A stretch of DNA of 64,000 nt, taken from contig JANWWT010000001.1 in NCBI GenBank assembly GCA_025055675.1, forward strand, positions 62,001 to 126,000, given 5' to 3'. Made by a program: the position numbers and the translations under genes. This document shows positions 1 through 64,000 of this stretch, in pieces. The first letter of the stretch is position 1. Each line of letters starts with the position of its first letter. The stretch comes from Pseudanabaenaceae cyanobacterium SKYG29. GTDB taxonomy: Bacteria > Cyanobacteriota > Cyanobacteriia > Pseudanabaenales > Pseudanabaenaceae. The notes beneath the pieces were generated by a model, which did no database searches, was not told the origin of the DNA, and saw nothing but the letters and a program-made list of their open reading frames with translations.

Positions 1-5
1 CGGCT

Positions 6-75
6 CTCACCCCAGTCTGAGAATAAGGTATGCCTAATTATAGACTCACCCTAGTCTGAGAAGTAAGATATGCCT
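6..75. repeat. Imperfect direct repeat at the 3' end of the ABC ATPase gene
   Basis: Two copies of about 30 bases, at 6-35 and 45-75, share the core CAGTCTGAGAA / TAGTCTGAGAA and the ending ATGCCT. They differ by two substitutions and one extra base. The right copy encodes the last residues and stop codon of the minus-strand ABC ATPase gene. The left copy lies just beyond the stop, so the tail of the gene appears to have been duplicated. Confidence 0.6.
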
Positions 76-794
76 GCCTCGGTACCCAGATAGGCACTGA
101 TTACTTGGGGGTTTTCTTTGATTTCTGCGGGGGTGCCTAGAGCAATTAATTCCCCAAAATTCAACACCCCAATCCGATCGCAGACGGACATTACCAAAGG
201 GACATGGTGTTCAATCAACAAAATAGTCAAATTAAAACGCTGGCGTAAATCCTGGATCAAATTACTCAGCTCCAGCTTTTCCTTGGGATTCATACCTGCT
301 GCCGGTTCGTCCAACAACAACAACTGGGGCTGTACAGCCAAAGCTCTGGCTATTTCTAATCTCCTTTGCTCACCATAGGACAAGCTCCTGGCCGCCAAAT
401 GATAACGATCGCCTAAGCCCATCAACGCCAACAATTCCAGACTGGATTCCCGTACCTGCCTACTGGTCAAGTCCCGTCGCAGGTGATGACCAATCATCAC
501 ATTCTCCAACACTGACAACTCGCGAAATAGACGGATATTCTGAAATGTACGCGCCATACCCTTCTGGGCGAGGTGATAGGAACGATCGGTAGTGATGTCT
601 TCCCCGCGCAAAAACAAACGACCACTGCTTGGTTCTATAACCCCCGTAATGATATTGAAGAGGGTAGTTTTGCCCGCCCCATTGGGGCCAATGAGACCAA
701 AAATTTCCCCCGCCGCCACGACAAAGGAGACATCCTGGAGAGCAATTAGCCCCCCAAACCGACGGCTCACCTTGTCCAGCACCAATAAATCCAT
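51..794 (-). CDS. livG: ABC transporter ATP-binding protein, branched-chain/neutral amino acid type (LivG-like)
   Basis: This 247-residue protein is a complete ABC ATPase of the LivG class, which drives amino-acid or urea-type uptake together with LivHM permeases, LivF and a [11 protein letters not shown] binding protein. Visible motifs are Walker A GPNGAGKT (36-43), Q-loop Gln85, the signature LSYGEQ (138-143), Walker B ending in Asp162-Glu163 and the switch His196. The stretch GMARTFQNIRLF is typical of LivG rather than LivF. The partner genes are not in the window. A LivF gene could lie beyond the left edge, in the downstream direction. The substrate cannot be deduced from the ATPase alone. 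The gene diverges from dnaK. Confidence 0.9.
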   Translation of the reverse strand: MDLLVLDKVSRRFGGLIALQDVSFVVAAGEIFGLIGPNGAGKTTLFNIITGVIEPSSGRLFLRGEDITTDRSYHLAQKGMARTFQNIRLFRELSVLENVMIGHHLRRDLTSRQVRESSLELLALMGLGDRYHLAARSLSYGEQRRLEIARALAVQPQLLLLDEPAAGMNPKEKLELSNLIQDLRQRFNLTILLIEHHVPLVMSVCDRIGVLNFGELIALGTPAEIKENPQVISAYLGTEAGISYFSD

Positions 795-879
795 CCGTGA
801 CCTAGTCTAGGGTTCGGTAAATACTACCTGCAAGGGCGGCTTTGCAGGCTGTGTCTTGGGGGCAAAACTGGCTACCCTG

Positions 880-908
880 GTGACATGGGATTAGTTATCT
901 AATAATAT
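880..908 (+). promoter_or_regulatory. Candidate promoter of dnaK
   Basis: A -35-like GTGACA (880-885) and a -10-like TAATAT (903-908) are separated by 17 bases. They would place the transcript start only about 10 bases before the dnaK ATG, so this may be one of several starts or a chance match. A 6-bp hairpin (CTGCAA/TTGCAG, about 829-850) lies further upstream in the divergent region. Confidence 0.3.
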
Positions 909-924
909 TGGAGTAGGAAGCCTT

Positions 925-2811
925 ATGGCAAAAGTAGTAGGAATCGATCTAGGGACAACCAACTCAGTAGTCGCGGTCATGGAAGGGGGAAAGCCCACCG
1001 TAATTGCTAATGCAGAGGGCTTCCGAACTACTCCTTCTGTGGTTGCCTATACTAAAACTGGCGATCGGTTGGTGGGGCAGATCGCTAAGCGCCAAGCAGT
1101 GATTAACCCTGACAATACTTTTTACTCCGTGAAGCGCTTTATTGGTAGAAGGTATGATGAGGTCACCAATGAGGCTAAGCAGGTACCCTACAAGGTGGTC
1201 AGGGTGGGAGATAGTGTGCGCCTAGAAGCCCCCGCTGTCAATAAGCAGTTTGCTCCCGAAGAGATTTCCGCTCAAGTTTTGCGTAAGCTAGTCGATGATG
1301 CCAGTAAGTATTTAGGGGAAAAGGTCACCCAAGCGGTCATTACAGTACCTGCCTATTTCAACGACTCCCAAAGGCAAGCTACCAAGGACGCAGGCAAAAT
1401 TGCCGGAATAGAGGTGCTGCGGATTATCAATGAACCGACTGCTGCTGCCCTCGCCTATGGGTTAGACAGCCGCAAAAATGAAACAATCCTGGTGTTTGAC
1501 CTCGGTGGCGGTACGTTTGACGTGTCCATCCTGGAAGTGGGGGATGGGGTGTTTGAGGTGTTGGCTACTAGCGGGGACACCCACCTAGGGGGCGATGACT
1601 TTGACAAAAAGATTGTGGACTGGCTGGCTAACAACTTCCTGGCTAAAGAAGGTATTGACCTGCGCAAGGACAAACAAGCCCTGCAACGCCTGACTGAGGC
1701 AGCGGAAAAAGCCAAAATTGAACTCTCCAGTGTCACCCAGACGGAAATCAACTTGCCCTTTATTACTGCTGATGCCAACGGACCTAAGCACCTAGATGAA
1801 GTCCTGACCCGTGCTAAGTTTGAAGAATTGTGCTCAGATTTAATCGATCGTTGTCGTGGTCCTGTAGAGCAAGCCCTCAGGGATGCCAAGTTAGACAAGT
1901 CCAAGATCAGCGAAGTGGTATTGGTAGGTGGTTCGACGCGAATTCCTGCTATTCAAGAGCTAGTACGGCGGATGCTGGGCAAAGAGCCTAACCAAACTGT
2001 TAACCCCGACGAAGTGGTGGCAGTGGGGGCGGCTATCCAGGCAGGTGTACTAGCAGGGGAAGTAAAGGACATCCTCCTGTTGGACGTAACACCTCTATCC
2101 CTGGGTGTAGAAACCCTCGGTGGGGTGATGACCAAGATCATTCCCCGCAACACCACTATCCCCACCAAGAAGTCGGAGGTGTTCTCTACGGCAGTGGACG
2201 GTCAAACTAATGTGGAAATCCATGTCCTGCAAGGGGAGCGGGAGATGGCAGCAGACAACAAGAGCCTTGGTACCTTCCGCTTAGATGGAATTCCCCCTGC
2301 CCCCCGCGGTGTGCCCCAAATTGAGGTGACCTTTGACATTGATGCTAACGGTATTCTCTCGGTAACAGCAAAGGACAAGGGGACAGGGAAACAACAGTCG
2401 ATTACCATCACAGGTGCTTCTACCCTGGACAAAGCGGAGGTGGAAAGAATGGTACAAGAGGCAGAACGCAATGCTGAAGCCGATCGGCGCAAGCGGGAGC
2501 AGATCGAAACCAAGAACCAAGCTGATTCCCTCTGCTATCAAGCGGAAAAACAGCTTAAAGACTTCGCCGATAAGATCGACAGCGCCGATAAAAGTCGCAT
2601 TGAAGCCCTTGTCAAAGACCTGCGGGAAGCTATGAGCAAGGACGAACACGATCGGATCAAGTCTCTTAGCGAAACCCTGAAGAAGGAAGTGTACGAACTC
2701 AGTGCCAAGATGTACCAGCAATCCAGTGCCGATGTGTCGGGGTCTAGCTCTAGCAGCAGCTCCAGCAGTGACGGGGATGTGATCGACGCTGATTTCACTG
2801 AGTCCAAATAG
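925..2811 (+). CDS. dnaK: Chaperone DnaK (Hsp70)
   Basis: This 628-residue protein is a full-length Hsp70 ATPase that binds unfolded peptides in cycles driven by DnaJ and GrpE. The nucleotide-binding domain starts with GIDLGTTNS and contains the phosphate loops [11 protein letters not shown] and VGGSTRIP. The EEVD-like tail common in bacterial DnaK is present as DADFTESK. Length and sequence fit the essential cyanobacterial DnaK2 type, but that paralogue assignment is an inference. Just before the tail is a run of nine serines encoded by mixed AGC/TCT/TCC/AGT codons (2743-2769). The ATG is preceded by a GGAGTAGGAAG ribosome-binding stretch. A hairpin terminator follows. Confidence 0.98.
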
Positions 2812-2832
2812 TTTACTCCTGTAAAGTTGTGT

Positions 2833-2870
2833 ACTCCTCTATCGAGTCGGATGGGGGAGTTTTTACTTTT
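2833..2870 (+). terminator. Intrinsic terminator downstream of dnaK
   Basis: ACTCCTCT (2833-2840) can pair with GGGGGAGT (2853-2860) to form an 8-bp stem with two G-T wobbles and a 12-base loop. It is followed directly by a T run and a further T-rich stretch. It sits 22 bases after the dnaK stop and before ligA, so it would separate the two transcripts. Confidence 0.6.
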
Positions 2871-2882
2871 CCCTGGGTATAA

Positions 2883-4916
<2,034 letters not shown>

Positions 4917-4925
4917 ATTCCATCT

Positions 4926-5066
4926 ATGTCAACCCCATCGGATAGCTTTCTCAAATTAGCCATGCGCAACATGGTTGCCAAAAGTGGCACCTCCCTTAAA
5001 CATTTCTTCCTCACCACGATCGGCGTAGTAACAGTACTCTTAGGCTTGGCGATTTTATTCCACTGA
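4926..5066 (+). CDS. Small membrane protein, DUF3285-like
   Basis: This is a 46-residue open frame. An amphipathic N-terminal part (SFLKLAMRNMVAKSG) is followed by one hydrophobic segment (about residues 27-44) ending at His46. The pattern matches the short cyanobacterial family I know as DUF3285 (KLAMRNMV...HFFLTT..G); no search was run. The gene starts 9 bases after ligA stops. Its TGA overlaps the ATG of ybeY by one base (TGATG), so translation is probably coupled. Function is unknown. A role tied to ribosome or RNA maturation is only suggested by the link to ybeY. Confidence 0.75.
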   Translation: MSTPSDSFLKLAMRNMVAKSGTSLKHFFLTTIGVVTVLLGLAILFH

Positions 5067-5506
5067 TGACTGTGTATGTGGAAACCCTAGTGCCTCTTCC
5101 TGAGCCTATACCAGAAGAGAGATGGCAGATTTGGTTAGAGCGGTGGGGGGAAGTGATGGGCATCAACGATCGGGATTGGGAGCTAACCATTCGTCTCACC
5201 GATGACGGGGAAATACAAGCACTGAATCGGCAATACCGTGGTCAAGACTGCCCCACTGATGTATTATCCTTCCCAGTAGAGCCATTGCCTGTAGTCGTGG
5301 AACCCCGTTACCTTGGTGATATTGTCATCTCTGTCCCCACAGCCCAACGGCAAGCTCAAAACCGCTCTTTACTCTGGGAAATCGTTTGGTTAGCAAGTCA
5401 TGGCTTTTTGCATCTACTGGGCTGGGACCACCCTGACGAAGAGAGCCTAGAAAAGATGTGGGCACAACAGGAAACCCTCATGCAAGCTATAGCGCTGTAT
5501 GGATAA
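5066..5506 (+). CDS. ybeY: Endoribonuclease YbeY (16S rRNA maturation)
   Basis: This 146-residue metalloprotein belongs to the YbeY/UPF0054 family, which acts in 16S rRNA 3'-end maturation and ribosome quality control. The zinc-binding signature is intact as HGFLHLLGWDH, with three histidines spaced as H-x3-H-x5-H. The gene sits between a coupled 46-residue membrane protein gene and dgkA. It overlaps dgkA by 8 bases, and the ybeY-dgkA order is common in bacteria. Length is normal for the family. Confidence 0.96.
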   Translation: MTVYVETLVPLPEPIPEERWQIWLERWGEVMGINDRDWELTIRLTDDGEIQALNRQYRGQDCPTDVLSFPVEPLPVVVEPRYLGDIVISVPTAQRQAQNRSLLWEIVWLASHGFLHLLGWDHPDEESLEKMWAQQETLMQAIALYG

Positions 5507-5909
5507 ACCTTTAGAGCGTCCCCCTTCCCTCACGGTGGCGGAGAATGTCTGGGCGAGTTTTCGGTTTGCTTGGGCGGGTATCTGTTACACTTTCCGTACC
5601 CAGCGCAACTTCCGCATCCAAACCGCTATCGCCATTGTTGCTCTCTGCCTTTCCCTCTATCTCCATCTGTCAGCCCTGAAGTTTTTGTGCGTTTGCCTGA
5701 CGATCGTGGCGGTCCTTGCCCTCGAACTCCTCAATACAGCAATTGAAGCAGTAGTGGACTTGACGATTGGCAAAACTTTCCATCCCCTCGCCAAAACTGC
5801 CAAAGACTGTAGTGCGGGCGCTGTGTTGGTAGCGGCTGTTGGTTCCGTAATTGTAGCTGTGGTTCTATTTCTGCCCGCCTTGGCGGCACACCTGGGCTTT
5901 ACGCCTTGA
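5499..5909 (+). CDS. dgkA: Diacylglycerol kinase / undecaprenol kinase DgkA
   Basis: This 136-residue integral membrane kinase has three hydrophobic segments and the family signature around ELLNTAIEAVVDL, with the acidic residues that hold Mg-ATP. Gram-positive members phosphorylate undecaprenol and proteobacterial ones phosphorylate diacylglycerol. The sequence alone does not settle which applies here. The start overlaps the end of ybeY in a different frame (ATGGATAA), which favours coupled translation. Confidence 0.92.
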   Translation: MDKPLERPPSLTVAENVWASFRFAWAGICYTFRTQRNFRIQTAIAIVALCLSLYLHLSALKFLCVCLTIVAVLALELLNTAIEAVVDLTIGKTFHPLAKTAKDCSAGAVLVAAVGSVIVAVVLFLPALAAHLGFTP

Positions 5910-5949
5910 CCCCCCAGGAAACCTAACTGGTATCATAGGTAGCTACCTA
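5906..5949 (+). promoter_or_regulatory. Candidate ilvE promoter with overlapping perfect palindrome
   Basis: TTGACC (5906-5911), a 19-base spacer and TATCAT (5931-5936) preceded by TGG look like an extended -10 promoter. Overlapping the -10 and covering the likely start site is a perfect 14-bp palindrome, TAGGTAGCTACCTA (5936-5949). It ends 14 bases before the ATG, where it could be bound by a repressor. Confidence 0.45.
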
Positions 5950-5963
5950 GAGCTGGTAATTCT

Positions 5964-6893
5964 ATGTCCCAACAGTATGCCTACCTGCGGGGGGAGTTTG
6001 TGCCCCTGGAAAATGCCAATATCAATATCCGTACCCATGCCTTTCTCTACGGTACAGCGGTGTTCGAGGGGATTAAAGCCTATTGGTTGCCCGAAACGCA
6101 AGAGATGGCAATTTTTCGGCTGTTCGACCACTATCGCCGGCTGTGCCACAGTAGTCAGATCCTACACCTGGAGTTGACCCTCTCCCTTGATGCTATGGTG
6201 GACATCACTCTGCAACTAGTGCAGAAAAATCAATGCCGCCAAGATACCTATATCCGCCCGATCGTGTACAAGGCTGACCTGCGCATTGGCCCCATTCTCA
6301 AGGTACCTGAGACGAAAGATGACTTCTGTCTGTTTACGGTGCCGATGGCGGGCTATCTGGATACGCAAAAGGGCATTCACGTGGGTGTTTCTCCCTGGCG
6401 ACGCATAGATGACAACTCTATTCCTGCCCGCGCCAAAGTGAACGGTGCCTATGTCAACACAGCTCTAGCCAAGACTGATGGTGCTCTCTGCGGGTTTGAC
6501 GACGTAGTGGTGCTGACCCAGGAAGGTCATGTGGCGGAAGGGAGTGCCATGAACTTGTTTTTAGTACGCAACGGTCAGCTGATCACTAGCCCTGTCTCCG
6601 ACAATATCCTGGAAGGAATCACCCGCCACAGTGTCATCGAACTCGCCGAGCGGGAATTGGGTATTATCACCCTCTGCCGCCCCATCGATCGCACGGAACT
6701 CTATATTGCTGACGAAGCCTTTTTTGTTGGTACTGCTACGGAAGTTGCTCCTATTACCAAATTCGACCATCGCCCAGTGGGGAGCGGTACAGTGGGGGAA
6801 ATCACCAAACAGATTCAAGACCTGTACAGCAAAACAGTGCACGGACTCCTACCCCAGTACGAACAGTGGGTGACTAGGGTGAAGGTGGTGTAA
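5964..6893 (+). CDS. ilvE: Branched-chain amino acid aminotransferase
   Basis: This 309-residue class IV PLP aminotransferase performs the last step of valine, leucine and isoleucine synthesis, moving an amino group from glutamate to the 2-keto acid. Lys158 in RAKVNGAYVN is the PLP-binding lysine. The N-terminal YGTAVFEGIKAYW and the phosphate-binding part near GTATEVAPI are typical of IlvE. Its last 20 bases overlap the 3' end of the convergent M16 peptidase gene. A palindrome sits in its likely promoter. Confidence 0.95.
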   Translation: MSQQYAYLRGEFVPLENANINIRTHAFLYGTAVFEGIKAYWLPETQEMAIFRLFDHYRRLCHSSQILHLELTLSLDAMVDITLQLVQKNQCRQDTYIRPIVYKADLRIGPILKVPETKDDFCLFTVPMAGYLDTQKGIHVGVSPWRRIDDNSIPARAKVNGAYVNTALAKTDGALCGFDDVVVLTQEGHVAEGSAMNLFLVRNGQLITSPVSDNILEGITRHSVIELAERELGIITLCRPIDRTELYIADEAFFVGTATEVAPITKFDHRPVGSGTVGEITKQIQDLYSKTVHGLLPQYEQWVTRVKVV

Positions 6894-9612
6894 CAGTGAC
6901 AATCAACAACTGATCGGGTTGCAGCAATGTGCGGGCTACTTCATTAACTTGGGCTAGGGAGATGTTTTGCAAGCGCTGGGGAAACTGATAAAAATCCCCC
7001 CTGGGCAGTCCATAGATTTCGTCAGTGAGAATGACCTGGGCTAAACCACTGGGGTCTGCCAGATCGACGGGGAAGTTGTTGATCAGGGTATTTTTGGCTG
7101 CCTCTAGTTCACTAGCTGTAATCCCTTCCCGCTGCACCTGCCGCAGCAGAGTTAAAGTACTGCCGATCGCCCGTTCCACATCCTGGGGATTGGTCTGCAT
7201 TTGCACGATGAATGTCCCCCCCTTTTGTCCCGCCTGGAACTGACTATAGATACCGTAGGTCAACCCCTGCCGATCGCGGATTTCTGTCCCCAAGCGACTG
7301 GAGAGAGTGTCACCTCCTAGAACCTGGTTCAACAACAAAGCTGGGTGATAACGGGGGTCAGTGCGCCGAATCCCAGGATGCCCTAGTATAGTCACTGCCT
7401 GGGTCTTGCCCGCTAACGGTATAGTTTTGTAGGTCAACTGCTGGGGATAGGGTACTGCTGGCAATTCAGTCTTGTCTGCTGCTTGACCCCGTTCCCACTC
7501 TCGAAAGAGCATTTGCAACTGGCGCTTGGTTGCTTCTAGGTCAAAGTCCCCCACCATTACAATCGTTGTCCGTTCAGGGCGATAGTATTGTTGATAAAAG
7601 TTGAGGACATCCGATCGGGTAATCGCTGCCAGAGTTTCTGCTGTGCGCATGGGATGAAAAGGATGCCCAGGGGGATAAAGCAACTGCTGAAATGTACGCC
7701 GCGCCAAGCTGCTAGGACTATCCAGTTCCGCTTTGAGATTGACTAGATTGCGTTGACGGCTCAGTTCTAACTCCCGCTCAGGGAAAGTAGCTTTTTGCAA
7801 CACCTCTGCCAATTGCTTGAGTAACACAGGGGCATCTTCCCGTAGAGCCACACCACTAATACTGACCCCTTCCCGCGCTGCACTGAAACTCAAACTTGCC
7901 CCCCGCCGCTCCAGTTCCCTTGCCAGAGTGAGAGCATCCGCTGTCCTAGTCCCATTGCGGAGATTTTGTGCCACTAAACTGGCCAACCCCGCCTTCTCCT
8001 CTGGGTCTAGCCCTGTGCCCGCCCGAATATTGCCCGCGATCGTGACACTAGGAGAACTGCGGTCGGTCAACAACAAAAACGTCAAGCCATTGTCCAGGAT
8101 GAACTTCTCTGGCAAGCGAGGGTCAGTGACAGGACTGCGTTGGAAAGCACCGGCAGGCAAATACCTCCTCACTTCTTTGGGGTCAACAGGGGTAGAAGGA
8201 GCATAGCCACTGTGCTGTATAGAGGGTGCACCACCCCCTCCTCCCGCTGTGACCACTGTCGGTTCAAAGTAGCCCACGATCGGTTTTTGGAAATACCTTT
8301 GTGCTACCCGTTGTACATCCTTGACCGTCACCTGGGCGAGCAGCTGGAGATATTTTTCACTAAAGCGATAGTCCCCCGCCACCGCTTGGTTGTAACCCAA
8401 TTGAAAGCCCTGCCCCCGAATGTTCCGGTTGCTGAGAATATAGTTTGCCCGTATTTGACTCTTGGCATCGTTGAGTTCTTCTAGAGTAATCCCCCCCTCC
8501 TGTACCCGTTTAACCTCAGTTAGAATGCCCTGACGCACCTCATCTAAACTTTTGCCCGGCGCGGGAGTAGCACTAAAAAAATACCAACCCGTCGTCTTCA
8601 TAGTAGAAGCATTGCCACTGACATTGCTGGCGATGCCAGTTTGTACCAAAGCCTGATAGAGGCGGGAAGACCTACCCCCCGTCAATACCGTATCTAAAAC
8701 ATCGATCGCTGCTGTGTCAGGGTCAGTCAAAGTCGGCAGATTAGGAAACACCATCTGCAAAAAGGGATTGCTGCCCGGTTCGCGCACAACGATCGGTTCC
8801 TGGGGATAACCCACTGCCTGATTACCACGATATTCTGGGGGTTCAGGGGCTGGCGGCAACTTAATCTGCCCAAAAATGTCCTTGATTCGCGTGAGGGTTT
8901 GTTCAACATCCACATCCCCAACCACGACCAGGGTAGCCCGATCGGGGCGATAAAAAGTGCGGTAGTGCTGCTGCAAATCTGCCACTGTGAAGCGCTCGAC
9001 ATCCTCCCGATTGCCAATCACCATCCAGCCATAGGGAGAGTTCGGATAGGCTGCTGCCATCACACGGCGATACAACCGCGTACCAGGATTATTGTTATTC
9101 CCATCCAGTTCTGATAACACCACCGTCCGTTCACTTTGCAACGCCTCTTCATTAACCAAAGCGTTGACCATCCGATCGGCTTCTAGCTCCAACAGCGCCT
9201 CTAGTTTGTCTTTGCCCACCACACCGTAGTAAGCCGTCACATCGTAACTAGTAAAAGCATTGGAATCACTGCCCAAAGCATTAAACAATCTGCCAAACTG
9301 AATGGGACGACTGCGGGTGCCCTTGAACAACAAATGCTCCAACTGATGGGAAATGCCCGTGATACCAGGACGCTCATTGCGAGAACCGACGGGGTACCAC
9401 ACCTGTACTGTCACCACAGGCGCACTATGGACAGGCTTAAGTAAAACGGTCAATCCATTAGCCAACACAGCTTTGCGCACATCTGTTAGCACATCCGCAG
9501 TTTGCGTCTGGGAGGCTTCTGCTCGCCAATGCATCATAGAAATTCCTGGTAAATAATGTAAGCCAACCACCGCAAGGGTAAGCACCAACACGCCCGCAGC
9601 CCACCTAATCAT
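6874..9612 (-). CDS. Fused two-repeat M16 family zinc metallopeptidase, exported
   Basis: This 912-residue protein joins two M16 peptidase units. The first carries the inverted zinc motif HQLEH (89-93), the second lacks it. This is the arrangement of an active and an inactive half forming one clamshell, as in fused insulinase/pitrilysin relatives. An N-terminal hydrophobic segment (about residues 4-24) suggests export or membrane anchoring. It probably degrades small peptides outside the cytoplasm; the substrate is unknown. A poly-glycine linker (GGGGG, about residue 465) joins the halves. It lies downstream of the flavoprotein gene but has its own good promoter. Confidence 0.93.
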   Translation of the reverse strand: MIRWAAGVLVLTLAVVGLHYLPGISMMHWRAEASQTQTADVLTDVRKAVLANGLTVLLKPVHSAPVVTVQVWYPVGSRNERPGITGISHQLEHLLFKGTRSRPIQFGRLFNALGSDSNAFTSYDVTAYYGVVGKDKLEALLELEADRMVNALVNEEALQSERTVVLSELDGNNNNPGTRLYRRVMAAAYPNSPYGWMVIGNREDVERFTVADLQQHYRTFYRPDRATLVVVGDVDVEQTLTRIKDIFGQIKLPPAPEPPEYRGNQAVGYPQEPIVVREPGSNPFLQMVFPNLPTLTDPDTAAIDVLDTVLTGGRSSRLYQALVQTGIASNVSGNASTMKTTGWYFFSATPAPGKSLDEVRQGILTEVKRVQEGGITLEELNDAKSQIRANYILSNRNIRGQGFQLGYNQAVAGDYRFSEKYLQLLAQVTVKDVQRVAQRYFQKPIVGYFEPTVVTAGGGGGAPSIQHSGYAPSTPVDPKEVRRYLPAGAFQRSPVTDPRLPEKFILDNGLTFLLLTDRSSPSVTIAGNIRAGTGLDPEEKAGLASLVAQNLRNGTRTADALTLARELERRGASLSFSAAREGVSISGVALREDAPVLLKQLAEVLQKATFPERELELSRQRNLVNLKAELDSPSSLARRTFQQLLYPPGHPFHPMRTAETLAAITRSDVLNFYQQYYRPERTTIVMVGDFDLEATKRQLQMLFREWERGQAADKTELPAVPYPQQLTYKTIPLAGKTQAVTILGHPGIRRTDPRYHPALLLNQVLGGDTLSSRLGTEIRDRQGLTYGIYSQFQAGQKGGTFIVQMQTNPQDVERAIGSTLTLLRQVQREGITASELEAAKNTLINNFPVDLADPSGLAQVILTDEIYGLPRGDFYQFPQRLQNISLAQVNEVARTLLQPDQLLIVTVTPPSP

Positions 9613-9637
9613 CGTCCTTGCCAGTATTGCCTAGCCT

Positions 9638-9666
9638 ATTATACGCAACCATAAAAACGCCGTCTA
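9638..9666 (-). promoter_or_regulatory. Sigma70-type promoter of the M16 peptidase gene
   Basis: On the minus strand, TAGACG (9666-9661) and a consensus TATAAT (9643-9638) are separated by 17 bases. The transcript would start about 20 bases before the peptidase ATG. The -35 box overlaps the stop codon of the upstream flavoprotein gene, so the two genes need not form a single operon. Confidence 0.6.
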
Positions 9667-10671
9667 AAGTATGCGGGCACTGATAATCTCTTCTGCGGCA
9701 TGGATACCAGAGAGAAAAGCACTTTCTATCCCCTGTCCTGCCAACCAATCCCCTGCCAGAAATAGAGGGAGAGGGCGATAGGAAGCCAGGCTCGGTACCT
9801 CCAAAGCTTGTTTAACGCGACTATAACGCCAGCGATGTACCTGCCACCAATCGGGTTTAGCCATTTGGGATGTCAACAAATGTCCTAGTTCCTCTAGCAT
9901 CAATTCTCCTACTTTCCCCAGGTCAGCAGCACCTTGGTGGGCAAGGGCAAAATCCGGAGTACTGTGGATAACTAGCGAGGGATAGGGAGGTGTGGCTTGT
10001 TTGGTGCTGTTGTAGTAGAGGTACTGAATTACCTGGTGATCACGGCATTCCAAAATTTCCCAATCCGAAGGAAGCAGCCGCTGACTGTGATAGCCGCAGA
10101 GGAGAGTTATAGTGCTCTGGTAGACCGCAGTTGCCAGGGAACTTAACACCTCAGGATGGAAAGACAGAGCATAGGCTAATAGGTCATGGCTTTGGGGAGC
10201 AGGGGGGGTCATCACTAACACATCTGCCCAGAATTCCCCTTTATCTGTGAACAACTGCCACCGATCGTTATTTACCTTGATTTCCTTGACTTTGGTATTG
10301 AGGTGAATTTTCTGGTCTTGGGCAAGGTCTTTGGCAATGGCAGTGATCCCCTGGGGCGAAGCAAAAAAGGGACTATCTTCCTGTTGGTTAGCTAAGCCGT
10401 GGACGGATAAAAGAAACCGCCTGTCTGTCCAGCGTTGGAGGATACCGCGACTGATGAGGGATTCCACCCAGGCATTGTAACGGGGGTCAGTGCCCCTAGT
10501 AACGCAGGGCAGTCCATGGTCTAGCCAGGTACCCTGGGCACGCCGGGTAGCAACTCTGCCTCCTACTCCCGCTGATTTCTCCAGGATAGTGGCACTAATA
10601 CCTGCCTGCCTCAGGCGTACACCACAGGCTAAGCCCGCCATACCAGCACCAACTATAACTACTTCTTTCAT
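9664..10671 (-). CDS. FAD-dependent oxidoreductase, renalase-like
   Basis: This 335-residue flavoprotein has an N-terminal Rossmann motif (GAGMAGLACG, about 8-17) followed by the flavin contact GGRVATRR. It also has a C-terminal FAD-binding segment (LAGDWLAGQGIESAFLSG). Length and layout match bacterial renalase-like NAD(P)/FAD amine oxidoreductases. Known relatives oxidise isomers of NAD(P)H; whether this one does is an inference. No signal peptide is seen. It lies upstream of the M16 gene on the same strand. Confidence 0.85.
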   Translation of the reverse strand: MKEVVIVGAGMAGLACGVRLRQAGISATILEKSAGVGGRVATRRAQGTWLDHGLPCVTRGTDPRYNAWVESLISRGILQRWTDRRFLLSVHGLANQQEDSPFFASPQGITAIAKDLAQDQKIHLNTKVKEIKVNNDRWQLFTDKGEFWADVLVMTPPAPQSHDLLAYALSFHPEVLSSLATAVYQSTITLLCGYHSQRLLPSDWEILECRDHQVIQYLYYNSTKQATPPYPSLVIHSTPDFALAHQGAADLGKVGELMLEELGHLLTSQMAKPDWWQVHRWRYSRVKQALEVPSLASYRPLPLFLAGDWLAGQGIESAFLSGIHAAEEIISARIL

Positions 10672-10756
10672 CGGAGAGGGATTTCTACCCCTAGGAGTAT
10701 GCCTGCTCTGTTACTTTAGCAAAATATTGAAAGGGATGGTGATGGCATCCTGCTCA

Positions 10757-10774
10757 CTAGGTACAGTTACCTAG
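10757..10774. promoter_or_regulatory. Inverted repeat upstream of the folate-type transporter
   Basis: CTAGGTA and TACCTAG are perfect 7-bp arms around CAGT. The site lies 50 bases before the transporter ATG and just upstream of an AT-rich -10-like stretch (TTTAATATT). The arms resemble those of the palindrome before ilvE, but the centre is longer. It is a candidate operator. Confidence 0.4.
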
Positions 10775-10823
10775 GGCTTTGGGGATTGTGATTTAATATT
10801 GTAAAGGTTTTTTAATACTCCCT

Positions 10824-12089
10824 ATGTTCCTACTGCAACCCTGGAGGTCTGAGACTAAACCCCGCCTCGATCGGGAGATTGTGGCGATTGGCTTGATTTA
10901 TTTTATTGAGGGGGCATTGGGGCTGGCACAGTTAGCAGTCAGTTTCTTTTTCAAGGATGAGTTGGGGCTGACCCCTGCGGAAACTGCTTCCCTGGTGGGT
11001 TTGGTGATGTTACCGTGGACGATTAAGCCCTTCTATGGTTTCATTTCCGATAGTTTTCCTGTGGGGGGGTATCGCCGCCGTCCCTATCTTTTGTTTTTCA
11101 GTTTGCTGGGGACATTAGCCTGGTTGGGAATGGCAACGATCGTTAACAGTGCCCAGTTGGCGGTTCTGTTCATCGGTATAGCTTCCCTGGCGATTTCCTT
11201 CAACGATGCCCTCGTGGATGCCCTAGTGGTGGAGCGGGCGCGGTTGGAAAGTTGGGGGGATGCGGGTTCTCTGCAGTCCTTTAGCTGGGGGACGCTGTCA
11301 GCGGGGGGTGTGGTGGCAGCATTTCTGAGTGGCTATCTCCTGGAACATTTTGGGACAAGGGTAGTATTTGGTCTGACGGCAATTCTGCCTTTAATTTGGG
11401 GAGTAGCGAGTTTGGCAATCCACGACGATCGGGTGGAGACAGGGGTTAAGGGACAATTTTTCCCCCAACTGCAGGCCCTCAAGCAGGCGGTGACAAATCC
11501 CCAAATTCTCTTGCCCGCTTTGTTTTTGTTTCTCTGGCAGGCAACCCCTTCTGCGGATACCGCGTTCTTCTTTTTCACCACCAATGAACTACATTTCAAT
11601 CCCCAATTTCTGGGAACGGTGCGCCTAGTAACCAATGTGGCGGGGCTGTTTGGCGTGTGGCTCTTCCACCGGTTTTTGCGTCAGGTGCCCATGCGTCCCA
11701 TCTTCGGCTGGACAACGGTGATTTCCACACTCCTGGGTTTGACAAGTCTAATTTTGGTGAATCACTGGAACAGAGCTGTTGGCATTGATGACCGTTGGTT
11801 TAGTCTGGGGGACAGTTTGATCTTAACGATCGCGGGGCGGATTGCCTTTATGCCCACCCTGGTATTAGCGGCGCGGCTGTGTCCAGCGGGGGTGGAAGCG
11901 ACATTATTTGCCCTGCTGATGTCGGTATTAAATTTGGCAGGCTTGTGTTCCCAACAGTTGGGCGCTCTTCTGACCCATTTACTGGGGGTGACTGAGTCCG
12001 ATTTCCACAATTTGTGGCTATTGCTGCTAATTACTAATCTCTCTAGCCTGCTCCCCTTGCCCTTTTTGCGTTGGTTGCCCGATAAATAG
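10824..12089 (+). CDS. BT1/FBT family folate-biopterin transporter
   Basis: This 421-residue membrane protein has about 12 hydrophobic segments and the BT1/FBT signature region GGYRRRPYLLFFSLLG. Members move folates, biopterin or antifolates; the Synechocystis member Slr0642 has been shown to carry folates. The substrate here is inferred from family and context: the next gene, in convergent orientation, is folP, and the two overlap by 47 bases at their 3' ends. An inverted repeat precedes the gene. Confidence 0.85.
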   Translation: MFLLQPWRSETKPRLDREIVAIGLIYFIEGALGLAQLAVSFFFKDELGLTPAETASLVGLVMLPWTIKPFYGFISDSFPVGGYRRRPYLLFFSLLGTLAWLGMATIVNSAQLAVLFIGIASLAISFNDALVDALVVERARLESWGDAGSLQSFSWGTLSAGGVVAAFLSGYLLEHFGTRVVFGLTAILPLIWGVASLAIHDDRVETGVKGQFFPQLQALKQAVTNPQILLPALFLFLWQATPSADTAFFFFTTNELHFNPQFLGTVRLVTNVAGLFGVWLFHRFLRQVPMRPIFGWTTVISTLLGLTSLILVNHWNRAVGIDDRWFSLGDSLILTIAGRIAFMPTLVLAARLCPAGVEATLFALLMSVLNLAGLCSQQLGALLTHLLGVTESDFHNLWLLLLITNLSSLLPLPFLRWLPDK

Positions 12090-12897
12090 CATCCGCTACG
12101 AGGCATACTTCTTTGATGGGTTGGGGGTCGTGGACGCGGAGAATGTCTGCTCCTTGCGCAATCCCGATCGTGCAGGCAGCGGCTGTACCCAGGAGGCGGT
12201 CTTGGGGCTCAGTCTGTCCTGTCAACTTACCGATGAAACTCTTGCGGGAGACACCGAGGAGGAGGGGATAGCCTAGTTCACGGAAGAGATGGAGGTGGCG
12301 GAGAATGGTGAGGTTATGTTCTAGGGTTTTGCCAAAGCCAATTCCAGGATCGACGATTATTTGGTGAATCCCGTATTTCTGGGCTTCCTTACTGCGGTGG
12401 AGGAGAAAATCCACAATCTCAGTCACCACATCCTTGTACTGGGGAGCATCTTGCATAGTTTGGGGCATGCCCTGCATATGCATTAGGACGATAGGAACTC
12501 CCAGTTTGCCCACCATGGGTAACATTTCTTCATCGTAGCGCCCACTCGTGACATCGTTGATTATGTCCACCCCTGCTTTGATTCCCGCTAAAGCCACCTT
12601 GGCTTTCATGGTATCGAGGGAGATAGCTAAATTGGGGTAGTAAGAACGCACCGCTTCAATGACAGGCAGCACCCGTCGCAGTTCCTCATTGGCAGGGACA
12701 GGCGAGGCCCCCGGTCTGGTAGACTCCCCCCCAATGTCTAAAATGTCGATGTAGGGTAGCATCTGTTTGACCCGATCGAGGGCTTGCTCCAGTTGGTGAT
12801 ACTTACCCCCATCACTGAAACTATCCGGGGTAACGTTGAGTACCCCCATGATGTATGTCCGTTCGCCCCAGTGGAACTGCCGTCCCCTAATTTCCAT
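12043..12897 (-). CDS. folP: Dihydropteroate synthase
   Basis: This 284-residue TIM-barrel enzyme joins p-aminobenzoate to dihydropterin pyrophosphate in folate synthesis and is the sulfonamide target. It shows the pterin-site signature MGVLNVTPDSFSDGG, DIGGESTRPG and the C-terminal IRVHDP-type segment (LRVHDP). I start it at the ATG at 12897 (MEIRGRQF), which is normal for the family. A longer frame upstream only reads through the end of bcp. The start overlaps the bcp stop by 11 bases, so bcp and folP are probably co-transcribed. Confidence 0.95.
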   Translation of the reverse strand: MEIRGRQFHWGERTYIMGVLNVTPDSFSDGGKYHQLEQALDRVKQMLPYIDILDIGGESTRPGASPVPANEELRRVLPVIEAVRSYYPNLAISLDTMKAKVALAGIKAGVDIINDVTSGRYDEEMLPMVGKLGVPIVLMHMQGMPQTMQDAPQYKDVVTEIVDFLLHRSKEAQKYGIHQIIVDPGIGFGKTLEHNLTILRHLHLFRELGYPLLLGVSRKSFIGKLTGQTEPQDRLLGTAAACTIGIAQGADILRVHDPQPIKEVCLVADAIYRATNAKRARGAG

Positions 12898-13363
12898 CTC
12901 CTGAGCTGTCGAGGGCAGCAAGGACTTCCTGGGCGTGGGTTTCGGGCTTGACCGTGGTGAAAATGTGGCTAATTTTGCCTGCGGGGTCAATGATGAAGGT
13001 ATGGCGCATGATACCCATGAACTCCCTACCCATCATTTTTTTGAGACCATAGCTGTCGTAGGCAGTGGCAACACGGTAGTCAGTATCGCTGAGCAGGGGG
13101 AAGGGGAGTTGGTATTTGCTGCTAAATTTTTGATGGGATTTGCCATCATCACCACTGATCCCTAGCACTACTACACCCCTTGCCTCTAGTTCGCCATAGA
13201 TGTCACGAAAGCCACAGGCTTCCTTGGTGCAGCCAGGGGTATCATCCTTGGGATAGAAATAGAGCACTACTCGCTTGCCCCGCAAATCTGCTAGGCTGAC
13301 AATATTTCCCTCCCCGTCGGGCAGGCTAAAATCGGGGGCAGGGTCTCCTACTTGTAGTTTCAT
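12887..13363 (-). CDS. bcp: Thioredoxin-dependent thiol peroxidase (Bcp/PrxQ)
   Basis: This 158-residue peroxiredoxin reduces peroxides using thioredoxin. The peroxidatic Cys45 and the resolving Cys50 lie in DDTPGCTKEAC, the spacing of two-cysteine Bcp/PrxQ proteins. The start at 13363 (MKLQVGDPAPDFSLP) is the standard family start. A longer open frame continues upstream but runs antisense through tsaE. Its ATG and that of tsaE share the four bases CATG (13361-13364), so its promoter must lie inside the tsaE coding region. Confidence 0.94.
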   Translation of the reverse strand: MKLQVGDPAPDFSLPDGEGNIVSLADLRGKRVVLYFYPKDDTPGCTKEACGFRDIYGELEARGVVVLGISGDDGKSHQKFSSKYQLPFPLLSDTDYRVATAYDSYGLKKMMGREFMGIMRHTFIIDPAGKISHIFTTVKPETHAQEVLAALDSSGDGN

Positions 13364-13853
13364 GCTGGGGTGTGAATATCGCTGTGTTGTTAGTTTAGCA
13401 GAACTGCCACGCCTAACAGCGGCATTGGTGGACTCCATAGTGCCCCCGATCGTGTTTTTACTCCAGGGCAATTTGGGGGCAGGGAAGACTACCTTTGTCC
13501 AGGCCTTGGGGAGGAGTTTAGGCATAAAAGAGCAAATTACTAGCCCCACCTTCACCTTAATTGATGAGTATTACAGTGGCAAATTTCCCCTTTACCACAT
13601 CGACCTTTATCGCCTGGAACCAATTGCCATTCCCGAACTCCATTTAGAGTTGTACTGGCAGGACAGCTCAGAATTTCCCGCCGGCGTAGTGGCGATCGAG
13701 TGGAGCGAAAAACTCCCCCACCTACCCCCCCAATTCATTGCGATCGCATTTAGTCCCACCGAAACAGAGGATACCCGATTACTGACTTGGTCTGCCCAAG
13801 GGGAACAGGCTATCTCCCTCTTAGCCCACTTTTGGCAAAGTTTACACCCCTGA
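13362..13853 (+). CDS. tsaE: tRNA threonylcarbamoyladenosine biosynthesis ATPase TsaE
   Basis: This 163-residue P-loop protein works with TsaB and TsaD in making the t6A modification of ANN-decoding tRNAs. Walker A is GNLGAGKTT (36-44), and the family segments TSPTF and HIDLYRL follow. The ATG at 13362 gives the usual distance to the P-loop. The next in-frame alternatives (TTG/GTG about 22 codons in) would remove the first strand. It diverges from bcp with start codons sharing CATG. Its stop overlaps the beginning of a broken Uma2-like fragment. Confidence 0.93.
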   Translation: MLGCEYRCVVSLAELPRLTAALVDSIVPPIVFLLQGNLGAGKTTFVQALGRSLGIKEQITSPTFTLIDEYYSGKFPLYHIDLYRLEPIAIPELHLELYWQDSSEFPAGVVAIEWSEKLPHLPPQFIAIAFSPTETEDTRLLTWSAQGEQAISLLAHFWQSLHP

Positions 13854-14093
13854 CTTAGTGGTGGAAATTCTCTCCCCGGGTAATATAGTAGCAGAATTAC
13901 ATGCATCAGAGAGTATTTCGCTAATGGCTGCCGCCTCGTTTGGCTACTTCATCCTGAAGAACAATATGTTTTAGTCTATCATCAGCCCCAGCCAGACCAA
14001 CTAGAGCGAGTCGGAGACTGCTTGGAAGGTGAAGATGTCTTACCTGGTTTCTCATTAGATTTGACAGAATTCTTCACCGAACCTGACCTGTAA
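13849..14093 (+). pseudogene. Remnant of a Uma2/DUF820-type endonuclease gene
   Basis: The translation gives PDLVVEILSPGN from 13849, then loses frame near 13903. It resumes in another frame at 13905 as IREYFANGCRLVWLLHPEEQ, ending with LPGFSLDLTEFF and a stop at 14091-14093. Together these are the C-terminal half of the Uma2 (PD-(D/E)XK nuclease-like) family so abundant in cyanobacteria. The first half is absent: the homology begins right at the tsaE stop. The piece is therefore 5'-truncated and frameshifted, and not functional. Confidence 0.75.
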
Positions 14094-14526
14094 CCCAAAG
14101 AAGCTAAGCTATCATTTTTGCTACTAGTCTCACTCTACAATCAAATGTTTAGCAAATTCCCAGAAAGCGTGGTTAACCGATCGGGCTTAGTATCGTCATT
14201 GCAGGATTTCCAGGGTCAGTTCTTCCTTCCTGTGGTTTAACACTGCTGCCGCCTCTTCTCTCAGCTTTTCTCTGGTTTTAGGATAGCCAGTCCTTTTAGT
14301 CAATATTTGGTTTTTAACGGGTTAGTTAAAAAAGTAGCTCTGTTAACTTTCACCCCTTGTACAACTAGTTCCAGTCAGAAGGGAAGGAAATGTGTCAGAA
14401 CTACAAGAAGTAAATTAGTTAGCTAAGCCACCCTACCTTGACTCCCATTGGTTTTTCCCATCTATCTATATCAGTGAGTGAGCAAAACTCTCCCCTCACT
14501 CTGGGGTCTACCCTAGGCAAAAATCA
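14094..14526. other. Gene-free stretch between Uma2 remnant and tRNA-Lys
   Basis: I see no intact gene here. On the minus strand, 14206-14303 reads as a short coding-like frame with many Lys, Arg and Glu residues (REKLREEAAAVLNHRKEEL), opening with TTG and ended by TGA. It could be the decayed tail of a gene. The rest is AT-rich without clear structure, consistent with debris next to the Uma2 remnant. Confidence 0.4.
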
Positions 14527-14598
14527 TGGGTCGTCTGGGGATCGAACCCAGGGCCAATCGGTTAAAAGCCGAGTGCTCTACCGCTGAGCTAACGACCC
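14527..14598 (-). tRNA. tRNA-Lys (UUU)
   Basis: The reverse complement folds as a tRNA. The acceptor arms are GGGTCGT/ACGACCC with discriminator A, the D arm is GCTC...GAGC, the anticodon loop CTTTTAA gives anticodon UUU, and the T arm CTGGG TTCGATC CCCAG is complete. CCA is not encoded. It stands alone between the Uma2 remnant and the tolC-like gene. Confidence 0.95.
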
Positions 14599-14647
14599 GC
14601 AACGCTCACTGATCATAACACAGAATTAACAAATGTTTGCAAACAAA

Positions 14648-16342
14648 TCAAAGACCATTAATTGCCCGCTGCAGGTCAGCGATCGCTTGGTTGAAGTTGA
14701 TGATAGCTCGCAACTTGTTAACTTCGGCGCGCACGAGGTCTTCTTCCGTGCGGATGACTTCTAGCTGTGTTCCTACGCCAGCACTGAGGCGTAAACGAGC
14801 CAAACGCAGCGCTTCTGCAGCACTTTGGACAGCTTTTTCTGCCGTAGCAATTTGTTGTCGGTTGGACTGCAGGTTGCTGAAGGCTTGTTCCACTTCAAAG
14901 CGAATTTGGTTGATCTGTTGTTGAAAGAGGTTGTCGGCAAGGGCTTGATCGGCTTGAGTTTGGTTCAATCTGGCTTGGGCTACTCCCCCATCAAATAAAC
15001 TTAAATTTAAGCGCGCTCCCAAACTGTAACCAAGTCCTATCCCCCCTGGCTGACTGAAGTTGTCGGCAAAACCGTAGTTGGCAAATACACTAATCTGCGG
15101 TCCTAACTGGGCTTGCACCGATCGAGCCCGTTCTTCAGCAATCAGTTTCTGCAGGCGGGTACTGTCTAATTCGATGCGATTGCGCAGAGCTGTAATAATG
15201 GTGTCTTCCAGGTTTAGTTCCCAGTCCTTGACTTGCACGATCGGGTCGGCAGCACTCAAGTCCACAGTGGGGGGAAATTCCAGTAGGCGGGCAAGATTGC
15301 GACGGCTGTTATACTGTTCCCCAAGGGCTTGTTGTAGGGCTTGTTGTGCTTCTGCCAGTTGCACTTCTGCTTGCAGGACATCAAATTTAGTCCCCACACC
15401 AGCGCGCTCTAGGGCCTGGGTATCCTGCAAACTGCGCAGATTGTTTTCTACGGACTTTTTACGAATGCGCACTTGTTCATCGGCATTTTGTAAACGGTAG
15501 TAGGCGCTAATCACACTGAGACGGACATTTTGCCGAACTCTACTTACTTCTGCTTCTCTGAGGCGGACAGTATTTTCTGCCGCCCGGATGTCGGCTTCCA
15601 CTCTGCCACTAGTAAAGATGTTGTAGTTGATGCCTACATTACCGTTGAACGGTTGGGAGTAGGGAGTGGGGGAAGACAAGGAGCGGGCAATAGGAGAATC
15701 CTGAAACGTATATTCCAGTTGTGCCCCCACTGTAGGGTTGAGGACAGCTTTGGCTTCCAACAAGACGGCGCGGGAGCGCTCCAGTTGCAACTTGGCTTCC
15801 TTCAGTTCACGACTGTTGATTTCCACCAGTTCCAGGGCTTCCGCAAGGGTGATAGGTTGGGTGCGCTCGATCGTGATTTGCTCGGGATTGGTTGGTACAA
15901 CCAGGGTGGGTTTGACTTCTAGGCGCACGTCCGGAGGGGGGAGGACTTTGGGCTTAGGGGTGGGACTAGGCGAGGGAGTGGCAGGAGCAGCAGCGGTCAC
16001 GGGGGGAAGCTCTGGGGTAGGGCGGACAACCTCTATAGTAGGCAAAGCGATCGGTTCTGTCGCCACTGTGAGGGAGAGGGGAGCAGGAGTAAGGGCATCT
16101 TGGCTAATCCATTCCCGCAGTAGGACTGTAGGGGTAGAAGGATCAACCCTCGGGCTTGGTGGTTGTTGAATACTAATAGCAATTGGTTCGGTGGCGCTGG
16201 TGGGGAGAACAGGAGGAGCAGGTAATAAAGTTTCTTGGCTAAGCAATTCCCGCAGCACGGGGCTAGGAGTGGTAGTCTGGGCAAAAACCCCCTTCGTTAC
16301 CCCCAACATCAACAAGGCTAAACCACAGGTAAGTTGGCGCAT
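14648..16342 (-). CDS. TolC-family outer-membrane channel protein
   Basis: This 564-residue protein has a Sec signal peptide (MRQLTCGLALLMLGV...FAQ, cleavage near 22). A Pro-rich N-terminal region of about 150 residues follows. Two OEP repeats rich in coiled coil (EALELVEINSRELKEAKLQLERS and later parts) make up the rest, as in TolC channels serving type I secretion and drug efflux. I prefer the ATG at 16342, which has GAGGAG 8 bases upstream. A GTG start 9 bases earlier is possible. The Pro-rich region holds two copies of a repeat unit. It is a plausible exit channel for the RTX protein in this window, though no physical link is shown. Confidence 0.9.
   Translation of the reverse strand: MRQLTCGLALLMLGVTKGVFAQTTTPSPVLRELLSQETLLPAPPVLPTSATEPIAISIQQPPSPRVDPSTPTVLLREWISQDALTPAPLSLTVATEPIALPTIEVVRPTPELPPVTAAAPATPSPSPTPKPKVLPPPDVRLEVKPTLVVPTNPEQITIERTQPITLAEALELVEINSRELKEAKLQLERSRAVLLEAKAVLNPTVGAQLEYTFQDSPIARSLSSPTPYSQPFNGNVGINYNIFTSGRVEADIRAAENTVRLREAEVSRVRQNVRLSVISAYYRLQNADEQVRIRKKSVENNLRSLQDTQALERAGVGTKFDVLQAEVQLAEAQQALQQALGEQYNSRRNLARLLEFPPTVDLSAADPIVQVKDWELNLEDTIITALRNRIELDSTRLQKLIAEERARSVQAQLGPQISVFANYGFADNFSQPGGIGLGYSLGARLNLSLFDGGVAQARLNQTQADQALADNLFQQQINQIRFEVEQAFSNLQSNRQQIATAEKAVQSAAEALRLARLRLSAGVGTQLEVIRTEEDLVRAEVNKLRAIINFNQAIADLQRAINGL
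16037..16261 (-). repeat. Internal duplication in the Pro-rich N-terminus of the TolC-like protein
   Basis: Residues 28-58 (PVLRELLSQETLLPAP...TEPIAI) and 71-102 (TVLLREWISQDALTPAP...TEPIAL) are imperfect copies offset by 43 residues. The copies are also visible in the DNA around TCTTGGCTAA...ATTCCCGCAG. This points to a segmental duplication followed by drift. Confidence 0.65.
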
Positions 16343-16413
16343 TCCCTCCACTCCTCAGCAATAGACAGACAAAGGTCGGTCTGCAACGCCTTATAGTTTA
16401 GTGGGTATTGTCC

Positions 16414-18003
16414 TCAAATTGATGCGGAAAGGGGCAAATCCCTCCCCATCTGTTCACTGAGCAAGACCAAGCTTTGCAGGAGGTCATCTAAGCCTTGCCG
16501 ATCGGTGGCAGACACAAACACAGCCTGGGGATAGAGAGCACGCTGCACTGTCAGATCGGAGGTACGATCGATTTTGTTAAACACCAAAAGTGTGGGCAGG
16601 GGGTTATCACAGTCTGCCAAGGTTTGCGCCAGGATTTTTTCCACAGCCTTGATTTGGGTTTGCCAGTGGGGATGGGAACTATCTACCACATGGAGGAGGG
16701 CATGGGCAGTAGTCACTTCTTCTAGGGTGGCGCGGAAGGCGTTTTGTAGGGAAGGGGGCAACTCATGGATGAATCCAACTGTATCGGTGAGGAGGACAGT
16801 TGTGCCATTGGGTAGGAATAATTTGCGGGTAGTGGGGTCAAGGGTGGCAAACAGTTGGTCAGCACTGTAGACATCTGCTTTAGTGAGGGCGTTTAAGAGA
16901 GTGGACTTGCCGGCATTGGTATAACCCACGATCGCTATGGTAGGTATAGCTTGTTCTAGGCGATGTTGCCGCATCCGTGCCCTTTGGGTACGCAGTTGAC
17001 TGACCTGTTGTTGCAAAAAGGTGATGCGCTTTTGAATGACACGCCGATCGGTTTCCAGTTTAGTCTCCCCTGGTCCTCTTGTCCCAATACCACCCCCTAG
17101 GCGGGAGAGGGCTTCCCCCCGTCCTGTTAATCGTGGCAACCGATAGGCTAACTGGGCTAATTCCACCTGCAACTTCCCCGCCGCTGATCGTGCTCTTTGG
17201 GCAAAGATGTCGAGGATGACTTCTGTGCGATCGCTGACTCTTATCCCCGTCATACTTTCTAAGTTGCGGATTTGCGCAGGGGACAACTCCCGATCGAAGA
17301 CCAGCAAGTTAGCCCCCAAGGTTTGGCAAGCTAAAGCAATCTCCTTGATTTTGCCCTCCCCCACTATGGTCTGGGGATGGGGCTGTTCCCGCCGTTGCCA
17401 GAATGTCTGCAGTACCTGTCCCCCTGCACTGATTACCAGTTGTGCCAACTCCTCTAGCGTTGCTTGAAACAACATATCCGACTGCTTTGCCGTTTGTACC
17501 CCCACAATAATCACCCGATCGGTATCTAGGTCTACCGCCTGGGCCCTAAACTCCCGCTGAAATTCTTCTTCCAAACCACTGACCAGACCCAGAAAATCCT
17601 GCTTAGCCACTACATCCAAACTTTGGGCAGGGAAGACATACCAGGGTTTCTCACTAACTTGGGGCAATAGATGGGCGACGTAGACTTTGCCTACCCTTCC
17701 CTCCGATCGCACTTGACAGGAGACCAGAGCATCCAAACGCTGCATCACCATAGCAGTTAGGTCAGCCGTCCCGATCGGTGCACCCAGCAAGTCAGTTGTA
17801 ATACAGCGGATACCACTGAGGCGAGTTTCCCCGTAGCGAGGTAATTCTTGGGGGGGAATCCTTGTTTGCGCAGGCGTACCTACCCCTACCCGTACCACCT
17901 GACCGCGGCGATTGATGTAAGCAGAGACACTAGCCCCCACCTCCTGACTAATGAGGGCAAGACGCTGGGCAAATTCAGGGGTAGTCAGAACATCCTGGGG
18001 CAA
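16414..18003 (-). CDS. hflX: GTPase HflX
   Basis: This is a ribosome-associated GTPase that splits stalled or heat-damaged 70S ribosomes. From the TTG at 18003 it has 529 residues. The HflX N-domain with GEGKIKEI is followed by the linker GGIGTRGPGETKLETDRR and the G domain with GYTNAGKST, DTVGF and NKID. Cyanobacterial members carry an extra N-terminal region, present here. The frame stays open upstream to 18081 and encodes NTIFGQTQGLKPSQLKQLQ, which looks like the true family beginning, yet no ATG/GTG/TTG precedes it. The codon at the expected initiator is ATC, 12 bases after a GGAGG. The real protein is therefore probably 555 residues long. Confidence 0.92.
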   Translation of the reverse strand: MPQDVLTTPEFAQRLALISQEVGASVSAYINRRGQVVRVGVGTPAQTRIPPQELPRYGETRLSGIRCITTDLLGAPIGTADLTAMVMQRLDALVSCQVRSEGRVGKVYVAHLLPQVSEKPWYVFPAQSLDVVAKQDFLGLVSGLEEEFQREFRAQAVDLDTDRVIIVGVQTAKQSDMLFQATLEELAQLVISAGGQVLQTFWQRREQPHPQTIVGEGKIKEIALACQTLGANLLVFDRELSPAQIRNLESMTGIRVSDRTEVILDIFAQRARSAAGKLQVELAQLAYRLPRLTGRGEALSRLGGGIGTRGPGETKLETDRRVIQKRITFLQQQVSQLRTQRARMRQHRLEQAIPTIAIVGYTNAGKSTLLNALTKADVYSADQLFATLDPTTRKLFLPNGTTVLLTDTVGFIHELPPSLQNAFRATLEEVTTAHALLHVVDSSHPHWQTQIKAVEKILAQTLADCDNPLPTLLVFNKIDRTSDLTVQRALYPQAVFVSATDRQGLDDLLQSLVLLSEQMGRDLPLSASI

Positions 18004-18098
18004 CCGTTGGCGATAGAGCCGTTGCAGTTGCTTGAGTTGACTGGGTTTTAGTCCTTGGGTTTGACCAAAGATGGTGTTGATAGTGCCCTCTTACCTCC

Positions 18099-18746
18099 CT
18101 AAATATCTTTGAGTGTTTCCTTGAGAACAGTGCGGGCAGCTAGCTGGGACCGCGTAGAAGAAAGAATATCCACCTCCCGTCTCAGACGAGCGATCGTGTC
18201 TTGGGTTTCCAGCAAGGCCTGTTGCTCTTCACTGGCACCGTAGAAATAACTGGCAATCCAGTACGATAACTCCAAGGGGCTACGGGGAATTTGCGGCAAT
18301 TCAATTTCCTGTTCCGTCAACTTTTGGGAAAGGCGCACTACATCCATCAACACTTGGCGCAATTCCTCCGCCAAGTTATAGAGAAGGTCAGTATCTTCGC
18401 AGGTGTGGTCATCAATCCACTCCACTAGCCCCACCCGGTAAGGCTTTTCCCTCGTAAATTTGAGGACACGGAAGCGCTGTTGCCCAATGGTCATAATCTT
18501 CCACCGATCGTCGGGCAGTTTGTGGTACTGCACAATCTGGGCACAACAACCCACCATCGCGCACTTACCCCCTTGACTATCCCACATCAGCACGCCAAAG
18601 CTACGGTCCGTTTCCATCACTGTATTGATCATCATGCGGTAGCGGTACTCAAAAATGTGTAAAGGGAGGGCTTGCCCTGGGAAGAGCACCACTTCCGGGA
18701 GGGGAAAGAGAGGTAGTTCGCGTACTGAGAGGGAAGATACTGTCAT
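18099..18746 (-). CDS. Lon substrate-binding-domain protein
   Basis: This 215-residue protein consists of the Lon N-terminal (LAN/PUA-like) domain, seen in LPLFPLPEVVLFPGQALPLHIFE, plus a C-terminal helical part. It has no ATPase or protease domain. Such stand-alone proteins are common in cyanobacteria and their function is unknown. Its TAG is followed at once by GGAGG, apparently the ribosome-binding site of hflX 18 bases downstream. The two genes therefore form an operon. Confidence 0.88.
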   Translation of the reverse strand: MTVSSLSVRELPLFPLPEVVLFPGQALPLHIFEYRYRMMINTVMETDRSFGVLMWDSQGGKCAMVGCCAQIVQYHKLPDDRWKIMTIGQQRFRVLKFTREKPYRVGLVEWIDDHTCEDTDLLYNLAEELRQVLMDVVRLSQKLTEQEIELPQIPRSPLELSYWIASYFYGASEEQQALLETQDTIARLRREVDILSSTRSQLAARTVLKETLKDI

Positions 18747-18859
18747 GGCAATTAGCAGTCTCTATTACCAGGTTAGCACCGATCGGTAAAATCAGTCTCC
18801 CAATTTAGATAGAGCTACCCAAAAAATGGTAGTCTGACTGTATCCGTGAAAACAAAGAA

Positions 18860-20458
18860 ATGGGAGAACGCATTTTAGCCGCTATCGATGTAGGCACCAA
18901 CTCAATCCACATGGTCATCGCTCAGATTAACGAGCAACTGCCCACTTTTACCATCATCTCCACGGAAAAGGAGACCGTCAGGTTAGGGAAAGGAAAAGGA
19001 GAGCGGGGGGAACTCAATGCCCAAGCTATGGACAGGGCTTTGGTGACCCTGGGACGTTTTCGCCAGATTTGCCATACGCTGGGTGTAACAGATATTGTAG
19101 CAGCTGCTACCAGTGCCGTCAGGGAAGCCCCCAACGGGCAGGAGTTCATTGACCGTATCTTGCACCAAACTGGTATTCCTGTCGATCTCATCTCTGGACA
19201 AGAGGAGGCACGTTTAATTTATCTCGGTGTCCTCTCGGCGATGGAACTCAACCATCAACCCCATCTGATCATCGACATCGGTGGCGGTTCTACAGAACTA
19301 ATTTTAGGGGATGGGCATGCTCCCCAATACCTCAGCAGTAGCAAGGTGGGCGCGGTCCGCCTGACAGAGATGTTTGTCCACTCTGACCCTATCTCTAACT
19401 ATGAGTTTGAGCAACTGCGCAGCTACATCCAAGGTGTAATTGAGCGACCGATCGAGGAACTACAAACCTTGCTCAAGGATGCTAAGCCCAGACTGGTGGG
19501 CTGTTCCGGCACGATCGAGGCAGTATTGAGTTTGTTCGCTCAGGAAACTACGGGTACAATTCCCAGTCCCCTGCAGGGGTACACTGTGTCTGTGGAAGCA
19601 GTCTCAGCCATGGTGCAGTTGCTGAAACGAGCGAATCTGGCAGAGCGGGTGTTGTTGGTGGGACAAAAGCGAGCAGAGATTGTCCTAGCCGGAGCGACGA
19701 TTCTGTGGCAAGTGATGCAGGAATTAGAACTACCCCAGATTACCTACTGTCAGGCAGCTTTGCGGGAAGGCTTGATTGTCGATTGGATGATCCGCAATGG
19801 TTTAATTGAAGACCGCTGGCGCTATCAAAGTTCCGTACGGGAAAGGAGTGTCCTCAAGCTTGCCCATAAGTACCAAGTCAATTTGCCCTACGGCAAACAT
19901 GTAGCTAAACTAGCTCTCAGTTTGTTTGACCAAACGAAAGGAACTTTACATCGTTGGGGCACAGAAGAAAGACAACTCCTGTGGGCAGCGGCAATCTTGC
20001 ACAACTGTGGTCATTTTGTCAGCCACGCGGAACATCACAAACACTCCTACTATCTCATCCGCCACGGAGAGTTACTGGGCTATACAGAGTCGGAACTAGA
20101 GGTAATTGCCAATCTTGCCCGTTATCACCGTAAAAGTGAACCGAAGCGTAAACATGAAAATTTCCAACACCTCACCCCCCGCCAACAATTATTTGTCAAT
20201 CAAATTTGCCCTCTGTTACGCTTAGCCGTTGCCCTCGATCGGCGGCAGATTGGTGCTATTGAGGACGTAAAAATAACCATCGATGGTTCCACTTGTCACT
20301 TAAAAATTTTCCCCCGTCACCCCGAAGACCCCTGCACTCTGGAGTTATGGAGCTTACAGTACAAAAAAGAGTTGTTCGAGCAATATTACCGTCTGACTTT
20401 GGCAGTGTCTGTTGACCTCAACTGCGCAGTAACGGAGGAGGCAGCTGTGCACCCTTGA
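18860..20458 (+). CDS. ppx: Exopolyphosphatase / guanosine pentaphosphatase (Ppx/GppA)
   Basis: This 532-residue protein removes terminal phosphates from polyphosphate or pppGpp. The N-terminal half is an actin-fold Ppx domain with AAIDVGTNSIHMVIA and the phosphate loop DIGGGSTELILG. The C-terminal half is an HD-like helical domain with HNCGHFV and ARYHRK. Length is normal for the long Ppx type. Its last 41 bases overlap the convergent J-domain/pentapeptide gene. Confidence 0.93.
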   Translation: MGERILAAIDVGTNSIHMVIAQINEQLPTFTIISTEKETVRLGKGKGERGELNAQAMDRALVTLGRFRQICHTLGVTDIVAAATSAVREAPNGQEFIDRILHQTGIPVDLISGQEEARLIYLGVLSAMELNHQPHLIIDIGGGSTELILGDGHAPQYLSSSKVGAVRLTEMFVHSDPISNYEFEQLRSYIQGVIERPIEELQTLLKDAKPRLVGCSGTIEAVLSLFAQETTGTIPSPLQGYTVSVEAVSAMVQLLKRANLAERVLLVGQKRAEIVLAGATILWQVMQELELPQITYCQAALREGLIVDWMIRNGLIEDRWRYQSSVRERSVLKLAHKYQVNLPYGKHVAKLALSLFDQTKGTLHRWGTEERQLLWAAAILHNCGHFVSHAEHHKHSYYLIRHGELLGYTESELEVIANLARYHRKSEPKRKHENFQHLTPRQQLFVNQICPLLRLAVALDRRQIGAIEDVKITIDGSTCHLKIFPRHPEDPCTLELWSLQYKKELFEQYYRLTLAVSVDLNCAVTEEAAVHP

Positions 20459-21068
20459 GATTTGCCCCTGTCAACTTCACCATAATTTTATTACCGTAGC
20501 CGATCCGCGCTCCCCTTAGATCAGCATAGACTAGGTTTGCCCCACTGAGGTCAGCACCAATTAAGTTGGTCTCCCGTAGGTTGGCATAACTAAAATCGGC
20601 TTGCAAGAGATTGGAACGAAAGAGTTTTGCTCCCTGGAGATTGGCACGGTGGAAGTTGGTCTTGTGCAGGAAGGCATCACTCAAATCTGCATAACTTAGG
20701 TTGGCATAGCTGAAATTGCGCCCTGAAAAGTCCCGCTCCCGTAAGTCTAACCCTTGTAAATCCCTACCACTGTAATCACCACTGTTTCTTTTTGTTTCTC
20801 TCCGCTGTCTGGCCTGCTGATCGGTATTTCTCTGCTCTTGCCCGTTTCTGTTATCACTGTGTTGGTAAGTATAAGAACGGAGAATCTCCCTCGCTTTATT
20901 GATTTCTTTCAGCTTCGCCTCTGCTTTCTGTTGTAACCGCTGATTATCCCTAGGGATGCGATCGGGATGCCAAATAAACAACAAATCCCTATAAGCCTGG
21001 TTAATTTCTTCCCAAGAAGCCCCAGGAAATACTTCCAACACCTGATAGCAATACTGGATGTTAACCAT
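20418..21068 (-). CDS. J-domain / pentapeptide-repeat fusion protein
   Basis: This 216-residue protein begins with a J domain (about residues 4-65) containing the essential HPD tripeptide (34-36), so it could stimulate an Hsp70. A charged Gln/Arg-rich linker (about 70-92) follows. Then come about 20 pentapeptide repeats of the A(D/N)LXX type (NLSYADLSDA, ANLQGAKL, ADLSGANL), which form a right-handed beta helix. The partner DnaK is unknown; one dnaK lies 18 kb away in this window. The gene overlaps ppx by 41 bases at the 3' ends. Confidence 0.88.
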   Translation of the reverse strand: MVNIQYCYQVLEVFPGASWEEINQAYRDLLFIWHPDRIPRDNQRLQQKAEAKLKEINKAREILRSYTYQHSDNRNGQEQRNTDQQARQRRETKRNSGDYSGRDLQGLDLRERDFSGRNFSYANLSYADLSDAFLHKTNFHRANLQGAKLFRSNLLQADFSYANLRETNLIGADLSGANLVYADLRGARIGYGNKIMVKLTGANLKGAQLPPPLLRS

Positions 21069-21210
21069 AGCGCCATCATAACCCGATCGGTCTCTGCCAG
21101 GGTATTTGTAATTAAATGTGAATTAAATATGCTAGTTATACTTCAGTTTTTAATAACAATTTTGTTACTCCATGGGGATCAGTATCAGCAGTTACAGTTT
21201 GTCGTGAGTT

Positions 21211-26075
<4,865 letters not shown>

Positions 26076-26145
26076 AGACACTCCTGCAGGGGACAGGAGA
26101 TCAATTTACCACCTTTGGGCACTTTTGCCGCTCCGAGACTCCCGC

Positions 26146-26163
26146 ACCCAAAAAATTTTGGGT
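26146..26163. repeat. 18-bp near-perfect palindrome upstream of the M61 gene
   Basis: ACCCAAAA and TTTTGGGT form 8-bp arms around AA, about 70 bases before the M61 start. It could be an operator or a weak minus-strand terminator for the amidotransferase transcript. Nothing in the sequence decides this. Confidence 0.5.
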
Positions 26164-26192
26164 AGACATGAAAAATTAGCCAACTTCTACGC

Positions 26193-26260
26193 TAAGATAA
26201 AAGTTAGTCTAAACCACTTTACCCTCTCCTCACATACACTCCCGGGTGAGGGTTTTTTTC
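26193..26260 (+). ncRNA. Candidate small RNA, Yfr1-like
   Basis: A -10-like TAAGAT (26193-26198) is followed by about 57 bases ending in a hairpin and T run, with no plus-strand gene upstream or downstream to explain the terminator. The predicted RNA has a 5' stem (AAAGT with ACTTT, about 26200-26220), then a pyrimidine-rich stretch with CTCCTCACA (26226-26234), then the 3' hairpin. Yfr1 of cyanobacteria has this layout and size and the conserved core ACUCCUCACAC, of which 9 bases match here. In the simplest fold the core pairs with the 3' GTGAGG, which is unlike Yfr1, so the identity is tentative. Confidence 0.4.
26228..26259 (+). terminator. Intrinsic terminator without an upstream plus-strand gene
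   Basis: CCTCAC (26228-26233) pairs perfectly with GTGAGG (26246-26251) around a 12-base loop, followed by G and seven T (26253-26259). The plus strand has no gene between fabG, which ends at 24397, and this site. It therefore fits the end of a small RNA. Confidence 0.6.
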
Positions 26261-26331
26261 TTTGTCACGCTGAGAGATTAGCATAGGTTTTCATTTTTGA
26301 ATAGTGCCTGGCGAAAAATTTTTTCCCCTCT

Positions 26332-27021
26332 CTAGGAGGCAAGCTGGGAGAGGATTTGCGCCATAATCCGGTTGATTGCCCTAAAGCGATCGGTATGCCC
26401 CATCATCTCAGGGGGGGATTGGATGTACTTACCTGGGACTAGTTCATCGCTGCAGTTATTGACCAGAGCCTGGACACTGTTCGGGGTAGATTCGAGGTGG
26501 AATTGCAAGCCCAGTACCTTGTTGCCGTAACTGAAAGCCTGATGGAGGCAACCTGCGCTAGAAGCGAGAAGGGTACAATTGGGGGGAATGGTAAACGTAT
26601 CGCCGTGCCAGTGGAAAGCCATAAATTCCTGGGGTAAATTGGCAAAGGGGGGAAACGTCCTCGCTGTTGCTGTCAGCTGAACGGGAAACCAACCAATCTC
26701 TTTCTCCCTGTTCTTTTCCACCCTGCCCCCCAGCACATCCGCCAGCAATTGTGCCCCCAAACAAATACCAATCACTACCTTGTCTGCCCCGATCGCTTTT
26801 CCTATAAACTCCTTTTCTCGCCTCAACCAGGGATAGCGGTCTTCTTCATAGATGTTCATGGGACCACCAAGGACGATCAACCAATCAAAGGCTGCAGGGT
26901 TTGGCAGGGGATCATCTTGGTAGAGCCTAGTGACACACAGAGTATAGCCCCGATCGGTTGCCCAGGTTTCTATGCTGCCTAAACCTTCAAAGGGCACGTG
27001 TTGCAGGTAGTGGATGCGCAT
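26332..27021 (-). CDS. Class I glutamine amidotransferase-like protein
   Basis: This 229-residue protein has the GATase1 fold with nucleophile Cys87 in GICLGAQ and a His-Glu pair in GLQFHLEST. It is a stand-alone domain without a synthase partner, like the guaA-homology proteins that cleave gamma-glutamyl compounds or supply ammonia. The substrate is unknown. The minus-strand gene diverges from phoU. Confidence 0.88.
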   Translation of the reverse strand: MRIHYLQHVPFEGLGSIETWATDRGYTLCVTRLYQDDPLPNPAAFDWLIVLGGPMNIYEEDRYPWLRREKEFIGKAIGADKVVIGICLGAQLLADVLGGRVEKNREKEIGWFPVQLTATARTFPPFANLPQEFMAFHWHGDTFTIPPNCTLLASSAGCLHQAFSYGNKVLGLQFHLESTPNSVQALVNNCSDELVPGKYIQSPPEMMGHTDRFRAINRIMAQILSQLAS

Positions 27022-27073
27022 GGTGAATTGCTGCCGATTTAGTTAGAGTAGAGTATAGCTCCCCCCAATCACT

Positions 27074-27724
27074 ATGTTGGATTTTACTACTAGAAAACAG
27101 GATTACGAACGCCGCGTCCGTCTAGTGCAGGAAGATGTGCTGCGCATGGGAGCCTTGGTGGAAAATTCTTTTTGGTTAGCGCAGGCAGCTTTATTTGAAC
27201 GCAATCTTGCCGCTGCCGAACAGATACCCCAACAGGATAAGCAAATCGATCGTTATTATCGTGCCATTGAGCAGGAATGCCTCCATTTGATTGCTCTCGG
27301 GGGGAGCAATGCCAGCAATTTACGGCTATTGGCAGCTATCATGCATCTGGTGCGGGATTTGGAACGGATTGGCGACTATGCCAAAAATTTGGGGGAGATT
27401 GCCATCAAGTTGATGCCCTACCATATGCCCCCGTTCATGACCAAAATTGGGTTGATGTGCCAGCGGTCTCGATCGATGTTGGCAATGAGCTTATGGGCAC
27501 TAGCAAATTTGGACCGGGAACAGGCAGAGCAAGTCAAAACGCGCGATGATGCCGTAGACGATGACTTTGACCAATTATTTCAACTCCTAGTGGCAGAGGA
27601 GAGGGAAAAGAGAGAAACCTTGTTGTTGCTGGTATTGGTAATTCATCACTTGGAGAGGATGGCAGACCATGCCACAAATATTGGGCAACGGGTAGCTTAC
27701 ATTGTCACAGGCGTAAGGGGATGA
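27074..27724 (+). CDS. phoU: Phosphate signalling complex protein PhoU
   Basis: This 216-residue all-helical protein has two PhoU repeats, each with the metal-binding pattern seen in HLVRDLERIGDYAKN and VIHHLERMADHATNIG. PhoU connects the Pst phosphate transporter to the sensor kinase and keeps the Pho regulon off when phosphate is plentiful. No pst or pho genes are adjacent. It faces trhO across a 42-base gap, the only real gap among the convergent pairs here. Confidence 0.94.
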   Translation: MLDFTTRKQDYERRVRLVQEDVLRMGALVENSFWLAQAALFERNLAAAEQIPQQDKQIDRYYRAIEQECLHLIALGGSNASNLRLLAAIMHLVRDLERIGDYAKNLGEIAIKLMPYHMPPFMTKIGLMCQRSRSMLAMSLWALANLDREQAEQVKTRDDAVDDDFDQLFQLLVAEEREKRETLLLLVLVIHHLERMADHATNIGQRVAYIVTGVRG

Positions 27725-27766
27725 ACAGCTACAACGATCGGGCAGTTAGATGCTAAAAGCACAGAC

Positions 27767-28486
27767 CTATTGAAAATCACTGTGATCGACAGCCACGCGT
27801 TCATCAAAGACAAAACATTTGCCGCGCCATAAACTCTTTTGGGGGGGAACTACTTCCAGATATTTCAAAATACCACCCTTGAGTTGATAGACCTCTGAAA
27901 AACCCTGTTGTTTGAGGTAGGCACTAGCTTTCTCACAGCGAATGCCACCAGTACAAAACATAGCCACTTTTTTAGGGGGATTGGGCTTGAGATGGGTTTC
28001 TACATACTGGGGAAACTCGCCAAAACTATCCAAATGGGGATCGATCGCCCCCTTGAATGTCCCCATCTCCACCTCATATTCATTGCGAGTATCGATTAAC
28101 ACAACTTCAGGGTCAGAGATTAAATCATTCCACGCCTGGGCATCCACATATTCACCTCCCTGGGCTAGAGGATCAAGACTGGGAATTCCTAGTTTGATAA
28201 TTTCCTTTTTCAGTCTGACCTTCATCCTGCCAAAGGGAATGATGTCTGTTTTCCCTTCTTTCGTCTCCATCGTTTTGAATCTGTCATCACTCTTGATAAA
28301 ATTAACTACTCTGTCTATGCCTTCGCGACTCCCTGCTATGGTGGCATTTATTCCTTCTGCTGCCAGTAAAATTGTACCCCGCAGTTGCCAGGCATCGCAG
28401 AGTTCTTTGAGTTTTGGTTGCCATTCTTGATAGTCAGAAAAAGGAGCAAAGTGATAGAAAGTAGAAACAACGATCGGTTTTGTCAT
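27767..28486 (-). CDS. trhO: tRNA uridine(34) hydroxylase TrhO, short form
   Basis: This 239-residue protein has the N-terminal domain (GTILLAAEGINATIAG) and the rhodanese domain of TrhO/YceA, with Cys178 and Cys184 in CTGGIRCEK. TrhO hydroxylates U34 of certain tRNAs using prephenate-derived chemistry. The protein stops at RVAVDHSDFQ. In longer homologues the segment after RVA(V/L)xH continues into a Cys-rich region (CHxCR...), which is missing here, so the C-terminus is shorter than in many relatives. The next gene upstream on the strand, a kinase gene, ends 8 bases before it. Confidence 0.9.
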   Translation of the reverse strand: MTKPIVVSTFYHFAPFSDYQEWQPKLKELCDAWQLRGTILLAAEGINATIAGSREGIDRVVNFIKSDDRFKTMETKEGKTDIIPFGRMKVRLKKEIIKLGIPSLDPLAQGGEYVDAQAWNDLISDPEVVLIDTRNEYEVEMGTFKGAIDPHLDSFGEFPQYVETHLKPNPPKKVAMFCTGGIRCEKASAYLKQQGFSEVYQLKGGILKYLEVVPPQKSLWRGKCFVFDERVAVDHSDFQ

Positions 28487-28494
28487 CTCTTTTT

Positions 28495-29508
28495 CTATTC
28501 CTCCAACAACTTCAGCAAAGCCTGTTCCATTTCAGTTATGTTAGTCGTGGAAGTACCAAATTGTCGCACTACAATACTAGCCGCCAAATTCCCTAAAATT
28601 GCCCCCTCCAAAAAGTCCCCCCCCGCTGCCAAAGTCAGTGTCAAAGCCGCTACTACTGTATCCCCTGCCCCTGTGACATCAAACACCTCCGTGCGATTGA
28701 AGGCGGGAATATGGCACTCACTTTCACGGTCAAATAGACTCATCCCCTCCTCCCCCCTGGTGAGCAAAATCTTTTTCGCCTGTGTCAGTTGCAGAAGGTC
28801 ATCAGCTACCTGGCGCAGATTGTCCGTCACCGCATAACCCACAGCTCTCTCCGCTTCGGGAATATTGGGGGTAAAGATTGTGGCTCCCTGATAACGGGGC
28901 AAGCCCTGCTGGGCATCTACCACAGTAAGGGAATGCTGTAAAGCCGCACTAATTACCTGGGGCATAAACACCCCCTCGTTGTAGTCAGAACAAACTACTG
29001 CTCTAACATCAGCCAGATGGGCAAGAATCACATCTGCTAATTTTGCTTCTATTTCAGGTTTAGGTCTTACATCTGATTTGCGATCAACCCTGACAATCTG
29101 TTGGGTGACAGACTGGCGGCTATGTCCAGAAATGCGGGTTTTAGTGACCGTAGGACGATCGGGGTCAACAATCACGCCACTGGTATCTATGCCTGCATCG
29201 GTGAGGAGGCGGCGTAAAACTCTTCCCTGTTCATCATCTCCCACAATGCCCACGGCTAAAACCTGCCCCCCCAGTTTCGCTAGATTGTAGACAGCGTTTG
29301 CTCCTCCCCCTGGCACTTGGCGTGTATGTTCATGGCGCAAGATTAACACTGGCGCTTCCCGCGATACCCTCTCCACTGACCCCGTCATAAACTCATCCAA
29401 GGTCAAATCCCCCACGACCATTACCCTCTGGCCCTGAAACTGATACAGGTGCGATAAAAGTTTGTCTTTCAACTGTTGCAGACGGGGCAGAAAAGTAGTT
29501 ATGGACAT
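28495..29508 (-). CDS. rfaE1: PfkB-family kinase, heptose 7-phosphate kinase type (RfaE1/HldE N-domain)
   Basis: This 337-residue sugar kinase shows the N-terminal VVGDLTLDEFMTGSVERVSREAP, GGGANAVYNLAKLGG and the PfkB catalytic motif DVTGAGDTVVAA. These are features of the kinase half of HldE, which makes heptose-1,7-bisphosphate for LPS. The nucleotidyltransferase half is absent. I start it at the ATG at 29508 (MSITTFLP), since the 12 extra codons upstream lack family similarity. Substrate specificity is inferred. Confidence 0.85.
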   Translation of the reverse strand: MSITTFLPRLQQLKDKLLSHLYQFQGQRVMVVGDLTLDEFMTGSVERVSREAPVLILRHEHTRQVPGGGANAVYNLAKLGGQVLAVGIVGDDEQGRVLRRLLTDAGIDTSGVIVDPDRPTVTKTRISGHSRQSVTQQIVRVDRKSDVRPKPEIEAKLADVILAHLADVRAVVCSDYNEGVFMPQVISAALQHSLTVVDAQQGLPRYQGATIFTPNIPEAERAVGYAVTDNLRQVADDLLQLTQAKKILLTRGEEGMSLFDRESECHIPAFNRTEVFDVTGAGDTVVAALTLTLAAGGDFLEGAILGNLAASIVVRQFGTSTTNITEMEQALLKLLEE

Positions 29509-29590
29509 CAACAATGGTTGTACGCACAAGCACAAAGCATACACCTGGGGGAAGGCAACCTGACCAATTTTATATTTCTTTTAATATTCC

Positions 29591-30490
29591 TTAGTTGGTA
29601 GACGGACGGCGGCGGGGTTTGGTAGAAACATTGCTAGTTCTAATTAGTTCCTGCAAACGGGGGTTAGCCAACACGCGGCGGGCATGATTGAGTAATTTAT
29701 CCCCCCACAAATTTTCTTTCAAAAATTCTAACTGCCCATAGCGGGGGTCTTCCCGCAGAGCTTCTTCTCCCAATTTCAAACCTTTGGCTTCCTCCCCCCG
29801 AATGTAGAAGGCAACTCCCAAAGCTAGGCGGGGTTCAGCCGCAGTATCCTCACTAGCAAGGGCTTGTTTGATGGCTTCCTGCCAATAGTTAATCGCCGCA
29901 TCCACATTATCCCGCTCATATTCCACTAAGCCAATGTTGTTGGTAGCTGCCCAGAAGTTCTTTTCCTTGCCCAAAACTTTTTGGTATTCAGCAATGGCTT
30001 CTTCATAACGCTTGGCTAAAAAATAGGCATTCCCCAGGTCGAAACGGGCATTGATGGGAAATTCCTGGGTAGGTAGAGCTAAGCCCTGATTTAAGACCTC
30101 GATCGCTTTATTATGATTCCCATCCCGCAAGTAGGCAGACCCCAAGCTAAACAGGATATTAGGATTAGTTTTGTTGAAGCTGTGGGCAATTTGCAGGTGA
30201 TTAATCGCTTTGCCGTATTCCTCCTGTCTGAGATAAACACTGCCCAAAACAGCATGCGTCTGGAATGATTTAGGAGCTAACTGTACTGCCAAGCGTGCCC
30301 TTGGCAAAGCCAAATCCGTTTGACCAAAGCGCAACAGCTGGGAGGCATCCCGCGATAGTGCCAGGGCTTGTTGTTCCAAATTATTAAAATTTAACTTACC
30401 TGCTGGGGCTAAAACTGCCTGTGCTCTCACCCCCAAACTCCACCCCAGAGTCAACCACCCTGCCAGAAACACAGACCGCGGAAAATTCAT
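29591..30490 (-). CDS. Exported TPR-repeat protein
   Basis: This 299-residue protein has a Sec signal peptide (about residues 1-23, ending VRAQA) and five to six tetratricopeptide repeats across residues 45-240. Examples are AVLGSVYLRQEEYGKAINHLQ, trimmed here, and IAEYQKVLGKEKNFWAATNN. It is probably [11 protein letters not shown] and acts as a scaffold for protein contacts. The partner is unknown. It is the first gene of a minus-strand group with rfaE1 and trhO. Confidence 0.85.
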   Translation of the reverse strand: MNFPRSVFLAGWLTLGWSLGVRAQAVLAPAGKLNFNNLEQQALALSRDASQLLRFGQTDLALPRARLAVQLAPKSFQTHAVLGSVYLRQEEYGKAINHLQIAHSFNKTNPNILFSLGSAYLRDGNHNKAIEVLNQGLALPTQEFPINARFDLGNAYFLAKRYEEAIAEYQKVLGKEKNFWAATNNIGLVEYERDNVDAAINYWQEAIKQALASEDTAAEPRLALGVAFYIRGEEAKGLKLGEEALREDPRYGQLEFLKENLWGDKLLNHARRVLANPRLQELIRTSNVSTKPRRRPSTN

Positions 30491-30560
30491 AGCTAAAGAT
30501 GTCAGTGCAAATTGCTTATCCTAGTTTATCATTACTTATAGGTGTTGACACAACCCGCCT

Positions 30561-30755
30561 ATGACCCCAGAACATATCAAAGCCCAAGTGAGAGCGATCG
30601 TGTTAAAGCGCCAAGCCCTCGTCCAACTCTCCCAACAAAGCAACCTGGGTGACCTGCAAATTGATGTGACACAGGCTCTGGCGGAGATGGATGACTTAAT
30701 TCAAGAATTCAATCGGACTTTTCCTGATTGCGCCTTACCAGAATTAAAACCATGA
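30561..30755 (+). CDS. Small conserved-looking helical protein
   Basis: This 64-residue, largely helical protein has no cysteine, membrane segment or motif that I recognise. Its reality is supported by coding-like composition and by the ATGA overlap with the next gene, which indicates coupled translation. It begins a plus-strand group leading to the SRP RNA and thrC. Confidence 0.65.
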   Translation: MTPEHIKAQVRAIVLKRQALVQLSQQSNLGDLQIDVTQALAEMDDLIQEFNRTFPDCALPELKP

Positions 30756-31087
30756 ACATCCTGCAAAAAGCCTTCTATTTGGGAGTTGGTTTGCTCTCCT
30801 TGGTGGGAGAAAAGACCAGTGATACTTTTGAGCAACTACGGCAACAGGCTAGCAAACTTGCCGATGAACTAGTCAAGCGCGGGGAAATGACAACGGAAGA
30901 AGCCCGTCGTTTTGTTGATGAAGTCATGGACCAGGCTAAGCAAAAGCCTGACAACAAACCCCAGGCACCCCGCCCCATTGAAATTTTGGATGCTCCCTCG
31001 GAAGATGAGGAAATTCAGAAACTGAAGGACAGAGTGAAAGAACTGCAGGCAGAACTGGCTCGCCTCAAGGAAAACAAGGGTGCATAA
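30752..31087 (+). CDS. Phasin-family-like protein
   Basis: This 111-residue protein begins MNILQKAFYLGVGLLSLVGEKT, continues with a long amphipathic helix (DTFEQLRQQASKLADELV, RGEMTTEEARRFVDEVM) and ends in a charged coiled coil. The pattern matches small cyanobacterial proteins annotated as phasin family, named after proteins that coat polyester granules. No PHA synthase is nearby, so a granule role is only an inference. Start at 30752, where ATG overlaps the previous stop (ATGA). Confidence 0.75.
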   Translation: MNILQKAFYLGVGLLSLVGEKTSDTFEQLRQQASKLADELVKRGEMTTEEARRFVDEVMDQAKQKPDNKPQAPRPIEILDAPSEDEEIQKLKDRVKELQAELARLKENKGA

Positions 31088-31120
31088 GCCAATTGTCTGG
31101 ATTTTTGTGTTATGCTGGAG

Positions 31121-31216
31121 CAGGCTCGGAGCTATGCGGTTTCAACGCCCGAACCGTGTCAGGGTCGGAAGGCAGCAGCACTAAGGGATGCTTGGGACAG
31201 GCGTAGTTTCCGGGTC
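31121..31216 (+). ncRNA. ffs: Signal recognition particle RNA (4.5S-type, bacterial small SRP RNA)
   Basis: The conserved Ffh-binding stem-loop is present as GTCAGG-GTCGGAAGGCAGCAGC. The flanks GGCTCGGAGCTATGC and GCGTAGTTTCCGGGTC pair to close one long hairpin, the usual small SRP RNA. Ends are estimated from the pairing. It sits between the phasin-like gene and thrC. Confidence 0.92.
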
Positions 31217-31240
31217 AATACCTAAGTAAAGTGCTAACCT

Positions 31241-32365
31241 ATGACCCCCTCTGTCCAGTCAGTCCCGATCGTCTCTGGCGGCTTGTGTGAAGCGAATGAT
31301 TGTTGTCTGCAGCATCAGTGGTGTGGTTTGATCTGTCGCTACCATAGGTACCTGCCTGTATCAGAGCGTACTCCCATCGTCACCCTCTACGAGGGTAACA
31401 CGCCTTTAATTCCTATGCCCAGATTGAGCGATCGTGTGGGGCGGCAGGTGCAGGTCTTCGTGAAATATGACGGTTTGAATCCGACGGGGAGCTTCAAGGA
31501 CCGGGGGATGACGGTGGCTATATCCAAAGCCAAGGAAGCGGGGGCAGAGGCAGTCATCTGTGCTAGCACGGGGAATACGTCAGCCGCGGCGGCAGCTTAT
31601 GCCAGGAGGGGGGGCATGAGAGCTTTTGTCTTGATTCCCGATGGCAAGGTAGCGGTGGGCAAGCTAGGGCAGGCGTTGATCTACGGGGCAGAGGTTTTGG
31701 CAATTAGGGGCAACTTTGACGAGGCGCTCAATCTGGTCAGGCAAATGGCAGAGCACTACCCCGTTACCCTGGTTAATTCTGTCAATCCTTACCGATTACA
31801 GGGGCAAAAAACGGCAGCCTTTGAAGTAGTTGAGGCGCTGGGGGATGCACCGGACTGGTTATGTATTCCCGTGGGGAATGCGGGCAATATCACTGCCTAC
31901 TGGATGGGGTTTTCTGAGTATTACGGAGAAGGGAAGTGTAGCAAGTTGCCCAAAATGATGGGTTTTCAGGCGGCGGGAGCAGCTCCCCTCGTCACAGGTA
32001 GAGTGGTAGAGTATCCCGAAACGATCGCGACGGCTATTCGGATTGGCAACCCTGCTAATTGGCAGAAGGCAATGGAAGTAAAATCAGCCAGCGGGGGAGC
32101 ATTCCACAGTGTTACGGATGGGGAAATTCTGCAGGCATATCAATTACTAGCGGGGGAGGGAGTATTCTGTGAGCCAGCTAGTGCTGCTAGTGTGGCGGGT
32201 TTATTGAAAGTGGCAGACCAGGTCCCAGTGGGGGCTAAGGTTGTCTGTGTACTGACGGGGAACGGTCTCAAGGACCCTGACACAGCTATTGACAGTGCCA
32301 TCAGTCAACTGCATCGGGGAATTACCCCTAAACTAGAAGCAATTGCACAAGTGATGGGATTCTGA
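31241..32365 (+). CDS. thrC: Threonine synthase
   Basis: This 374-residue PLP enzyme converts O-phosphohomoserine to threonine. Lys86 in PTGSFKDRG binds PLP, and the [13 protein letters not shown] and PVGNAGN loops hold the phosphate. The first 35 residues are unusual: five cysteines (16, 21, 22, 28, 32) lie in 17 residues before the normal family start ([20 protein letters not shown]). They could bind a metal or form disulfides. The gene follows the SRP RNA and is followed after 2 bases by a small membrane protein gene. Confidence 0.95.
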
Positions 32366-32367
32366 AT

Positions 32368-32631
32368 ATGGATAACCTCGAGCAAAAGTTCAAACAACTG
32401 GAACAGCAGGCTGAAGTACAGACCAGTAAACTGCCCCTAGTAACAGCTATCAAACGGCTGAAGGGCTGGCAAAAAATTGCGGCAGTTGTGGTAGTGGGCG
32501 TGGTTCTGTTTGCGATTGTGCAATTTGTTGTCAATCTCCTGGTGGGAATAGTGACTCTAGGTATTTTTGTCCTGTTAGTTTCGTTTCTCTACAGGTTGTT
32601 TTTCAAGACCGATCGGGGGCAAAGTCTTTAA
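32368..32631 (+). CDS. Small two-helix membrane protein
   Basis: This 87-residue protein has a charged, coiled N-terminal part (MDNLEQKFKQLEQQAEVQ). One or two closely spaced hydrophobic segments (about residues 36-76) follow, then a basic C-terminus. I do not recognise a family. It begins 2 bases after the thrC stop and is presumably co-transcribed. It overlaps the convergent cupin gene by 4 bases. Confidence 0.7.
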   Translation: MDNLEQKFKQLEQQAEVQTSKLPLVTAIKRLKGWQKIAAVVVVGVVLFAIVQFVVNLLVGIVTLGIFVLLVSFLYRLFFKTDRGQSL

Positions 32632-33644
32632 GGGTACTGCCAGTTATAGGCATTAGGGAAGACAAAGTGGGTCATGGAGACGGAAATGGATACATCAAGG
32701 GCTTCTACAAAATGCCACCAACCTACGGGGACAAAGATCACTTCTCCTGGATAGAGAATCTCTTCAATAATCTGGACATCGCGGAAGAGGGGAAAGGTGT
32801 TGTAATCAGGATTAGTCAAATCAACAGCACTATAGACACCGCGGTAGTTGTACAGTTTAGGAGTATAGAAAGGTGAAATCATGTACCATTTCTTACGTCC
32901 GTACACCTGTGCCATCAGCAAATTACAGGGGTCGTGGTGCAGGGGAGTGATAGTGCCCCTGGGCCCAATCCAGAGAAAGATAGTGTTCTGGGGTCGTTCC
33001 GCGCGACATATGCCCGGAAATAATTCCATGTCCTCAAATAGAGGATCAAACTCCGCACGATCGAGATTGCCGTTGTTAGCAGTCATGTAAAAGTCGTTGG
33101 TTTTTCCCGCCGTCAATATCATGTCAATGTAGTGGCGCAGGGGCATTTCTGTGCGGTGTTTTTCCATTTCTATTTCGTAGAAGGGATTCGTCGATCGATT
33201 TGTCTGCACCGACACTGTCACATGACCAAATTTTTCGGCAAAATACATAGGTGTCCACTTCTGTAGGGCTGACCAGTTCTGCATCATGCCCGTCATGATT
33301 AAAGGAGTATTAGTAGCGTAATATTGCTCTAGAAAATCGCCAGGGGTAATGGTCTCTACCCGATCGATGCGCCTTGACCTGACTGACAGTTTGTTTAGCT
33401 CAGCCGCAATAGCCATGTGGGACTCCAACTTGCGCAGGGATTTGACAAAACTAACAGCGGCTTGGGTATAGGGGCTATTGGCAGCGTTAGCGACTTCCTC
33501 TTGAGCAGCAGGGCGGTCCAGACCCCTTCGTACTAAAAACTCAACAATCTGCTCAGGGGCGTTGCCTAGTAAGAGACTCTGTCCAATCCAGGCTTGCCAC
33601 TGGGGAGACAAAGTGCGGGAAGTAGAGACAGAGCCATCAGCCAT
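32628..33644 (-). CDS. Cupin-8 / JmjC-like dioxygenase domain protein
   Basis: This 338-residue protein has an N-terminal helical region (about 1-95) and a cupin-8 domain related to Fe(II)/2-oxoglutarate JmjC hydroxylases. The metal site is suggested by LHHDPCN (HxD) and the second histidine in GWWHFVEAL. The start of the fold reads ITPGDFLEQYYATNTPLIMTG. Relatives hydroxylate proteins or tRNA wybutosine precursors; the substrate here is unknown. No signal peptide is seen. It precedes no obvious partner. Confidence 0.85.
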   Translation of the reverse strand: MADGSVSTSRTLSPQWQAWIGQSLLLGNAPEQIVEFLVRRGLDRPAAQEEVANAANSPYTQAAVSFVKSLRKLESHMAIAAELNKLSVRSRRIDRVETITPGDFLEQYYATNTPLIMTGMMQNWSALQKWTPMYFAEKFGHVTVSVQTNRSTNPFYEIEMEKHRTEMPLRHYIDMILTAGKTNDFYMTANNGNLDRAEFDPLFEDMELFPGICRAERPQNTIFLWIGPRGTITPLHHDPCNLLMAQVYGRKKWYMISPFYTPKLYNYRGVYSAVDLTNPDYNTFPLFRDVQIIEEILYPGEVIFVPVGWWHFVEALDVSISVSMTHFVFPNAYNWQYP

Positions 33645-33684
33645 AGGTGATTAGCATATTGATTAGACTCGATGGTAGCACAAA

Positions 33685-34998
33685 CTATTTCTGTTGTAGC
33701 TGACCAAAGCCAGAAGGGGGGGTAGTGCGGCGAATGAGAAGCGCTTCACGGTGGCGCAGAGTGTTGATAGCTACTTCCCAGGGAAAGACAAACAAATGAT
33801 AGGATTCCGGTGACAGGCGGTCTTTGTCCAGGTCTTCAATCACTGCCCGAAAGATGCTCAGCAAGCGTTGCCGTCCTTTCTCCAGTTCATCCAGGGTTTC
33901 AGCCCGATCGAGTTCTTCTGTGATTTGGACTAGCTCTAGGTTGTACAGGTCAGCACGATTTTTTTGTTTTTCGGCGATTTGGGCACGAATTTGGGCGAAG
34001 AAGGAAAACATGATTGTTGCCAGGGTGATCAGCAGGGCGATCGGTTCGGCATTTTCCTGCAGGAAAGAAGGTTTATTGCGGTTGTAGTAGGATTGCGCTC
34101 CAGGGTGGAGGGGGATACCCAAAGCTTGACCAGTGCCAGGATAGTCGATCGCAGCGGCGCGAGGGTTAAGAGTCACAAGGTCATTGCGATATTCAAATAG
34201 AATACGGGTAATCTCTTTGATTAAATCTTCATCCACATAGCGATTGGTGATTAAGAGGGAGCGCACCCCCACAGTAGCCAAGTCATTAGGGGGTGTAGGA
34301 GGAGCAGCACTATAGGTACCCTTGGGAATTACAGCAGGTTCAGTTTCGGGGTAAAAAATCTGAATAGCAGAGGCTTGGTCAATGGGGACTAACTGTCCAC
34401 GACTTTGTTTGAGCAGACTGCGCATATCCAAATTGCCGGAGCCAACCACCCGAAACAGGGCATCGACTTTCCCCTGGATAAAGGCTTGGTTAGCCTCTTT
34501 GCCCGGCAGATGCAGTGCCTTGATTTCCTTCAAATCAATATCATAGTGGCGCAAAAGCTCAAGAAAGCCGTTGTATGCACCACTACCTACGGGGGGAGTA
34601 ACTATTCGTTTGCCACGAATGTCGCTAAATTCCCCAATCTTGACCCCAGGGCGTACCACAAGATGGAAAGTCTCTACATACATAGAGGCGATCGAGCGGA
34701 TGTTGGGTTTAGTATCTGTGTCGTTTTGCACGAAGGCTAGGTCTGCTTTCCCCTCATTCACCAGGGATATGTTTTCTGTCGCTCCTTTAGTTTCCAGGAC
34801 TTTGACTCTGATACGGGTGGCGTAACGGGGAATGACAGTAGCCAAAGCTTTTCCCATCGCGTAATACTCTCCCTGAGGACTACCTGTGGCAATCACTAAC
34901 TCCACAGTCTTAAACCGATCGTAAGCAATCTTCACCCCGATTCCCCCTGCTATTGTTAGGCAACCAGCAACAAGGGCAACAAAGTAACGCTTGTCCAT
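33685..34998 (-). CDS. TAXI-family (TRAP-associated) solute-binding protein with membrane anchor and cytoplasmic tail
   Basis: This 437-residue protein has an N-terminal signal/anchor (about 7-25). A TAXI/NMT1-type [11 protein letters not shown] binding domain follows (VIATGSPQGEYYAMGKAL ... DLAFVQNDTD). Around residues 320-338 there is a second membrane segment (IALLITLATIMFSFFAQI) and then about 100 charged, coiled-coil residues. Classical TAXI proteins are secreted and work with a fused TRAP permease. None is nearby, and the extra membrane helix and tail suggest a sensor-like role. That is an inference. Confidence 0.85.
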   Translation of the reverse strand: MDKRYFVALVAGCLTIAGGIGVKIAYDRFKTVELVIATGSPQGEYYAMGKALATVIPRYATRIRVKVLETKGATENISLVNEGKADLAFVQNDTDTKPNIRSIASMYVETFHLVVRPGVKIGEFSDIRGKRIVTPPVGSGAYNGFLELLRHYDIDLKEIKALHLPGKEANQAFIQGKVDALFRVVGSGNLDMRSLLKQSRGQLVPIDQASAIQIFYPETEPAVIPKGTYSAAPPTPPNDLATVGVRSLLITNRYVDEDLIKEITRILFEYRNDLVTLNPRAAAIDYPGTGQALGIPLHPGAQSYYNRNKPSFLQENAEPIALLITLATIMFSFFAQIRAQIAEKQKNRADLYNLELVQITEELDRAETLDELEKGRQRLLSIFRAVIEDLDKDRLSPESYHLFVFPWEVAINTLRHREALLIRRTTPPSGFGQLQQK

Positions 34999-35337
34999 CC
35001 GCGGCTCCCCCTGGATAATAAAAAGCAGCTAAGCTGCTAAGGTGATTGTACTACTTTTGTCGTGGAGAATTCTAGCTACGGACTCTTCAGGAGTGTCAGG
35101 AGTCGAATTAGTATAGCAAAATAAAAAAAAACAAGAGCACTGTTACCCACCTATTAGTACTAGTTACTCTGGAGTTTTATTGGTTTATCTTTAGTGACTT
35201 ATCTCCTTATGACAATATGAGTGACGAAAAACTAAACCCTCTAACTTGTATCGGTACCTAATAGGAATTAGTCCTAAATTTGTCCAGAATCCCCCCAGGA
35301 CTACAACCTCCGTGCCTGGAGCAAAGCCATCTATCCC
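34999..35337 (-). promoter_or_regulatory. Leader region of the TAXI-protein gene with possible attenuator
   Basis: No gene is seen in these 339 bases. On the minus strand there is a -10-like TATACT (35115-35110) and an inverted repeat GACTC/GAGTC (35081-35104). A strong hairpin follows, AGCAGC-TTA-GCTGCT (35038-35024), continuing directly into TTTTTATTAT. The hairpin with its T run ends about 15 bases before the ATG at 34998. It could terminate transcription inside the leader. Confidence 0.4.
35014..35038 (-). terminator. Terminator-like hairpin in the TAXI-gene leader
   Basis: Perfect 7-bp arms AGCAGCT/AGCTGCT around a single base (effectively 6 bp with a TTA loop) run into five T and ATTAT on the minus strand. 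Because it lies immediately before the coding region, it may work as an attenuator. Alternatively it may end read-through from the DUF1825-DUF3593 pair. Confidence 0.5.
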
Positions 35338-35652
35338 CTAGTTGGAAGTAGTTTTGCTTGCCTCAGCACTATCTAGCTTGCCCGACTTATTTATCTTGTC
35401 TAGCCCTAAAACTAAAATGATGTTACTACAGGAGAGAAAAAACTCTGCCCCCCCATGTAACCAATCTACATTTGCCAAATTAGTGTGGTAATGGCTCTGG
35501 GCATAAATAGCAGCAGGAATACTAATGGCCACAAACAGAAGAGTGCCGTAAAAACCCGCCAGAGCTAACTTGGGTAATGCCCCCGATCGGGTGATGAACC
35601 ACAGAAAAACTAAGTAGGGAAAAAGTGAGGCACTAAACAATAGCTCCTTCAT
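35338..35652 (-). CDS. DUF3593-like membrane protein
   Basis: This 104-residue protein has two to three hydrophobic segments and the sequence LFPYLVFLWFITRSG ... NLANVDWLHGGAEFFLSCSN. I recognise this as the cyanobacterial/plastid DUF3593 pattern from memory. Function is unknown. The ATG overlaps the stop of the DUF1825 gene by 4 bases, so the two are translationally coupled. Confidence 0.8.
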   Translation of the reverse strand: MKELLFSASLFPYLVFLWFITRSGALPKLALAGFYGTLLFVAISIPAAIYAQSHYHTNLANVDWLHGGAEFFLSCSNIILVLGLDKINKSGKLDSAEASKTTSN

Positions 35653-35966
35653 TTGTCGATTTCTTCTTTCATTTTTTCTAGGGCTTTGGTCATCTGGTCG
35701 AACATCTGTTGCGTGGTGACTCCAAAGCGAGAAAGATACACCTCTAGTTGTTTGAGTGCCATCTTGGCCATGAAATCATCAGATAGTTCAAACCGCTTGA
35801 GGAAGATGCGAAACCGATCGGTCATCTCTTCCATCTTTTCGATGTAGATTTTTTTCCCTTCCCGATCGAATTTGCCGTAGTTTGACCCCAAAGTCATCAG
35901 AGCCTCATAATCTTGCCAAAGGCGGCGAGCCTCATCCTGGACAACTTCCGACTCAAAGAAGGTCAT
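35649..35966 (-). CDS. DUF1825 family protein
   Basis: This 105-residue helical, charged protein begins MTFFESEVVQDEARRLWQDY and continues with ALMTLGSNYGKFDREGKK. That is the pattern of the cyanobacterial DUF1825 family of unknown function. It has no membrane segment. It is the first gene of the pair with the DUF3593-like gene and may share a complex with it; that is an inference from coupling only. Confidence 0.85.
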   Translation of the reverse strand: MTFFESEVVQDEARRLWQDYEALMTLGSNYGKFDREGKKIYIEKMEEMTDRFRIFLKRFELSDDFMAKMALKQLEVYLSRFGVTTQQMFDQMTKALEKMKEEIDK

Positions 35967-36020
35967 ACTTTTTGCCTCAACGCTAGTAATCTTATCCTAC
36001 TCAAGCTACTCCATTTGCTG

Positions 36021-37031
36021 TTATTCGGATTTCCGAAAGACAATTGCTGTGTTCTGTCCGCCAAAACCAAAACTGAGATTGAGGGCGATGGTGGCGCTGA
36101 TAGGTTGGGCTTGGGTTGGCAAGTTGAGGTCATACTCTGGGGTCAATAACCCGACTGCAGGAAAGACTTTTTGTTCCCGTAACATCAACACACATAGCAC
36201 TGCTTCAATCAAGGCGGATGCCCCTAAAGCATGCCCGATCGCCCCTTTGCTGGGACAAATCCAGGGTCTATGGGGAAACAAACGGGTCAAAACCTTGGCT
36301 TCCCAACGATCGTTGTAAATTGTCCCTGTGGCGTGGGGGGAAATCACATCCACATCTTTAGCCGTAATACCACTTCTTCCTAGGGCTTGCTCAATTGCTT
36401 TCTCCACTGCCTCCCCTGTGGGGTCAGGACTACTGACATGATAGGCATCATTGGTACAACCCCACCCCAGTATTTCTATGCCGCTGCCTGCCTCTGCTAC
36501 TACCAAAGCTGCTGCTCCCTCCGCCAACACCATACCCCTACGTTCTTTGCTAAAGGGATGGCACTGATCCGCTAACACTCCCATCTGCCGCAAGCCCCCC
36601 AGACTTAAAGGAGTAAGACAGCGATCGGCACAGGCGACTACCACCGTACTGCAGGACTCCAATAGCTCCAACCCCCTAACTATTGCCCAATTCCCCGTCG
36701 CACAGGCACAGGCAAGACCGATCGTGGCTCCCCCCACTCCCAAATATTGGGCTGTTACCTGGGATAGATGGGCTGGTAATACCCACCTACCTGCTTCTAA
36801 TGCCTCTTGATAGTGACGACTAGACCCCACTACCACCCCACAATCTGGCGGCAAGTCTATCCCCTGGACTGCTTGGGCTACTGCCCCCAAAAGCAGCGCC
36901 TCTAAACTGGGGTAACCTGCCACTTTACCCTGCCCCGATCGGATAGCTGATTCTCCTCCCAAGAGCCGCGACCAGGTAGTGCGAGTGTCCCCTAGCGCAG
37001 TAATACAGGCAAAACCCTTTACCCATGCCAT
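36021..37031 (-). CDS. Beta-ketoacyl synthase, short FabF-like form
   Basis: This 336-residue thiolase-fold condensing enzyme keeps the full catalytic set: Cys110 in ACATGN, His233 in SPHATGT and His267 in GAIGHALGAS. It is about 75 residues shorter than FabF, mainly in the N-terminal half, where loops before the active-site cysteine are trimmed. It may elongate acyl-ACP or act on a special substrate. Its ATG overlaps the TAA of the cyclophilin gene by one base (TAATG), giving tight coupling to an envelope protein, which is odd for a housekeeping ketosynthase. Confidence 0.87.
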   Translation of the reverse strand: MAWVKGFACITALGDTRTTWSRLLGGESAIRSGQGKVAGYPSLEALLLGAVAQAVQGIDLPPDCGVVVGSSRHYQEALEAGRWVLPAHLSQVTAQYLGVGGATIGLACACATGNWAIVRGLELLESCSTVVVACADRCLTPLSLGGLRQMGVLADQCHPFSKERRGMVLAEGAAALVVAEAGSGIEILGWGCTNDAYHVSSPDPTGEAVEKAIEQALGRSGITAKDVDVISPHATGTIYNDRWEAKVLTRLFPHRPWICPSKGAIGHALGASALIEAVLCVLMLREQKVFPAVGLLTPEYDLNLPTQAQPISATIALNLSFGFGGQNTAIVFRKSE

Positions 37032-37741
37032 TAGGGCAGCTTAAGGTTTTCTATCCCCTGGGTCACTCTGGCAGACTCGATTTTGTCCCCCACTTTAATT
37101 TGATCTACATACTCCATGCCCGATTTGACATAGCCAAACACAGCGTACTGCCCGTCGAGGAAGTTGATGTCTGCCAGAGCAATATAAAACTGGGAGGAAG
37201 CGGAATCGGGAGTAGGGGTACGTGCCATCGCCACCGCTCCCCTGGAATGTTTGAGTTTGGGTTTGACCCCTGGCTGCAAGACACGGCTATAGGTCGGTTC
37301 CCTATCGCCCTCCGCCCAAATTTCTAAAGGAATGTAACGAACTCGCCCCGTCTTGGGATCAACGTAGCTACCTGTACCCGTACCCTGGGGGTCACCACCC
37401 TGGGCAACAAAGGGGCTGGGGTCTTTCACTACGCGATGGAAAGTCAAGCCATTGTAGAAACCCTTATTGACTAGGTCAACAAAGTTACCTGCCGTAATGG
37501 GCGCATTATTGCCATCAATTTCCATGACCACAGTACCATAGGGCAATTTCATTTCCACTGTAGCCTTACCTTGTAGTTGGGGTAGATTCAATTTCTTTGC
37601 CTCACTAATAGTGCTACTACTCATAGGTTGCTCCTGCCCCCCTGGTGGGACATTCTTGGCATCTGAGTTATCAACGATCGTACAAGCCGCCGTCAACAGT
37701 AAACAGACCACCAACAAACATCTGGCTAACCAAAGGAACAT
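37031..37741 (-). CDS. Cyclophilin-type peptidyl-prolyl isomerase, lipoprotein
   Basis: This 236-residue protein has a lipoprotein signal with lipobox LTAAC (Cys20), so it should be membrane-attached outside the cytoplasm. The cyclophilin domain starts near residue 60 and shows FHRVVKD, FVAQGGDPQGTG, SRGAVAMART and LDGQYAVFGYV. It speeds proline cis-trans changes during folding of exported proteins. It lies between the kinase gene (stop at 37775 on the same strand, downstream) and the ketosynthase gene. Confidence 0.93.
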   Translation of the reverse strand: MFLWLARCLLVVCLLLTAACTIVDNSDAKNVPPGGQEQPMSSSTISEAKKLNLPQLQGKATVEMKLPYGTVVMEIDGNNAPITAGNFVDLVNKGFYNGLTFHRVVKDPSPFVAQGGDPQGTGTGSYVDPKTGRVRYIPLEIWAEGDREPTYSRVLQPGVKPKLKHSRGAVAMARTPTPDSASSQFYIALADINFLDGQYAVFGYVKSGMEYVDQIKVGDKIESARVTQGIENLKLP

Positions 37742-37774
37742 AGTGTTTTTTTTCCCGCCATGAGCATCCCTATT

Positions 37775-40700
37775 TTAAGGGATCGGGGGATTTTCTAAAA
37801 AGCTCAGTAAATTTTGTTCCTGGAAAGACTCTGCCAACGCTTGGACTTGCCGCACAAATTCACTGTAACAGCTGTCTTCCTCTGCCAACTGCTTAACCCG
37901 TTTGACTACTTTTTTGAACGCCCCCTTGCGGGTTAATTCCTTCAGTTCATTGACTATCTCTACTCTGGGGAAAACCACAGACTTACCGTTTGTTTCAGTT
38001 TTAGCTACCCCAGACTCTGCGGATTGACCCTCAATCCATTCTAACTGTAATACTTGTTGCACCTTGCTGAACAAATCATCGGCCTGTACAGGTTTAGCTA
38101 CAAAACCATTACAGCCAATTTGCATACATTTATCTTGGTCTGAGCGAAACACACTAGCAGAAGAAGCAATGATTTTTGTATCCTGGAGCAGGGGATTTTG
38201 CCGCAGCCGCCTGACCATTTCAAACCCATCCATGTTAGGCATGACCAGGTCAGTAATAATCAAATCAGGTCTCTCCTTTTCTGCCACTTGGATGCCCTCT
38301 ACGCCATCGCTAGCCATTATTAAATTAAAGCCCAAAGGCAACAGCATGCCCGCCACCACTTCGCGGTTATCCTCCCGATCGTCTACAATCAAAATCTTTC
38401 TCCTTTTACCCTTGTAACCAACAATAGACTGATGTATCTCTGTTTGTTGGGGCACTACATCCTTAGCAACAGGCAAGGTGATGGTAAACCAAAACTTACT
38501 GCCCACACCATAGACGCTTTCTACCTTAATTTCTCCCCCCATCATCTGCACCAAACGTTGGGAGATTGACAGACCCAAACCCGTTCCCTCCGCCTTGCGA
38601 TTGCTGTCACCCACCTGTTGAAAGGCTTGGAATAATTGACTCATCTGTTCGGGCGTCATGCCTATACCTGTATCGCTAACCGTAAAAGTTAAATTTGTCT
38701 CCTGCCCCTGAGAACTACTACACTCCACGACAAAAGTGACACAACCCTCATCAGTAAACTTGATAGCATTGCCCAACAGATTCAACAACACTTGGCGCAG
38801 CCGTTTTTCATCAACAACAATACCCTCAGGCAATTCGGGGCTAAAGGAATGAATAAAAGCAATGCCCTTCTGCTCTGCCCGCACAGAGGCTATTTCAATT
38901 ACTCCTTTCAAAAATGAAGGGAGGTGGACAGGATGGGGGTGCAGTTCCATCTTGCGTGCTTCAATCTTGGAGAGATCAAGAATGTCGTTAATTAGTGTCA
39001 GCAAGTGATTCCCAGAATTGTAGATAGTTTGAATTCCCTTCTTAACATTTTCAGGCAGTTCATAGCGCTGTAGAATCTGGGCATAACCGAGAATACCATT
39101 GAGGGGAGTTCTTAGTTCATGACTCATATTCGCTAAAAATTCACTCTTAGCCCGATTAGCCCGATCGGCACTTTCTTTGGCTTTTGCTAACTCTTCTGCT
39201 GTCTTAATTCTCTCCGCGGCTTGAATAGATAGGGTAATCAGGTCAGACACCGATCGGATAAAACTCTGTTCCTCCTGCAGCCAGATGTGCTGGCGTAAAT
39301 TTTCCACCGTCAATACCCCGATCGTTCTGCCATCCATGCGAATTTTGGTATCAAAACTGGCAATTACAGCCTCATCTTTGAGGGGAGTGCCAATTACTTC
39401 CATAAATTCCGCTCGCCAGTAAATATCCTCTGCCATGACTACGCCATCGCGGTCAATTTGCTCCCAGTAGTTTTGTATATCTCTGAGCGCTATAGTCTTA
39501 CCCTGGGTATGGGGACAATCCTCCGCCTGCTGGGAGTATAAATCACGGCAAACTAACTGCTCGCCTGTTTCATCTAGTAACCAAATAGCTGCCCGATCGA
39601 CACCCAATGCCATGGCTAAGGTTTCAGTAAAAATCTCAAAGGCAGTGGGCAAATCTCCATTCATGGTACGGGGGTCACGATTGAGACTTTTGAGATAGTA
39701 ATTCTGACGATACAGTATGGCATCCCGCTGTTCCAAAGCTGCCCGCGATCGTTCCTGTTCCAGCTGAAAGCGCTTTTGTTCCGTAATGTCATTGACAATA
39801 GCAATTAAATAAACATCACTGCCAAAATCCGTCATTTCAATTGCTACTACAGCTGTTCTTTTTTCCCCCTGGCGATTCCAATAGTCAAACTCAAAGTTTC
39901 GTACCCGCCCCTGTTCTATTAATTCCTGGGAAATACCACGAAAAGTATCCGCCGTAAAAATTTTCATTCTTGCTATCTTACGATTAATGACCTCCTCAGG
40001 GCGGTAACCAGTCAAATTACAAAATGCCTCATTTACCTCAGCAAAAGTTGTCTCAGGTAGTTTGACAATAATGATTGGATTGGGACTAGCAGTAAAGGCA
40101 GCGGCAAATTTCTCCTCCGATCGTTTGAGTTCCCTAGTGCGCTCCTGTACTTTGAGGTCTAGGTTTCGCTTCGCCGCCTCCAATTCCCGAATTAAATTGG
40201 TTAAGTCATCTGCCATAGTGTTAAAAGATTGGGACAGTTGTTCAAATTCAGCAATACCCTTAATGTTTAATTTCTCCTTAATGTTTCCCCGCGCTAAGAC
40301 TTGTACTGCCTCATTTAACTCCTTAATTGGCTTAGTAAATAGTTCGGAGGTAAACAAAGCTAGGATAAGAGTACCACCAGTAGCAACCCATAGCCACATC
40401 AAGTTGTCTTGACTATTTTGCCGTACCAGGGACATAACATCTGCCTCTGGCGTAACAACCAAAATGAACCACTCCAAGCCAGGATAATGCTTGTCAATAT
40501 ATCTAGTGATCTGCAGATCATAGGCATATTTATCCACCCTAAACCGCAAATCAGACCGCTCGGTTATTTGGGATAAATCTTGGTACAAACTAAACAAATA
40601 CTCACCCAAGGCTCTAGTAAATTTATCGGGGCTATCAGTAATCTTGAGGCGACGAGTAATTCTCTTTTCCGTAACACTAACTGGTGTTAGCTGCGATGAA

Positions 40701-41455
40701 CCTACTAGCATCCCATCCCGTTCTAGCAAAATTATTTCTGTATTGGCTGTGGGGCGTGCTTTTTGCAGAGATTTACCGATTTGGGTGAGGGTTAAATCAG
40801 TGCCAAATACCCCTACTAACTCACCTTTGCGGTTGTACAGCGGATGACTCGCAGAAATCGAAATTACTTCACTATCTATCCAACTGTAAATAGAAGTCCA
40901 CAAAGGCTTACCAGCTTTGACGGCATCCTTGTACCAAGCTTCTTTCTCTAGAGTCAGATTGGGGTCTGCTTTGGTAATTTTTAGGTCTGTGCGATTCCCT
41001 TGGTTATCTAAACTATAAATATAGTTGTCAATATTGCCGTACTTTTTGCGTGAAACTTCCCATACCAGGAATTTGTCATCATCCTGTCTTTCTACGCCGA
41101 TATATCTGAGGTCATTCTGGGAACCAAAATTAATAAATCCTACATCGTAAATTTGCATTTGTTCCCAAAAAAAACGACTAACCTGCTCAAACTTTTCCGG
41201 TTGAAAATCTATAATCCCCAATTCCCACGCCTTGACGTTGATGTTGTTGACTAAATAGGGTGCGGCTAAGTATTTCTCCAGAAAGGCCTCTACAGATTTT
41301 GTGGCATCTTGTCTCAGTTTCTGGGATACTCGCACTAGAGATTGTCGTTCCCGCCACCAGCTCCCTGCTGCCACTAAACCACTAATTAAAATTGTTTGGG
41401 CAAAAAAGGCTAAAGCTAGTACTGCCCGCAACGGATAACCCTTTCTCGATGCCAT
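37775..41455 (-). CDS. Membrane hybrid sensor histidine kinase (Cache-HAMP-PAS-GAF-HisKA-HATPase-REC)
   Basis: This 1226-residue protein has two membrane helices (about 12-30 and 350-370) flanking a large [11 protein letters not shown] Cache-type sensor. HAMP (FTKPIKELNEAV), a PAS domain (about 450-560), a GAF domain (about 610-760), HisKA with MSHELRTPLN, an HATPase domain and a C-terminal receiver (ILIVDDREDNREV, DLVMPNMDGFEM) follow. No Hpt domain is fused, so phosphate must be passed to a separate protein. The signal is unknown. Downstream on the transcript nothing overlaps. Upstream it diverges from radA. Confidence 0.92.
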   Translation of the reverse strand: MASRKGYPLRAVLALAFFAQTILISGLVAAGSWWRERQSLVRVSQKLRQDATKSVEAFLEKYLAAPYLVNNINVKAWELGIIDFQPEKFEQVSRFFWEQMQIYDVGFINFGSQNDLRYIGVERQDDDKFLVWEVSRKKYGNIDNYIYSLDNQGNRTDLKITKADPNLTLEKEAWYKDAVKAGKPLWTSIYSWIDSEVISISASHPLYNRKGELVGVFGTDLTLTQIGKSLQKARPTANTEIILLERDGMLVGSSQLTPVSVTEKRITRRLKITDSPDKFTRALGEYLFSLYQDLSQITERSDLRFRVDKYAYDLQITRYIDKHYPGLEWFILVVTPEADVMSLVRQNSQDNLMWLWVATGGTLILALFTSELFTKPIKELNEAVQVLARGNIKEKLNIKGIAEFEQLSQSFNTMADDLTNLIRELEAAKRNLDLKVQERTRELKRSEEKFAAAFTASPNPIIIVKLPETTFAEVNEAFCNLTGYRPEEVINRKIARMKIFTADTFRGISQELIEQGRVRNFEFDYWNRQGEKRTAVVAIEMTDFGSDVYLIAIVNDITEQKRFQLEQERSRAALEQRDAILYRQNYYLKSLNRDPRTMNGDLPTAFEIFTETLAMALGVDRAAIWLLDETGEQLVCRDLYSQQAEDCPHTQGKTIALRDIQNYWEQIDRDGVVMAEDIYWRAEFMEVIGTPLKDEAVIASFDTKIRMDGRTIGVLTVENLRQHIWLQEEQSFIRSVSDLITLSIQAAERIKTAEELAKAKESADRANRAKSEFLANMSHELRTPLNGILGYAQILQRYELPENVKKGIQTIYNSGNHLLTLINDILDLSKIEARKMELHPHPVHLPSFLKGVIEIASVRAEQKGIAFIHSFSPELPEGIVVDEKRLRQVLLNLLGNAIKFTDEGCVTFVVECSSSQGQETNLTFTVSDTGIGMTPEQMSQLFQAFQQVGDSNRKAEGTGLGLSISQRLVQMMGGEIKVESVYGVGSKFWFTITLPVAKDVVPQQTEIHQSIVGYKGKRRKILIVDDREDNREVVAGMLLPLGFNLIMASDGVEGIQVAEKERPDLIITDLVMPNMDGFEMVRRLRQNPLLQDTKIIASSASVFRSDQDKCMQIGCNGFVAKPVQADDLFSKVQQVLQLEWIEGQSAESGVAKTETNGKSVVFPRVEIVNELKELTRKGAFKKVVKRVKQLAEEDSCYSEFVRQVQALAESFQEQNLLSFLENPPIP

Positions 41456-41527
41456 CAGTCTATTGGAGCGCTTTTTTATAGTATGTTAGATTGGTACAAT
41501 TGAAATCAAGGGCAGAAAAGTTAAGAT

Positions 41528-42892
41528 TTGGCTAAGGTAAAATATCGTTACGTCTGTAATGAATGCGGCGGCGAATTTCTCCAGATGTTTGGTCGCTGTC
41601 CTGATTGCGGTGCTTGGAATTCTCTACAAGAAGTAAAGTTGACTGCCAAAACCAGATTGGACTTGCCCGGGGAAACAATCTACCCCCAAACAGCTCTGTC
41701 TCTGGCTGAAATTAATCACTCTGCCCACCAGAGATTGACTTCTGGGTACGGGGAACTCGATCGGGTTTTAGGCGGTGGTTTAGTGCCTGGTTCCTTGGTT
41801 TTAATTGGGGGTGAGCCTGGGATTGGCAAAAGTACGCTTTTATTGGCAGTTGCGGCTAAATTAGCACGGGCACAAACTGTCCTCTATGTCTGTGCTGAAG
41901 AATCAGTACAACAGGTCAAAATGCGGGCGCAGCGCCTTGGTATCAACGAAGAGGAAACGACACAGCTGTATCTTTTGCCCGAAATTGATTTAGATGTGAT
42001 TCTGCGGGAATTACAGACTTTACGCCCTGGTATTGTCATTATTGATAGCATTCAATCTCTCTACCTCAGTTCCCTTAGTTCTGCTCCTGGCTCTGTTGCC
42101 CAAGTGCGGGAATGTACGGCAGTCCTGATGCGCTTTGCTAAGAAAGAAAATAGCACTTTGCTCATAGTTGGTCACGTTACTAAGGAGGGTACATTGGCAG
42201 GTCCCAAGGTATTAGAACATTTAGTGGATACAGTGCTTTATTTTGAAGGGGATAGGTTTGCTAGCTATCGGTTACTGCGAGCGGTGAAAAATCGGTTTGG
42301 TGCTACCCAAGAAGTGGGCATTTTGGAGATGCTTGACCAGGGTCTGGCAGAGGTGAGTAATCCCTCAGCTTTGTTTTTGGGTAACCGAGAACAGCCTGCT
42401 CCTGGGACAGCCACGATCGTGTCCTGCGAAGGTAGCCGCCCCCTGGTAGTAGAGCTGCAGGCATTGGTTAGTCCCACTAGCTATGCTTCTCCCCGCCGTA
42501 CTGCCACGGGCATTGAAACTAATCGCTTTCTACAGATTTTGGCAGTTTTAGAAAAGCGCCTGGGTATTCCCCTCTCTAAGTTAGATGCCTACGTTGCCTC
42601 GGCCGGAGGTTTGTCTGTCAGTGAACCCGCTGTCGACTTGGGGGTAGCCATTGCTGTTGCTGCCAGTTTCAAAGACCGCATTGTTGACCCTGCCACTGTA
42701 TTTATTGGCGAAGTGGGGTTAGGGGGACAAATTCGGGCTGTCTCCCAGTTAGAGGCTCGTCTGCGGGAGGCTGCTAAATTAGGGTTTCAGCGGGCAGTCA
42801 TCCCTAAAACTAACCTGGGACTGGATTACGGTCTAAAGATTGTACCAGTCGCCAGTGTGAAGGAGGCGATCTTGGCGATGCCAACTAGTTGA
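41528..42892 (+). CDS. radA: DNA repair protein RadA
   Basis: This 454-residue RecA-like ATPase drives branch migration in recombination. It has a C4 zinc finger (Cys10, 13, 24, 27), Walker A GGEPGIGKST, the RadA-specific KNRFG motif (AVKNRFGATQE) and a C-terminal Lon-protease-like domain without the catalytic pair. The start codon is TTG. No ATG gives the family-typical YVCNECGG beginning at the right distance. The 3' end overlaps a minus-strand small gene by 60 bases. TTGGAG with TTAGAT at 17 bases spacing upstream is a possible promoter. Confidence 0.95.
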   Translation: MAKVKYRYVCNECGGEFLQMFGRCPDCGAWNSLQEVKLTAKTRLDLPGETIYPQTALSLAEINHSAHQRLTSGYGELDRVLGGGLVPGSLVLIGGEPGIGKSTLLLAVAAKLARAQTVLYVCAEESVQQVKMRAQRLGINEEETTQLYLLPEIDLDVILRELQTLRPGIVIIDSIQSLYLSSLSSAPGSVAQVRECTAVLMRFAKKENSTLLIVGHVTKEGTLAGPKVLEHLVDTVLYFEGDRFASYRLLRAVKNRFGATQEVGILEMLDQGLAEVSNPSALFLGNREQPAPGTATIVSCEGSRPLVVELQALVSPTSYASPRRTATGIETNRFLQILAVLEKRLGIPLSKLDAYVASAGGLSVSEPAVDLGVAIAVAASFKDRIVDPATVFIGEVGLGGQIRAVSQLEARLREAAKLGFQRAVIPKTNLGLDYGLKIVPVASVKEAILAMPTS

Positions 42893-43135
42893 ACATTCGT
42901 TCAAAGACCAGCGGTGGGTAGTGGGGATTCTCTCCTGGGCACAGTTCGCCTCAAATTGCTTCTGCAAGGAAAGAGCTTTGCGCAACATGATGATAATGTT
43001 TTGGATCTGTTCCCGTGCGGCTATATCTTTGGAGGGAAGAGCAGAGAGAGTCTTTCTTTCTAGCAGTTGCAGTAGTAGTTCATAGTGAATGGGGGATGGT
43101 AAAGGTATAGCGGTTCTGACAGCTGGTTTTTCCAT
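42833..43135 (-). CDS. Small conserved cyanobacterial protein (possibly DUF5340)
   Basis: This 100-residue protein has the core LPSPIHYELLLQLLERKT...LRKALSLQKQFE, which resembles a small cyanobacterial family I recall as DUF5340; no search was run. The last 20 residues are encoded on the strand opposite the end of radA and may be a local extension. No membrane segment or motif is seen. It fills the space between radA and ubiA, which supports it being real. Confidence 0.65.
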   Translation of the reverse strand: MEKPAVRTAIPLPSPIHYELLLQLLERKTLSALPSKDIAAREQIQNIIIMLRKALSLQKQFEANCAQERIPTTHRWSLNECSTSWHRQDRLLHTGDWYNL

Positions 43136-43241
43136 GGATGTAACTACAAACTAACCGATTTTTTAGTCCCTAGTTAGTCTAAATAGTAGAGCAGAATTAT
43201 ATTAATGATAAGGCGAAATTTTGATTTTTATCGCAAACTTT

Positions 43242-44114
43242 ATGACAACTTTGCCTCTGAGCTTACGAATTATTTATCTTTTGCGCTGGCACAAGCCTGC
43301 TGGTAGATTGATCCTCATGCTTCCTGCTCTGTGGTCTCTAGTTGTAGCCTGTTACCAACAGCAAATTCTGCCCCCCTTAGATTTGACTGTGGTGATTGTG
43401 GCGGGGAGCTTAGCCACTAGTGCTATGGGCTGTGTGATTAATGACCTATGGGACCGTGACATCGATCGGGAGGTAGAACGCACAAAAAATCGGCCCCTAG
43501 CTAGCAAATCTCTCTCTATTACTGTCGGGCTGGTGGTGCTGGCGGTAGCGGCTGTTTGTGCCTTGGTGTTAGCAACCTATCTCCAGCCCCTTAGTTTTGC
43601 CCTGTGTCTGTTGGCTGTACCTGTGATTGTGATCTATCCTCTGTGCAAGCGCTTCTTTGCTGTGCCCCAGTTGGTTCTATCCCTGGCTTGGGGCTTTGCT
43701 GTGTTGATCCCCTGGACAGCTGTCACTGGGGGTTTGGATGGCAATTGTTGGTTACTGTGGGCAGCAACCCTAGCTTGGACAATGGGATTTGATACAGTCT
43801 ATGCTCTCAGCGATCGGGAAGACGACCGCCGCTTGGGCATCAATTCCAGTGCTTTGTTTTTTGGGGAGCACACCCCTGAGGCAGTGGGTGGGTTCTACCT
43901 AGTCACTGCTGTGTGCCTGGCTGCCTTGGGCGTGAATATGCACCTGTCGGCTCCCTACTTCTACGGCGTGGGACTGGCAACGATTGGCTGGCTCACTCAC
44001 TGGTGGCGACTCAGGCGGGAGAGCGAGCCTTCTCTCTACCCTGCACTATTTAATCAAAATGTAAGTATTGGCTTTGTTGTACTTGGGGGGATGGTTCTAG
44101 CTACCCTTACCTAG
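43242..44114 (+). CDS. ubiA: UbiA-type prenyltransferase (4-hydroxybenzoate, plastoquinone pathway)
   Basis: This 290-residue membrane enzyme attaches a polyprenyl chain to 4-hydroxybenzoate. In cyanobacteria the homologue feeds plastoquinone synthesis. The two Asp-rich diphosphate sites are NDLWDRDID and DREDDRRLGI, and about eight or nine membrane helices are present. I start it at the ATG at 43242 (MTTLPLSLRIIYLLRWHKP). A TTG 21 bases earlier is less likely. Confidence 0.92.
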   Translation: MTTLPLSLRIIYLLRWHKPAGRLILMLPALWSLVVACYQQQILPPLDLTVVIVAGSLATSAMGCVINDLWDRDIDREVERTKNRPLASKSLSITVGLVVLAVAAVCALVLATYLQPLSFALCLLAVPVIVIYPLCKRFFAVPQLVLSLAWGFAVLIPWTAVTGGLDGNCWLLWAATLAWTMGFDTVYALSDREDDRRLGINSSALFFGEHTPEAVGGFYLVTAVCLAALGVNMHLSAPYFYGVGLATIGWLTHWWRLRRESEPSLYPALFNQNVSIGFVVLGGMVLATLT

Positions 44115-44143
44115 ATAACCGTAACTATACCTAGAGCAATTTT

Positions 44144-44159
44144 TGCTATGATGGCGGGG
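44144..44159 (+). promoter_or_regulatory. Extended -10 promoter of cp12
   Basis: TGC-TATGAT (44144-44152) is an extended -10 element. A transcript from about 44159 would carry AGGAAGG (44168-44174) as ribosome-binding site before the cp12 ATG. No good -35 box is seen, as is common with extended -10 promoters. Confidence 0.5.
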
Positions 44160-44176
44160 GTGAGTTCAGGAAGGTT

Positions 44177-44398
44177 ATGAGCGATATTCACGACAGGATA
44201 CAGGAAGAACTAGAGAACGCCCGCAAAGTATGCGAGACCAGTGGGATTGGTTCTAAGGAGTGTGCTGCTGCCTATGATGCCCTTGAGGAAGTACAGGCAG
44301 AAGCTGCCCACCAACGGGAGCAACCGGGAAAGACTTCCTTAGAACGGTACTGCGATGAAAATCCCGATGCCGTAGAATGCCGTGTTTATGAGGAGTAG
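44177..44398 (+). CDS. cp12: Calvin cycle protein CP12
   Basis: This 73-residue, largely disordered protein links GAPDH and phosphoribulokinase into an inactive complex in the dark under thioredoxin control. Both cysteine pairs are present (Cys19/Cys29 and Cys59/Cys68), as are the AAAYDALEEVQAEAAHQ core and the C-terminal YCDENPDAVECRVY that plugs the GAPDH active site. Length is standard. It abuts the convergent clpS with no base between the two stops. Confidence 0.96.
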   Translation: MSDIHDRIQEELENARKVCETSGIGSKECAAAYDALEEVQAEAAHQREQPGKTSLERYCDENPDAVECRVYEE

Positions 44399-44692
44399 TT
44401 AAGCTGGCTCCAGGGGTGCCATAGTCAAATCTGCCCGCTTTAATTGGGCGTGATATAACTCGGCTTGCTCCTGGGGTCCCACCCACACGACGGCTAAGCC
44501 TTCGTAATGTACTTGATTAGTTAGTTCCCAAGCACGGCTCTCTGTCATACCAGGGATGTATTTCATTAGGGTTTTAGCGACGTGCTCAAAGGTATTAAAG
44601 TCATCATTGAGAACAATTACCTTGTAGTGGGGGTAATGCTTAGAAGTTGTGCGGGGGGCTGGCTGTACTCGCTCGATCGTTTCTGTAGGCAT
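44399..44692 (-). CDS. clpS: ATP-dependent Clp protease adaptor ClpS
   Basis: This 97-residue adaptor hands N-end-rule substrates to ClpC/ClpA. The signature YKVIVLNDDFNTFEHV and the helix HVAKTLMKYIPGM form the binding pocket. Tyr/Phe/Leu N-degron recognition is expected from the conserved NDD and the His in NQVHYEG. Cyanobacteria usually have two ClpS forms; I cannot tell which one this is. Confidence 0.95.
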   Translation of the reverse strand: MPTETIERVQPAPRTTSKHYPHYKVIVLNDDFNTFEHVAKTLMKYIPGMTESRAWELTNQVHYEGLAVVWVGPQEQAELYHAQLKRADLTMAPLEPA

Positions 44693-44761
44693 CTTTTACC
44701 TCCCTTGGTTCGGTTGACTGTCTACAATTTTATATTAGTTTAATTTTTGCAGGGGGGAGAG

Positions 44762-45334
44762 GTGCTACTGCGGGGGGTCAATCTGTTTTTAGTGGGGATG
44801 ATGGGGTCAGGGAAGTCCACGGTGGGGAAACTGTTAGCGCCACAACTCCGCTACCGCTTTGTCGATACAGACAGTTTGATTGAAGCCTATGCTCAGAAGA
44901 GTATTTCTGCTATTTTTCAATCCCAGGGCGAAGCCTATTTCCGCGAATTGGAGAGTCAAGTCCTACAGGAAGTGTGTGCCCATTCCCGCCTAGTGGTGGC
45001 AACGGGGGGAGGCATAGTTATGTCCGATCGCAACTGGTCTTATCTGCATCACGGTGTGGTGGTTTGGCTGGATGTCCCTGTAGAAGAACTCTGGCAACGT
45101 CTGTCCCATTCTGCTGTCCCCCGACCACTGCTGCACACCCCTGACCCCCAGGCTACTTTGCAAACTATTTGGCAGCAACGCCGCCACCGCTACGCCCAAG
45201 CTGATGTCCATGTCACCGCCACAGGTGACCCTAAAACCGTTGCCCAGGCAGTAATTAGGGCTGTGATCGATCGGATAACGCCCGCCAACCAATATCGCGG
45301 CGATAATACATCCCGTCAAAATGGATGCCACTGA
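44762..45334 (+). CDS. aroK: Shikimate kinase
   Basis: This 190-residue kinase phosphorylates shikimate on the way to chorismate. Walker A is GMMGSGKST, Asp in DTDSLIE and the GGG of ATGGGIV bind shikimate, and the lid has RPLL. The start is uncertain. A GTG at 44762 is preceded by a G-rich AGGGGGGAG, but the spacing is tight. A TTG at 44747 is the alternative. Its last 80 bases overlap purD, and its C-terminal tail (about 25 residues) is longer than usual because of that. Confidence 0.92.
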   Translation: MLLRGVNLFLVGMMGSGKSTVGKLLAPQLRYRFVDTDSLIEAYAQKSISAIFQSQGEAYFRELESQVLQEVCAHSRLVVATGGGIVMSDRNWSYLHHGVVVWLDVPVEELWQRLSHSAVPRPLLHTPDPQATLQTIWQQRRHRYAQADVHVTATGDPKTVAQAVIRAVIDRITPANQYRGDNTSRQNGCH

Positions 45335-46532
45335 TCCCTCGGTAGACTTTAGTTAAGGCTGCTGGCAAATCCTCCCCTACCGCTGTGACATTTAACACCC
45401 TGCCCCCGCTGGTGTAGAACTGACCATCCTTGCGCTTTGTGCCCGCGTGAAATACCCAAACATCCCCCGGGACATTCTCTAACCCTGTAATCAAACGATC
45501 GGTGATGGGATTGTCGGGATAACCTTCACTAGCTAAAACTACTGTGGCGCAGTAACCCGCTTGCCATTGCAGGGGCGGAAATTGTCCTAACCGTCCTTCC
45601 TGGCAGGCTAGTAGGAGAGATTCCAAGGGTGTTTCCAATAAAGGTAGAATTACCTGGGCTTCCGGGTCGCCCAAACGGCAGTTGAACTCGATCACGTAAG
45701 GGTCGCCTCCAGGAGTAATCATCAAACCAGCATACAAAAAACCCCTATAGGTAATTCCCCTAGCGCGCAGTTGGCTTAGAGTTGGGGCTAGGATTGTCTT
45801 CTGCACCCGTTCTAGTAGAGGGGCAGTCAGAACCGGCGCAGGCGCGTAAGCTCCCATTCCCCCTGTGTTTGGTCCGCTGTCTCCTTCCCCTAGACGCTTG
45901 TGGTCTTGGGCTGCCACCAGGGGGCGTATTACCTCTCCATCTGTTACCCCAATCACTGAAACCTCTTCTCCAGCAAGGAATTCCTCGATTACCACTGGTT
46001 CCTGGGGGCGTTGCTCAAATAGGCGCTGAATTGCAGCTATGCCGCTATCTATGTCCCGCACGATCGTTACCCCTTTGCCCGCTGCTAACCCATCCGCCTT
46101 GATCACCGTGGGAAAGGAGCATTCCCGTAGATAAGCTAGAGCAGTTTCCCGATCGGAGCAGACTTGGTAGGGGGCAGTGGGTACATTAGCTGCTTGCATT
46201 AAGTCCTTTGCCCAGGATTTACTAGCTTCAATTTGAGCAGCCAGGCGACTCGGTCCAAAAATCGGTAGATTTGCTTCCTGAAAGTAGTCAACAATTCCCT
46301 GCGCTAGGGGTACTTCTGGTCCCACTACTGTTAGAGCCACCCCCTGTACCTCAGCCAGACGGCGCATACCGGCGAAATCATCCAGCAGCAGGGGAACATT
46401 GATGCATCCTTCCAGCGTAGCTGTCCCCCCGTTGCCAGGAATACATATTACCTGCTTGACCCGCTCGGAACGGAGAAATTTCCAGGCTAACGCATGCTCC
46501 CTGCCGCCATTGCCAACGACCAGAATTTTCAA
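45255..46532 (-). CDS. purD: Phosphoribosylamine-glycine ligase
   Basis: This 425-residue ATP-grasp enzyme makes glycinamide ribonucleotide in purine synthesis. It begins MKILVVGNGGREHALAWK, contains the ATP-grasp segments KADGLAAGKGV and VVIEEFLAGEEVSV, and ends with the GARS-C domain. The gene diverges from fmt and overlaps aroK by 80 bases at the 3' end. Confidence 0.96.
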   Translation of the reverse strand: MKILVVGNGGREHALAWKFLRSERVKQVICIPGNGGTATLEGCINVPLLLDDFAGMRRLAEVQGVALTVVGPEVPLAQGIVDYFQEANLPIFGPSRLAAQIEASKSWAKDLMQAANVPTAPYQVCSDRETALAYLRECSFPTVIKADGLAAGKGVTIVRDIDSGIAAIQRLFEQRPQEPVVIEEFLAGEEVSVIGVTDGEVIRPLVAAQDHKRLGEGDSGPNTGGMGAYAPAPVLTAPLLERVQKTILAPTLSQLRARGITYRGFLYAGLMITPGGDPYVIEFNCRLGDPEAQVILPLLETPLESLLLACQEGRLGQFPPLQWQAGYCATVVLASEGYPDNPITDRLITGLENVPGDVWVFHAGTKRKDGQFYTSGGRVLNVTAVGEDLPAALTKVYRGISGIHFDGMYYRRDIGWRALSDRSQP

Positions 46533-46594
46533 GCCAACTCCTCAGACCGTTGCGGCTCATTATATCGTGATAAATTATGGCAATACAAGGAACT

Positions 46595-47524
46595 ATGCGT
46601 CTTGTCTTTTTCGGTACGCCCGATTTTGCCGTACCTTCGCTGCAATACTTAATCGATCGGGCAAACTATGAGGTGGTGGGAGTGGTTACACAACCTGATA
46701 CGCGGCGGGGGCGGGGCAATGAGGTTAGTCCCTCTCCCGTGAAGGAGGTGGCTCGGCGCTATGGATTGCCGGTGTGGCAACCCCAGAAATTGCGTCACGA
46801 TCGGGAGCTATGGGCAACCCTAAACCAACTGGAACCAGACTTCTTTGTTGTGGTTGCCTATGGTCAGATTCTGCCCCAGGCAGTGCTGGACATACCCCGA
46901 TCGGGTTGTATCAATGTCCATGGCTCCCTGTTGCCCAAGTATCGGGGGGCAGCTCCCATTCAGTGGGCGTTAGTGCGGGGAGAAACCAGGACAGGGGTAA
47001 CCACAATGCTGATGGATGCAGGGATTGACACAGGGGCTATGCTCTTAAGGGCTGAAATCCCCATACTGCCAGAGGATAATTACGCTACCCTCTCCCACAA
47101 ATTAGCCCACCTGGGGGCAGAGTTACTGGGACAGACCCTCGACCAGTTCCACCAGATTACCCCCGTTCCCCAGGATGATAGCCTTGCCTCCTACGCGCCC
47201 CTCATCAGCAAAAGTGACTTAGAACTGCACTGGGATAGACCAGGGGAAGAACTGTGGGGTAAAATTCGCGGCTTTTATCCTGACTGTTTTACCAACTGGC
47301 GTGGGCAAAAATTGAAAATATTGGCAGCTTCCCTGCACCATGCCCACTATGAGGGCGCACCAGGCACGATCGTAGACACTGTTAAATCCATCGGCTTTGT
47401 CATCCAGACTGGGACAATCCCCCTTTTAATTCAACAGGTGCAACCCCCAGGGAAAAGGGTGCAAACGGGGTGGGAGTTTTATGCAGGTGCGCTCCAGGGA
47501 AGGATTGGCATGGGTCTATCCTAG
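46595..47524 (+). CDS. fmt: Methionyl-tRNA formyltransferase
   Basis: This 309-residue enzyme formylates initiator Met-tRNA with 10-formyl-THF. HGSLLPKYRGAAPIQW and the catalytic Asn/His/Asp environment (SCINVHGSLLP-type, D in TGVTTMLMDAGIDTG) are present, followed by the C-terminal OB-like domain. I start it at the ATG at 46595 (MRLVFFGTPDFAVP), with AGGA 4 bases upstream. An in-frame ATG 18 bases earlier adds no family sequence. Confidence 0.95.
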   Translation: MRLVFFGTPDFAVPSLQYLIDRANYEVVGVVTQPDTRRGRGNEVSPSPVKEVARRYGLPVWQPQKLRHDRELWATLNQLEPDFFVVVAYGQILPQAVLDIPRSGCINVHGSLLPKYRGAAPIQWALVRGETRTGVTTMLMDAGIDTGAMLLRAEIPILPEDNYATLSHKLAHLGAELLGQTLDQFHQITPVPQDDSLASYAPLISKSDLELHWDRPGEELWGKIRGFYPDCFTNWRGQKLKILAASLHHAHYEGAPGTIVDTVKSIGFVIQTGTIPLLIQQVQPPGKRVQTGWEFYAGALQGRIGMGLS

Positions 47525-47535
47525 GTTAAATTTTA

Positions 47536-47565
47536 TTGACGACAGGGAAAAAGAGTAGCTATACT
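47536..47565 (+). promoter_or_regulatory. Sigma70-type promoter of the speY-like gene
   Basis: TTGACG (47536-47541) and TATACT (47560-47565) are separated by 18 bases, one of the best promoter matches in the window. Transcription from about 47572 would produce a leader of about 280 bases before the coding region. Confidence 0.65.
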
Positions 47566-47571
47566 TTAGTT

Positions 47572-47854
47572 GTCATTTGTGCCAGGGTTGCTCAAGTTGA
47601 AATATAGGTTTCTACTGTTTGACCTCGATTGGCAGCTTTCCCTCAAGCTGGAAGAACGGCGCAAGAGAAAGCCGGGTCTCTCCTGGGACGAATCCTGTGA
47701 AGGACCCAGTATGAGCCGATCGGTTCGTTAAAGGGAGGGTTACTTAGTCCCCTGAGCCGATCGTAGACAACAGAATTTTACAACTGAATAACTTCAACAC
47801 CACTGGAGTGGATATTTCCGTTTGTTCATTTTTGTATAAAAGGGAGGAATTGCC
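47572..47854 (+). promoter_or_regulatory. Long structured 5' leader, candidate regulatory RNA
   Basis: Several hairpins can form in order: CAGCTT/AAGCTG (47633-47650), CGGC/GCCG (47657-47674), GGGTC/GACCC (47674-47707) with an inner GGA-CGAA-TCC loop, and a 10-bp stem CGATCGGTTC/GAGCCGATCG (47717-47726 with 47754-47763). CCACT/AGTGG (47800-47811) follows, leading into a T-rich stretch before the ribosome-binding site GGGAGG. The 11-base sequence TGAGCCGATCG occurs twice (47712 and 47753) and permits alternative pairing. I could not match it to a riboswitch class I know. Confidence 0.5.
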
Positions 47855-48904
47855 ATGCAAAAATCTGATCTGCTGCGGGAGACCGTACAACACATTGACA
47901 TCAAACAGTTCGATGTTGTCGGTCTAGTGGAAGCCATGTCTCGCACTGCCTTTCAAGCGCGCAATCTCGGTAAGGCTGCCCATATCTACGACGAGATGCT
48001 GCGCGACCAGGACTGTGCCATCATTTTGTGCCTTGCGGGGTCGCTTTTTAGCGCAGGGTTGAAGAAGGTCGTGTATGACATGATCACCCACAACATGGTG
48101 GACATTATTGTCTCCACGGGGGCAAACATTGTCGACCAGGACTTCTTTGAAGCCCTTGGCTCTAAACACTATGTGGGGGATATTTTCGCCGATGATGAGG
48201 TGTTGCGTCAACTCCATATCGATCGTATTTATGACACCTATATCGATGAGGATGAACTGCGGGTCTGCGATATGACGATCGCGGAAATTGCTGCTACCCT
48301 GCCCCCCCGTCCCCACTCGTCGCGGGAATTCATCCATGCCATGGGTGCTTACCTCGATCAACACGCCCGTAACCGTGAATCCGTGGTTTTGGCTGCCTAT
48401 CACCACGATGTGCCCATCTTTGTCCCTGCCTTTAGCGATTGCTCCGCTGGGTTTGGGCTGGTGCATCATCAGTGGTATAGCCCTGAGTCCCACCTAACGA
48501 TCGATTCCGTACGGGATTTCCGCGAGCTGACCCAGTGTAAGTTGGCTTCTCCCCATACGGGGCTGTTTATGATTGGCGGCGGTGTGCCCAAGAATTTTGC
48601 CCAAGATACGGTGGTGGCAGCGGAACTTCTAGGCTTTGACACCGCTATGCACAAGTACGCTATCCAAATTACAGTGGCGGATGAACGGGATGGGGGGCTA
48701 TCAGGTTCCACACTGCGGGAAGCCCATTCCTGGGGCAAGGTGGATATTGTGAGGGAGCAAATGGTTTTCTCCGAAGCGACTCTAGCAATGCCTTTGGTAG
48801 TAGGGTATGCCTACGGCAAACGCAACTGGGTAAATCGTCCTGCCCGTCGTCTGGCGCAAATTTTCCGCTCTTCTATTCCCTCACTGCACCTGACTACGGC
48901 ATAA
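47855..48904 (+). CDS. speY: Deoxyhypusine synthase-family protein (SpeY-like)
   Basis: This 349-residue NAD-fold protein is homologous to eukaryotic/archaeal deoxyhypusine synthase. It keeps the lysine that forms the enzyme-butylimine intermediate in SGSTLREAHSWGK. Bacteria lack eIF5A, so such proteins make other polyamines. Some are named SpeY, for 1,9-bis(guanidino)-5-aza-nonane synthase acting on agmatine, and others act as homospermidine synthase. The product here is not known. GGGAGG precedes the ATG by 8 bases. It has a long structured leader with its own promoter and is followed by argC. Confidence 0.87.
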   Translation: MQKSDLLRETVQHIDIKQFDVVGLVEAMSRTAFQARNLGKAAHIYDEMLRDQDCAIILCLAGSLFSAGLKKVVYDMITHNMVDIIVSTGANIVDQDFFEALGSKHYVGDIFADDEVLRQLHIDRIYDTYIDEDELRVCDMTIAEIAATLPPRPHSSREFIHAMGAYLDQHARNRESVVLAAYHHDVPIFVPAFSDCSAGFGLVHHQWYSPESHLTIDSVRDFRELTQCKLASPHTGLFMIGGGVPKNFAQDTVVAAELLGFDTAMHKYAIQITVADERDGGLSGSTLREAHSWGKVDIVREQMVFSEATLAMPLVVGYAYGKRNWVNRPARRLAQIFRSSIPSLHLTTA

Positions 48905-48960
48905 ATTTTTACCCCTTATTTCCCCTGGGAATGGTAGGCTAACCAAAATATCTTTAGTTT

Positions 48961-49992
48961 ATGGTGAGAGTCGGGATTATCGGGGCTTCAGGGTATGGGG
49001 GTGTACAACTCGTGCGCCTGCTCCTGGAGCATCCAGAGGTGGAAATTACCTACCTAGGGGGTAGTGCCAGTGCGGGGCAGTCTTTTGCCGATATCTATCC
49101 CCACCTGGGCTGGTCTTTACCGATCGAAGATTTGCCTGCACCCCAGATAGCCGATCGGTGTGATGTGGTGTTTCTCTCTTTGCCCAATGGTTTGGCTTGT
49201 CAGCTAGCCCCCCAGTTGTTAGAGTGTGGTTGCAAAGTGCTAGACCTGTCGGCGGACTATCGCTTTCGTGACCTCAGTATCTATACCCAGTGGTATCAGG
49301 GGACAAGGTCAGACCAGGAGTTAGCCCAGGAGGCAGTCTATGGGCTACCTGAACTCTACCGCGGGGAAATTGCCAAGGCCAGGTTAGTAGGTTGTCCTGG
49401 CTGCTATCCCACGGCTAGTCTCCTTGCTCTTTTGCCCCTCCTCAGTCAAGGGTTGATTGACCTGGCATCGATCATAATCGACGCGAAATCGGGGACATCG
49501 GGGGCGGGTAGGCAGGCAAAAACCCATCTATTACTGGCGGAAGCACAGGGTTCCTTGGCAGCCTACGGGGTGACAAATCATCGCCATACGCCAGAGATTG
49601 AACAGATTTGCAGTGCTGTGGCGGGGCAGGCAGTTAGGGTGCAGTTCACTCCCCATTTGATCCCGATGGTACGGGGTATTTTGGCGACGGTGTATGCCCA
49701 ACTGCGGGACCCAGGTTTGGTCAAGGACGACCTGCTGACTATCTACAAGTCCTTTTACCGCCATGCTCCCTGGGTGCGAGTGATCAACGGCTATCCCCAG
49801 ACCAAATGGGCAGCGGGAACTAACTGGTGTTTCCTGGGCATGGAGGTTGATCAGCGCACGGGGAGAGTGATTGTGCTCTCAGCAATTGACAACCTGATGA
49901 AGGGTCAAGCGGGGCAAGGGGTGCAGTGCTTCAACTTGATGCTGGGCTTTGCCGAGACTTTGGGGTTGCCCCAACACGCTTTTTATCCCTAG
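48961..49992 (+). CDS. argC: N-acetyl-gamma-glutamyl-phosphate reductase
   Basis: This 343-residue NADPH-dependent enzyme catalyses the third step of arginine synthesis. [14 protein letters not shown] binds the cofactor, Cys148 in [10 protein letters not shown] is the catalytic cysteine, and the C-terminal domain ends in the typical [12 protein letters not shown]. It lies 56 bases after the speY-like gene. Arginine gives agmatine, a polyamine precursor, so the pair makes metabolic sense. It abuts the convergent HEAT gene with no gap. Confidence 0.96.
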
Positions 49993-50865
49993 TTACTCCA
50001 GCGCTTCATAGTTCTGGATTTGCTCGATCGCTAACTTTGCTAGGGTACGCAGCAGGGGTAACTCGTCCTGGAGAAAGGGTTCCAGATGGGGAATGGCAGT
50101 GGGATTGCCCAGTTTGCCCAGGGAGGTGATTGCCGTTTTGCGCACTTCTAGGGCTTCATCCTGGAGAGCTGCGAGGAGATGGGGAAAAGCAGGGGGGTAA
50201 CTTAATTGTCCTAGGGCAGCACAGGCTTCCACGCGGATCAGTTCCTCTTTGTCCCGCAATGCTTCTAGCAACACCTGGCAAGCTTGAGGGTCAAGGTTTT
50301 CCTTGGCAACTTGGGCGATCGCGCCGATCACGGCACAACGTACGTCTAGGTTATCGGCATGGAGGGCTTGAAAGAGATAGTCCGCCGCCTCTGCCCCCAT
50401 AAACGCCAATGCCCAAGCGGCGTGCCCCTTGATGTCCTGGGAATAGTCAGGATGGGCAAGAATTTCCAGTAACCCTGGGGCGGCTGCTACGCCTGTGCGT
50501 GCTAGTGCTCCCGCCGCTGAACCGCGTACTACCGTATCGGTGTCATGGAGGAAAGCCTGCAGCAGAGCAGGAACAGCCTTGGGGTCAGCAATGAGGGTAA
50601 GGGTTTTTGCCGCTGCCCGTCGTAGCACTACATCCTCGTGGTGGAGGAGAGCTTCTACCAACAAAGGTGTAGCAACTTCGCCAATTTGCCCCAGGGTCTC
50701 GGCAAAGGCTAACCGCACTACTCCCCGGGAATCCCCCAAACCTGCTACCAACTGTTGCAGTACCTCCAGGTTGCCACGATCGAAGGTGTCCAGGGTGATT
50801 TCCTCAGTGACCCGCGCCAGCAGAGCGTCATTGCGGGCGTGAACTTCGGCTAGGTCTTCTGTCAT
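49993..50865 (-). CDS. HEAT-repeat protein (NblB / CpcE-like)
   Basis: This 290-residue protein consists of about seven HEAT repeats (LVEALLHHEDVVLRRAAAKT, LLQAFLHDTDTVVRGSAAGA and so on). It belongs to the PBS-lyase-type HEAT group that includes bilin lyase subunits and the phycobilisome degradation protein NblB. Whether it acts on phycobilisomes is an inference from family. Its ATG overlaps the previous gene's stop by 4 bases. Confidence 0.83.
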   Translation of the reverse strand: MTEDLAEVHARNDALLARVTEEITLDTFDRGNLEVLQQLVAGLGDSRGVVRLAFAETLGQIGEVATPLLVEALLHHEDVVLRRAAAKTLTLIADPKAVPALLQAFLHDTDTVVRGSAAGALARTGVAAAPGLLEILAHPDYSQDIKGHAAWALAFMGAEAADYLFQALHADNLDVRCAVIGAIAQVAKENLDPQACQVLLEALRDKEELIRVEACAALGQLSYPPAFPHLLAALQDEALEVRKTAITSLGKLGNPTAIPHLEPFLQDELPLLRTLAKLAIEQIQNYEALE

Positions 50866-51098
50866 TGGGCAGTTAGAATACCGTAGCGGTCTTGTAGCTG
50901 AGCAATTGTCCGATCGAGTTTGGTCAGCACAGGTTCCAGGTGGGCGTTGACCTGTTGTTTGCTCACCTTAGCTTTTTGGGCAGCGGCAAGGGTTTCAGCC
51001 TCTAGGCGATTGCGATAGGCAGTTAACTCTTCGATTAGTTCTCCTAGCTCCTCCGCCGTAGCATTATCTAAGTTGTTTATCTCAGGCACTTCTAACAT
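50862..51098 (-). CDS. Small helical protein coupled to the HEAT protein
   Basis: This 78-residue, acidic, helical coiled-coil protein (TAEELGELIEELTAYRNRLEA, trimmed in length by one helix break) has no motif I recognise. It overlaps the HEAT gene by 4 bases (ATGA), so both are made together. A partnership of the two products is possible. Confidence 0.7.
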   Translation of the reverse strand: MLEVPEINNLDNATAEELGELIEELTAYRNRLEAETLAAAQKAKVSKQQVNAHLEPVLTKLDRTIAQLQDRYGILTAQ

Positions 51099-51183
51099 CG
51101 TTTTTGTAACCAGTTTGTCCTAGAACCAATATACCATTAGGAGTAGGGGCAATTCCCCGCCTTGTATTCCCAGATGTACCACT

Positions 51184-53037
51184 ATGACCATCCACCGCAG
51201 GCAGTTCCTGATTGGGGTGGGCGCTAGTTATCTCCTCAGCCAAGCTCCAGTCACTGCTTCTCCCGCCAAGCGAGCAGTTCTTATCGGGATAAATCAATTT
51301 GGTATTCTGGGCGCAGTCACCGATGTCGCTCTGCAACGGCAACTTCTGTGCTATCGCTTCGGTTTTTCCCCTACTGACATCTTTAGCCTTACTGACCGTC
51401 AGGCTACTCGCTCCGCCATTGAGGCTACGATCAGTCAACACCTCTGGCAATCTACTCTCCCTGGCGATATAGCAGTGATCTGCTTTAGTGGTTGCGGTAC
51501 CCTCATTGGCGATGAACCAGCCCTGTGGACGGCAGATGGACAGATCATCCCCTATTCCACCCTGATGCTGTGGCTGCAGGCAATTAATACCGATCGGCTA
51601 TTGTGTATCATCGATGCAGGTTATCGCTATCCAGGGACAACGATTGTGGGAAACTTGCGGTTGCGCAGTCGACCCTGGACTGGTCCCGATCGCCTTAGCC
51701 CTGGAGAACTGAGTTACCAAGAGGAATTGCGTACCAAAGTACCGGCAAAAAAGCAAATGGGGGTTTTATTACAAGCCGCCGACCCCAGCCAACTCTGTGC
51801 CGAAGCTACCTGGGAAGGATTTAGTAGTGGGGTTTTTACCTACGTGCTCACGCAAAATCTGTGGCAGGCTCTCCCCACCCAAAGCATTGACAGCATCTTA
51901 GAGCAAGTAGCAGACACATTACAGCAGTGGCACCTGGAAATACCTAACCCCATAGGTAAGGGTCTGGTCTGGCAAGAGTTACTGGGGGGAGAACCAGGGG
52001 ATGGGGTGATTACCAACGCCGAGGGGAAGGGAGGGGAAATGTGGTTAGGGGGACTACCGCTGTGTTCCCTAGCCTATTCTGCCCCTGGTTCTTTAGTGAA
52101 GACAGCTAGCCAGTTATTGCAAATTAAGAGCCGCAACGGTCTGACCGCCAAAGTGGAAGTGGTAAGGGGAGCATCGCCCCTGGCAGTGGGGACGCTGGTG
52201 CAGGAGGAAGTACGCCATATCCCCCGCAATGTTGGTTTGGCAGTGGCGATGGACAGTGAACTGTCCCGCATTGAACGCGTTGATGCCACCAGTGCCCTTT
52301 CTTCTATACCCCGCACGATCGGAGTCACGGCTGGGGAGCAATACGCCGACTGTGTCTTTGGCAAAGAAGAGGGGCGTTACGGTCTATTTAATCTGGGGCG
52401 ATTCCCCATAGTTGACTCCTTTGGGGCAGCGGGGGAATCAGTTACGGCAGCCCTCAAGCGACTCCGTCCCTGTTTCGAAAGTCTGCTAGCGGTAAAATTG
52501 CTCCACCTTACCCTCACCCCTAATTCCTCCTACCTTAGCTTTCGGGCAAGGGTAAACCCCCAACCTGCTATTAGTTTTACTCCAGACAAGCAAATTGTGG
52601 GACATACGCTTGCGATCGGTGATCAGCTCACCTGTCACGTCCAAAGTTTGACGGATGTACCCCTGTACTTACGTCTGTTTTGTATAGACAGTCGCTACCG
52701 GCTGATGAGTCCCTCCTTCGTTATTCCTCCCTACGCTAGCAATAACGTCATACCACCCCAACAAACAATTACTATCCCCCCGCCCACGGCACCGATCACA
52801 TGGGCAGTTTCCTCTCCCCAGGGCTATTTTGAGATTCTACTAGTGGTTAGCCGTAAGCCCTTCAGCAATGGCATAGAACAGGGAGGACAATCCACCAACG
52901 GCATGGTGATATACAGCAATCCTCTAGGGGTGGTACTCTCTCTGCTACAAGACCTCCACCAAGGAGAAAGTGAAGACCAGTGGGTGCTACCCCTGCAAAG
53001 ATGGGCAACGATCGGTTTTAGTTACCGCATTGTCTAA
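51184..53037 (+). CDS. Exported caspase-fold protein lacking the catalytic His-Cys pair, with DUF4384 domain
   Basis: This 617-residue protein opens with a Tat-type signal (HRRQFLIGVG), then a peptidase C14/caspase p20-like fold (KRAVLIGINQF, GDIAVICFSGCG, LLCIIDAGYR). Active members have FSGHG and DxC. Here the His position is Cys104 and the Cys position is Gly146, so it should not be a protease. A DUF4384-type beta domain (LTCHVQSLTDVPLYLRLF) occupies about residues 470-590. It is probably a binding or regulatory protein outside the cytoplasm. Confidence 0.85.
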   Translation: MTIHRRQFLIGVGASYLLSQAPVTASPAKRAVLIGINQFGILGAVTDVALQRQLLCYRFGFSPTDIFSLTDRQATRSAIEATISQHLWQSTLPGDIAVICFSGCGTLIGDEPALWTADGQIIPYSTLMLWLQAINTDRLLCIIDAGYRYPGTTIVGNLRLRSRPWTGPDRLSPGELSYQEELRTKVPAKKQMGVLLQAADPSQLCAEATWEGFSSGVFTYVLTQNLWQALPTQSIDSILEQVADTLQQWHLEIPNPIGKGLVWQELLGGEPGDGVITNAEGKGGEMWLGGLPLCSLAYSAPGSLVKTASQLLQIKSRNGLTAKVEVVRGASPLAVGTLVQEEVRHIPRNVGLAVAMDSELSRIERVDATSALSSIPRTIGVTAGEQYADCVFGKEEGRYGLFNLGRFPIVDSFGAAGESVTAALKRLRPCFESLLAVKLLHLTLTPNSSYLSFRARVNPQPAISFTPDKQIVGHTLAIGDQLTCHVQSLTDVPLYLRLFCIDSRYRLMSPSFVIPPYASNNVIPPQQTITIPPPTAPITWAVSSPQGYFEILLVVSRKPFSNGIEQGGQSTNGMVIYSNPLGVVLSLLQDLHQGESEDQWVLPLQRWATIGFSYRIV

Positions 53038-53065
53038 AAAGTATGTAGCGGGGATCACTTAGTGC

Positions 53066-53078
53066 TATCCTGAAAAAC
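53066..53078 (+). promoter_or_regulatory. Possible promoter of the ATP synthase operon
   Basis: TGC-TATCCT (53063-53071) is an extended -10-like element 28 bases before atp1. No -35 box is clear. This 61-base gap is the only non-coding space before the operon. Confidence 0.3.
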
Positions 53079-53098
53079 GGTGAACGAACTAGTCATCC

Positions 53099-53518
53099 TT
53101 GCGCGTCATTCCAGCTAAACCCTACCGACCCTTAGAGGCTATCGATGAGGAGAGGAGCTATGCAGTCCTCAAGGCACACATCCTGGGGATTATGCTTGTC
53201 CTCAGTGGGATTGTCACCATCACTCTAGTTCTGGTCTATGGAATAGATATGGGACTGAGTTATGGGGTAGGGGCTTGTAGCGGTGTAGTGTACTGGCGGA
53301 TGCTAGAGCGCAGTGTTGACCGCTTGAGCAAAGAACCTAAGGGTTGGCAGTTTGGTTCCCCTCGCTTGGCAGTGTTTGTCGCTGTCATGATTGTGGCATT
53401 GCGCTGGGATAAACTAGCAGTTCTTCCTGTTTTTTTGGGCTTTCTCACCTACAAGGGTGCCATTTTGCTCTACGCTATTTACGATTTCATCCGATCGTCT
53501 CGTACAGGTAGTCCATGA
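53099..53518 (+). CDS. atp1: ATP synthase accessory protein I (Atp1)
   Basis: This 139-residue membrane protein has four hydrophobic segments and lies directly before the a-subunit gene, the usual place of Atp1/AtpI. Atp1 assists assembly of the c-ring in some organisms. The start is taken as TTG (53099), since no ATG gives a full-length product. The stop overlaps the first ATG of the a-subunit gene. Confidence 0.8.
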
Positions 53519-54243
53519 TGATACATTTCGCCGCCCTGGAAGTGGGCAAGCACTTTTACTGGCATATTGGCAAACTTGAGGTGCATGGTCAGGTTATGAT
53601 TGTCACCTGGATTGTCATGGCAGTACTGGTGATTGTCTCTAGTCTGGCAACTCGTAACCTGCAGCGCATTCCTGGGGGACTGCAAAATTTTATGGAATAT
53701 GCCCTGGAATTTGTGCAGGAAATTGCCAAAACAGCGATCGGGGAACATGAGTACCGCCGTTGGTTGCCGTTTATCGGTTCCTTTTTCCTATTTATATTGG
53801 TCTCCAATTGGCTGGGTGCTCTCATCCCCTGGAAACTAATCACCCTGCCTGAAGGAGAACTAGCTGCTCCCACCAGTGACATCAACACGACGGTAGCCCT
53901 AGCATTGACTGTATCCGTCCTGTATTTCTGGGCAGGGATCAGCAAGAAGGGATTGGGCTATTTTGCCAAATATGTGCAGCCTAGCCCCATTCTCTTGCCT
54001 ATTAACATCCTGGAAGACTTTACTAAACCCCTCTCCCTCAGCTTCCGTCTGTTTGGGAATATTCTTGCAGATGAACTGGTGGTGGGAGTGTTGGTGTTCT
54101 TAGTACCAGTATTTGTTCCTCTCCCTATGATGGCGTTGGGATTGTTTGCGGGGTCAATTCAGGCGTTAATTTTTGCGACTCTGGCAGCTACCTACATTGG
54201 GGAAGCCCTAGAAGGGCACGGGGAAGAAGAGCATGGGCATTAA
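53515..54243 (+). CDS. atpB: ATP synthase F0 subunit a
   Basis: This 242-residue, multi-span subunit forms the proton half-channels beside the c-ring. The essential arginine lies in [14 protein letters not shown], and the last helix reads [22 protein letters not shown] (shortened). Cyanobacterial literature calls this gene atpI. Two adjacent ATG codons overlap the atp1 stop. Confidence 0.96.
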
Positions 54244-54258
54244 TTGTCCAGATGTTGA

Positions 54259-54552
<294 letters not shown>

Positions 54553-54610
54553 TTCAGTAACCACAGGGCTGTCTCTCCCCCTGACAGCCTTTCTAAATAG
54601 CGAGGTAAGC

Positions 54611-55087
54611 ATGATTCATTCTGTATTCCTATTTGCGGTAGAGGTAACAGAAAAAAGCGGCGGTCTATTCGATTTTGACGCGACGTTGCCCCTGATGGCG
54701 GGTCAATTCCTACTGTTGGTGGCAATCCTTAATAACACCTTCTTTCAACCCCTCCTGCAGGCGATCGATAGTCGCAATGACTATATCCGTGAGACTAACA
54801 ACGCGGCGAAGGAGCATCTGGCTAAAGCACAACAGCTGGCTTTGGATTACGAACGGGAAACTGCGGAAACTCTAAAGCTAGCCCAGGAGATGGTTCTCAA
54901 TGCCCAGGCAGAGGCAACCAAATTGAGGTCAGAAGCAATTGCCCAGGCTATGGCGGCAGCGGAAGCCCAAATTGCCCAAGCCAAGGCTGAGCTAGAGCAA
55001 CAAAAAGAGCAAGCCCGCGCCCAATTGGCAGGGGAAGTCAGTAGTCTCAGCCGCCAGATTTTAGAACGTTTAGTAGGGACAGTTTAG
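54611..55087 (+). CDS. atpG: ATP synthase F0 subunit b'
   Basis: This 158-residue peripheral-stalk subunit has one membrane helix (about 28-45) and a long coiled coil. The presence of both b and b' is a mark of photosynthetic bacteria and plastids. The ATG at 54611 gives the normal b' start. A longer frame upstream runs through the c-subunit gene. Confidence 0.94.
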   Translation: MIHSVFLFAVEVTEKSGGLFDFDATLPLMAGQFLLLVAILNNTFFQPLLQAIDSRNDYIRETNNAAKEHLAKAQQLALDYERETAETLKLAQEMVLNAQAEATKLRSEAIAQAMAAAEAQIAQAKAELEQQKEQARAQLAGEVSSLSRQILERLVGTV

Positions 55088-55090
55088 TCT

Positions 55091-55606
55091 ATGGCAGACT
55101 TAGTGATTTTGGCAACAGCAGAAACAAGGAGCTTTGGCATCAATCCCAACCTGTGGGAAACAAATCTGTTTAATATAGTTATTTTTGTGGGGGTGCTGAT
55201 TTACCTGGGACGGGATATAGTAGCGAAAATTTTGAGTGAGCGCCGTCAGAGTATTGAAAGCCAAATTACTGAGGCAGAACAGAGGAAACAAGCAGCGATG
55301 GCACAGTTGACTGAGGCACAACAGAAGCTGGCAGAAGCTCAGGCTACCTGTGAAGCCATTAAGAAGAAGGCAGAGGCGGATGCTCTAGCTGCTAAGGAAG
55401 CTATTCTTGCCACTACCCAGGCGGAAATCCAACGCCTGCAAGCCCAAACTCAACAGGAAATTGCTGCCGAGCAAGCCAAAGTACAGCTGCAACTGAAACA
55501 GGAACTGGTGGAACGTGCCCTGGCAGAGGTGAGAGCTTATCTCGATCGGGGTCTATCGGCACAACAACACCAGCAACTCATCGATCGGAGCATTGCTAAA
55601 CTATGA
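55091..55606 (+). CDS. atpF: ATP synthase F0 subunit b
   Basis: This 171-residue subunit has a membrane helix (NLFNIVIFVGVLIYLGRDIV, about 25-44) and a long charged coiled coil. It pairs with b' in the stator. It begins 3 bases after the b' stop and overlaps the delta-subunit gene by 4 bases. Confidence 0.95.
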   Translation: MADLVILATAETRSFGINPNLWETNLFNIVIFVGVLIYLGRDIVAKILSERRQSIESQITEAEQRKQAAMAQLTEAQQKLAEAQATCEAIKKKAEADALAAKEAILATTQAEIQRLQAQTQQEIAAEQAKVQLQLKQELVERALAEVRAYLDRGLSAQQHQQLIDRSIAKL

Positions 55607-56160
55607 GAGTGACTACTTTGGGGGAAGCCCTGGCAGAACCCTATGCGGAAGCCCTGCTAGCTCTGGGGGAAGAGCAGAACATACTAGACACCCTAGAGAA
55701 CGATGTCCAGTTAATTTTAGCTACTCTATCTAGTGTTGAGGAGTGGCGAAAATTTTTGGGCATACCCCTCATCAAGGCAGAGGCAAAGAAGAACGTAGTG
55801 CGCCAGGTCTTAGCGGGTAAGGTACATAACTTGACTCTCAACTTTCTCCTGCTGTTGGTCGATCGGAAGCGGATTGCTTTCCTGAGTCAAATCTGCCGTG
55901 CTTTTCAAAAATTGCTGCGCCAGAAGTATCAGGTAGCTTTGGCAGAGGTGACCTCAGCTGTACCCCTCAACGAGCAACAACAGGAACAACTACGGCAAAA
56001 AATTCAAGCTATGACCCAAGCCAGTCGGGTAGAGCTAGCCCTATCTGTCAATCCTGACCTGATTGGGGGGTTAGTAATTAAAATCGGCTCCCAGGTGATC
56101 GATACCAGTGTGCGGGGAGAACTGCGCCGCCTAACTAACCGTTTACTTGCCAGTGTGTAG
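55603..56160 (+). CDS. atpH: ATP synthase F1 subunit delta
   Basis: This 185-residue subunit caps F1 and holds the b/b' stalk. The C-terminal region LSVNPDLIGGLVIKIGSQVIDTSVRG, given here in two parts across the family signature, is diagnostic. It is called atpD in cyanobacteria. The start overlaps the atpF stop (ATGA). Confidence 0.95.
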   Translation: MRVTTLGEALAEPYAEALLALGEEQNILDTLENDVQLILATLSSVEEWRKFLGIPLIKAEAKKNVVRQVLAGKVHNLTLNFLLLLVDRKRIAFLSQICRAFQKLLRQKYQVALAEVTSAVPLNEQQQEQLRQKIQAMTQASRVELALSVNPDLIGGLVIKIGSQVIDTSVRGELRRLTNRLLASV

Positions 56161-56173
56161 CAAACTTGTATAG

Positions 56174-57697
<1,524 letters not shown>

Positions 57698-57706
57698 ACC
57701 TAAGGG

Positions 57707-58498
57707 ATGCACGGTTGGCTTCCCCCCCATCGGTTTTTCCCCTACCTCACCTGGGAACAGGTAGCCCAAATGCCTGACAGGTCAAAGGCGGTACTACTGC
57801 AGCCCCTAGGCTCGATCGAGCAGCACGGCTACCATCTCCCTCTGGTAGTGGACATAGCAATCAGTACAGCGGTTATTGCCAAGACCCTAGAAACTCTGCC
57901 CCCTGAGGTACCAATCTACAGTCTGCCACCTCTGCCCTATGGCAAAGCGACGGAGCATGGGGATTTTCCAGGGACTATTTCCCTATCTACCCAGACCATG
58001 ACCAATATTTTGTGGGAGATAGGAGAGAGTGTCTACCGATCGGGGTTTCGCAAACTGGTTCTATGGAATTCCCATGGGGGGCAGCCGCAAATTTTAGAGT
58101 TAGTAGCACGGGATTTACGGGATAAATATCGCGACTTTTGGGTATTTCCTTTCTTTACCTGGCGTGTACCCCAGATGGGAGTTTTAGCTAAAGAACTATT
58201 TACAGAAACGGAAAATTTACTGGGAATTCACGCGGGGGATGCTGAGACCAGTTTAATGCTGGCAATCCTACCTGAGTGGGTCTATCTCGACCGTGCCCAC
58301 AGTTCCTACCCCCAAATTGATTACAAGTATTTGTCTATTGAAGGTAATTTGCCCATACCCTGGGTGACGAAGGATTTATCAGCAACAGGCACGATCGGTG
58401 ACCCCACCCCTGCTAGTCGGGAGAAAGGGGAGAAGATACTGACGACTTTAGTCAACGCTTGGCGGGCAATTTTGTTAGAGATTTATCAAGCAATCTGA
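57707..58498 (+). CDS. Creatininase-family amidohydrolase
   Basis: This 263-residue protein has the metal-binding motifs of the creatininase family: GSIEQHGYHLP, an Asp in VVD, NSHGGQ and HAGDAETS. Members cut cyclic amides such as creatinine, 3-amino-2-hydroxy acid amides or formamide-like intermediates in cofactor synthesis (MftE). Those roles are not expected here. Substrate unknown. It begins 9 bases after atpA, in the operon position normally held by atpC, and may be transcribed with it. Confidence 0.88.
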   Translation: MHGWLPPHRFFPYLTWEQVAQMPDRSKAVLLQPLGSIEQHGYHLPLVVDIAISTAVIAKTLETLPPEVPIYSLPPLPYGKATEHGDFPGTISLSTQTMTNILWEIGESVYRSGFRKLVLWNSHGGQPQILELVARDLRDKYRDFWVFPFFTWRVPQMGVLAKELFTETENLLGIHAGDAETSLMLAILPEWVYLDRAHSSYPQIDYKYLSIEGNLPIPWVTKDLSATGTIGDPTPASREKGEKILTTLVNAWRAILLEIYQAI

Positions 58499-58634
58499 TT
58501 CTGTTAAATTTGCTACTGCTGCCAAAGTGTGCTGGGCTGCTACTTTCATCTTTGTTAAGACTTGCATTGTTTAAGTATTTCTTCTAGTAACTCCCCTATC
58601 ATCTTAAACAGCAAAATTTGATGGAAGTTGACCT

Positions 58635-60092
58635 ATGGCAAGCACGATTCCCCTTTTAACCACTCTGCCCCCCATTAGTGGCAAGGAAAACCAAATCTCA
58701 GCAATAACCAGGGGGAACGAATTTATCTACCTGCCCCGTACTAAGGTAGACCCTAGGCAAATTCGATCGGCTTTTGCCTGCGCTCTCCATATGCACCAAC
58801 CGACAATTCCTGCGGGTAAGGATGGGGAGTTAATTTCCAACTTGCAGTATATGTTTGAGCATCCCTACGAGGGGGACAACCACAATGCTTCTACCTTTGC
58901 TTGGTGCTATCAGCGGATGGGGGATTTTATTCCCGAACTGGTAGATAGGGGTTTAAGCCCCCGCATCATGCTGGACTACTCAGGCAACTTGCTCTGGGGC
59001 TTGGAACAGATGGGCAGGGAAGACATTTTAGAAAAACTGCGCCGCATTACCCTAGATGAGCGCTATTCCCCCTACGTAGAGTGGTTAGGGACGATGTGGA
59101 GTCACGCTGTAGTTCCCTCTACTCCCATCCCTGACATCATTTTGCATATTCGTGCCTGGCAACAACATTTCTTAGCACTATTTGGGGAAGCAGCCCTCGC
59201 CCGTGTCCAAGGATTCTCCCCACCCGAGATGCACTTGCCTAACCATCCTGATACCCTCTATGAGTACATCAGAGCACTGAAGGAATGCGGCTACCGCTGG
59301 CTATTGGTACAAGAGCATTCTGTGGAAACCTTAGAGGGACATGGTCTGCCAACGGCGCAAAAATATGTGCCTAATCGCCTAGTTGCCCGTAATTCCAGGG
59401 GGGAAACGATCGAGATTTTAGCCCTCATCAAAACCCAAGGTTCGGACACCAAACTAGTAGCCCAGATGCAACCCTACCACGAGGCTAAGGGCAGGGGGAG
59501 ACAAACAGTGGGGGGGATAGAGATTCCCAGCTGCGTCACCCAGATTGCCGACGGTGAAAACGGTGGTGTGATGATGAATGAATTTCCCCGCGACTTTTTC
59601 CCCGTGTGGGAGCAGGTTAAACAAAACCCTGATGTGATTGGTCTCAACGGAACGGAATATCTGGAAGTCGTGTTTAGTTTGGGGGTACGGGAACAGGATT
59701 TACCCCCCTGTCAAGCTATCCACCAACATAAAATCTGGACAAAGGTTGACCCCAACAGTGCTACGCCAGAGAAAGTGGAAGCAGCGATCGCCGAGCTAAA
59801 AGCCAGTGACCACCGTTTCCACATGGAAGGGGCATCCTGGACAAACAACATCAGCTGGGTGCGGGGCTATGAAAACGTGCTAGAACCCATGAACCGCCTC
59901 AGTGCTAAGTTCCATGCCAAGTTTGACCCTCTCTTGGCAAAAGACCCCACCATCACCGATCGGTCGGACTACAAGCAAGCCCTACTTTATAACCTGTTAT
60001 TGCAGACCAGTTGTTTTCGTTACTGGGGACAGGGTACCTGGACAGAGTATGCCCAGGAGATTTACCGACGGGGGGAAGCGTTCCTCAGTTAG
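58635..60092 (+). CDS. Glycoside hydrolase family 57 protein
   Basis: This 485-residue GH57 (beta/alpha)7-barrel enzyme shows HMHQPTIP near the start, the nucleophile Glu in FSPPEMHLPN and the acid Asp in IADGENGGVMMNEFP. GH57 members act on alpha-glucans as amylases, amylopullulanases or branching enzymes. The exact activity cannot be read from the sequence. No signal peptide is seen, so it likely works on internal glycogen. It overlaps the convergent RTX gene by 4 bases. Confidence 0.88.
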   Translation: MASTIPLLTTLPPISGKENQISAITRGNEFIYLPRTKVDPRQIRSAFACALHMHQPTIPAGKDGELISNLQYMFEHPYEGDNHNASTFAWCYQRMGDFIPELVDRGLSPRIMLDYSGNLLWGLEQMGREDILEKLRRITLDERYSPYVEWLGTMWSHAVVPSTPIPDIILHIRAWQQHFLALFGEAALARVQGFSPPEMHLPNHPDTLYEYIRALKECGYRWLLVQEHSVETLEGHGLPTAQKYVPNRLVARNSRGETIEILALIKTQGSDTKLVAQMQPYHEAKGRGRQTVGGIEIPSCVTQIADGENGGVMMNEFPRDFFPVWEQVKQNPDVIGLNGTEYLEVVFSLGVREQDLPPCQAIHQHKIWTKVDPNSATPEKVEAAIAELKASDHRFHMEGASWTNNISWVRGYENVLEPMNRLSAKFHAKFDPLLAKDPTITDRSDYKQALLYNLLLQTSCFRYWGQGTWTEYAQEIYRRGEAFLS

Positions 60093-62008
60093 ACGAGGGT
60101 AAAGCGGCTGCTGAGATTGACGGTAGTCGCTACTCCCACTAACACAGCTAGCAGGTCATCATTAGCGCTTAGCCCTGGCGTACCGTCGTTGTCTAAAAAG
60201 ACAGCAGTACCACTGGGTAAACCGCTGGGAGCACTGCCAGTCACATAGGTATCGGCACGGCGCAGTTGCAGAAAATCTGTGGCGGGGTCAAAATCCTGGA
60301 TGAGGGCATAATCACCCAACCTCTGTCCCAGGTAGAAGGTGCGGGTAGCATTTGCCAGGACAAAGGTATCACTGCCACTACCCCCGATTAAAGTATCAAT
60401 CTCCCCTGTACCAAAATTATCGGAGGTGAGACTGACTCCTATCAGGGTATCATTGCCGTCGCCGCCGTTGACTGTGTCATTGTCCCGATCGCCCAGGAGC
60501 AAATCATTACCCGCCCCACCGAGGACTGAATCACGGTCACGCCCGCCGTAGAGGGTATCATTGCCGTCGCCGCCATCGATCGTATCATTACCCATGTTGC
60601 CAAAAATGAGGTCATTGCCCCCTAAGCCCAGAATGCGGTTGTTACCCCCCAAAGCCTGGATGGTGTCATTGCCAGCAGTGCCAGTGAACTCCTCAGGGAA
60701 AGGCAAATCCCGATCGAGTCTGACCAAACCCAAAAGGACGGGTGTGGGGGTAGGATCGAGGGGCACCGTACCATTGCCGCGAATCTGCACTGGTTCTAGA
60801 CCAAAGTCATTGTCATTTAACAGCGCCAGGGTGCGGCTATCCACTAAAGCTAGACCCTCCAACTTGTCAACCCCTACATAGCCAATCTGGGCGGCATTAA
60901 ACAATAGGCGTTTGCTGACGGGTTGAATCCCCGCGCTGTCCAACTGAGCGTAGGTAGCTTGCTCGATCGTGGTATTGGCGGGTAGCCTTGTCAAATTAGC
61001 CGGATTATTGATATTAGTCGCTTGGGAAATGTCAATTTGGTAGACCAATTTGTTAGAAGCAGTGGTATCTAGGTCATCCCTTTCGACAACGACAAACTTA
61101 CCATTGCCCAAAGATACCGCATCCCCGATCTTATCTGTCCGCGCATTACCAGAGGCAGCGATGCTGTCCAGGACGTAGATATATTCCCCTGTCACCCTTT
61201 TGCTGACAATATCAAACTCTACAATGCGCAGATTGCGGGAGTTACGAGATGTATTGTTATTGGCGGCGCTGGGATTATCAATAGCACTTTGGATAAAAGC
61301 ATAGAGCTTATTGCCTTCCAAGGCGACAGCTTCAAACCCACGATTCGCCCGCCGTTGGGCATAAACCGCTGGTAGAGCCTCTGTCCCAAAAGTACCTGGT
61401 GCGGCATTCACCGCTGCTGCTGTGCCCTGGGGAACGAAGCGATCGATCAATGTGCCTGTGGCACTGAATTGGTAGATAGCAGGGCGATACTCATCCACCA
61501 ACCAGAAGGTGCCGTCCCTGGCAACCACAATCCCTTCCAAATCCGCCCCTAGGGGGTCATTATTCAAACGATTGCCCCAGAGGTCAATAGGCACTTCATC
61601 CGTGTAGGGGCTACCCTGAGCACCTGCTTGCAAATTGGGCAACCCTGTAATGGGAGTCCGCCCATCCTGGCGCGTAAGGGGAATACGGTTAAGGATTGTG
61701 AATGCGCCCGTGGTGGGATTTAACTCAAACCTGATGACTTCTGCCTGAAAGTTGGGTAAAGCGAAGGGGCGTTCATTGCCTGCCACATCCCGGAGTAAGT
61801 CAGTGGGTTCGCCGTTGGGACCCCGATCGGGGTGAGTGACAAAGCGCAAATTCCCCTGAGGTGTGCGACCTTCAAAAAATAGCCCTGAAAAACCCCCTAA
61901 GAAAATTTCCTGGGGGGTAGTAGTTTGGGCGGGGTTAGAGGGATTAGTACCTGCGGTTCTGCCTAAAACAGGACGGTTACGCCATTCAAAATTAGTGATA
62001 GTTGCCAT
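60089..62008 (-). CDS. Esterase-like phytase-domain protein with C-terminal RTX calcium repeats
   Basis: This 639-residue protein has no N-terminal signal peptide. The first 440 residues resemble the esterase-like/phytase beta-propeller family (GGFSGLFFEG, DLEGIVVARDGTFWLVDEY, FEAVALEGNKLYAF). Residues about 445-540 hold RTX nonapeptides (GGDGNDTLYGG, GGAGNDLLLG), followed by a C-terminal segment typical of type I secretion. It is most likely an exported Ca-dependent phosphatase or esterase. The TolC-like protein in this window could be its exit, which is a guess. Confidence 0.86.
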   Translation of the reverse strand: MATITNFEWRNRPVLGRTAGTNPSNPAQTTTPQEIFLGGFSGLFFEGRTPQGNLRFVTHPDRGPNGEPTDLLRDVAGNERPFALPNFQAEVIRFELNPTTGAFTILNRIPLTRQDGRTPITGLPNLQAGAQGSPYTDEVPIDLWGNRLNNDPLGADLEGIVVARDGTFWLVDEYRPAIYQFSATGTLIDRFVPQGTAAAVNAAPGTFGTEALPAVYAQRRANRGFEAVALEGNKLYAFIQSAIDNPSAANNNTSRNSRNLRIVEFDIVSKRVTGEYIYVLDSIAASGNARTDKIGDAVSLGNGKFVVVERDDLDTTASNKLVYQIDISQATNINNPANLTRLPANTTIEQATYAQLDSAGIQPVSKRLLFNAAQIGYVGVDKLEGLALVDSRTLALLNDNDFGLEPVQIRGNGTVPLDPTPTPVLLGLVRLDRDLPFPEEFTGTAGNDTIQALGGNNRILGLGGNDLIFGNMGNDTIDGGDGNDTLYGGRDRDSVLGGAGNDLLLGDRDNDTVNGGDGNDTLIGVSLTSDNFGTGEIDTLIGGSGSDTFVLANATRTFYLGQRLGDYALIQDFDPATDFLQLRRADTYVTGSAPSGLPSGTAVFLDNDGTPGLSANDDLLAVLVGVATTVNLSSRFTLV

Positions 62009-62653
62009 GGAACGCTGTAGTACTCAGCCCCATCATTCTACCGTGGCTGGTATGGCCGTAAACCTTGATACAAAACTTGACATTTCTCTGCTTCCCCCAA
62101 ATATTCACTTGAGCCATTTGTTGGCGACTGTAAAGCAAGCTCTAATTAGTCTTGTTGGCATAGATTTTTGATGTTCACAAATTGAAGTTTAGAAAGGATG
62201 TCATGAATTGATAATGAAACTAGCCAAGTTCTGATGAATAGAGAAGGGTTAAGTTTGGGGTAATCATTGGCAGGTAAGTTTTAGAATAAACAACTCCCTA
62301 TTGAGGGTAAATAATTTAACTTGTTTCTGGTCAAAATAAATCATACGCCTTTTCCTTCTGAGTTTTAACTATCATAAGATGTAAGCAGTGACAAGAGCCA
62401 AAGGAATAATGACAGACCCTTGAGGAGCTGGGGCCAGATCGCTGAATGTTAGCCTTACCGAGGGCTGACAGTTGGAATTTTTGGACTTAAAGTTCTAGCT
62501 TGCAGACAAAATACGTTTTTGATGAGGTGAAGCAGAATTTTTTTGGTTCGAGGAGGTAAAACAGATCATTAAAAATTGCAGTTATCAACATCCCTAGCAC
62601 TATGTACCTCCTGTAAGATAAAATCAAACCTGTAACATGAGAGGGAGGTGGGG
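62009..62653. other. Gene-free region before the chemoreceptor gene
   Basis: The 645 bases are AT-rich and hold no open frame I trust. A short hairpin TTAGCC/GGCTGA (about 62450-62472) is present without a T run. TAAGAT (62615-62620) and GGGAGGTGGGG before the ATG at 62654 fit promoter and ribosome-binding site of the chemoreceptor gene. I see no known RNA. Confidence 0.4.
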
Positions 62654-64000
62654 ATGTTCAAAAACATGACACTGCAAGCACGGATTGTCACCGCATTTTT
62701 ATTTATGGCAGTGCTAGTAATTGTGGTTGCCTCTGTGGGTGTCTGGGGAATCCGTTCCCTCGCTCAACAGATTGAGATTATTAGAACCAACTCCTACCCC
62801 ACCGCGATCGTTTTATTGCGCCTACAGCAAGAACACATAGCCCAGCGCGCTGCTGTGCGTCTCCTCCTCCGTAGTAATGCCACCCTAGAGGAAAGACGCA
62901 AAGGAGATAGAGAACTAACCAGGGCACTAGAAGAGGCCCCCAAAGCTATTCAAGAGTATGATGTTTTACCCCGTGATCAGGTAGAGGATAAAATGTTCCA
63001 GAACTTCAAAGCCAAGTGGGCTAATTGGGAAAGGCTACTAGGTAATATCAAGAGTTTGTTGGATGAATACAAAGAGTTGGGAGTGCTTGACCCCCGTAGA
63101 ACATTGGTAGAATTGCGGTTAGCAGGACGCACTAACACAGTTGAATTTGCCAAAGCACAACGATCGGTAGAAATCCTAGATAAGATTTTGGAGATTAAAA
63201 GACTGGAAAGCGATCGAGCATTTACAGAGGCAGAACAAGCACTAGAGGAATTAGTCAGTTACAGCAAGGGGTTTGCACAAAAGACCTTCCAGCAGGCAGA
63301 ACGAAGTGTGAAAGCAGCTAACTTTTGGATTGTAGTCTGGACTGTAATTGGTCCAATTACCGCGATAGTGTTTGGTATAGTATTCAGCAATACTATTGCC
63401 AAGCCCCTGGGAGCTAAAATTGCTACAGTGGTAGCAGTAGCAGAAAAAATAGCCGAGGGTGATTTAACTTCCCAGGTACAAGAAGCAGAGATCAAAGATG
63501 AAATTGGGCGCTTGCTGGATGCCTTTCGCTTAATGACTATTAGTCTCAACAATTTAATTGCCCAGGTCAATCAATCAGGAGTCAAAATTACATCTTCTGC
63601 TACGCAGATTGCTGCATCGGGCAAACAGTTAGAAGCTACCGTTAATGAGCAAGTCGCCTCGACTAATCAAGTAGTCGCCACTGCTAAAGAAATTGCTGCC
63701 ACATCTACAGAACTGTCGAGAGTGATGCGGGAAGTTTCCCACTTGGCGGATACCACAACTAATGCCGCAGCCACGGGGCAAAAAGACCTGGCTGTTATGG
63801 AAAAAACTATGCGGCAATTAGCAGATGCTACAGCTTCTATTTCTGTGCGGTTGGGGGTAATTAGTGAAAAGGCAAATAATATTAACACGATCGTGACTAC
63901 TATCACCAAAGTTGCCGACCAAACCAACTTATTATCTCTCAATGCGGCAATTGAGGCAGAAAAAGCAGGGGAATATGGTTTAGGCTTTGCGGTAGTGGCA
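62654..64000 (+). CDS. Methyl-accepting chemotaxis protein, 5' part (runs off the window)
   Basis: The frame is open for 449 codons to the window edge. Residues 13-35 form the first membrane helix. A four-helix-bundle-type sensor follows (EHIAQRAAVRLLLRSNA), then a second helix (about 222-243), HAMP (IAKPLGAKIATVVAVAEKI) and the signalling coiled coil ending in DQTNLLSLNAAIEAEKAGE, the conserved hairpin region that binds CheA/CheW. In cyanobacteria such proteins act in pilus-driven phototaxis. That role is inferred. Confidence 0.92.
   Translation, partial: MFKNMTLQARIVTAFLFMAVLVIVVASVGVWGIRSLAQQIEIIRTNSYPTAIVLLRLQQEHIAQRAAVRLLLRSNATLEERRKGDRELTRALEEAPKAIQEYDVLPRDQVEDKMFQNFKAKWANWERLLGNIKSLLDEYKELGVLDPRRTLVELRLAGRTNTVEFAKAQRSVEILDKILEIKRLESDRAFTEAEQALEELVSYSKGFAQKTFQQAERSVKAANFWIVVWTVIGPITAIVFGIVFSNTIAKPLGAKIATVVAVAEKIAEGDLTSQVQEAEIKDEIGRLLDAFRLMTISLNNLIAQVNQSGVKITSSATQIAASGKQLEATVNEQVASTNQVVATAKEIAATSTELSRVMREVSHLADTTTNAAATGQKDLAVMEKTMRQLADATASISVRLGVISEKANNINTIVTTITKVADQTNLLSLNAAIEAEKAGEYGLGFAVVA

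Follow-up and report, generated by a model that had tools for sequence, protein, structure and literature searches.

What occupies the roughly 280 bases that separate a predicted promoter from a polyamine gene in the Pseudanabaenaceae cyanobacterium SKYG29, and do they control that gene as a riboswitch? The stretch of 64,000 nucleotides analysed here (the window) carries a deoxyhypusine-synthase-family (DHS-family) gene at 47855..48904 on the + strand (PF01916, E 5e-98; NF002699, 583.8 bits against an NCBIfam cut-off of 500 bits), preceded by the Shine-Dalgarno sequence GGGAGG (47842..47847, +). Its upstream neighbour is fmt and its downstream neighbour is argC (48961-49992, +), bearing out the assignment in an earlier note on this DNA of a deoxyhypusine-synthase-like polyamine gene before argC. 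The promoter named in that note was also recovered: a pattern scan predicted a sigma-70-type promoter at 47536..47565 (+) with a -35 TTGACG, an 18-nt spacer and a -10 TATACT (10/12 matches; two such sites in the region versus 0.8 in shuffles), and relatives have comparable, similarly placed -10-like boxes. The transcript is predicted to start at about 47572. The window genome encodes a SpeA-type arginine decarboxylase and an agmatine deiminase, and no member of the arginase/agmatinase family (PF00491 ureohydrolase) was found in it; a route from caldomycin to homospermidine is not evident in this genome despite the first two enzymes.

The leader had been described as untranslated and highly folded, with two mutually exclusive folds possible, and was proposed to be an undescribed riboswitch. 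The 11-base direct repeat behind these folds, TGAGCCGATCG, is present at 47712-47722 and 47753-47763, as is the 10-bp stem (47717-47726/47754-47763). The repeat is a consequence of the palindrome CGATCG, its two copies already differ in the sister genome (L002), and the fold pair is not conserved. The leader was about as stable as shuffled sequences (z = -1.43; 15/200 shuffles as stable), and the supposed late hairpin with a T-rich tail (47800-47830) is a short stem in which a terminator scan found nothing. What exceeds chance in the leader is an upstream open reading frame (uORF) together with a hairpin of two helices (P1/P2), both visible only by comparison with relatives.

When relatives were searched with the leader, matches turned up in 26 of 58 genomes. 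Almost all of these matches stood 5' of a homologue of the window's DHS-family gene, and they clustered in one block corresponding to the reading frame of the uORF. In the window, the uORF (47597..47731, +) has 44 codons with a TTG start and a TAA stop, and it takes up 135 of the ~280 bases, about half of what had been read as untranslated. The encoded peptide is MKYRFLLFDLDWQLSLKLEERRKRKPGLSWDESCEGPSMSRSVR, with a conserved core GLSWDESCEGPS at 47675..47710 (+); the core consensus is DPxLSWxDxCE[GA]PS or, in its longer form, RRxxDPxLSWxDxCE[GA]PS. Among 85 unique uORFs, the core residues L, P, C, E and P were invariant and S, W and D near-invariant. The invariant residues were encoded by many codons (five for Leu, four for Pro), and six codons were used at a near-invariant Arg position. 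The dN/dS value in the uORF frame was 0.050 for pairs up to 15% different and 0.074 for pairs up to 30% different; in the two shifted frames it was 2.2-3.3. The start slot held TTG, GTG or ATG in nearly all loci, TTG being the most frequent. The many codons that spell the invariant residues, the low dN/dS in one frame and the kept start slot show that the uORF is coding and under strong selection at the amino-acid level. The last Ser of the core was AGT in 84 of the 85 unique uORFs, which reveals an extra, nucleotide-level constraint where the coding and RNA signals meet. Comparison of the peptide with Pfam, NCBIfam and PDB gave at most weak, unrelated matches, none near the cut-off. Shortly 5' of the TTG, at 47584-47591 in the window and in many lineages, lies a box AAGGTTGC/AGGGTTGC that is not an obvious Shine-Dalgarno sequence.

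A uORF profile (A1) matched 138 of 390 cyanobacterial genomes with E-values down to 1e-27, and 137 of these matches were convincing; the remaining one (E 0.0084) was spurious. The uORF occurred in 65 of the 160 cyanobacterial genera sampled, with one copy per genome and rarely two. Matches to a broader profile (A5) in a phylum sample were confined to genomes of the same class. A uORF-like match in a proteobacterial MAG (L162) lay within a longer unrelated ORF, had no DHS homologue nearby and was attributed to chance. No uORF was found in viral contigs, and a contig scan with a narrow pattern gave no enterobacterial match.

The uORF is closely tied to the DHS family. The DHS-family gene was present in 186 of the 390 genomes, and our own comparison of the uORF and DHS listings placed it in 134 of the 137 uORF genomes (odds ratio 173; Fisher's exact p 2.5e-56); the remaining three are draft assemblies split into several hundred contigs. 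Where the flank was long enough, the DHS-family gene almost always lay directly 3' of the uORF on the same strand, 62 to ~600 nt from its stop and rarely (one degenerate case) ~1 kb. Two subfamilies are served in this way, the caldomycin-synthase type of the window and a ~30%-identical homospermidine type (SpeY, NF001980). Two genomes (G076 and G175) carry both types with a uORF of its own before each (loci L074/L075 and L082/L083), which favours action in cis. The uORF was absent from 52 cyanobacterial genomes with a DHS-family gene, and in 20 of these inspected over ~2.5 kb of upstream sequence (one excepted) neither uORF nor hairpin was found. Two further loci stand apart. In L039 (G311), uORF and hairpin are present, and no DHS-family match was found genome-wide, possibly through gene loss or an assembly artefact; the place expected for the gene holds a hairpin with a T-run behind it. 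L106 (G200) has a degenerate copy with the peptide end CEPPC, an unrecognisable P1/P2 and the gene ~1 kb away; it is possibly a decaying leader.

The second conserved component, P1/P2, overlaps the end of the uORF. Its model (R1) matched the window at 47708..47763 (+; cmsearch 30.8 bits, E 3.8e-5) in a 0.5-Mb search of the loci, and stricter whole-genome filters missed this copy. The 10-bp stem of the earlier note is the outer helix P1, with the 5' arm CGATCGGTTC (47717..47726, +), which lies inside the uORF in the window, and the 3' arm GAGCCGATCG (47754..47763, +). The consensus of the element was AGUAU(G)nnC [UGAUCGACC] UGUAACUnnA [GGUUYGC] variable loop [GCRAACU] S [GGUCGAUCA], with a conserved UGUAACU internal loop. 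In most lineages the UGA stop of the uORF forms the first three bases of P1, and in the window's family the stop is usually shifted a few codons into the hairpin. Pairing was kept in 99.0% of cells. Double changes were found in 11 of 16 pairs in an alignment of 64 sequences (six of nine pairs in P1) and in 7 of 16 pairs in 13 sequences; since the 64 rows had been fitted to the model, the 13-row MAFFT alignment gives the more independent of the two results. The covariation score was 0.417 versus 0.233 in shuffles, none of 500 of which scored as high, and was far above that of slid versions. The alignment of homologous leaders that the earlier note had suggested as a check on its fold thus did reveal covariation, at P1/P2. 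Genome-wide, R1 matched 93 of 390 genomes once each, all of them uORF genomes, and always adjoining the uORF. An alternative helix, CCNAGU/ACUSGG, considered as an anti-P1 fold, was rejected, as it gave 499 pairs versus 499.2 in shuffles and no covariation.

Covarying helices, a conserved internal loop and a polyamine gene downstream would suit a true riboswitch, with P1/P2 and its UGUAACU loop as the receptor for a polyamine or guanidino compound and the uORF as a mere passenger; guanidine (ykkC) and other riboswitches likewise lie in leaders of genes of guanidino or polyamine metabolism. Unlike in those classes, the main conserved part of this leader is protein-coding, and Rfam, another check suggested, gave no relevant match to a known class at gathering and permissive thresholds in the window or at the gathering threshold in ten relatives. 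The peptide is under purifying selection and was kept in at least three lineages that lack P1/P2 (L074/L082/L166; L090; L095-type), and no P1/P2 without a uORF was found in the search of 390 genomes, indicating that the peptide is the more constant component. The riboswitch reading fits poorly, since the uORF is the most conserved part, the conserved RNA is only a small two-helix hairpin and the peptide persists without it; we consider it quite improbable. The leader of the earlier note is real and regulatory, and most likely an on-off control not described before, but it is chiefly a leader-peptide gene with a hairpin and not an untranslated riboswitch.

We propose that the leader is probably a cis-acting leader-peptide control element in which ribosome pausing at CE[GA]PS sets the expression of the DHS-family gene. 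Conservation of the uORF peptide is greatest in its C-terminal part, as it is in arrest peptides, the codon distance from the core to P-S is constant and the position of the stop varies, which together suggest that the ribosome pauses on CE[GA]PS or immediately after it. Transcription from the promoter at 47536-47565 would yield a transcript with the uORF (47597-47731) as its first ORF and the 44-residue conserved peptide as its product. With the conserved C-terminal RRxxDPxLSWxDxCE[GA]PS in the exit tunnel, the ribosome would pause at this putative site (at or just after P-S) to an extent that depends on the cell's polyamine state. The paused ribosome would cover the P1 5' arm and decide whether P1/P2 forms, and P1/P2 formation would set the expression of the downstream enzyme. 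The effector would be a polyamine or a precursor, and homospermidine is the product that both enzyme types can share. The pausing, the effector and, above all for the lineage of the window, the direction of control are inferred. TnaC and Erm-type leader peptides act in cis by nascent-chain-dependent pausing, the mechanism of our model, but they differ in peptide, effector and downstream gene.

For the output step, a possible route was seen in the genus g24, in which the codons CCTAGTCC(C) could pair over 8-10 bases with GGACTAGGAG(G) in the Shine-Dalgarno region of the enzyme gene. This complementarity of the P-S-P codons to the Shine-Dalgarno region was present in 7/7 genomes examined, so that a paused ribosome would free the Shine-Dalgarno sequence (pause = ON). 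In the window leader, the best anti-Shine-Dalgarno helix was no better than those of shuffles, and RNAfold with the pause site masked did not clearly free the Shine-Dalgarno region. Terminator-like structures after P1 were found in 19 of 79 loci versus 14.3 +/- 2.9 in shuffles; they were visible in some lineages, and none was found in the window.

This lack of enrichment of terminators after P1 bears on a classical amino-acid attenuator, in which a pause at Arg (or Trp/Cys) codons would report charged tRNA. Such an attenuator would suit the two to four Arg/Lys codons in the core and the role of arginine as the source of agmatine and precursor of the pathway in a genome with a SpeA-type arginine decarboxylase. 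The peptide has no run of a single amino acid, however, Arg and Lys interchange at most positions and the invariant residues are L, P, C, E and P, and we consider an attenuator very improbable.

The variable spacing between uORF and gene is relevant to two other explanations. In lineages with long leaders, no conservation was seen over the 300-500 nt that separate hairpin and gene, and a conserved box of its own lies upstream of the enzyme gene. Together with the strong amino-acid conservation along the core, this would be expected if the uORF encoded a small trans-acting protein, with the DHS-family enzyme or translation as possible targets, the hairpin as part of the uORF's own 3' end and the enzyme gene self-promoted. 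Such a protein would not account for a separate uORF before each of two DHS paralogues in one genome, for leaders as short as 62-77 nt, which leave little room for a second promoter, for the start of the hairpin at or within the uORF stop, or for the complementarity of the g24 uORF end to the Shine-Dalgarno region; the mostly TTG start would also be unusual for a protein needed in abundance. We regard this explanation as unlikely. Leader ORFs can raise downstream translation, and the uORF might simply keep the leader open or supply re-initiating ribosomes without sensing anything. This general ability and the short leaders of some lineages are consistent with such translation coupling, but it leaves unexplained both the specific residues kept over 65 genera and the distances of several hundred nucleotides, making it the least probable of the explanations considered.

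A leader-peptide control element in cis, which we favour, has precedent in the polyamine-related uORFs mdtU and speFL of E. coli, both of which involve Rho (PMC7815308). SpeFL of speF in E. coli and relatives (Ben-Zvi 2019 and Herrero del Valle 2020, as cited in PMC7815308) resembles the present case in being a short uORF before a polyamine-synthesis gene with a conserved C-terminus and a proposed pause near its end that alters downstream RNA. The SpeFL peptide appears to be unlike that of the window uORF in sequence, and the gene downstream in the window is a DHS-family homospermidine/caldomycin synthase. MdtU, a 34-codon uORF whose stop lies 106 nt before mdtJI, likewise has a polyamine-related gene downstream and C-terminal conservation, and its end is predicted to pair with the ribosome-binding site (PMC7815308), a pairing that the complementarity in g24 suggests as well. 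In that case an exporter is controlled, with involvement of Rho, and the passages of PMC7815308 cited here mention no covarying hairpin where the uORF stops. In contrast to the Rho-involving control of speF in E. coli, the window genome has no rho that reaches the NCBIfam cut-off, which makes the Rho route of mdtU/speFL (PMC7815308) unlikely here and likewise tells against a TnaC-type output by Rho-dependent termination.

We tentatively suggest, as a possibility somewhat short of an even chance, that the element represents a new class in cyanobacteria in which the growing peptide responds within the ribosome to a polyamine (homospermidine, caldomycin or a precursor) and, without Rho, switches two polyamine synthases through a hairpin at the stop codon. 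The leader element itself is old and widespread (65 of 160 genera) and has no entry in the RNA and protein family libraries that were searched. No earlier description of it was found in Rfam, Pfam, NCBIfam or the open-access papers searched, and priority is not certain. The linked polyamine pathway is reported to be essential for normal diazotrophic growth of Anabaena (as worded in a title cited by PMC10981699). If the suggestion is true, a polyamine-sensing nascent peptide operates in a lineage in which no rho was found, and the enteric mechanisms cannot apply as they stand. It would also provide a natural system in which one leader controls two enzymes with a common end product and different substrates, and what the ribosome senses would become a directly testable question.

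Several minor features were observed in these leaders and in the window. An A/T-rich motif, AA[CT]TGAATA or AATTAAATA, lies ~20-45 nt after P1 (47780-47788 in the window), is kept over distant lineages and often stands behind a small TTCTC/GAGAA hairpin and a T-run. In five Pseudanabaena leaders (L005, L013, L014, L019 and L049), TTTTGCTTGT occurs ~167 nt before and ~260 nt after the uORF Cys codon, and the pair possibly represents two related promoters or regulator sites. Elsewhere in the window, an Rfam scan identified a bacterial small SRP RNA gene (31123-31219, +) and two tRNA genes (14527-14598, -, and 23526-23596, -). An ORF at 51184-53037 (+) encodes 617 residues with a Tat-like signal and, by eye, appears caspase-fold-like (metacaspase-like).
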